Assembly (NCBI GenBank): GCA_021827745.1
Contig: JAKAUI010000001.1
Location: 1 to 39,539, forward strand
Length of the DNA: 39,539 bases
DNA from: Bacillota bacterium
GTDB lineage: Bacteria > Bacillota > Sulfobacillia > JAJZYS01 > JAJZLH01
Direction: 5' to 3'
This document shows positions 1-39,539 of this stretch, piece by piece. The notes below the pieces were generated by a model that was not told the origin of the DNA, searched no databases, and worked only from the letters and a program-made list of their open reading frames with translations. Within the stretch, counting starts at the first letter, position 1. Each line of letters starts with the position of its first letter. Both the position numbers and the translations under genes were made by a program.

Positions 1-1327
1 AGCACGGCTTCTGCGGAAGATGCGGGTAGGAGGTCAGGATGCCGCCTGAGATCTCGGTGCCGCCGGAGTAGTTGATGATCGGGCAGCGGCGGCCGCCGAC
101 CGCCTCCAAGAAGAAGAACCAGGGGTCGACGTTCCAGGCCTCCCCGGTCGACCCCAGGATGCGCAGCGAGCTGAGGTCATGGCGGGCGGGCAGATCTGGG
201 CCGTGGCGCATCAAGGAGCGGATCACGGTCGGCGCAACCCCCAGATGCGTCACCCGGTGGCGCTCGACCAGCTGCCACAGCCGGTCAGGGGCCGGGTGGT
301 CCGGGGTGCCCTCATAGAGCACGAGCGTGGCACCGAGCAGAAGCGTGCCGTAGATTGCCCACGGGCCCATCATCCAGCCGAGGTCGCTCAACCAGAACAG
401 GCGGTCGCCCGCATTGAGGTCAAAGGCATGGGCCAAGTCCTGGGCGGCCTTCACCGGGAAGCCCGACTGGACGTGCAGCGCTCCCTTGGGCCGACCGGTG
501 GTGCCCGAGGTGTAGATCACCATCAGAGGCGCCTGGCTGTCCAGTGCGTCGGGCGCCGGCGCCGCCGGATTGGCGACGAAGTCGAGCCAGTCGACCTCTC
601 CTGCCAAAAGCGTGCCCTCGCCCAGTCTGCGCTTAACCACCAGCTGGCGGACGCTCGGCGAGAGCGCCGCTGCCTGACGAGCCACCTCCAGCATGGCAAC
701 GCCCTTCCCCCGGCGCAAAAAGCCATCGGCGGTGATCAGAAGAGAGGCGGAAGCGTCTTGAAGCCGGCTGGCCACGGCAGTGGCCCCATATCCGGAGAAG
801 ATGGGGACCAAGACGGCGCCCTCAGCGGCGAGACCGAGCACTGCCACGACCGTTTCGGTCAGCATCGGCATGAAGACGGCGACCCGGTCGCCTGGCTTGA
901 TCCCAGCCCGGCGCAGGCCGGTTCGAAAACGGTCGACCTCGGCCTGGAGCGACATCCAGGTGACAAGGGCCAGCTCGCCGTTTTCCCCCTCCCAGATCAC
1001 AGCGGCGTCGTTCGGTCGCCGACCTGTGTGCTGGGCCAGCATCGAGTCCCACAAATTGAGCTGGGCGCCGACCATGTACCGCGTCCAGGGCACGCCCTCG
1101 GATTGGTCCACCCACAGCTCGGGCTCTTTGCGAAAGATGAGTCCGATCTCCTGGACCACTGCCTCCTGCCAAAAGCGTGTCGGGTCGGCTCCGGCAAGCT
1201 GATGCAGGCTCTCCAGGTCTGGTAGCCCCAGTCGGCGCAGCATGCGCACAAGCCGGATGGAGCCGAGGCGCGCAGGGTCGGGTCGCCAGGCGACCTCTTG
1301 GCCCGTGATCGTCAGGTCGTGTTCCAT
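1..1327 (-). CDS. AMP-forming acyl-CoA/acetoacetyl-CoA synthetase-like protein, C-terminus cut by the window edge
   Basis: Manual reverse-strand translation from ATG at 1327: MEHDLTITGQEVAWRPDPARLGS...; contains the AMP-binding signature YTSGTTGRPKGALHVQSG and ...NYSGGTEISGG. Absent from the ORF track because it runs off the window. Confidence 0.93.
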   Translation of the reverse strand, partial: MEHDLTITGQEVAWRPDPARLGSIRLVRMLRRLGLPDLESLHQLAGADPTRFWQEAVVQEIGLIFRKEPELWVDQSEGVPWTRYMVGAQLNLWDSMLAQHTGRRPNDAAVIWEGENGELALVTWMSLQAEVDRFRTGLRRAGIKPGDRVAVFMPMLTETVVAVLGLAAEGAVLVPIFSGYGATAVASRLQDASASLLITADGFLRRGKGVAMLEVARQAAALSPSVRQLVVKRRLGEGTLLAGEVDWLDFVANPAAPAPDALDSQAPLMVIYTSGTTGRPKGALHVQSGFPVKAAQDLAHAFDLNAGDRLFWLSDLGWMMGPWAIYGTLLLGATLVLYEGTPDHPAPDRLWQLVERHRVTHLGVAPTVIRSLMRHGPDLPARHDLSSLRILGSTGEAWNVDPWFFFLEAVGGRRCPIINYSGGTEISGGILTSYPHLPQKPC

Positions 1328-1501
1328 GATGTCTCCTTTGTGGCCGCCTCAACCGGTCGGGCAGGGATCGGGCGAGCTTGGCCGTAGTGCCCATGTAAGG
1401 TGTAAGGCGAGGTCCTGATCCCTGGGGATCTGGCTTCGCCTACGCCCAGGAGCCAACCTGCCGGCTCGGTCCGGCGGAGTCGACCGCAAGGAGTCGTGGT
1501 C

Positions 1502-2875
1502 ATGGAGACGGCGTTCACAGAAGATCTTCAGGCCCATCGAGCCCAAGGCATCGCCCGGCTCACGGAGCTGCTCGAGATCCCCAGCATCTCAACCTTGGAG
1601 CAGCATGCCCCCGACATGCAGTCGGCGGCCCAGTGGCTCAAGCGGGAGATGGAGCGCAGCGGGTTTCGGGCCAGCATCGAGCCGACCGCCCGCCACCCCG
1701 TGGTCTGGGGAACGAGTCCTGAGCTGCCCGGTCGGCCAAGGGTTCTCATCTACGCCCACTACGATGTGCAGCCGGTGGATCCGCTGGAGCTCTGGACCAG
1801 CCCGCCGTTTGAGCCGACCGTCCGCGACGATCAGTTGTTCGCCCGCGGCGTCAGCGACGACAAAGGGCAGCTCGTGATGCACCTACTGGCCCTGGACAGC
1901 TTCAGGCGGGTGAAGGGCGACTTTCCGGCCAACGTGGTGCTGGTGTTTGAGGGCGAGGAGGAGATCGGCTCGCCCAATCTGCCTGCCTTCATCCGTCGCC
2001 ACCAGGCGGAACTGAAGGCAGACGCTGTGGTCATCTCCGACAGCACTCTGCTGGCGCCTGGCCGCCCCACCCTCGTCACCGGGCTGCGTGGCATGGCCGG
2101 GTTCGAGGTGATCGTGCGCGGGCCGGACCACGACGTCCACTCTGGGCTCTTCGGCGGTCTGATCGCCAATCCGGCGGCTGCCCTGGTCCAGATGCTGGCC
2201 GCCTGCCGCGACCCAAACGGTCATGTGGCCATCCCGGGTTTCTACGATGGCGTCGTGCCGCCGCCGTCTGCCGAAGTGGCGCGCTGGCAGGACGGCTTGG
2301 TCGAGCCGCAGGCGGTGTTGGCCGCGACCGGAGCGAAGGCGTTGGCCGGGGAGGAGGCCTACAGTCTGGCCGAACGCCTGTGGTCTCGGCCGACGTTTGA
2401 GGTGAACGGCATCTCAAGCGGCGTGCGAGCGGGCCAAAAGACGATCATCCCGGCCCTGGCCCATGCGTCGGTCACCTGTCGCCTGGTGGTGGGGCAGGAT
2501 GCCAAGCGGATCTCCCGACTGGTCGCAGACTTCTTGGCCACCCAGGCGCCACCCGGGGTCGAGGTCGAGGTCATCTGCCACGACGCCTCGCCGGCATCTG
2601 AGGTGGCGATCGACTCGAAGGCCGCCCGGCTGGCCATGGCAGCCCTGGAGCAGGGCTTCGGGCATCCCGCCCAGCCGGTGCGCCAGGGAGCCTCGATCCC
2701 GATTGTGCCGGTCTTTCAACAGGTGCTGGAGGCGCCCGTATTGCTGATGGGGTTTGGGCTCGAGACCGACAACTTCCATTCCCCCAACGAGCACTGGCAC
2801 CTCGGCAACCTGGACCTGGGCCTTGCCAGCATGCTCGCCTTCTGGACAGGCGTGGCCGCGGGGGAGCTCGTCTAG
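1502..2875 (+). CDS. M20 family metallopeptidase (dipeptidase/deacylase)
   Basis: Motifs VLIYAHYDVQPVDP, RGVSDDKGQ, FEGEEEIGSP. AAGGAG at 1488-1493 favours ATG 1502 over GTG 1496. Confidence 0.9.
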   Translation: METAFTEDLQAHRAQGIARLTELLEIPSISTLEQHAPDMQSAAQWLKREMERSGFRASIEPTARHPVVWGTSPELPGRPRVLIYAHYDVQPVDPLELWTSPPFEPTVRDDQLFARGVSDDKGQLVMHLLALDSFRRVKGDFPANVVLVFEGEEEIGSPNLPAFIRRHQAELKADAVVISDSTLLAPGRPTLVTGLRGMAGFEVIVRGPDHDVHSGLFGGLIANPAAALVQMLAACRDPNGHVAIPGFYDGVVPPPSAEVARWQDGLVEPQAVLAATGAKALAGEEAYSLAERLWSRPTFEVNGISSGVRAGQKTIIPALAHASVTCRLVVGQDAKRISRLVADFLATQAPPGVEVEVICHDASPASEVAIDSKAARLAMAALEQGFGHPAQPVRQGASIPIVPVFQQVLEAPVLLMGFGLETDNFHSPNEHWHLGNLDLGLASMLAFWTGVAAGELV

Positions 2876-2933
2876 GGAGACTGGTCGGGGCGGCCTCTGC
2901 TATACTCAGGGCCGCTGAAGAGGGGGGCATTTC

Positions 2934-3728
2934 GTGAACCTACCCGGTCTCAGCCCATACATCCTGACCATCGGATCGCTCCAGATTCACTGGTATGCCG
3001 TGTTCATCGTCTGCACCGTCGTCATCGGCTACTCCTATCTGTACTCGCAGAAGGAGCGCCTGGGGCTGACCGAAGATCTGGTCACCAACGCCATTTTGTG
3101 GGCGGTGGTCGGTGGCGTGATCGGAGCCCGCATCGTGTTCGTGATCTTCAATGAGCCCGGCTGGATCATCCACGACCCGGTGCAGATCCTGCGCATCTAC
3201 GACGGCGGCCTGGCCTTTCACGGGGCGGTCGCAGGCGGCCTGTTCGCCGCCTGGCTGTACCTGCGCAAGAAGGGCGTGTCGTTTGGCCGCTTCATGGACT
3301 TCCTGATCCCCGGACTTGCCACCGGCGTGATGCTGGTCCGCATCGGCAACATCTTCAACCACGAGGTGCTGGGCCACTTCAGCATCTACGCCCCGGGCGG
3401 CGAGTGGCCGGCCCAGCTGATCGGCGGCGCCATCGGCGTGGTGCTGATCTTCCACTACCTCTGGTACGCCAAGCGCAATCCCCCGCCGGGCGCCCAGTTC
3501 TGGTCCGCCCTCTTCTACTACAGCCTGCTGCGCGGCCTGATCGGAGAGACAGTTCGGGCCAACCCGACCTGGTTCGTGCACTACCTGAACCCGGTCTGGG
3601 GCATCGGCTTCATCACGGTCGAACAGTTCTTCACACCGCTCTTGGTGGCTGGCACCTACTACTTCTGGTGGCGAGCGGTAAGGCAAGGGAGGGCCCAGCC
3701 GGTTGCGACTGGTCAGATCCAGGCGTGA
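2934..3728 (+). CDS. lgt: Prolipoprotein diacylglyceryl transferase
   Basis: Polytopic protein with IHWYAV near the N-terminus, GGLAFHGAVAGG, RIGNIFNHEVLG. Confidence 0.93.
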   Translation: MNLPGLSPYILTIGSLQIHWYAVFIVCTVVIGYSYLYSQKERLGLTEDLVTNAILWAVVGGVIGARIVFVIFNEPGWIIHDPVQILRIYDGGLAFHGAVAGGLFAAWLYLRKKGVSFGRFMDFLIPGLATGVMLVRIGNIFNHEVLGHFSIYAPGGEWPAQLIGGAIGVVLIFHYLWYAKRNPPPGAQFWSALFYYSLLRGLIGETVRANPTWFVHYLNPVWGIGFITVEQFFTPLLVAGTYYFWWRAVRQGRAQPVATGQIQA

Positions 3729-4578
3729 TCTTGCCCAGGCCCTGACCAAGCTGGACGGTCCTCAGGGGATCGGCCTCGTTCCGACCATGGGCTTTTTTCA
3801 CGCCGGCCACGTAAGCCTGATGGAGCGCGCCGTCAAAGACGGCGCAAGTGTGCTCAGCGTGTTCGTCAATCCGCTCCAGTTCGGCGAAGGCGAGGACTAC
3901 GAGCGCTATCCCCGGGATCCGGACCGGGACCTGAGAATCGCCGAGGAGGCCGGCATCGACCTTGTCTATATGCCGCCTGCGGCCGACGTCTTCCCTCCCG
4001 ACTTTTCGACGTCTGTGACGGTGGCCGATCTTTCGGCTCTCTACTGCGGCCACTTCCGACCCGGCCACTTCGAGGGCGTGACCACGGTTCTGGCCCGGCT
4101 GTTCGGTCTGATCAAGCCGCAGCGCGCCTATTTCGGCCAGAAGGACTACCAGCAGTCGGCGATCGTCCGGCGGATGGTGACCGATCTGGCGCTCGCCATC
4201 GACATCGAGGTGCTGCCCACGATCCGCGAAGACAGCGGGCTGGCGATGAGCTCGAGAAATGTGTACCTGACCGAGGCGCAGCGGCAGGCAGCGCCCTTCT
4301 TTCATCAGGCCCTGTCCGACACCGAGCGGGACATGCTGGCTGGCGAGCGCGACGGCGCCAAGCTCTTGGCCAAGCTGGAGCGGCGCCTGAAGAAGATCCC
4401 CGGGTTCAAGCCCCAGTACTGGGCGCTGGCCGACGCCAAGAATCTGCAGCCGAAGGCGACTGCGGTCGAAGGTGACGTGCTCCTGGCCGCCGGCCACTTC
4501 GGAGCAACCCGACTGATCGACAACTGCGTGCTGGGTGAGAGCGCCAAGAGCGGGCCAGGGGCAATCAAGCGGCCCTAG
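3703..4578 (+). CDS. panC: Pantothenate synthetase (pantoate-beta-alanine ligase)
   Basis: VPTMGFFHAGHVSLM, VFVNPLQFGEGEDYERYPRD, YFGQKDYQQ, MSSRN. TTG start overlapping the end of lgt by 26 nt. Confidence 0.95.
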   Translation: MRLVRSRRDLAQALTKLDGPQGIGLVPTMGFFHAGHVSLMERAVKDGASVLSVFVNPLQFGEGEDYERYPRDPDRDLRIAEEAGIDLVYMPPAADVFPPDFSTSVTVADLSALYCGHFRPGHFEGVTTVLARLFGLIKPQRAYFGQKDYQQSAIVRRMVTDLALAIDIEVLPTIREDSGLAMSSRNVYLTEAQRQAAPFFHQALSDTERDMLAGERDGAKLLAKLERRLKKIPGFKPQYWALADAKNLQPKATAVEGDVLLAAGHFGATRLIDNCVLGESAKSGPGAIKRP

Positions 4579-4624
4579 CGCAGCGGTGCCCCGCCTTGCC
4601 GCAGCCTGATCGAAGGAGGTCCCC

Positions 4625-5575
4625 ATGGCCGAAGCCAGACGGTTCGCTCGTCTCGTCATCTACCACCCCACAGCCGCCCAGGAGTATGCCGATCGGCTTG
4701 CCGCCAAGGGCGTTTCCGACGTGGTCGCCGTGGCCCGAAGAGAAGACCTCGGCCCGGTTTGCGCCGATGCCGAGGCGGTGGCGTGCTGGGATTTTCCGAG
4801 CGAACTTTTTCCCAAGATGCCGCATCTGCGCTGGATCCAGGTGCTGGCGGCCGGTGTCGACCACTTGGTCGGCACGATCGAGCTGTCGAGGCGAGTCCAG
4901 ATCTGCCGGGCGGTCGGCCCATTTGGCGACCAGATGGCCGAATGGGCCTTCTCGGAGATGCTGGCGCAGGTACGCGGCCTGGACCGGCTGCGCCGCCAGC
5001 AGGCGGCGGCGACCTGGAAGCGGTTCGTGCCGGGGTCGCTCTCTGGCAGCGTACTGGGCATCGCCGGCATGGGAGCGATCGGGCAGGCTGTGGCCAGACG
5101 GGCCAGAGCCTTCGGCATGACCGTCCATGGCCTGAGCCGAAGCACGACCGATCACGGAGCCGATCGCGGCTTTGGGACAGGACAGTGGATCGAGTTCGCC
5201 CAAAGCTGCGACTGGCTGCTCCTGTTGCTCCCCCTGACCGCCGAGACCGCAGGCGTGATCGACCAAACGGTGCTCTCTGCCATGCGGCCCACGGCCTGGC
5301 TCTTGAACGCCGGCCGGGGGAAGCTGGTCGATGAGGCGGCCCTGGTGGCGGCCCTGGACAGCCACCAGCTGGCCGGTGCCATCTTGGACGTCTTTGCGCA
5401 GGAGCCGCTCCCGCCGTCCAGTCCTTTGTGGCGGCATCCGAAGGTGGTGGTGACGCCTCATCTGGCGGCCGTCAGCCGGGTCGAGGACATGGCGGAGATC
5501 TTGTATCAGAACCTCGTGCGCGATCGAGATGGAGAGCCGCTCATGAACGTCGTCGACCGGGAGCGCGGCTACTAG
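4625..5575 (+). CDS. D-isomer-specific 2-hydroxyacid dehydrogenase
   Basis: GIAGMGAIGQAVARRARAFGM NAD-binding motif; NAGRGKLVDEAALVAAL; DVFAQEPLPPSSPLW...VTPHLAA. SD GAAGGAGG upstream. Confidence 0.92.
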   Translation: MAEARRFARLVIYHPTAAQEYADRLAAKGVSDVVAVARREDLGPVCADAEAVACWDFPSELFPKMPHLRWIQVLAAGVDHLVGTIELSRRVQICRAVGPFGDQMAEWAFSEMLAQVRGLDRLRRQQAAATWKRFVPGSLSGSVLGIAGMGAIGQAVARRARAFGMTVHGLSRSTTDHGADRGFGTGQWIEFAQSCDWLLLLLPLTAETAGVIDQTVLSAMRPTAWLLNAGRGKLVDEAALVAALDSHQLAGAILDVFAQEPLPPSSPLWRHPKVVVTPHLAAVSRVEDMAEILYQNLVRDRDGEPLMNVVDRERGY

Positions 5576-5593
5576 GTCCGAACCAGGGGAGCG

Positions 5594-6400
5594 ATGGCGT
5601 ATGCTGTCAGCGTCGGCTCGAAGCTAGGAGGCACGGATGTGGTCGAGGCGCCTAAGACGCTTGATGGCTGGTGGGTGCTTCACGATCTGAGCCGCCTGGA
5701 CCGCCGGCTCTGGCGCTCTTTAGCGGAGAGCGAGCGCACGGAAGCGCTGGCCCAGGTGGGGGAGCTCTGGCAGCACGAGCTGAGTCGGCCGAAGGCCCAA
5801 GACCGCGGCGACAGCGGACTGTACACCGTGCTTGGCCACAAGGGCGAACTCCTGCAGATCCACCTTCGGGAGTCGCTCGAAGATTTGTTCCAGCTCCAGC
5901 ACCAGATGTCCGGCCTCACCATCTCCTCCTGCCTGGAGCGGACCTGGTCCTTTGTGTCGGTAGTCGAGCTCTCCACCTATGGGGCGCCCGATGGCACAGA
6001 ACTGTCGGCGTCTTTGCTGGACGACCCCAAGCTGAGAGAGCGCCTGCACCCGCTCTTGCCGGACGGGCCGTTCGTGTCGGTCTACCCGATGAACAAGGCC
6101 CGCCAGCCTGGCGCCAACTGGTACACGCTGACCCTGGACGAGCGCCGACAGCTGATGCGCAGCCACGGCGAAATCGGTCGTCGCTACGCCGGTCGCATCC
6201 GCCAGATGATCACGGGCGCCGTTGGGCTGGACGACTGGGAGTGGGCGGTCACCCTGTTTGGCGCCGATCCCTTGGAATTCAAGAAGCTGATCACCGACAT
6301 GCGCTACGACCCGGCGAGCTCGCTGTACGCCGAGTTTGGCCCCTTTCTGATCGGCCGGCGGATCGATCCCGGCGCACTCCTGGCGCTGTGGCGCAGGTGA
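5594..6400 (+). CDS. hemQ: Coproheme decarboxylase / chlorite-dismutase-like HemQ
   Basis: FVSVYPMNKARQPGANWYTL, RQLMRSHGEIGRRYAGRIRQMITGAVGLDDWEWAVTLF; directly upstream of hemE-hemH-hemY. Confidence 0.9.
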   Translation: MAYAVSVGSKLGGTDVVEAPKTLDGWWVLHDLSRLDRRLWRSLAESERTEALAQVGELWQHELSRPKAQDRGDSGLYTVLGHKGELLQIHLRESLEDLFQLQHQMSGLTISSCLERTWSFVSVVELSTYGAPDGTELSASLLDDPKLRERLHPLLPDGPFVSVYPMNKARQPGANWYTLTLDERRQLMRSHGEIGRRYAGRIRQMITGAVGLDDWEWAVTLFGADPLEFKKLITDMRYDPASSLYAEFGPFLIGRRIDPGALLALWRR

Positions 6401-7422
6401 AGGAGCCGGCGCGCCTCATCCGTGCCTGTGCTGGTCAGCCGGTGGATCGCCTTCCTGTCTGGCTGATGCGCCAGGCCGGCCGCTACCTGCCCGAGTACCG
6501 AAAACTGCGTCAAGGCCACGACTTTCTGGCAATGTGCGAGCGGCCAGAGCTGGCGGTCGAGGTGACCTTGCAGCCGCTGCGACGCTTTGACCTGGACGCG
6601 GCGATCATCTTTGCCGACATTCTGCTCCTGGTGCGGGCGCTCGGCGCCGATCTGGCCTACGAGGAAGGTGCGGGGCCAAGGATCAGCGGTCTGCCCGCAC
6701 CGCAGGAGATCAGCTTTCCCAGCGCCGCTCGGGTTACAGAGGCGCTGTCCTTCGTCGCAGAAACGGTCCGCCGGGTGCGGGCCGAACTTGCAACCGACAA
6801 GGCCGTGATCGGATTCGCCGGAGCGCCCTTCACCGTGCTCAGCTATCTGCTCGAGGGTGGGCCCTCCACCGACTTCGCCCAAACCAAGGCCCTGATGAAC
6901 CAAGACGCCGACACCTTCTCCCGCCTGCTCAGCGGGCTCGCTGAGATGACCGTCGCCTATCTCGCGCTGCAGGTGAGGGCCGGGGCTGACGTCGTCCAGC
7001 TCTTCGACAGCTGGGTCGGCGCTCTGGCGCCAAGCGACTTCAGCGCCTTCGTGGCGCCCGTGCTCACCGCCCTGATCAGCCGGCTGAAGGCGCTTGGGGT
7101 GCCGGTCATCTACTTTGCGCCGCAGACGGCCGGGTATCTCGACCAGGTGGCTGCCACCGGGCCGGACGTGGTCTCCGTCGACTGGCGGGTGAGCCTGGCC
7201 GAGGTGCGCAGGCAGGGGATCCGCATCTGCCAGGGCAACCTCGACCCGGCGGTGCTCCGAGACGGGCCCCGGTCCCGCATCGACCACGAGGTGCGCCGGA
7301 TCCTGGCGGAGTGGGGAGGGCGAACGGGCCTCATCTTCAACCTCGGCCACGGCGTCGACCGACGGACACCGGTGCACCACATCAACTGGCTGATCGACGC
7401 CGTGCACCGAGGGCCGAGATGA
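6397..7422 (+). CDS. hemE: Uroporphyrinogen decarboxylase
   Basis: PVWLMRQAGRYLPEYRKLR; DAAIIFADILL; GFAGAPFTVLSYLLEGG; FNLGHGVDRRTP. The listed ORF start (5671) is too far upstream; GTG 6397 overlaps the hemQ stop (GTGA). Confidence 0.95.
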   Translation: MKEPARLIRACAGQPVDRLPVWLMRQAGRYLPEYRKLRQGHDFLAMCERPELAVEVTLQPLRRFDLDAAIIFADILLLVRALGADLAYEEGAGPRISGLPAPQEISFPSAARVTEALSFVAETVRRVRAELATDKAVIGFAGAPFTVLSYLLEGGPSTDFAQTKALMNQDADTFSRLLSGLAEMTVAYLALQVRAGADVVQLFDSWVGALAPSDFSAFVAPVLTALISRLKALGVPVIYFAPQTAGYLDQVAATGPDVVSVDWRVSLAEVRRQGIRICQGNLDPAVLRDGPRSRIDHEVRRILAEWGGRTGLIFNLGHGVDRRTPVHHINWLIDAVHRGPR

Positions 7423-8354
7423 GCCGCCCAGCGAAGGCCTTGGTCGCGGTCCTGCTCTTGGCCTTTGGTGGCCCCGAGTCCATGGCCGAGGTCGATCCCT
7501 TCGTCACAAGCGTGCTCGGTCGGACGCCGCCGGAAGCGATGTTGAGAGAAATTCGCCACCGCTATCAGCTCTTGGGCGGCGGCTCGCCGCTCGGTGCCAC
7601 CACCCGGGCCCAGGGGGAGGCCCTGGCCGCCCTGCTGTCGGAGCTTGGCCGCCCCTGGCCGGTCCTGGTCGCCATGCAGCATGCCCGTCCCACCTTCCAA
7701 GAGGCCTTCGCCCAGCTGGCCGATATGAACCCGTCTCGGCTGGTCGCCTTAAGCCTCGCCCCCTACCGCTCCCAGGCCAGCACCACGGCCTACGAGCAGG
7801 CGGTTCGGAGGGCGGCGGCCACTGCCGGCTCGTCGATCCCGATTGTCTTTCCCCAGGACTGGTTCGGGCAGCCGACCTACATCCAGGCGCTCGCCGCCCG
7901 CCTGACCGAGAGCTTGCGCCAGGTCGCCAAGAGAGACCGCCCAGGCGTGGCGGTCGTGTTCAGCGCCCACAGCATCCCGCAGCGATTTGTGGCGGCCGGG
8001 GATCCCTATCCCGAGCAGCTGGCCAAGACGGTGGCCGCTGTCTTAGAGATGGTTCCCGACATCACGCCGCATCTGGCCTACCAGTCGGTCAGTCAGGCGG
8101 CGACCGACCCCTGGATCGGCCCGCCGGTCGAACGCGTGATGGCCGAGATCGCCCGAGCAGGGGGCCGTGCGGTGGTGGTCGATCCGATCGGCTTCGTGTC
8201 CGACCACCTGGAGACGCTCTACGACAACGACATCGTGCACCGCGAAGAGGCGAAGCGTCTGGGCCTCGCCTTTTACCGCTGTCCCTGCCTGAACCTCGAT
8301 CCCCTGTTCGTGCGCGCGCTCGCCGACGTCGCCATCGGAGCGGTTGCGCGATGA
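7419..8354 (+). CDS. hemH: Ferrochelatase (coproporphyrin ferrochelatase type)
   Basis: LLLAFGGPESM; VVFSAHSIPQR; DPIGFVSDHLETLYDND. ATG 7419 overlaps the hemE stop (ATGA). Confidence 0.93.
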   Translation: MSRPAKALVAVLLLAFGGPESMAEVDPFVTSVLGRTPPEAMLREIRHRYQLLGGGSPLGATTRAQGEALAALLSELGRPWPVLVAMQHARPTFQEAFAQLADMNPSRLVALSLAPYRSQASTTAYEQAVRRAAATAGSSIPIVFPQDWFGQPTYIQALAARLTESLRQVAKRDRPGVAVVFSAHSIPQRFVAAGDPYPEQLAKTVAAVLEMVPDITPHLAYQSVSQAATDPWIGPPVERVMAEIARAGGRAVVVDPIGFVSDHLETLYDNDIVHREEAKRLGLAFYRCPCLNLDPLFVRALADVAIGAVAR

Positions 8355-9808
8355 GCGGCGGAGCCGAGGGGAAGAAGGTGGCGATCGTCGGCGGCGGCGT
8401 GGCCGGCCTCGCGGCCGCCCACCGCCTGCAGGCCCTGGCGGCTTCGTCCGGCGAGTCCCTGCAGATCGTGCTCTTCGAGCGCGACCGTGTGTTCGGCGGC
8501 AAGGTGCAGAGCCGCTGGTCGAAGGCCGGGCTGCTGATCGAACGCGGGCCGGACAGCTTCCTGACCCGCAAGCCGGCCCTGCTCGACCTGATCGGTGAGA
8601 TCGGGCTGACCGACCAGCTGATCGCCACCCAGGGAAGCGCTCTGTCGTCCTTCATCTACCGCAAAGGCCGGATGCGGCGGCTGCCGCCGGGGATGGGTGC
8701 CTTGGTGCCGGCCGACCTCTTTAGGTTCCTGCGTTCCGACCTGCTGTCTCCTGGTGGTCGACTGCGGGTGCTGCGCGATCTATGGCTCAGCCCTCCGCCG
8801 GACGGCGACTTGAGCCTCAGAGAGCTGATCGGTCCCCGCTTGGGGGACGAGTTTTTGACCCAGGTGGCCGAGCCCCTGATCGCCGGCATCCATAGCGCCG
8901 AGCCAGAGCAGATGAGCGTGGCCGCCACCGTCCCGGGACTGCTCACCCTCTTGACCCGCGACCGCAGTCTGATCCGTGGTGCGAGACGACAGATGCGGGC
9001 GCGATCGGGGCCCACCTCGCCGCCGTTCATGAGCCTGCGCGACGGCATGGGCAGCTTGGTCTCTGCCTTGGAAGGCCAGCTGGGAGCGGTCGAGCGGCGG
9101 CTTGGCAGCGAGGTGCAGGCGATTGCCAAGGCGGAGGGACGACTGCGGCTGCGGGCCAAAGGGGCCGACATGGGTGGCAAGGAGGAGCTGGTCGACGCCG
9201 TCGTCCTGGCGACGCCGGCGCACCTGGCCACCGGCCTCGCCCTGCCCCTTTGGCCGGATCTGGCCCAAGAGCTTGCTGAAATTCCCGCCCACCCGGTCTT
9301 GACCATCACCTACGCCTATCTCCGCCCGGAGATCGAGCAGGTCCTGCCTGGGCACGGCTGGCTGGTTCCGAGGGGAGAGGGGACGTGGATGCGCGGGGCG
9401 ACTGTGATGACCAACAAGTGGCAGGGGCGGTCGCGGTCTTCCGAGCTGGTCTCGATTCGGGCCTTTTTGGGCGGAGCCGGTCAGGCCGCCCTGAACGAGG
9501 TGGCGGACGACAGACTGATCGAGCAGGTGGCGGACGAGGTGGGACGGCTCCTGGCGGTTTCGGCCAGGCCGATCGAGGCCACGGTCGAGCGGGTGCTGGA
9601 GGGCAATCCGGAGTACCGGGTGGGGCACATCGAACGAGTGGCGCGGATCGACCAGCTGCTGGACGACATCCCGAACCTGGCGGTGGCCGGGGCCTCCTAC
9701 CGCGGCATCGGGCTCCCAGACGTGGTCCGGTCTGGCCAGGAGGCAGCGGCGCGGGTGTGGAAGGGCCTTCACGGCCGCGAAGGCGAAGCAGATACCGTGA
9801 TACGATAG
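8351..9808 (+). CDS. hemY: Coproporphyrinogen III / protoporphyrinogen oxidase
   Basis: N-terminal FAD motif VAIVGGGVAGLAAAHRLQ; FERDRVFGGKVQS; RGPDSFLTRKP; C-terminal NLAVAGASYRGIGLPDVVRSGQEAA. ATGA overlap with hemH. Confidence 0.93.
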   Translation: MSGGAEGKKVAIVGGGVAGLAAAHRLQALAASSGESLQIVLFERDRVFGGKVQSRWSKAGLLIERGPDSFLTRKPALLDLIGEIGLTDQLIATQGSALSSFIYRKGRMRRLPPGMGALVPADLFRFLRSDLLSPGGRLRVLRDLWLSPPPDGDLSLRELIGPRLGDEFLTQVAEPLIAGIHSAEPEQMSVAATVPGLLTLLTRDRSLIRGARRQMRARSGPTSPPFMSLRDGMGSLVSALEGQLGAVERRLGSEVQAIAKAEGRLRLRAKGADMGGKEELVDAVVLATPAHLATGLALPLWPDLAQELAEIPAHPVLTITYAYLRPEIEQVLPGHGWLVPRGEGTWMRGATVMTNKWQGRSRSSELVSIRAFLGGAGQAALNEVADDRLIEQVADEVGRLLAVSARPIEATVERVLEGNPEYRVGHIERVARIDQLLDDIPNLAVAGASYRGIGLPDVVRSGQEAAARVWKGLHGREGEADTVIR

Positions 9809-9856
9809 GCGTGTTCGGCGCCACGGCGCCGGAGTCGGCAGGCGGGAGGACGAACG

Positions 9857-11005
9857 GTGGATTTTGGACTGAGCGACGAAGACCGGATGATTCAGGCCCT
9901 GGCCCGTGACTTTGCCCAGAAGGAACTCGCACCCGGGGCGAGCCAGCGCGACCGGGACGGTACACCCGACCTGGAGCTGATCTCCAAGCTCGGCACGCTG
10001 GGGCTGGCCGGGCTGCCGATCCCCGAGGTGTACGGCGGCGGCGGCGGCACCACCCTGCAGTATGTGCTGGTGGTCGAGGAGTTGGCCCGGGTGTGCGCCT
10101 CGTCTGCCCTCTCCTATGCAGCCCACGTCAGCCTGGGACTGGGCTCGCTCAGCCTGCTCGGATCGGAGCAGCAGAAGCGGGTCTATCTGCAGGCCGGCGC
10201 CGAGGGCCGCTACCCGATCGCCTTTGGCCTGACCGAGCCGGGGGCGGGCTCTGATGCCGGCGGCACCCGCACCATGGCCCGTCGCCAGGGCGACGAGTGG
10301 GTGGTGAACGGCACCAAGTGCTTCATCACGAACGGGGAGTCGGCCGGAGCCGTCGTCTTCACGGCCGTGACCGACCCCGAGCAAGGTCCGTCCGGCATCT
10401 CGGCCTTCATCGTGGCCAAGGGGACGAGCGGGTTTTCGGCCACGTCGGGCTACGACAAGATGGGGATGCGGGCGTCCGAGACCTCGGAATTGGTGTTCAG
10501 CGACTGCCACCTGCCGGCCGACCAGCTGGTGGGCGAGGCGGGCCAGGGATTTCACGGCTTTTTGAAGGTCTTGGACGGCGGGCGCATCTCAATCGCCGCC
10601 CTAGCGGTCGGGGTTGCTCAGGCCGCCCTAGACGCCTCCTTGCGCTACGCCCAGGAGCGCAAGCAGTTCGGCAGGGCGATCGCAAGCTTCCAGGCCATTC
10701 AGTTCAAGCTGGCCGATCTCGCAACCGAGATCGAGCTGGCCCGCACCTTGGTCCAGAAGGCGGCCTGGCTGAAGGATCTGGGAGAGCCCTACGGCCAGGT
10801 GGCGGGCATGGCCAAGCTGTTCGCCTCCGAGGCGGCGGTGCGCGGCGCCGATCAGGCGATTCAGATCCACGGCGGCTATGGCTACATCCGGGAGTACCCG
10901 GTGGAGCGCTTCTACCGGGATGCCAAGCTCCTGGCGATCGGCGAGGGCACCTCCGAGATCCAGCGCCTGGTGATCGCCAGGCACCTCGGTCTGCGCGGCG
11001 CATAG
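9857..11005 (+). CDS. Acyl-CoA dehydrogenase (isovaleryl-CoA dehydrogenase-like by context)
   Basis: [67 protein letters not shown]. Confidence 0.93.
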
Positions 11006-11024
11006 AGACTAAGGAGGCAGAGGC

Positions 11025-11240
11025 GTGGCGGAGGTCTTAGGCGAGATGGCCGGCGTGGTCGCTCGGATCACAGTCCAGGTCGGCGATCAGGTCAGCGCCG
11101 GGCAGGAGCTTTTGGTGGTGGAGTCGATGAAGATGGAGATTCCGCTTCTGGCGCCGATCGGAGGCACCGTGCAGGAGGTGCGCGTGGCCGTCGGCGCCTT
11201 TGTCCAGGCCGGAGACGTGCTGGCTGTGGTGGAGCCTTGA
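11025..11240 (+). CDS. Biotin carboxyl carrier protein (small)
   Basis: 71 aa with biotinylation motif VVESMKMEIPL; SD AAGGAGG. Confidence 0.92.
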   Translation: MAEVLGEMAGVVARITVQVGDQVSAGQELLVVESMKMEIPLLAPIGGTVQEVRVAVGAFVQAGDVLAVVEP

Positions 11241-11292
11241 GCGCCGATCGGGCCACACCTATGCGCGGCCGCCGCCTGGAGGGGCATCGCTG

Positions 11293-12819
11293 ATGGAGCG
11301 AAGTGAGCTTGGCGCGCACAGGAAGAGCATTGAGCGGGGTGGACCTGAGAAGTACCACCAGGCGGCCTTGGCGCAGCACAAGCTGTTTGCCAGGGAGCGC
11401 GTCTCCTTGCTCTTGGACGCAGGCTCGTGGGTCGAAGATGGGCTCTTTGCCAACGCCGAGGCGGGCGATCTGCCCGCCGACGGCGTGATCACCGGCACCG
11501 GCGCCATCGCCGGTCGGACGGTGGCGGTGATGGCCAACGACTCGACGGTGAAGGCCGGGTCCTGGGGTGCACGGACGGTGGAGAAGATCCTGCGCATCCA
11601 GGAGACCGCCGCTCGGCTCAAGCTGCCGCTCTTTTACCTAGTCGACTCCGCCGGCGCCCGGATCACCGATCAGGTCGAGATGTTTCCGGGTCGGCGCGGC
11701 GCCGGGCGCATCTTCTACAACCAGGTGAACCTGAGCGGCGTGGTGCCGCAGATCTGTCTCCTCTTTGGTCCCTCGGCCGCCGGCGGCGCCTACATCCCGG
11801 CCTTCACCGACATCACGGTGATGGTCGAGAACAACGCCTCCATGTATCTGGGCTCGCCGCGGATGGCCGAGATGGTGATCGGCGAGAAGGTCGCCCTGGA
11901 GGAGATGGGCGGGGCCCGCATGCACTGCACCGTGTCTGGCTGCGGCGACGTCCTGGCCGGCTCCGAGCAAGATGCCATCGCCTTCGCCCGCCGCTACCTC
12001 GGATACTTCCCGACCGACTTTAGCGGCCTGCCGCCCCGGCTGGAGCCTAGGCCGCCCGTGGCCGGGATCGATCTGGCCAAGATGGTGCCAGCCGAGCCTG
12101 CCCTGCCGTTTGACATGCTCCAGGTGATCTTGGGCCTGATCGACCAGGATTCCTGGTGCGAGCTGAAGGCGCTGTTCGCCCCTGAGCTCTTGTGCGGACT
12201 GGCGAGGCTTGACGGCTATCCCGTGGGCATCCTCGCCAACCAGCCCAAGGTCAAGGGCGGCGTCTTGTTCGTCGACTCCGCAGACAAGGCGGCCCGCTTC
12301 ATCGCCCTCTGCGACGCCTTTTCCATCCCGCTCCTCTTCCTGGCTGACGTACCTGGCTTCATGATCGGCACCCAGGTGGAGCGCCAGGGGATCATCCGCC
12401 ACGGCGCGAAAATGATCGCGGCGCTCTCCGAAGCGACCGTGCCCAAGTTCTCGGTGGTCGTCCGCAAGGCGTATGGCGCCGGCCTCTATGCGATGGCTGG
12501 GCCGGCCTTCGAGCCAGAGGCCGTGCTCGCCCTGCCCACCGCCGAAATCGCCGTGATGGGGCCCGAGGCGGCTGTCAATGCCGTGTACTCGAAGCACATC
12601 GAGGCGATCGCCGACCCAGCCGAGCGCCTGGCCTTCGTGGCGGAGAAGCGCGCAGAGTACCGCAAGGACATCGACCTCATGCGCCTGGCGTCTGAACTGG
12701 TGATCGACCAGGTGGTCGACCCCCAAGACCTGCGCCAGGAGCTTTCGACCCGACTCGGGCGCAGCTTCGGGCGCGAGCGCGAGCGCACCCGGCGCCGGCG
12801 TTCCGTGTACCCCGTGTAG
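11293..12819 (+). CDS. Acyl-CoA carboxylase carboxyltransferase subunit (methylcrotonyl/propionyl-type)
   Basis: LFYLVDSAGARITDQVEMFPGRRGAGRIFYNQVNLSG; GPSAAGGAYIPAFTD; LADVPGFMIGTQVERQGIIRHGAKM; NAVYSKHIE. ATG 11293 after GGAGGG; the listed ORF start (11200) overlaps the BCCP CDS. Confidence 0.92.
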   Translation: MERSELGAHRKSIERGGPEKYHQAALAQHKLFARERVSLLLDAGSWVEDGLFANAEAGDLPADGVITGTGAIAGRTVAVMANDSTVKAGSWGARTVEKILRIQETAARLKLPLFYLVDSAGARITDQVEMFPGRRGAGRIFYNQVNLSGVVPQICLLFGPSAAGGAYIPAFTDITVMVENNASMYLGSPRMAEMVIGEKVALEEMGGARMHCTVSGCGDVLAGSEQDAIAFARRYLGYFPTDFSGLPPRLEPRPPVAGIDLAKMVPAEPALPFDMLQVILGLIDQDSWCELKALFAPELLCGLARLDGYPVGILANQPKVKGGVLFVDSADKAARFIALCDAFSIPLLFLADVPGFMIGTQVERQGIIRHGAKMIAALSEATVPKFSVVVRKAYGAGLYAMAGPAFEPEAVLALPTAEIAVMGPEAAVNAVYSKHIEAIADPAERLAFVAEKRAEYRKDIDLMRLASELVIDQVVDPQDLRQELSTRLGRSFGRERERTRRRRSVYPV

Positions 12820-12845
12820 TCAGTCGGCGACTAGGAGGAAGAGCA

Positions 12846-13778
12846 CTGGTACGCACGCTGCCCCCCCGGATCACGCTGCGCGAAGTCGGGCTCAGAGATG
12901 GCCTGCAGGCCGAAGACGCCATCTTGCCGATCGCTGACAAGGTGGCGCTCTATCAGGCGCTGGTCTCCGCTGGGCTCACGCGGATCGAGGTCACCTCGTT
13001 CGTGGCCCCAAAGGCGATTCCGCAGCTTGCAGACGCCGCCCAGTTCGTGGCGGCGCTCGGGCCCCATCCCGATGTCTGGCTCTCGGCGCTCACGCCCAAT
13101 CTGACCGGCGCCGAGCGGGCCGTGGCCGCCGGGATGGACGAGGTGACCGTGTTTTTGAGCGCCTCCGAGACCCACAACCGCCACAATGTGCGCCGCTCTG
13201 TCCAGCAGTCGCTGAGTCAGGCCGCGGAGGTGGCCGAGGCCCTGGAGGGCGCGTCGGTGGTGCGGTCTGCAGTCATCGCCACTGCCTTCGACTGCCCATA
13301 CGAGGGCCCGCAGGATGCCCAGAAGGTGGCCGAACTGGCCCGCCGCCTGCGCGAGATGGGCTACGCCCCCATCTTGTTCGGCGACACCATCGGCGCCGCC
13401 AATCCGCTCTCCGTCTCGCGTCTTTTGGAGGCGACCGAGCGCCATCTGCCGGTGCGCGAGATCGGCCTGCACTTTCACAACACGAGAGACAGTGCCCTCG
13501 CCAATCTCCTGGTCGGCCTGGAGCGCGGCATCACCTTGTTCGACGGCGCCGTCGGCGGCATGGGCGGATGTCCCTATGCGCCCGGAGCCACCGGAAACGT
13601 GGCCAGTGAAGATGTGGTGGCCATGGTCGAGGCGATGGGCATCACGACCGGCGTGGATTTGGCCAAACTGGTCGCCGCCGCCGCCCTGGCCCAGGACCTG
13701 GTCGGCCGCCAGCTGCCGAGTGCCTGCCTGAAGGCCTTCGACCGCACGCAGGGGACGTGGGCGGCCTATGCCCATTGA
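12846..13778 (+). CDS. Hydroxymethylglutaryl-CoA lyase, probable CTG start
   Basis: Conserved N-terminus RITLREVGLRDGLQAED is in frame upstream of the tracked start (TTG 12924); no ATG/GTG/TTG precedes it. CTG 12846 lies 7 nt after AGGAGG (12833-12838). Also GGMGGCPYAPGATGNVASEDVV. Confidence 0.9.
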   Translation: MVRTLPPRITLREVGLRDGLQAEDAILPIADKVALYQALVSAGLTRIEVTSFVAPKAIPQLADAAQFVAALGPHPDVWLSALTPNLTGAERAVAAGMDEVTVFLSASETHNRHNVRRSVQQSLSQAAEVAEALEGASVVRSAVIATAFDCPYEGPQDAQKVAELARRLREMGYAPILFGDTIGAANPLSVSRLLEATERHLPVREIGLHFHNTRDSALANLLVGLERGITLFDGAVGGMGGCPYAPGATGNVASEDVVAMVEAMGITTGVDLAKLVAAAALAQDLVGRQLPSACLKAFDRTQGTWAAYAH

Positions 13779-14535
13779 GCTCACGACCGGGACGGTCGCC
13801 CGGATCCGAATCGACAGGCCCAGCCGCCGAAACGCCCTGGACCTCGCCCACCTTGGGGAGCTTGCGGCTGCCTTTCAGACCGTCAGCGCCGACCCAGAGG
13901 TGCGGGTCGTGGTGTTTGGCGGCGTCGGGGACAACTTTTCGGCCGGTGCCGACCTCAGCGAGGTGGCGGCACTGACCGATCAGGCTCAGGCGAGGCAGTA
14001 TTTTTTGGGCGTGGCCGAGGTGATGGCCGCCATCCGGGAGGCCCCCAAGCCGGTGGTGGCCGAGGTGCGGGGCTGGTGCCTGGCTGGGGCGCTCGGGCTC
14101 GTCGGCGCCGCCGACATCGCCTATGCGGCCGACAGCGCCCGATTCGGCCTGCCTGAAATCGGCCTCGGCCTCTTCCCGATGGTCATCTCGAGCGTGCTCG
14201 TCCGGCAAATGGCCTGGCGGACATTGAGCGAGATGGCGCTGACCGGCCGCACAGCGGGCGCCGCCGCCATGAGGGAGGCTGGGCTGCTCACCGCCGTCTG
14301 GCCGGAGGCAGAGCTCGTGGGTGCAGTGGAGGAGGTCGCTCGGACCATGGCTGGACATTCGGCCGAGGCGCTGGCCAGAGGCAAGGCGGCCTTGTGGCGG
14401 ATGGCGGGGCGCCACTTCTCGGAGGACGTCCAAGCGCTGGCGGCCGAGGTGGCCGCCCTGGCCCAGGGAGCAGAGGCGAAAGAGCGGATCGCCGCCTTCC
14501 TTGGCCGAACCGCCGGCAGGCAGGAGGCGCACTGA
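13768..14535 (+). CDS. Enoyl-CoA hydratase/isomerase (methylglutaconyl-CoA hydratase-like by context)
   Basis: RIRIDRPSRRNALDLAHL; VVFGGVGDNFSAGADLSEV; VRGWCLAGALGLVGAADIAYA. Confidence 0.9.
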   Translation: MPIELTTGTVARIRIDRPSRRNALDLAHLGELAAAFQTVSADPEVRVVVFGGVGDNFSAGADLSEVAALTDQAQARQYFLGVAEVMAAIREAPKPVVAEVRGWCLAGALGLVGAADIAYAADSARFGLPEIGLGLFPMVISSVLVRQMAWRTLSEMALTGRTAGAAAMREAGLLTAVWPEAELVGAVEEVARTMAGHSAEALARGKAALWRMAGRHFSEDVQALAAEVAALAQGAEAKERIAAFLGRTAGRQEAH

Positions 14536-15827
14536 TGGCGATGCGGATCAGCGAACTGGCAGCCTTCAGCGGCCAAGAGGCGACCATTCGCGGCTGGCTG
14601 GTCAGTCTGAGGAAGGGCGGAAAAATCCGCTTCTTGGTGGTGCGCGACGGATCGGGCACGGTGCAGGCGGTGGTCCGGCAAGAAGACGCTCCGACCGAGG
14701 TCTGGGAGCGCTGCGCCGACCTTTCGCAAGAGGCCAGCCTCGAGGTGCGCGGCACGGTGCGCCTGGACCAGCGGGCCCAGGGCGGCGTCGAGCTTGCGGT
14801 GCGCGACCTCATCGTCATCTCGGACGCCGCTGATTTCCCGATCTCGCCCAAGGAGCACGGGGTCGACTTTCTGATGGACAACCGCCATCTATGGCTTCGG
14901 TCGCGCAGGCAGGCGGCCATCTTGCGCATCCGCTCCCAGATCGAGCTCTTCTTGCAGGTCGAGCTCGGCCGTCGCGGCTTCGTGCGCGTGGACAGCCCGA
15001 TTCTGACGCCCTCTGCCTGCGAAGGCACCACCACCTTGTTCGAGACCGACTACTTCGAGCAAAAGGCCTATCTGTCGCAGAGCGGCCAGCTGTACAACGA
15101 GGCGGCGGCGGCGGCGCTGGGCCGGGTCTACTGCTTTGGGCCGACCTTTAGGGCAGAGAAGTCGAAGACCCGACGTCACCTGGTCGAGTTTTGGATGCTC
15201 GAGCCAGAGATCGCCTTTGCCAGCCTGGACGACGTGATGGATTTGGAGGAGGACCTGATCTCCGCCCTGGTCCGCCATCTGCTGAAAGAAGCCGCGGACG
15301 ACCTTGTCGTCCTGGAGCGGTCGCCGCAGGCGCTTTTGGCCGCAGCGCAGGGAGGCTTCGCCCGCATCACCTACGATCAGGCCGTGGAGGTTGCGGTGCA
15401 GGCCGGTCAGCCGGTGACCTGGGGAGAAGACTTCGGCAGCCCCCAGGAGACGGCGATCGCCGCCGCCTTTGACCGCCCGGTGTTCGTGCACCGCTACCCG
15501 ACGGCGTGCAAGGCCTTCTACATGCAGCCAGACCCGGAGCGCCCCGAGGTGTGCCTGTCGGTCGATCTTCTGGCTCCCGAGGGGTATGGTGAGATTGCCG
15601 GGGGCGGCCAGCGCATCCACGACTTCGCACTACTGAGAGAAAGACTTGCCCAGCACAACCTGCCCGAAGACGCCTACCGCTGGTACCTCGACTTACGGCA
15701 GTGGGGCAGCCAGCCCCATGCCGGATTCGGACTGGGGATCGAACGCACCCTGAGTTGGCTGTGCGGGCTGGACCACGTCCGGGAGACGATTCCCTTCCCG
15801 CGCCTTCTGACCAGACTGTACCCGTGA
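14535..15827 (+). CDS. asnS: Asparaginyl-tRNA synthetase
   Basis: Class II aaRS: IRGWLVSLRKGGKIRFLVVRDG; ETDYFEQKAYLSQSGQLYNEA; FRAEKSKTRRHLVEFWMLEPE; GFGLGIERTLSWLCGLDHVRETIPFPR. ATG 14535 after AGGAGG. Confidence 0.93.
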   Translation: MAMRISELAAFSGQEATIRGWLVSLRKGGKIRFLVVRDGSGTVQAVVRQEDAPTEVWERCADLSQEASLEVRGTVRLDQRAQGGVELAVRDLIVISDAADFPISPKEHGVDFLMDNRHLWLRSRRQAAILRIRSQIELFLQVELGRRGFVRVDSPILTPSACEGTTTLFETDYFEQKAYLSQSGQLYNEAAAAALGRVYCFGPTFRAEKSKTRRHLVEFWMLEPEIAFASLDDVMDLEEDLISALVRHLLKEAADDLVVLERSPQALLAAAQGGFARITYDQAVEVAVQAGQPVTWGEDFGSPQETAIAAAFDRPVFVHRYPTACKAFYMQPDPERPEVCLSVDLLAPEGYGEIAGGGQRIHDFALLRERLAQHNLPEDAYRWYLDLRQWGSQPHAGFGLGIERTLSWLCGLDHVRETIPFPRLLTRLYP

Positions 15828-15831
15828 GGCG

Positions 15832-16587
15832 GTGAGCGGAATCGACAAACTGGGGGCCGTGCTGCGTCAGGCCAGAGAGGAAAAGGGGCTCAGCCTGGAC
15901 GCGGTGGAGAAAGAGCTGAAGATCTCCCGCCGGTTTTTGGCCGCCCTGGAAGAGGGCGACTGGGACAAGCTGCCGGGAAAGACCTATGGCCGGGCCTTTG
16001 CCCGCAGCTACGGGCGCCTTCTGGGCGTCGACGTTCAGCCCTTCTTGCCGAGCGTCGAGACGCAGCCGGTGGCGCCCCTGGCGCCGTCCCCTGCGGTGGC
16101 GGAGAAGGCAGGTGGGCCTGGCCGGCTCTTGGCCATGGTGGCGGTGGCCCTAGTCGTTCTGGTCGCCACCGTGGGCTGGATCGTCTATGCGAACAGTCCG
16201 GGGGCAACCTCCCCCACCCCCCAGACGCCGACGGCCAAGAAGACGACCACACCGTCCTCCACCACTCCGACGACCTCGAGCCCGACGGTCACCGTGACCG
16301 GAAGCGGCACCCTGTTCGGCTGGCCGGCCACCCTCTATCGGGTGACGCCTGGACCGGCGACGATCGTGATCAGCTTCCAGGGCCCCTGCTGGATCAAGGT
16401 GGTATCAGACGGCACCCAGGTCGCGGCCGCCACGTACCAAAGTGGCACCTACACCTTTTCTGCGACCAGCTCGCTGCAGGTGCTGTTCGGTCTACCGCAA
16501 AACGTCACGGCCGTCTTGTCCGGAAGCTCCCTCTCCATCGGCAACGGAGCCTCGCCAAGGGCCGTCCAGGCCACGGCTGCGCCCTAG
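15832..16587 (+). CDS. RodZ-like HTH membrane protein
   Basis: N-terminal HTH (LRQAREEKGLSLDAVEKELKISRRFLAALEEGDWDKLPGKTYGRAFARSYGRLLGVD), single TM, Thr/Pro-rich linker, beta-rich C-terminal domain. Confidence 0.82.
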   Translation: MSGIDKLGAVLRQAREEKGLSLDAVEKELKISRRFLAALEEGDWDKLPGKTYGRAFARSYGRLLGVDVQPFLPSVETQPVAPLAPSPAVAEKAGGPGRLLAMVAVALVVLVATVGWIVYANSPGATSPTPQTPTAKKTTTPSSTTPTTSSPTVTVTGSGTLFGWPATLYRVTPGPATIVISFQGPCWIKVVSDGTQVAAATYQSGTYTFSATSSLQVLFGLPQNVTAVLSGSSLSIGNGASPRAVQATAAP

Positions 16588-16595
16588 CCCGACAG

Positions 16596-16623
16596 TTGCC
16601 TTGGGTTGGGGCTGGACTATAAT
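16596..16623 (+). promoter_or_regulatory. Sigma-A-like promoter for dnaK
   Basis: TTGCCT (16596-16601), 16 bp spacer, TATAAT (16618-16623). Confidence 0.75.
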
Positions 16624-16631
16624 ATAGGCCG

Positions 16632-16650
16632 CCGCCGCAAGGCGGTTTTT
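16632..16650 (+). promoter_or_regulatory. Hairpin plus T-tract at the very 5' end of the predicted dnaK transcript
   Basis: CCGCC-GCAA-GGCGG-TTTTT: 5-bp GC stem, GNRA-type loop and five T, starting about 9 nt after the TATAAT box. Confidence 0.6.
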
Positions 16651-16704
16651 GGTGCCGCTGGCGTCGGAGGCCATTTCCCAATGTTTCTGATGAGGTGTGA
16701 GGCT

Positions 16705-18621
<1,917 letters not shown>

Positions 18622-18684
18622 GGCGGTCCTTTTTTGGGAACCTCGGCGGACCATTTCGGATCGGTATGTATGGGAGGTAGCCAC

Positions 18685-19227
18685 GTGCAGAACCCGGCGC
18701 CCGGCCTGGTCGACGCCATCCGCTCTGGCGACGTCGAGCCCTGGTCGGCGCAGATGGAGGCCCTGCGCAGGCAGCTCTACTGGACCGCCCTGGCCATCGT
18801 CGGCAACCCGGAGGATGCCAACGACGTGGTTGCGGAGACCCTGTTCAAGGTGTGGCGAAACATCCGTTCCCTGCGTCGGACGGAGCTGTTTTCGGGCTGG
18901 TGCCGGCAGATCCTGATCAACGAATGCCGGCGGCTTTGGCGCAAGGAGCAGCGCACCGTCAGTGTCGACTGGGAGAGCATGGTCGCCGACGAGGAGGATC
19001 GATCCCAGGATCAGATCTTGGCCCTAGGCACCCTTCAGGCCATGATCACCAATCTGAATGCCGGCGAGAGGGCGGTGGTGGTCCTGCGCTACATGCACGA
19101 CCAGAGCCTAGAGGACATCGCCGAATCCCTCGACATTCCGATCGGCACCGTCAAGTCGAGATTGGCCAGAGCCCACGCCCACCTTCGTCAGCAGACCACC
19201 CGGGAAGGGGTTGTCGGTCATGCCTGA
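18685..19227 (+). CDS. ECF-family RNA polymerase sigma factor
   Basis: Region 2: ALAIVGNPEDANDVVAETLFKVWRNIRSL; region 4: GERAVVVLRYMHDQSLEDIAESLDIPIGTVKSRLARAHAHLR. GTG 18685 after GGAGGT. Confidence 0.88.
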   Translation: MQNPAPGLVDAIRSGDVEPWSAQMEALRRQLYWTALAIVGNPEDANDVVAETLFKVWRNIRSLRRTELFSGWCRQILINECRRLWRKEQRTVSVDWESMVADEEDRSQDQILALGTLQAMITNLNAGERAVVVLRYMHDQSLEDIAESLDIPIGTVKSRLARAHAHLRQQTTREGVVGHA

Positions 19228-19804
19228 GGCCTTCGAGTCCCTGGTCCACCTGACCGAGCTGCCGGCGTCGCCCCAGTTGGAGCAGCGTCTGCGCCAGCGC
19301 TGGCAGACGCCGTTGCGCTATCCTGCCCTGGCCGCTGCCGTCTTGCTGGTGGCGGCTGTGGGTGGCGCCCTGGCTGTGGGGCGCGGACCGAGCACAGCCA
19401 GTTCGGTGGCGACCGCCCACCCCGTTCCGGTGGTGGCGGCTCAGGTTGTGGGCAAGACGCCGATGATGAAGGCGGCCGCCACCGCGCCAGCGGCTCGGCC
19501 AGGCGAGCCGGACGTGATCACCTTTCCGACCAACCCGACCACGGCGCTGACTCTGAACTCCCAGCCGTCTGCCAGTCAGGCGGCCGCCTTCAGCGGGTCG
19601 TCGATCGTCATTCAGATCCAGCTGGAGGCCGGACAGTCGGTGACCGCAGCCTATCTGGTGCTGCCAGGCGGCACCGAGGTGGCGGGAAGTCTGACGACGG
19701 CCGGGGCGGGCCGCGTGTCTGCCTCCTTCCCGCAGACGTCTGGCCACTGGCAGGCTGTGTTCGTGATCAATGGACAGGCCTGGCTGCTGAAGATTCCGTC
19801 CTAA
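19220..19804 (+). CDS. Single-pass membrane protein, candidate anti-sigma factor
   Basis: Overlaps the sigma factor stop; short cytoplasmic N-terminus, TM AALAAAVLLVAAVGGALAVG, extracytoplasmic beta-rich tail. Role inferred from context only. Confidence 0.55.
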   Translation: MPEAFESLVHLTELPASPQLEQRLRQRWQTPLRYPALAAAVLLVAAVGGALAVGRGPSTASSVATAHPVPVVAAQVVGKTPMMKAAATAPAARPGEPDVITFPTNPTTALTLNSQPSASQAAAFSGSSIVIQIQLEAGQSVTAAYLVLPGGTEVAGSLTTAGAGRVSASFPQTSGHWQAVFVINGQAWLLKIPS

Positions 19805-19838
19805 GGTGGCGTCGACCCGCGGAGAGAAGGGACCACAA

Positions 19839-20555
19839 CTGGAACTGAGGCCGCTGGGCGACGCCAGCGAGTACCTGGCCGCCGTGCACCTGCAGCAGAC
19901 GGTGTGGGGACCGGAGGAGACGACGCCTGCCAACCAGATGATGGCCACGGCCCATTCCGGCGGCCTGGTGTTGGGCGCCTTTCAGGGCTCCGAGCTGGTT
20001 GGGTTTGCGCTGGCCTGGCCTGGGCGCTCAGATGGGGAGAGCCTGCTCTACAGCCACATGCTGGCCGTCAGCGCGCACACCCAGGGCCAAGGCATCGGCC
20101 GGGCCCTGAAGTGGCGGCAGCGGGAGTGGGCGATGGCCGAGGGCTACCGGCGGATGGCCTGGACCTACGATCCCCTTCGCCGCCACAACGCCCGCTTCAA
20201 CCTAGAGGTGCTGGGCGCCGAAGCGACCCGGTTGATCCCAAACTGCTACGGCGCCATGACCGACCGGCTGAACTGGGGACTGGACAGCGACCGGTTTTGG
20301 GTGGAATGGCAACTCGACCATCCGCTGGTCGAGGCCCGCCGGCTCGGCAAGACGCTCCCCAAGAGTTCCGATGAGGGGATCTGGGTCGAGATCCCGAAGG
20401 ACATGGAAGCGCTCAAGCAAGCCGATCTGGAGCAGGCGAGAGCCCTGCAGCAGCACTTTCGGCAGGCGGTCGAGCCGCTGTTCGCCGCCGGCCTGCGGGC
20501 CCTGGCCGTGCGGGACCGGGGGATGGCCTGTGCCTATCTGTTCAGCAGGAGGTGA
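19839..20555 (+). CDS. GNAT-family acetyl/succinyltransferase (COG3375-like)
   Basis: LELRPLGDASEYLAAVHLQQTVWG...LAVSAHTQGQGIGRALKWRQREWA...WTYDPLRRHNARFNLEVLGA. Possible CTG start at 19839 after GAAGGGA; tracked alternative is GTG 19806 with no clear SD. Confidence 0.8.
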   Translation: MELRPLGDASEYLAAVHLQQTVWGPEETTPANQMMATAHSGGLVLGAFQGSELVGFALAWPGRSDGESLLYSHMLAVSAHTQGQGIGRALKWRQREWAMAEGYRRMAWTYDPLRRHNARFNLEVLGAEATRLIPNCYGAMTDRLNWGLDSDRFWVEWQLDHPLVEARRLGKTLPKSSDEGIWVEIPKDMEALKQADLEQARALQQHFRQAVEPLFAAGLRALAVRDRGMACAYLFSRR

Positions 20556-20559
20556 GCCG

Positions 20560-21669
20560 ATGCGTCTGGCCAGAGTCGATCTCTATCGACTGAACCTGCC
20601 GATGCTGACGCCCTTTGAGACCTCGTTCGGCACAGAGTCGGACAAAGACTTCCTTTTGGTCGAGGCCTCCGACGGCGAGCACAGCGGCTGGGGAGAATGC
20701 GTCGCCTCGGCCGGCCCCTTTTACAGCGAAGAGACGACCAAGACCGCCCTTGTGATCCTGATGGACCACCTCTTGGGGCGGCTTGAGGGCGAGGTCGCCG
20801 ATCCGCAAGAAGCGTCCGAGCGGATGTCGGCGGTGCGGCTCAACCCGATGGCCAAGTCGGCGATCGAGACCGCCCTCTGGGACCTTTCGGCGCGCCGCAA
20901 GGGCGTGTCGCTGTCCCGCCTGATCGGCGGCACCCGCACCAAGGTGCCGGTCGGGATCAGCATTGGCATCCAGCCGAGCAGCGCTGCACTGGTCGAGCAG
21001 ATGAAACGGCGTCTCGACCAGGGCTACCAGCGGATCAAGATCAAGATCAAGCCCGGCTATGACGTTGAAATTGTGCGCGCCGTGCGCCGGGCGCTGCCCG
21101 ATGTGCCGCTGATGGTGGACGCCAACAGCGCCTACACCCTGGCCGACACCAAGCGGCTGAAGGCGCTCGACGACTTTGGGCTGATGATGATCGAGCAGCC
21201 GCTCGGCCATGACGACCTGATCGACCACGCCGCCCTGCAGGCCGAATTGAAGACCGCCATCTGCCTGGACGAGAGCATCCGCTCGGCCCACATCTTGGAG
21301 CAGGCCCACGCCATCGGGGCGCTGCGCGTGGTCAACATCAAGATTGGCCGCCTGGGCGGGCTGGGGGAGTCTTTGAAGACGGTCGCCGCCGCCCGCCGCC
21401 TGGGGCTGGACGTCTGGTGCGGCGGGATGCTGGAGTCCGGCGTGGGCCGGGCCTTGAACGTCGCCATCACCTCGCTTGAGGGCTTCACGCTGCCCGGTGA
21501 TACGGCGGCCACCTCCCGCTATTTTGGCGAAGACATCGCCGACCCTCCCTTCGAGCTGACTGTTGACGGCTGCCTGGCCGTGCCGGAGGGCCCGGGGCTT
21601 GGCGTGGACGTGATCAAGGAGCGGGTCCTTCGCCATGCGGTCGACCACCAGGTCTGGACCGCATCGTGA
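20560..21669 (+). CDS. Enolase-superfamily o-succinylbenzoate synthase / N-succinylamino acid racemase
   Basis: KIKIKPGYD (KxK), VDANSAY, IEQPL, LDESI, NIKIGRLGG; ATG 20560 after AGGAGG. ORF-track start 20371 overlaps the GNAT gene. Confidence 0.87.
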   Translation: MRLARVDLYRLNLPMLTPFETSFGTESDKDFLLVEASDGEHSGWGECVASAGPFYSEETTKTALVILMDHLLGRLEGEVADPQEASERMSAVRLNPMAKSAIETALWDLSARRKGVSLSRLIGGTRTKVPVGISIGIQPSSAALVEQMKRRLDQGYQRIKIKIKPGYDVEIVRAVRRALPDVPLMVDANSAYTLADTKRLKALDDFGLMMIEQPLGHDDLIDHAALQAELKTAICLDESIRSAHILEQAHAIGALRVVNIKIGRLGGLGESLKTVAAARRLGLDVWCGGMLESGVGRALNVAITSLEGFTLPGDTAATSRYFGEDIADPPFELTVDGCLAVPEGPGLGVDVIKERVLRHAVDHQVWTAS

Positions 21670-22892
21670 AGGCGGCGGTGCTGGCCGTTGGAAACGAGGT
21701 GCTCTACGGCGACACCCAAAACAGCAACGGCGCCTATCTTGCCTCCGAACTGACCGCCGCCACGGTGCAGATCGTGTTCCAGACGGTGCTGGCCGATGAA
21801 ATCGCGCAGGTGGCAGCCGCCATCACCCATGCCCTTCGGGTGGCGGATTTGGTGGTGCTGATCGGCGGGCTTGGCCCCACCGTCGACGACATCACCCGCC
21901 AGGCGGTGGCCGAGGCCACCAGCTGCCCCCTGGCCCTGGACCAGGCGGCCATGGCCCAGATCGAGCAGTACTTTCTGGAGCGCAAGCGGCCGATGCCGGA
22001 GTCAAATCGCAGGCAGGCGCTTTTGCCTGCCGGGGGCGAGGCGCTGGGAAACGACCGGGGCACGGCGCCAGGACTTTGGCTGGAGCTCGGGAGCCAGGTG
22101 GTGGTGGCCCTGCCTGGTCCGCCGATCGAGCTCGAGCCGATGTTTCAAGCGTCCGTCCTGCCCCGCCTGCGCCAGCGCCTGAAGAGCGGGCGGGCGGTGA
22201 CCTGGCTGCGCACCAGCGGCATCGGCGAGTCCTCCCTGCAGGAGCTGCTTGGGGATCTGCTGACCAGCGCCAATCCGTCTGTGCTCCCCTACGCCAAGCT
22301 GGGCGAGGTCCACCTGCGCATTCTGGCCGACGCCGCGAGCCAGCAGGAGGCGGAGCAGATGGCAGCAGGGCGGCTTCGGGCGGTGAGAGAACGGATCGGT
22401 CCCTATGTCTACGGTCAGGGGAACGCCACCTTGGAAGGGGTCCTCTTGGAGACGCTGCTCGGCCGTCATGAGACGCTGGCCGTATCGGAGAGCGCCACCG
22501 GCGGACTGGTCAGCGCCCGGCTCAGCGACCCGGCCGGAGCGTCTCAGGTCTTCCTCGGCGGGAGTGTTGTCTACACCGCCTTGGCCAAGGTGGAGTTCGG
22601 TGCCTTGGAGCGCTCGGCCATCGACCGAAACGGGGCCGTGAGCGCCTGGACAGCAAAGGCCCTGGCCGAGAGCGTCCGCCAGAAGCTGGGCGCAACCTGG
22701 GGACTTGCCACCTGCGGCTGGGCCGGCCCCCAGGCCGACGGCGAGGTCGGGCTGGCCTATACGGCCGTGGCCGGGACAGCGGGAGTGGAGAGCCAGGAGC
22801 ACCGCCTCGGCCACAATCGGTACGACGTCCGCCATCGCCTGACCCAGGCCGCCCTCTGGCACCTCTATCAGGTGCTGGGTCGGGAAGGCTGA
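21666..22892 (+). CDS. cinA: CinA family protein
   Basis: N-terminal VLAVGNEVLYGDTQNSNGAYLASEL, IGGLGPTVDDITR; C-terminal ESATGGLVSARLSDPAGASQVFLGG. GTG start overlapping the upstream stop. Confidence 0.9.
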   Translation: MKAAVLAVGNEVLYGDTQNSNGAYLASELTAATVQIVFQTVLADEIAQVAAAITHALRVADLVVLIGGLGPTVDDITRQAVAEATSCPLALDQAAMAQIEQYFLERKRPMPESNRRQALLPAGGEALGNDRGTAPGLWLELGSQVVVALPGPPIELEPMFQASVLPRLRQRLKSGRAVTWLRTSGIGESSLQELLGDLLTSANPSVLPYAKLGEVHLRILADAASQQEAEQMAAGRLRAVRERIGPYVYGQGNATLEGVLLETLLGRHETLAVSESATGGLVSARLSDPAGASQVFLGGSVVYTALAKVEFGALERSAIDRNGAVSAWTAKALAESVRQKLGATWGLATCGWAGPQADGEVGLAYTAVAGTAGVESQEHRLGHNRYDVRHRLTQAALWHLYQVLGREG

Positions 22893-22893
22893 G

Positions 22894-23424
22894 GTGCGGC
22901 TGTTCCTAGGGTTGGCGGCCGACCAGCTGGCCAGCCAGATCGCAGCCCGCGAGGCCGAAGTGGCGCCGCCGCCGGGTGGCCGGCTCTTGCCTGCCGACAT
23001 GTGGCACCTGACCTTGGGATTTTTCGGCGAGGTCCCTGCGGTGGCGGCTTCGGCGATCGAAGTGCGGGCGGCCGAGTACGCCCAGGGCCAGCGCCCCCTG
23101 CAGGTGAGCTTTCAGCGGGTGGGCGCCGTTGGACGCCGGCCGCCGATTCGGGTGTGGGCCCTTCGCTCAGACAGCGACCTGGTCAAGTCTGCCGTCCGTC
23201 GGGCCCAGGTGGCGTTTCGCCCATGGCTGTCCGAGCGGGAGGCGAGTCGGCCACCGTTGGTCCATGTGACGCTGGCCCGCGGCCAGTGGAACTCCGAGCC
23301 AGCGGGGCGCACCCTCTTCCCACCGATCAGCCTGACTGCCGGCGCCCTCGTCCTGTATGAGAGCCACCTCCGTCCGGAGGGCGTTCACTACGAGCGGCTG
23401 GCAACCTTTGTCTTGGCCGACTGA
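22894..23424 (+). CDS. thpR: RNA 2',3'-cyclic phosphodiesterase (2H family)
   Basis: Two HxTx motifs: MWHLTLGFFGEV and LVHVTLARG. Confidence 0.88.
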   Translation: MRLFLGLAADQLASQIAAREAEVAPPPGGRLLPADMWHLTLGFFGEVPAVAASAIEVRAAEYAQGQRPLQVSFQRVGAVGRRPPIRVWALRSDSDLVKSAVRRAQVAFRPWLSEREASRPPLVHVTLARGQWNSEPAGRTLFPPISLTAGALVLYESHLRPEGVHYERLATFVLAD

Positions 23425-23501
23425 CCGGCGCAGGTGTCGGGACCGATTCGTGGTAATCGAACGATCAGCAGACGAGTCAGATTCAGAAAGGCGGCCGTGA
23501 G

Positions 23502-25505
23502 GTGGACCGGAACAACTCGTTGGAACTGGCCCTTGCCCAGATTGAGCGGCAATTCGGCAAGGGAGCCGTCATGAAGCTCGGCGACCAGGCACATCTGTAC
23601 GACATCGATGTGATCCACACCGGATCGATCGTGCTCGATAACGCCCTCGGCGTCGGCGGCGTGCCGAGGGGCCGGGTGGTGGAGATCTTTGGGCCGGAGT
23701 CGAGCGGCAAGACCACGGTCGGGCTGCACATCATCGCCCAGGCCCAGCAACAGGGCGGAACCGCCGCCTTCATCGACGCCGAGCACGCCCTGGACCCGCT
23801 GTACGCCAAGAATCTCGGCGTCAACGTGGACGAGCTTCTGATCTCGCAGCCGGACACCGGCGAGCAGGCGCTGGAGATCGTCGAGGCCCTGGTTCGCAGC
23901 GGCGCCATCGACGTGATCGTAGTCGACTCGGTGGCCGCTCTGGTGCCGCGGGCCGAGATCGAAGGGGAGATGGGCGACTCCCATGTCGGCCTGCAGGCCC
24001 GCCTGATGTCACAGGCCCTGCGCAAGCTGACCGGCGTGATCTCGAAGAGCAACACCTGCGCCATCTTCATCAACCAGATTCGGGAAAAGGTCGGTGTCAT
24101 GTTCGGCTGTCTCGACTATGAGACGCCAGTGATCGGGGCGGACGGCCGACGCAGGCCGATCGGGCGCCTGGTCAACCGGCGCGAGTCGCCGCCGATCCTC
24201 ACCTTCGACCGCCAGAGCGGAGAGGTGCGGGAGGGGAAGATCGTCGGCTGGTACCGCAACGGAGCGGCCCCGGCCTTCGTCGAGATCAAGGTGGCCAGCG
24301 GCAAGGCGGATCCCCACCGGCTGCGGCTCACGCCCAACCACCCGGTGCTCACCCCCGATGGGTTTCGGCCCGCTGGCGAGCTGGCGGTCGGGGACCTGGT
24401 GATGACCGTCACCGAGGGCCCTGGCGACGCCATGTGGTCGGTGGCCCGCGGCTGGCTGATCGCCGGCGGCCGGCTGCATACCGACTCTGGAGCAGTCAAG
24501 GTGCGAAGCCCGCGGCTCGACTTTGGACTTCTGACCTGGGAGAAGCGGCTCGCCCCGGGCCTCAGCCGGGCCAGGGCGCATCTCGAGACACCGGCGCTGC
24601 CGGTTGCCCTGCTTCAGGACGAAGTGGCCGATCTGGGGCGGCGGGCCTATCATCAGGCCTTCTTTGAGCACCTGGACCCCTTGGCCCTGGCCATCTGGAC
24701 GATCGAGGGCGGACGCCTGGAGGGAGAGCGCCTGGTTCTGCCGGCCCATCTGACGCCGGAGGGACTGGCCGCTCTGGCCAAGACGCTGTCCGATCGCTTC
24801 GGGGTGGACTGCGAGATGCGGATCAGCGGGCTTAAGTCGGACGTGGTGGTGGCCGGCGAGGGGCTGGGACGGCTGCTTGGGCTGGTTGCGCCGTTCATGC
24901 CGCCCGAGCCGGGAGAGGACAAGGAACCTCCGGCCCAGGTCGGCGGCTGGCAGGTGGCAGCACGGGCGGTCGTCAGCGTCGAGGCCAATGTGGCCCTGCG
25001 CTCCCGGCAGCGCTTTGACATCCAGGTCGAGCACAGCCACACCTTCGTGGCCAGCGGCGTGATCGTGCACAACAGTCCGGAGACCACACCGGGCGGCCGG
25101 GCGCTCAAGTTCTACTCCTCGGTCCGGCTGGACGTGCGTCGGATCGAGGCGATCAAGCTTGGCACCGAGGTGGTCGGCAACCGGACCCGGGTGCGGGTGG
25201 TGAAGAACAAGGTGGCGCCGCCGTTTCGGGTCGCAGACTTCGACATCCTGTACGGCCGCGGCATCTCGAAGGAAGGCAGCCTGATCGACCTCGGCACCGA
25301 GACCAAGGTGCTGCAAAAGAGCGGGTCCTGGTTCAGTTACGGCGACCTCAGGATCGGTCAGGGACGGGAGAGTGCGCGCGACTATCTGAAGAGCCACCCG
25401 GAGCTGGCAGACGAGATCGACGCCAAGATCCGGGAGACCCTGCTCAGTGCCCCGGTGCACGTGATCGGACCGAGCCCGCAGGACGAGCCGGACGAAGAGG
25501 TCTAG
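23502..25505 (+). CDS. recA: Recombinase RecA precursor containing an in-frame intein
   Basis: [13 protein letters not shown] Walker [36 protein letters not shown]; the block ...VGVMFG / [25 protein letters not shown] is interrupted by 322 aa. Spliced length would be 345 aa. Confidence 0.97.
24108..25073 (+). mobile_element. RecA intein (322 aa), endonuclease region apparently degenerate
   Basis: Block [14 protein letters not shown] (Cys1), block [25 protein letters not shown], block [17 protein letters not shown], block G VIVHN followed by Ser+1. Confidence 0.96.
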
Positions 25506-25506
25506 G

Positions 25507-25944
25507 GTGCCACAAAGCGCCCTCAGCACGGCGCTCCGGAGACTCGGCCAGCGCCCCTACACCCGCCGGGAGATCTCAGACTACCTGACCCGTCGCAACT
25601 ATGCGGCCGAGGAGGTCTCGGCCGCCCTCACCCGCCTGATCGAACTGGGCTATCTTGACGACCTGGAGGCGGCTCGGGCCACCGTCCGCTACCGCGAGCT
25701 CCATCCGCGCGGCCGCCTCCTGGTGGCACGAGAGCTGCGCCATCGCGGGCTCGATGCGACAACCGTGGAGTTGGCGCTCTTGGACTATGACGAGCGCTCG
25801 CTGGCCAGAGAGTTGGCCAAGCGCCTGGCCGCCCAGGGCAAGAGCCAAGAGGCGGTGCAGCGCGCGCTCATAAACCGCGGATTTCGCTCGGCCAGCGTGC
25901 TCGCTGCCACCGAAGACGGGTCGGCTGAGGTCGACCTTTCTTGA
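25507..25944 (+). CDS. recX: Regulatory protein RecX
   Basis: ALSTALRRLGQRPYTRREISDYLTRRNYAAEEVSAALTRLIELGYLDD; immediately follows recA. Confidence 0.88.
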   Translation: MPQSALSTALRRLGQRPYTRREISDYLTRRNYAAEEVSAALTRLIELGYLDDLEAARATVRYRELHPRGRLLVARELRHRGLDATTVELALLDYDERSLARELAKRLAAQGKSQEAVQRALINRGFRSASVLAATEDGSAEVDLS

Positions 25945-25970
25945 CAGGGCGGGGTCCTGTTTCCGACAAT
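25941..25970 (+). promoter_or_regulatory. Predicted promoter for rny overlapping the recX stop codon
   Basis: TTGACA (25941-25946), 18 bp, GACAAT (25965-25970). Confidence 0.6.
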
Positions 25971-26031
25971 ACAGTCAGAGGAACACCTCGGCGCCCTCGG
26001 GCGCCTGTAGAGACCGCAGATCAAGAAGGGA

Positions 26032-27576
26032 ATGAGTTCGACGAACGCCACTGACATCATCGTCGTGGTCGTTGTCGCCCTACTCGGACTTGCCGGTGGA
26101 TTCACCCTCCGCCGCGTGCTGTCCGAAGGTGGGTTGAACGCGGCCCGCGACCAGGCCCGCAAGATCCGGGAAGGTGCGGAGAGGGATGCCGCCGAGCGGC
26201 TGAGAGAAGCAGCGATCGAGGCCCGGGAGGAGCTGCACAAGCTTCGCCAGGACGTCGAGCACGACCTGAACATCCGGCGCACCGAGCTGCAGGAGCGAGA
26301 GCGCCGGCTCACCCAGCGCGAGGAAGGGCTGGACCGCAAGACCGAGGCGATGGAGGCACGAAGCCAGGCCCTGGACGAGCGGGAGAAGGAATTGGACGCA
26401 GAGCGCGACACCCTGCGCCAAGGCGAGAGTCAGATCAGAGAGCGCCTGGAGCAGGTGGCGCAGATGACCACCGACGAGGCCCGGACCAAGCTTTTGGCCG
26501 AGGTCGAAGACGAGCTGGGCGGGGAGATCGCCCGCCGGGTCAGGGAAGCGGAGGCCCAGATCAAAGAAGAGGGCGACCGCAGAGCGCGCAGCATCCTGGC
26601 CACCTCCATCGAGCGCTACGCCGCCGATCATGTGGCGGAGGCGACCATCTCGGTGGTCAAGTTGCCCTCCGATGAGGTCAAGGGCCGGGTGATCGGGCGC
26701 GAGGGTCGGAACATCCGCTCCTTTGAGATGCAGACCGGAGTCGACCTGATCATCGACGACACGCCGGAGACGGTGGTCCTGTCCAGCTTCGATCCGGTGC
26801 GCCGCGAGGTCGCCAGGCTCTCGTTGGAACGGCTGATCACAGACGGCCGCATCCATCCGGGGCGGATTGAGGAAGTGGTTGAAAAGGTCAAGAAGGACGT
26901 CGACGAGCGGATCAAGACCGAGGGCGAACAGGCCGCCTACGATGTCGGGATCCACGATCTGCACCCTGAGCTGATCAAGCTGATGGGCCGGCTCAGGTTC
27001 CGGACCAGCTACGGCCAGAACGTGCTGGCGCACTCGGTTGAAGTGGCGCACGTGGCCGGCATGATCGCCTCCGAACTGGGCTGCAACGTCGCCGTGGCCA
27101 AGCGCGGCGGCTTCTTGCACGACATCGGCAAGGCCGTCACCCACGAGTCGGAGGGCACCCACCTGGAGCTTGGCGTCGAGCTGCTCGCCAAGTACAAGGA
27201 GAGCCCAGAGGTGATCTGGGCGATGGAGGCCCACCACGGCGCCGAGCCCAAGTCGGTGGAGGCGGTGATCGTGACCGCAGCCGACGCCGCTTCGGCCGCC
27301 CGTCCTGGTGCCCGCCGGGAGTCGCTCGAGCTCTACGTCAAGCGCCTGCGCAAGCTGGAAGAGATCGCCGACACCTTCGAGGGCGTGGACAAGTCCTACG
27401 CCATCTCGGCCGGCCGCGAGGTGCGGATCATCGTCAAGCCTGACAAGATCGATGATCTGGCCGCCACCCGGCTGTCCCGCGATATCGCCCGCAAGGTGGA
27501 GAAGGAGCTGACCTATCCCGGCCAGATCCGGGTGACCGTGATCAGAGAGGTGCGGGCCGTCGATTACGCCCGCTGA
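26032..27576 (+). CDS. rny: Ribonuclease Y
   Basis: N-terminal TM, long coiled coil, KH segment [33 protein letters not shown] segment [19 protein letters not shown]...GFLHDIGKA. Confidence 0.95.
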
Positions 27577-27630
27577 GCAAAGAGGACTTTGATTCCGATC
27601 GGCCAAGCCCGCTCTGTGAGGAGGGACGAC

Positions 27631-29088
27631 ATGGACCAAGTGGTGTCGGAACTCCTCGGCCGCTACGTCTCGAACACCGATCGAAACGTCTACACCATCA
27701 CCAACCTGCCGGAAGAGGTCATCGCCGTCATCTTCGCCTATGTGTCGCGGTCTCCGGCCAGCTTCCGGGACAACCTGGTGCACCTGCTCACCGATCAGGA
27801 GCTGGCCCAGGTGGCGCCGGCGAGCGAGGAGTCGGTCAGCCGCCGGCGGGTGGAGCGGGCCAGCGAGCAGGCCAGGAAGTTCCATGAGAAGTGGGTGGTC
27901 GGATACGGCCACTCCTCAGTTGCCGAGCATGGCGTCGTCCATATCGGCATCGAGCGCATCTCCCGCCTGGCCTCGGCCGCCTTGGAGCTGGCCAACCCCT
28001 TCCTCTCGTTCACCGAGTACTCGCAGCGCTACCAGCGCCCGGCACGAGACCGGTTCGTGCTGCCGGCCGAGCTCGACCGCTGGCCGGTGCAGCGCGAGAC
28101 GCTGGAGGGGCTCCAGAATCTGACCTTCGATGCCTATGAGCGGATCGAAGAGGGGCTGTTCGGACATCTGGCCGAAACCAACCCGCCGAAGGCCGACGAG
28201 GGCGACGATGCCTATCGCCGGCGGATCGGGCGACTGGGCTTTGAAGACGCCCGCTATGTGCTGACCTTGGCTGTTGAGACAAACCTCGGCATGACGGCGA
28301 ACGGACGGGCGCTGCGCGACGGGCTCGTCCGCCTGATGGGCGACGCCCATCTCGAGGTCAAGGCCCTGGCCGATGCCATCGAGCAGGAAGCGGCCTCAGT
28401 GCTGCCCACGTTGCTCCGCCACATCACGCCACCTGCTCCCCGACCGCTCCCAGGAAAGCAGCCGGCCGGAGGAGTCCTGATCCCCGCCGTTCAGCTCCTG
28501 ACCTTCACCGGCGACCATGACCCCGAACCCTTGGAGACGGCCCTTAGCCTCTTGCTCGGCGGCCGGGCGCTGAGCGTCGGGCGCCAGGCGTCGGAGCTCG
28601 GGATGGAGGCCTACCGGGAGAGCTTTCAAGCCGCAGGGGACTTCGATCTGATTCCAGAGGAGACCCACCAGGTCCAGTACCGATTTCGGCTCCAGATCTC
28701 CGAGGCCGCCTGGCACCAGCTGCTCCGCCATGTGCGCCGGATCACCTTTGTGCCAGCGCCGCCCAGCGTCCTAGGCGGTGTCGTGGTGCCGCCGACCATT
28801 CGCCAGGCGGGGCTGGAGCCGCTGTTTCGAGCCACCGTGCGCGCCGCCGAGAAGGCCCACGCCGAGATCGCCAAGGTCAGCCCCGAGGCCGCCCACTACG
28901 CCGTCACCAATGCCCACCGCCGCCTGATCGAGGCCACCGTGTCGCTCGGCGAGATGGCCCACCTGCTCAGGGTGCGCGGCGCCGACAATGCCCAATGGGA
29001 GATCAGGGATCTTGTGACCGAGATGGCCGGCGAGGTCAACCGGGTGCACCCGGGGCTGGTTGCCCCCCTGTTGGGGGGGGCCAGGTGA
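27631..29088 (+). CDS. Tandem-domain ThyX-like (FAD-dependent thymidylate synthase family) protein
   Basis: N-half GHSSVAEHGVVHIGIERISRLASAALELANPFLSFTEYSQRYQR; C-half LQISEAAWHQLLRHVRRITFV. ATG 27631 after GAGGAGGG. Confidence 0.8.
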   Translation: MDQVVSELLGRYVSNTDRNVYTITNLPEEVIAVIFAYVSRSPASFRDNLVHLLTDQELAQVAPASEESVSRRRVERASEQARKFHEKWVVGYGHSSVAEHGVVHIGIERISRLASAALELANPFLSFTEYSQRYQRPARDRFVLPAELDRWPVQRETLEGLQNLTFDAYERIEEGLFGHLAETNPPKADEGDDAYRRRIGRLGFEDARYVLTLAVETNLGMTANGRALRDGLVRLMGDAHLEVKALADAIEQEAASVLPTLLRHITPPAPRPLPGKQPAGGVLIPAVQLLTFTGDHDPEPLETALSLLLGGRALSVGRQASELGMEAYRESFQAAGDFDLIPEETHQVQYRFRLQISEAAWHQLLRHVRRITFVPAPPSVLGGVVVPPTIRQAGLEPLFRATVRAAEKAHAEIAKVSPEAAHYAVTNAHRRLIEATVSLGEMAHLLRVRGADNAQWEIRDLVTEMAGEVNRVHPGLVAPLLGGAR

Positions 29089-29870
29089 AGCTCCTGTTCG
29101 TGGCCGACGTCGCCGGCAAGCCCGGTCGCCGGGCGCTGCGCGAGGGCCTCCCCGGACTGATCCAAGAGCACGCTCCGGACCTCGTGATCGCCAACGGGGA
29201 GAACGCCGCCGGCGGGCTCGGCATCACGGCCGAGACCTACCAGGAGATCGTGCGCGCCGGGGTCGGCGTGGTCACGCTCGGCAACCACACCTGGGACAAG
29301 CGGGGTACGGAGGAGCTGCTCGATCAGGAGCCTTTTTTGCTCAGACCGGCGAACTACCCGCCGGGTGCACCGGGGCGGGGCTGGCTGGTGGTCAGCGTCA
29401 CCGGCCGGCGGCTTCTCGTGGTCAACCTGATCGGCCGGGCCCTGATGGGCATCTCTCCCGACTGCCCGTTTCGGACGATGGACGCCATCTTGGGAGAGCA
29501 GGCAGGCCAGGTGGATGCTGTCTTCGTGGACTTTCACGCCGAGGCCACCAGCGAGAAGCAGGCGATGGCCTACTATCTGGACGGCCGCGTGGCGGCGGTG
29601 GTTGGCACCCATACCCACGTCCAGACGGCGGACCTGGGCATCAGCGCCCAGGGCACGGCCTCGATCACCGATGTCGGCATGACCGGCCCGACCAACTCGG
29701 TGATCGGAGTCGATCCCAAGGCAGCCCTCGAGCGCTTTCTGACCCAGCGCCCGGTCCGGTTCGAGTCGGCCGCAGGCCCTTGGCAACTTGATGCGGTTGT
29801 GATTTCGATCGAAGAAGGGAAGGCGACTTCTGCCGATGTCATCCACCTTGTCGAAGCGTCCGATCGTTGA
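29085..29870 (+). CDS. ymdB: YmdB-family metallophosphoesterase
   Basis: LLFVADVAGKPGRRAL; VIANGENAAGGLGI; TLGNHTWDKR; VVGTHTHVQTAD; DVGMTGP. GTG 29085 overlaps the ThyX stop (GTGA). Confidence 0.92.
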   Translation: MKLLFVADVAGKPGRRALREGLPGLIQEHAPDLVIANGENAAGGLGITAETYQEIVRAGVGVVTLGNHTWDKRGTEELLDQEPFLLRPANYPPGAPGRGWLVVSVTGRRLLVVNLIGRALMGISPDCPFRTMDAILGEQAGQVDAVFVDFHAEATSEKQAMAYYLDGRVAAVVGTHTHVQTADLGISAQGTASITDVGMTGPTNSVIGVDPKAALERFLTQRPVRFESAAGPWQLDAVVISIEEGKATSADVIHLVEASDR

Positions 29871-30786
29871 CGCCCACTGCGACACCTGGCTGAGGCTTCT
29901 GGAGCACGACTCCCGGGACTTTACGAAGACCGACGGACACATCGACCTTGAGCGGCTGATCGCCTCTCCGGTCGGGATCCAGGTGTTTGCGCTGTTCACG
30001 CCGCCGAAGTGGGGCGAAGAGCGCGGCCTTCGCCAGCTGATGCGGCTGTTGAATCTGGCCAAGGAGCTTATGGCCCGCCACCGGTCCGACCTGCGCCCCG
30101 TGCTCACGCAGGGGGATGTAGACGGCCCAGGCGTGGGCGTGCTGCTTTCGGTGGAGGGACTCGACGTGGTGTCCGAGGACCTCGACCTCTTGGATCTCTT
30201 CTTCCACCTCGGCGTGCGCTCGGCGATGCTGACCTGGAACGGCAGAAACCGACTGGCCGACGGGGCGCTGACCCAGGAGTCCGGCGGCGGGCTGAGCCGG
30301 CTCGGCCGCCAGGCGATCCGGCGCATGGCAGAGCTGGGGATGGTCGTCGATGTCTCTCACCTGGCCGAGCGCGCCTTCTGGGATGTGCTGGACGAGATCG
30401 ATGGCCCCCTGATGGCGTCTCATTCCAATGCCCGCGCCCTGTGCGACCATCCCCGAAACCTGACCGACCGCCAGCTCACGGCGCTCGGCGAGCGCCGGGG
30501 CGTGATCGGCATCAACTTCTACAGCCGCTTTCTCGTCCCAGACGGAGAGACCAGCAGCGAGGACCTGCTCCGCCACATGGCGCATGTGCTTGATGTGGCC
30601 GGGCCCCATTCGGTCGGGCTCGGATCGGACTGGGACGGCATTGAGTCCTGGCCGGTGGACGTGCCGGGAGTCGCCGGCATGGCCGCGTTGGCCGAAAAGA
30701 TAGAGGCCCGGTTCGGAACGAGCGCTGCTGGCATCTTGGGCGATAACTTCCGCCGCCTGTTCCGAGCTGTCCTGCCGCCGTCGTGA
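29836..30786 (+). CDS. M19 (renal dipeptidase-type) membrane dipeptidase
   Basis: PIVDAHCDTWLRL; MVVDVSHLAERAFWDVL; PLMASHSNARALCDHPRNLTD; VGLGSDWDGIE. Confidence 0.92.
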   Translation: MSSTLSKRPIVDAHCDTWLRLLEHDSRDFTKTDGHIDLERLIASPVGIQVFALFTPPKWGEERGLRQLMRLLNLAKELMARHRSDLRPVLTQGDVDGPGVGVLLSVEGLDVVSEDLDLLDLFFHLGVRSAMLTWNGRNRLADGALTQESGGGLSRLGRQAIRRMAELGMVVDVSHLAERAFWDVLDEIDGPLMASHSNARALCDHPRNLTDRQLTALGERRGVIGINFYSRFLVPDGETSSEDLLRHMAHVLDVAGPHSVGLGSDWDGIESWPVDVPGVAGMAALAEKIEARFGTSAAGILGDNFRRLFRAVLPPS

Positions 30787-30804
30787 GAGGAGGCCTCGGT
30801 TCAG

Positions 30805-30924
30805 ATGCACGTCGATGCTGACCCCTTGGTCCTGGTCCAGCCGATCTGGGCCACCCTCTTGACCGCCGCCCTTGACGGCTGCGCTCGGGCCGTTGAGACC
30901 AAGATCTTGCGGTCTGAGGCCTGA
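30805..30924 (+). CDS. Small ORF (39 aa), hypothetical
   Basis: ATG 30805 preceded by GAGAGGAGG (30785-30793): MHVDADPLVLVQPIWATLLTAALDGCARAVETKILRSEA, filling the gap between two operon genes. Confidence 0.4.
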   Translation: MHVDADPLVLVQPIWATLLTAALDGCARAVETKILRSEA

Positions 30925-30928
30925 ACCC

Positions 30929-31774
30929 ATGCTGCGCGGCGACCTGCACACCCACACCCTGGCGTCTGACGGAGCCCTCGGCACGCCGGCGCTTTGCACC
31001 CTGGCCCGGCGCCAGGGGCTGGCTGTCTTGGCCATCACCGACCACGACACGGTGGCGGGCTGGCCGGCCGCCGGCCCCGGCTGGCCGCAGGTGGTCGGAG
31101 GCGTACAGATCACGACCAGCCTGGAGGGCGAGACGATCGACCTGCTCGGGTACTACCGGCAGCTGCCGCAGATCACCACATTGCTCTTGGTCGACCTGCA
31201 GGAGGCCAGGCGCAAGCGGGTGACCCAGATGGTGCAGCAGCTGAAGGAGGCCGGAGCGGACATCTCCGACCTGGTGCCGAGCGGGACCGAACTGGCCGAA
31301 CTGGGGCGGCCGCATCTGGCCCAGGCCCTGGTCCGGGCCGGCTGTGCCGAATCGGTGCTGGATGCCTTCGACCGCTTCTTGGACAAGGGACGGCCTGGCT
31401 TTGTTCCGAGAGCAGAGATCCAGACCAAGGATGTGATCGAGGCGATGCACGCCGACCACGGACTGGCCGTCGTGGCCTTCAGCGCAGGAGGCATTCCCGA
31501 TGCGCTGCTCGGCCAACTGGTGGAGTGGGGTCTCGACGGCTTGGAGGCCTACCACCCGAGGGCATCAGCCCAGGAGACGGTGGCGCAGCTGGAGCGTGCC
31601 CACCGCCTTGGCCTTCTGGTGACCGGCGGCAGCGACTTTCACCGCCCGGAGTCCTCCCGTCTGGGCGTCCCTGCCCTCCCGGAGCAGCCGCTGCTCACCT
31701 TTCTGGCAGCCCTGGAACGGCGGCAGATGATCGAAGCCGCTGGCGGGAAGCGCCGCCGCAAGCGCGCCCAGTGA
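30929..31774 (+). CDS. PHP-domain protein (RNase AM/YciV-TrpH-like) with atypical metal site
   Basis: GDLHTHTLASDG, LAITDHDTVAGW, GRPHLAQAL, TGGSDFHRPES. Confidence 0.85.
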   Translation: MLRGDLHTHTLASDGALGTPALCTLARRQGLAVLAITDHDTVAGWPAAGPGWPQVVGGVQITTSLEGETIDLLGYYRQLPQITTLLLVDLQEARRKRVTQMVQQLKEAGADISDLVPSGTELAELGRPHLAQALVRAGCAESVLDAFDRFLDKGRPGFVPRAEIQTKDVIEAMHADHGLAVVAFSAGGIPDALLGQLVEWGLDGLEAYHPRASAQETVAQLERAHRLGLLVTGGSDFHRPESSRLGVPALPEQPLLTFLAALERRQMIEAAGGKRRRKRAQ

Positions 31775-31789
31775 ACGGGAGCGATCGGA

Positions 31790-32233
31790 ATGGCTGAGAT
31801 CGTGGTCACGCGCACAGAGGCCCTGCGGCGCCTGGCGGTGAGCCCAAGCAGACTGCGCCAGCTGGCCGCCTCCTACCGGCCGCTGCTGGGAGCCCTGCCA
31901 AGAGAGGGCCTGACCGAGGCCCAGGTGGCGAGACTTTCCGAGATCCTCACGGCCGAGAGAAAGGGAGCGACCAAGGAGCAGATTCTATCCACTCTCAAGC
32001 CGCTGTCTTTCGAGATCTCGCTGGCTGAGGGCACCTGGCAGGACGATCAAGAGCGGCTTTCGGACGAGGAGCCTCCCGGCTGGCAAGAGGCCGTGGCGGC
32101 TCTTCGCCGCCAGCACGAAGAGGAGAGCGCCCGGCTGCTGGCCGCCATCGTCCACCTCCAGCAGGAGGTGAGCCAGCTGCGCCGGGTTTTGGAAGACTTG
32201 AGCTCAAGGCGCGCCCGAAAGGGGCGCTGGTGA
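31790..32233 (+). CDS. Small protein with predicted N-terminal HTH and C-terminal coiled coil
   Basis: VTRTEALRRLAVSPSRLRQLAAS...LTEAQVARLSEILTAERKGATKEQILSTL then a heptad-rich C-terminus; family not recognised. Confidence 0.55.
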   Translation: MAEIVVTRTEALRRLAVSPSRLRQLAASYRPLLGALPREGLTEAQVARLSEILTAERKGATKEQILSTLKPLSFEISLAEGTWQDDQERLSDEEPPGWQEAVAALRRQHEEESARLLAAIVHLQQEVSQLRRVLEDLSSRRARKGRW

Positions 32234-32332
32234 GGGGCGGCCCTGACCCTAGGCTGCCTGGCGGCGGCGCACCGTTGCCGTGCCTCTATCGTTCCTGTGC
32301 CGGCGATGCGATGATGGGCGCTGGGGCGGCGG

Positions 32333-32349
32333 CGCCGATCTGATCGGCG
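32333..32349. promoter_or_regulatory. 17-nt perfect palindrome upstream of dapF
   Basis: CGCCGATC-T-GATCGGCG, 45 nt before the dapF ATG. Confidence 0.45.
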
Positions 32350-32394
32350 GCGGCGAGCCTTGGAAAATCGATGGGCGGTTGAGGTGCTGTTGAC

Positions 32395-33225
32395 ATGAGC
32401 GAGCTGGCATTCGCCAAGATGGAAGGCGCCGGAAACGACTATATCTACATCGAAGCAGACCGGGCAGACGCCGACTGGAGCAGCCTAGCGGCCAAATTGT
32501 CCGACCGCCACTTCGGCATCGGGGCCGACGGGGTGATCCTGATCGCGCCTTCGAAGGTGGCGGCGGCGCGCATGGTGATGTTCAACGCCGATGGCTCGGA
32601 GGGTGCGATGTGCGGCAACGGCGTGCGCTGCATCGCCCACTACCTGCACCTCACGGGTCGCGGCCGCGAGGTGACGACCATTGAGACCACGTCCGGCGTG
32701 GTCAAGGTGCGCCGTCTGGGCGGCGGGGAGGATCGATACGAGGTGGCGATGGGACCACCCCGCTTCCTGCCGGAGGACGTGCCGGTCTTGGCACAGGTGT
32801 CAGACGGCGGATTCGTCCGGGTCAGCCTCCAACTGACCGATCAGCGTCTGGCCGCCGTGGCCCTGTCGATGGGCAATCCGCATGCCGTCACCTTCTGGCC
32901 TGAGGTCGATCCTTTGGACCTTTCCCGCCTGGGCCCCGCCATCGAGCATCACCGCCTCTTCCCCGAGGGAGCCAATGTGTCGTTTGCCAAGGTGCTGAAC
33001 CGCACGGAGATCGCCCTTCGGGTCTGGGAGAGAGGGACCGGGGAGACCCTGGCCTGTGGCAGCGGCTCGTGTGCCACCGCAGTCTCGGCCGCGCTCAGCG
33101 GTCTCACCGAGCGGGCCGTGACCATCCATGCCCGCGGCGGTGACCTCGCCGTCCGCTGGGAGACAGACTCGGTCTACTTGGCCGGTCCGGCCCGCCTCGT
33201 GTTCTCAGGGACCGTCACCATCTGA
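32395..33225 (+). CDS. dapF: Diaminopimelate epimerase
   Basis: KMEGAGNDYIYIEA; MFNADGSEGAMCGNGVRCIAHYL; GETLACGSGSCATAVSAAL. Confidence 0.95.
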   Translation: MSELAFAKMEGAGNDYIYIEADRADADWSSLAAKLSDRHFGIGADGVILIAPSKVAAARMVMFNADGSEGAMCGNGVRCIAHYLHLTGRGREVTTIETTSGVVKVRRLGGGEDRYEVAMGPPRFLPEDVPVLAQVSDGGFVRVSLQLTDQRLAAVALSMGNPHAVTFWPEVDPLDLSRLGPAIEHHRLFPEGANVSFAKVLNRTEIALRVWERGTGETLACGSGSCATAVSAALSGLTERAVTIHARGGDLAVRWETDSVYLAGPARLVFSGTVTI

Positions 33226-33249
33226 CCCCCGCCCTAAGGAGGTTCCCCG

Positions 33250-34428
33250 ATGCCCCAGCCGGCCCGCCGCCTAGACCGCATCCCGCCGTATCTGTTTGCC
33301 GACCTCGATCGCCAGAAGCGGGCGGTGGAGGCCAGCGGCAAACGGGTGATCTCGTTTTCGATCGGAGACCCGGACCTGCCGACGGCCGATGCCGTGATTG
33401 AGCGGATGGTGGAAGAGGCGCCGCGGCCGGAGCATCACCGCTACCCGCCGTACGAAGGGACGGCTGGCTTTCGGCAGGCGGTCTCTGCGTACTATCGGCG
33501 GCGCTTTTCAGTGGCGCTTGACCCCGACCGCGCGGTCGTGGCGGCGATTGGCTCCAAAGAGGCGATCTCCCACCTGGTGTGGGCCTATGTCGACCCCGGG
33601 GACACGGTGATCGTGCCTGAGCCGGCCTATCCCGTGTACGCCAATCAGACGCTCTTGGCCGGAGGTGAGGTCTATGTCCTGCCGCTCGCCGCAGAGCGCG
33701 GCTTCGTGGCCGATCTCGAGGCAATCCCCCAAGATGTGGCTGACCGGGCCAAGCTCCTGTTTTTGAACTACCCGCACAACCCGACCGGCGCCCTGGCCGA
33801 TCTCGCCTTCTTCGAGCAGGCGGTGGCCTTTTGCCGGCGCCACGATATTCTGCTCGTCTCCGATGCGGCCTACGTGGAGATGACCTTTGGACAGCAGGCG
33901 CCCTCTGTCTTGCAGGTGCCTGGGGCAAACGAGGTGGCCGTCGAGTTCTATTCACTGTCCAAGCCGTTCAACATGACCGGATGGCGGCTGGGGGCCATGG
34001 TCGGCCAGCCGGCGGCTGTGGCCGCCCTGAAGGCGGTCAAGGCCAACACGGACTCTGGACAGTTTTCGGCCATCCAGCGCGCCGGCCAGGAGATTCTGAC
34101 GGCGGGCGCCGAGCAGTTCGTGCTCCGGATGAATGAGGTCTACCGGGCCCGCCGCGATCTGCTGGTCTCCGGCCTGCGCCGCCTGGGCTGGAATGTGCCC
34201 GAGCCGGCGGCCACCTTCTACTTGTGGGCGGCCGTGCCAGGCGGCGACGACCTGGAGTTTGTCCAACGGCTGCTCGAGGAGGCGGGCGTCGCCCTGACGC
34301 CTGGCCAGGGCTTTGGCCAGGCCGGAGCGGGTTATGCTCGATTTGCCCTCACCGTGTCCGAGGCCGAGATCGAAGAGGCGCTAGAACGGCTCGCCGGCGT
34401 CCTGCCAGCCATGCTGCCCAAGGCATAG
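33250..34428 (+). CDS. dapL: LL-diaminopimelate aminotransferase-like class I/II PLP aminotransferase
   Basis: RIPPYLFADLDRQKRAVEASGKRVISFSIGDPDLPTAD; FLNYPHNPTGALAD; EFYSLSKPFNMTGWRLGAMVG; adjacent to dapF. Confidence 0.85.
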   Translation: MPQPARRLDRIPPYLFADLDRQKRAVEASGKRVISFSIGDPDLPTADAVIERMVEEAPRPEHHRYPPYEGTAGFRQAVSAYYRRRFSVALDPDRAVVAAIGSKEAISHLVWAYVDPGDTVIVPEPAYPVYANQTLLAGGEVYVLPLAAERGFVADLEAIPQDVADRAKLLFLNYPHNPTGALADLAFFEQAVAFCRRHDILLVSDAAYVEMTFGQQAPSVLQVPGANEVAVEFYSLSKPFNMTGWRLGAMVGQPAAVAALKAVKANTDSGQFSAIQRAGQEILTAGAEQFVLRMNEVYRARRDLLVSGLRRLGWNVPEPAATFYLWAAVPGGDDLEFVQRLLEEAGVALTPGQGFGQAGAGYARFALTVSEAEIEEALERLAGVLPAMLPKA

Positions 34429-34452
34429 GACGCGCTCTGCGCCGCCCTCTCG

Positions 34453-34482
34453 TTGACATCGCGGACGGCTAGTCCGTACCAT
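34453..34482 (+). promoter_or_regulatory. Predicted promoter upstream of remA-gmk-rpoZ-coaBC-priA-fmt
   Basis: TTGACA (34453-34458), 18 bp, TACCAT (34477-34482). Confidence 0.5.
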
Positions 34483-34538
34483 GAAGCCTACACCCGGTTT
34501 TGGCCGGGCTCGATTGGTTATGGACAAGGGTGGCGGTC

Positions 34539-34820
34539 ATGGAGATCCGGCTGGTCAACATCGGCTTCGGGAACATGGTGGCCGCCCAGCGCATCGTCGC
34601 CATCGTCAGCCCCGAGTCGGCTCCGATCAAGCGGATCATCACTGAGGCAAGAGGCGACGGCTGCCTGATCGACGCCACCTGTGGCCGCCGCACCCGGGCC
34701 GTGCTGATCACCGATTCGAAGCACATCATCTTGTCTGCCGTGCAGCCGGAAACGGTGGCCAACCGACTTCTGGCCAGGAGCGGCAGCGAGGGGTTGGGCG
34801 AGGACGAGGGGGAGTCCTGA
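34539..34820 (+). CDS. remA: RemA-family (DUF370) regulator
   Basis: [77 protein letters not shown]. Confidence 0.92.
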
Positions 34821-35416
34821 TCAACGGCCTTCTGCTGCTTGTGTCTGGGCCGTCCGGAGCCGGCAAGGGCACGCTCTGCCGCACCTTTTTGCGCCGCCAT
34901 CCCAAGGCCCTGTTCTCAGTGTCGTACACCACCCGCCCGATCCGGCCCGGAGAGGTGGACGGCGTCGACTACCGATTCGTCGATGACGCCACCTTCCGGT
35001 CGGTGGAACGCTCAGGGGGATTCATCGAGACGACCGAGATCTATGGCAATCGCTACGGAACGCCCAGAGAGCCGATCGACAGTCGCCTGGCCAGCGGTCA
35101 CGATGTGGTCGTCGATGTCGACACAGACGGTGGCAAGTGGTTCCGCCGGGCCTATCCGGATGCCGTCTTCATCTTCGTGGTCGCCCCCTCGCAGCGGGTC
35201 TTGCGCCAACGCCTGATCAGACGGGGCGTCGTCGACGAAGAGGAGTTGAGTCGGCGTCTGAACGGCGGTGCCAGAGAGATGATGCGGGCCGAGGAGTACG
35301 ATTATCTGGTGGTGAACGACCGACTGAGTCAGTCGATCGCGGCGCTGGAGGCGATCGTTCACGCCGAGCGCTGCCGGATGAGCAGACGGCGGGAGTGGCT
35401 CGCCAAGATCCGCTGA
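34817..35416 (+). CDS. gmk: Guanylate kinase, probable CTG start
   Basis: [28 protein letters not shown]...[22 protein letters not shown]. The tracked start GTG 34841 would remove the beta strand before the P-loop; CTG 34817 overlaps the remA stop (CTGA). Confidence 0.92.
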
Positions 35417-35447
35417 CCGAACTGACACCAAAGAAGGAGGAGACCTG

Positions 35448-35654
35448 ATGACCAAGCAGCCGGCCGTGGACGATCTGATGTCGATCATCGACTCCCGCTA
35501 CGCCCTGGTGGTGGTGGTCGCCAAGCGGGCCAGGAGCCTGATCTCGGCCCAGCAGGACGAGGAGACGCATGTCAACCCGGTGACCGCCAGCATTCGCGAG
35601 CTGCAGACCGGAGATCTGCGCTACTACCGGGTGCCGCAGGCCGCAGACAAGTAG
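35448..35654 (+). CDS. rpoZ: RNA polymerase omega subunit
   Basis: DDLMSIIDSRYALVVVVAKRARSLIS...NPVTASIRELQTGDLRY; located between gmk and coaBC. Confidence 0.88.
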   Translation: MTKQPAVDDLMSIIDSRYALVVVVAKRARSLISAQQDEETHVNPVTASIRELQTGDLRYYRVPQAADK

Positions 35655-35656
35655 CA

Positions 35657-36838
35657 ATGTCCAGCGCAAGGCGCCTGCTGCTCGGGGTGACGGGCGGCAT
35701 CGCGGCGATCAAGGCGCCCTTGCTGGCCAGCCAGCTGGTTCAGGCCGGCTACGAGGTCGAGACGGTGCTGACCTCGGGAGCCGAGGCCTTCTTGAAGCCG
35801 CTGGCCATCTCCGCCCTGACCCACCGGCGAGTCTTCACCGATGCTGACTTCCTGGTCGCCGACGGCTCGATCCGCCACGTCGACCTGGCGCACAGCTGTC
35901 AGATCGCGCTGGTGGCGCCGGCGTCGGCCGCTTTTTTGGCACACCTGGTCCAAGGAGACGCCTCCAGTCTGTTGGTGGCCACACTCCTCGGCTTTTCGGG
36001 CCCGCTCTATCTGGCGCCGGCGATGGAGCCGGAAATGTGGCAGCATGCGGCCGTCCAGGCCAACGTGGCGACCGTGCTGGCCCGGGGAGCGCGCCTGATC
36101 GGCCCGGCGTCGGGACGCCTCGCCTCTGGGGCGAACGGCGTCGGCCGGATGTCAGAGGTGGACGAGATCGTGGCAGCGGTGCGGGCGGCCGTGAGCGGCC
36201 CTCTGAGCGGTCAGCGCGTGCTGATCACTGCCGGGCCGACCCGCGAGCACCTGGATGATGTCCGCTTTTTCTCGAACGCCGCCAGCGGCAAGATGGGGCT
36301 GGCCATGGCCGAGGCGGCCAGGGATCTTGGGGCGCAGGTCACGGTTGTGCTCGGTCCCACCCATCTGCCGCCGCCACCGGGTGTGGACGTGGTCGCCGTG
36401 GAGAGCGCAAGCGAGATGTTTGATGCCGTCAGCGCCCGCTTTTCGACCTGCGACCTCTTGGCCGGGGTGGCGGCGGTGGCCGACATCGCCCCGGCCCAGA
36501 GGGTAGCCGGAAAGGTGGCCAAGGGGGCGCTTGGCGATACGCTTGCCATCCAGGGGACAAAGGACATCATGGCCTGGGCCGGCGCCCACCGCCAGCACCA
36601 GAAGCTGATCGGCTTCGCCGCCCAGGCCGGGCTGGACGAGCGCGCCGCCCTGACCAAGCTGGCCGAAAAACGGCTCGACCTGATCGTGCTCAACGACATC
36701 AACGAGCCGGGCGCCGGCTTTGGCACAGACACCAACCACGTGCTCATTCTGAGCGCCAAGGGGGTGCGCCACGAGGCCAGAGGCACTAAGCGGGCGGTGG
36801 CCGACACCATCTGGAGCCTGATCGGAGCGACGCCGTGA
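35657..36838 (+). CDS. coaBC: Bifunctional phosphopantothenoylcysteine decarboxylase/phosphopantothenate-cysteine ligase
   Basis: LLLGVTGGIAAIKAPLLASQLVQAG; APAMEPEMW; ITAGPTREHLDDVRFFSNAASGKMGLAMAEAA; KRLDLIVLNDI. Confidence 0.93.
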   Translation: MSSARRLLLGVTGGIAAIKAPLLASQLVQAGYEVETVLTSGAEAFLKPLAISALTHRRVFTDADFLVADGSIRHVDLAHSCQIALVAPASAAFLAHLVQGDASSLLVATLLGFSGPLYLAPAMEPEMWQHAAVQANVATVLARGARLIGPASGRLASGANGVGRMSEVDEIVAAVRAAVSGPLSGQRVLITAGPTREHLDDVRFFSNAASGKMGLAMAEAARDLGAQVTVVLGPTHLPPPPGVDVVAVESASEMFDAVSARFSTCDLLAGVAAVADIAPAQRVAGKVAKGALGDTLAIQGTKDIMAWAGAHRQHQKLIGFAAQAGLDERAALTKLAEKRLDLIVLNDINEPGAGFGTDTNHVLILSAKGVRHEARGTKRAVADTIWSLIGATP

Positions 36839-38934
36839 CCGTGGCCGAGGTGGCGGTGGACCGAGTGGCCGACAAGACCTTCAGCTACCTGGTGCCGGAT
36901 CACCTAGAGGCAACAGCGGGGACCCGGGTGCGGGTCCCCTTTCGCACCACCGAGCGCACAGGAACGGTGGTGGCGGTCGAAGACCGCATCGCCGCCTTCA
37001 CGCTGCGGCCACTTCTGGCCGTGCTGGAAGGGGAGGAGCTCGGTGCTGGGCTGGTCCCTCTGGCCCAGTTTCTGGTCGACCACTATCTCAACCGCATGCC
37101 GCAGGCGATCTCGGCCATGCTGCCACCGCCACCGGCCGCCGACCGAGGGCACTGGCGGGTCACGCTCACGCCCGAAGAGGCCCAGGCGGCTGTCGAGCGC
37201 CTGGCGTCGCGGGCGCCGAGACAGGCCGATTTGTTGGCACGTCTGGCACTCGGCCAGCAGCCCATGTCTGGCGAGAGCCAAGTGGCTCGCCGGCTTTCGG
37301 CCCTCGGGATGATCAGCTGGCAGGTCGAAGCGATCGCCCCGGATCGGCCGACCGTGAAGGCCGGTCATCGTCTGACCGCCAGCCAGGAACTGGCCGTAAA
37401 GCGGCTGGCCGGTGGCGGCCAGAGCCTGTTGCTCGGCGTCACTGGGTCTGGAAAGACCGAGGTCTACCTGGAGGCGATCGCCCAGAGGCTGGCGCTTGGG
37501 CAAAGTGCCTGCCTGCTCATTCCCGAGATCTCGCTGACGCCGCAGCTGCTCGGCCGGGTCGAAGAGCGGTTCGGGGGCCTGGTGGCGGTGTGGCACTCCC
37601 GGCTCAGCGCCGGCGAGCGGTCGGCCGCCTACGCCCGGCTGGCCAGCGGTCAGGCGCGGGTGGCGGTGGGCGCCCGGTCGGCGATTTTTGCGCCGATGAC
37701 TGATCTCGGACTGGTGATCCTGGACGAGTGCCACGAGACCAGCTTCCAACAGGAGGAGTCGCCCCGCTACCACGCCCAGGAGGTCGCCCGCTTCCGGCTT
37801 CAGGCCAGCGGCGGCCGCCTGGTGCTGGGCTCGGCCACGCCGGATGTGGTCGACTTTCAGCGGGCCGAGGCGGGGGAGCTCGAGCTGCTCACCCTGGACC
37901 AGCGCTTTGGCCCGCCCCTGCCCCAGATCGAGATGGTGGATCTGCGCCGCTTCGGACGGACGCCGCTCTCTTTGCCGCTTCTCGAGGCCCTGAAGGCGAC
38001 CTTGGCCCGCCGGGAGCAGGCCATCTTGTTCCTCAACCGGCGCGGGTTTCACCCGCTGGTGCTCTGCCGCGACTGCGGGTTCGTGCTGCGCTGCCCGCAC
38101 TGTCAGGTGGCGATGGTCGTCCACCTGCCGGCGAAAGACGCCCACTGCCACGCCTGCGGCTATGTGCAGCGCCCGCCCAGCGCTTGCCCAACGTGTCAGG
38201 GAGACCACCTGCAACCGCTCGGGCTGGGCACTCAGCGGCTGGAGGCCATGGTCGCTGAGGCGCTGCCGGCGGCCCGCATCGTCCGGCTCGATCAGGACAG
38301 CGCCAGGGTCAAAGGCGCCTATCAGGCGATCCATCAGGCGGTGAAGAGCCATCAGGCCGACATTCTGATCGGCACCCAGATGGTGGCCAAGGGCTTTGAC
38401 TTCCCGGACGTGTCCTTGGTCGGCGTGGTGCTGGCCGACCAGGCCCTGCACTTTCCGGACTACCGGGCCGCAGAGCGGACCTTCCAGCTGGTGGCCCAGG
38501 CCGCCGGCCGGTCTGGACGCCGCACGCAGGGCCAGGTGATCGTTCAGTCCTTCGACCCCTCCCACTACGCCCTTCAGGCGGCGGCGAACCATGACTATCG
38601 AGGCTTTGCCCAACAGGAGCTCGCCTTTCGTCAGGAGGCCGTCTACCCGCCGTTCACCCATCTGCTATTGGTCGGGGTGAGCGCCGAGGACCGGAAGGTG
38701 GCAGAGGCGGGGGCCGCCAAGGCGGCGGAGGTGGTGCGCCGCGATCGGGCGCTGACCGTGCTGGGACCTGCAGCGGCGCTGCGGGCCAAGGTGCGGGACC
38801 GTTGGCGGATGCAGGTTCTGGTCAAGCACGAAGAGCGCAACCGGCTCCTGGAAGCAGGCCGGCAGGTCCAGGCCACAGCCTGGCCCACGGCCATCCGGCT
38901 TGGCATCGTGATCGATCCGCTCACCATCCTCTAG
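36835..38934 (+). CDS. priA: Primosomal protein N' (PriA helicase)
   Basis: LLLGVTGSGKTEVYLEAI; VILDECHETSFQQ; zinc motifs CRDCGFVLRCPHC...CHACGYVQRPPSACPTC; GTQMVAKGFDFPDVSLVGVV. GTGA overlap with coaBC. Confidence 0.95.
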   Translation: MTVAEVAVDRVADKTFSYLVPDHLEATAGTRVRVPFRTTERTGTVVAVEDRIAAFTLRPLLAVLEGEELGAGLVPLAQFLVDHYLNRMPQAISAMLPPPPAADRGHWRVTLTPEEAQAAVERLASRAPRQADLLARLALGQQPMSGESQVARRLSALGMISWQVEAIAPDRPTVKAGHRLTASQELAVKRLAGGGQSLLLGVTGSGKTEVYLEAIAQRLALGQSACLLIPEISLTPQLLGRVEERFGGLVAVWHSRLSAGERSAAYARLASGQARVAVGARSAIFAPMTDLGLVILDECHETSFQQEESPRYHAQEVARFRLQASGGRLVLGSATPDVVDFQRAEAGELELLTLDQRFGPPLPQIEMVDLRRFGRTPLSLPLLEALKATLARREQAILFLNRRGFHPLVLCRDCGFVLRCPHCQVAMVVHLPAKDAHCHACGYVQRPPSACPTCQGDHLQPLGLGTQRLEAMVAEALPAARIVRLDQDSARVKGAYQAIHQAVKSHQADILIGTQMVAKGFDFPDVSLVGVVLADQALHFPDYRAAERTFQLVAQAAGRSGRRTQGQVIVQSFDPSHYALQAAANHDYRGFAQQELAFRQEAVYPPFTHLLLVGVSAEDRKVAEAGAAKAAEVVRRDRALTVLGPAAALRAKVRDRWRMQVLVKHEERNRLLEAGRQVQATAWPTAIRLGIVIDPLTIL

Positions 38935-38945
38935 GGGGCGACAGC

Positions 38946-39539
38946 GTGAAGGTCGGATTTGCAGGCACGGGCACGTTCGCCCAGCTGGTCTGGCGGCAGC
39001 TGACCCAGGGCAGCTACCCGCCGTGTTTGCTGGTCACCGCCCCAGCCGCCGGAAGAGGTGGGGCCCGGCAGCGCGCAGTCGCTCCCCTGGCCGCCCTGGC
39101 CGAGACGGCCGGGGTGCCGGTCCTGGCGCCTATGGCCTGGGACGCCGCGGCCATCGCACAGGTCACGGCCGCCGACCTCGACTGTCTCGTGGTGGCCGAC
39201 TACGGACGCAAGCTGCCCACCGGCCATCTGCCCTGTGCCATCAACGTGCACCCGTCTCTCTTGCCGCGCTGGCGGGGAGCGGCTCCGGTGCAGCGGGCCC
39301 TGTGGGAGGGCGACCGCTACACCGGCGTCAGCATCATCCGCCTGACAGACGTCATCGACGCTGGCCCGCTCTATGCCCAGAGTGCCACGGCCATCTCGGA
39401 CACGGAGGACGCGGGTCAGCTCTCAGCCCGCCTGGCCGCTCTGGCCGGTCCGCTGCTGGAAGATGTGCTCGCTGCGATCGCTCAGGGCAGCGCCGTCCCA
39501 ACAGCCCAGGACCGAGCGGGCGCCCGCTGGGCGAGGCGG
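38946..39539 (+). CDS. fmt: Methionyl-tRNA formyltransferase, 3' end truncated by the window
   Basis: Open from GTG 38946 to the window end: MKVGFAGTGTFAQLVW...INVHPSLLPRWRGAAPVQRAL...GVSIIRLTDVIDAGPLYAQ. Not in the ORF track because no stop is reached. Confidence 0.92.
   Translation, partial: MKVGFAGTGTFAQLVWRQLTQGSYPPCLLVTAPAAGRGGARQRAVAPLAALAETAGVPVLAPMAWDAAAIAQVTAADLDCLVVADYGRKLPTGHLPCAINVHPSLLPRWRGAAPVQRALWEGDRYTGVSIIRLTDVIDAGPLYAQSATAISDTEDAGQLSARLAALAGPLLEDVLAAIAQGSAVPTAQDRAGARWARR

What the first reader, a model, noticed from the sequence alone, without database searches (positions are those of the whole stretch)
24108..25073. 322-aa intein in RecA at the MFG/(N)PETTPGG site
The RecA block [24 protein letters not shown] is interrupted in frame. 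The insert starts with Cys (CLDYETPV), carries block B (TPNHPVLT), block F ([15 protein letters not shown]) and ends VIVHN, followed by Ser instead of the usual Asn as the +1 nucleophile. From memory this matches the insertion point of the Mycobacterium leprae RecA intein rather than the M. tuberculosis one. Protein splicing would restore a 345-aa RecA.
Basis: partly seen in the sequence, partly recalled or inferred. Interest (0 to 1): 0.7.

Follow-up and report, generated by a model that had tools for sequence, protein, structure and literature searches.

The report
RecA intein with dead homing endonuclease
The RecA DNA-repair gene of this bacterium carries an intein (a protein segment that cuts itself out after translation) at a site known from mycobacteria and other bacteria; its usual DNA-cutting 'homing' part has lost its catalytic residues, so it looks like an old, no longer mobile member of a known family.

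Summary
The ORF at 23502-25505 (667 aa) is the only recA found in a 97%-complete 1.62 Mb genome. It is interrupted in frame by exactly 322 aa (24108-25073), placed between the residues equivalent to E. coli RecA G204 and N205. The insert has every sequence mark of a class 1 intein: Cys1, TxxH, block F Asp/His, His-Asn and Ser+1. All three held species of the genus share this dead form. In the same order, two other genera carry same-site inteins with one or both aspartates present, scattered among intein-free relatives. Same-site relatives occur in Actinomycetota (including mycobacterial-type RecA), Omnitrophota, Kaiserbacteria, Thiohalocapsa and a viral contig. The pattern fits the late, fixed stage of the intein homing cycle. 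Ser+1 is not odd: all 28 intein-bearing alleles read have it, and 13 of 87 readable intein-free class relatives do too. The dead domain keeps its exact length and low dN/dS (0.10-0.21) in three species, as if it still serves folding or splicing. Splicing itself was not tested. Verdict: a new member of a known kind.

The parts
23502..24107 (+). N-extein: RecA residues 1-202 (GTG start), ending ...[10 protein letters not shown] inside the L2 DNA-binding loop
   Evidence: TIGR02012 1.8e-163 and PF00154 1.8e-135; exact junction from alignment to solved RecA chains; L2-loop assignment from general knowledge of RecA
24108..25073 (+). Class 1 intein, 322 aa, inserted at the M. leprae-type RecA site (between residues equivalent to E. 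coli G204 and N205)
   Evidence: predicted model pLDDT 83.2 with Hint and LAGLIDADG matches
24108..24143 (+). Splicing block A with Cys1 ([12 protein letters not shown]), the first nucleophile
   Evidence: C1 invariant in 10/10 same-site inteins; TIGR01445 6.6e-9
24330..24353 (+). Splicing block B, TPNHPVLT (Thr75, His78)
   Evidence: T75 and H78 invariant in 10/10 same-site inteins
24420..24962 (+). Degenerate LAGLIDADG homing endonuclease domain (intein residues about 105-285; boundaries approximate)
   Evidence: PF03161 7.2e-8 over cut-off; Foldseek I-SceI 4.1e-6 and intein endonucleases; dN/dS 0.10-0.21 among three species
24441..24476 (+). First LAGLIDADG motif, [12 protein letters not shown]: catalytic Asp replaced by Gly120
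   Evidence: aligned to GxLLGDGxL / GxLMGDGxL of same-site inteins; identical loss in G001 and G002
24681..24716 (+). Second LAGLIDADG motif, [12 protein letters not shown]: catalytic Asp replaced by Gly201
   Evidence: aligned to LALAIWYMDDGxL of same-site inteins; identical loss in G001 and G002
25014..25058 (+). Splicing block [16 protein letters not shown] (Asp304, His311)
   Evidence: D304 and H311 invariant in 10/10
25059..25073 (+). Splicing block G, VIVHN (penultimate His321, terminal Asn322)
   Evidence: TIGR01443 5e-5 over cut-off; H321 and N322 invariant
25074..25505 (+). C-extein: Ser+1 and the rest of RecA ([14 protein letters not shown]...)
   Evidence: alignment to solved RecA from precursor residue 525 on; Ser+1 in 27/27 intein-bearing alleles plus viral contig L176

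Best explanation
The insert is a class 1 intein in the only recA found in this genome. The 667-aa precursor is predicted to splice itself. Cys1 attacks the preceding Gly202 bond to form a thioester (activated by block B His78 and block F Asp304/His311). Ser+1 takes over the N-extein. Asn322 cyclises with help from His321, releasing the 322-aa intein and joining Gly202 to Ser+1 to give a 345-aa RecA with an intact L2 loop. The central LAGLIDADG domain once drove homing into intein-free recA alleles, but both catalytic aspartates are now Gly, so homing by its own nuclease should be over and the element is inherited vertically in this genus. Shown here: the sequence anatomy, exact site, family membership, fold prediction, loss of both aspartates in all three species, no second RecA found, patchy distribution elsewhere. 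Inferred: that it splices in the cell, that the nuclease is inactive, and that the dead domain persists because it supports folding or splicing.
For: Family matches over curated cut-offs. Exact RecA junction. All splicing residues invariant across ten same-site inteins. AF2 model (pLDDT 83.2) whose best PDB matches are endonuclease-bearing inteins (TliVMA 3.2e-14) and the Mtu RecA splicing domain (TM about 0.8 by target length). One RecA only in G000; the split is also in G001 and G002. Both exteins under strong constraint, dN/dS 0.015-0.107, so RecA is still used and must be restored. Aspartate loss in all three g1 species, with G008 keeping both and G006 one. Inteins in only 5 of the 93 RecA-bearing genomes, all in one order and interspersed with intein-free congeners. 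The homing-cycle model predicts nuclease decay after fixation (PMC8966425).
Against: No splicing experiment or protein evidence. Only three genomes of the genus are held, so 'fixed' is a weak statement. PF14890 is just under its curated cut-off (34.8 against 35.8 bits). AF2 pTM is only 0.63, and parts of the endonuclease domain are below pLDDT 50. A homing nuclease with unusual catalytic residues cannot be excluded by sequence alone.
Confidence: 0.93

Rival explanations
1. The insert is a real intein whose dead endonuclease domain has been co-opted, for example as a DNA- or stress-sensing element that makes RecA splicing conditional, so the element now benefits the host.
For: The endonuclease region keeps identical length with no indels in three species and dN/dS 0.10-0.21 (95% intervals all below 0.31) although both catalytic residues are gone. 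Conditional splicing has been reported for the related RadA intein (PMC5790916, abstract only).
Against: Low dN/dS is equally expected if the domain is only a folding scaffold for the Hint domain, a described situation called mutualism (PMC8966425). dS near 1 makes pairwise estimates rough. Nothing here points to a specific signal.
Confidence: 0.15
2. The insert is an intein that no longer splices, and RecA works unspliced or is not needed.
For: No direct evidence of splicing; the intein branch is very long in the tree (3.03 changes per site against 0.27 for the RecA of the genus).
Against: Every splicing residue is conserved in three species. Both exteins evolve under strong constraint, dN/dS 0.015-0.107. 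The insertion splits the L2 loop, essential for DNA binding by general knowledge. No second RecA was found.
Confidence: 0.04
3. The insert is a lineage-specific structural insertion in RecA, or an assembly artefact, without intein function.
For: None found.
Against: Intein N- and C-terminal family matches, Hint and LAGLIDADG fold matches, and 78-85% identical but distinct copies in two other species' assemblies.
Confidence: 0.01

Closest known systems
RecA inteins at the M. leprae-type site in Actinomycetota (about 364 aa; mycobacterial-type example L110)
   Same: Same insertion codon (MFG/SPE), Cys1, HN/S junction, LAGLIDADG domain at the same place; blastp 26-30% identity over full length, E about 1e-28 to 1e-34
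   Different: About 40 aa shorter in the endonuclease domain and adjoining linker; both catalytic aspartates lost here while most actinomycete copies keep them (L118 is another with altered motifs)
Same-site RecA inteins in the same order (G006, 358 aa; G008, 361 aa)
   Same: Same site, about 30% identity, same architecture
   Different: They keep one (G006) or both (G008) catalytic aspartates and are sporadic among intein-free congeners; the window's genus has the dead form in 3/3 species
Mycobacterium tuberculosis RecA intein (PI-MtuI)
   Same: Nearest solved sequence relative of the splicing domain (3e-9; TM about 0.8 by target length)
   Different: Different insertion site in RecA, stated in the literature for M. 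leprae against M. tuberculosis (PMC5874633) and known generally; Cys rather than Ser at +1 (PMC8529194)
PhoVMA intein (degenerate LAGLIDADG intein)
   Same: Lacks the presumed active-site residues in both LAGLIDADG helices while the domain fold is kept (PMC8966425)
   Different: Different host protein, site and organism; splicing of PhoVMA without its endonuclease domain was tested, not so here

Membership tests
Class 1 intein | In-frame insert at a conserved site of a host protein, exact extein continuity after removal | tested here: met
   Precursor residues 202 and 525 align to adjacent RecA residues
Class 1 intein | Cys/Ser at position 1; block B TxxH; terminal His-Asn; Ser/Thr/Cys at +1 | tested here: met
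   C1, T75-x-x-H78, H321-N322, Ser+1; +1 Ser in all intein-bearing alleles read
Class 1 intein | Hint fold and sequence family match | tested here: met
   TIGR01445 and TIGR01443 over cut-off; Foldseek to Mtu RecA splicing domain; PF14890 just under cut-off
Class 1 intein | Protein splicing activity | not testable with these tools
   Needs expression and detection of the 345-aa RecA and the free 322-aa intein
RecA intein allele at the M. leprae-type site | Insertion between MFG and SPE of the L2 loop | tested here: met
   Same junction in L049-L055, actinomycetes and L110; L110 RecA matches Mtb RecA 1-205
RecA intein allele at the M. leprae-type site | Homology of the intein with the M. leprae RecA intein itself | tested here: inconclusive
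   M. leprae record not in hand; 27.9% identity, E 1e-32, to a mycobacterial-type same-site intein L110
Active LAGLIDADG homing endonuclease | LAGLIDADG domain present | tested here: met
   PF03161 over cut-off; Foldseek to I-SceI
Active LAGLIDADG homing endonuclease | Acidic catalytic residue in each LAGLIDADG motif | tested here: not met
   Gly120 and Gly201 replace Asp in the window and in G001 and G002

The most novel reading that the evidence does not exclude
The endonuclease-dead domain is no longer a decaying relic but is kept by selection as a working part of the intein: an obligatory scaffold for splicing, or a DNA- or stress-responsive switch that ties RecA maturation to DNA damage.
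Probability: 0.2. Interest if true: 0.5.

Novelty: new member of a known kind. Interest (0 to 1): 0.27.

Why it matters
One bacterial order here shows three states side by side: intein-free RecA, sporadic inteins with one or both endonuclease catalytic residues, and a genus where a dead-endonuclease intein is in every species held. That makes it a compact natural test of the homing-cycle model. The retained, constrained dead domain lets one ask directly whether such domains become necessary for splicing. The same-site relatives across several phyla and in one viral contig add to the case for cross-phylum spread of this allele.

Tried and rejected
Papers with the M. leprae insertion details (Davis 1994; PI-MleI) are not held, so the M. 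leprae comparison rests on a mycobacterial-type relative. Whether the genus intein and the G006/G008 inteins descend from one invasion could not be decided: they group together with support 49/0 in one tree and not in another, and the branch is very long. An idea that Ser at +1 marks past intein loss was not pursued: Ser is common among intein-free members of the order (5 of 7) but also occurs in eight intein-free RecAs elsewhere in the class, and chemistry alone explains Ser in intein-bearing alleles. An assembly artefact and a RecA structural insertion were rejected. One NCBIfam call with a wrong frame gave nothing.

Full report
WHAT IS THERE. The window lies on contig C10 of a 1.62 Mb, 97%-complete genome. 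Its two nearest held relatives match MAG contigs titled 'Bacillota bacterium MAS3.bin149' and 'MAS3.bin100' (contig lengths 5206 and 17696 agree with G001:C21 and G002:C65). ORF 23502-25505 (667 aa, GTG start) is RecA by TIGR02012, 1.8e-163, and is the only RecA found in the genome. It is interrupted by 322 in-frame codons, 24108-25073. In alignments with solved RecA chains, precursor residue 202 and residue 525 fall on adjacent RecA residues, so the insert is exactly residues 203-524, between the residues equivalent to E. coli G204 and N205 and after G205 of M. tuberculosis RecA (1g18). By general knowledge this is the L2 DNA-binding loop, so an unspliced precursor should not be a working recombinase. 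Neighbouring genes are ordinary: cinA, a LigT/2'-5' RNA ligase-type gene, recX and the RNase Y gene.

IT IS AN INTEIN. The insert matches the intein N-terminal and C-terminal splicing regions over curated cut-offs (6.6e-9 and 5e-5), and LAGLIDADG_2 over its cut-off (7e-8). The nearest solved sequence is the M. tuberculosis RecA intein (3e-9). A model from ten same-site sequences has mean pLDDT 83.2 and pTM 0.63. Its best PDB matches are endonuclease-bearing inteins (TliVMA, 3.2e-14), the Mtu RecA splicing domain (TM about 0.8 by target length) and, for the middle part, I-SceI. Cys1, Thr75/His78, Asp304/His311 and His321-Asn322 are invariant across ten same-site inteins.

THE +1 SERINE. All 27 parsed intein-bearing alleles and the viral contig L176 have Ser, as the chemistry requires Ser, Thr or Cys. 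In intein-free RecAs of the same class, 74 have Asn and 13 have Ser, with one of 88 not read. Ser is thus a natural alternative at this position.

THE MIDDLE DOMAIN IS A DEAD HOMING ENDONUCLEASE. Same-site relatives read GxLLGDGxL and LALAIWYMDDGxL in the two LAGLIDADG motifs; the window reads GWLIAGGRL and [13 protein letters not shown]. The catalytic Asp of each motif is Gly (residues 120 and 201), and G001 and G002 share both changes. The domain and linker are about 40 aa shorter than in relatives. Within the same order G008 keeps both aspartates and G006 only the first. That the nuclease is inactive is inferred from this loss, not measured.

DISTRIBUTION. Among 101 genomes (own plus relatives, down to the class), 93 gave a RecA and five of these are split at this site: the three species of genus g1, and G006 and G008, which are from two genera of another family. 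In those two genera the intein-bearing RecAs sit among intein-free congeners in the RecA tree. With the intein profile, 3 of 399 genomes sampled across the phylum have a full-length match, all in g1. Same-site inteins were also read in MAGs labelled Omnitrophota, Actinomycetota and Kaiserbacteria, in two Thiohalocapsa records, in at least 17 actinomycete genomes, and in a RecA on a 73.5 kb viral contig, L176. The literature held says the M. leprae and M. tuberculosis RecA inteins differ in size, sequence and location (PMC5874633).

HOW IT MOST LIKELY WORKS. Standard class 1 splicing yields a 345-aa RecA and a free 322-aa intein. Both exteins are under strong constraint (dN/dS 0.015-0.107), so the host still needs the spliced product. 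The endonuclease would once have spread the element; its loss together with presence in 3/3 species fits the homing-cycle model, where nuclease function decays after fixation (PMC8966425). The genus intein sits on a very long branch (3.03 changes per site against 0.27 for the RecA of the same genus), as expected for long decay, though a separate invasion from an unsampled donor is not excluded: the trees do not resolve whether it shares an entry with G006/G008.

WHAT IS LEFT OPEN. The dead domain still has identical length in the three species and dN/dS of 0.10, 0.17 and 0.21, with bootstrap intervals below 0.31; the estimates are pairwise and rough because dS is near 1. A pure relic should drift more freely. 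The simplest reading is that the domain helps the Hint domain fold or splice, which has been described as mutualism in other inteins (PMC8966425). A regulatory role is possible but has no direct support here.

REPEAT OF THE PATTERN. The same genome has a second intein, in a vitamin B12-dependent-type ribonucleotide reductase (C55:31079-32092; host identified by eye from its sequence), shared by G001 and G002. Its two LAGLIDADG motifs also lack the usual Asp in all three species, while some relatives keep one or both. Both inteins of this genome therefore look endonuclease-dead.

VERDICT. The finding is real and correctly interpreted. It is a new member of a known kind, with a modestly useful evolutionary setting.

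Noticed in passing
G000:C55:31079-32092 (L043:2080-3093), outside the window: A second intein (338 aa) in a vitamin B12-dependent-type ribonucleotide reductase, shared with G001 and G002; both of its LAGLIDADG motifs lack the usual aspartate in all three species, while some relatives (L261, L262) keep one or both.
   Followed up: partly
L176 (IMGVR_UViG_3300035698_014029), match at 3001: A 73.5 kb viral contig encodes a RecA with a 348-aa intein at the same site, with GDG and MDD motifs present: a possible vehicle for spread of this allele.
   Followed up: partly
L053, L055 (Thiohalocapsa), L049 (Omnitrophota), L051 (Kaiserbacteria): Same-site RecA inteins across distant phyla, all with Ser at +1.
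   Followed up: partly
L118 (actinomycete genome G599): Another same-site RecA intein whose LAGLIDADG motifs look damaged (GSLMGRG, WYLDAG).
   Followed up: no
Intein-free RecAs of the class: Position +1 is Ser in 5 of 7 intein-free RecAs of the intein-bearing order but mostly Asn elsewhere in the class; this could be pre-adaptation or a trace of past intein loss.
   Followed up: partly
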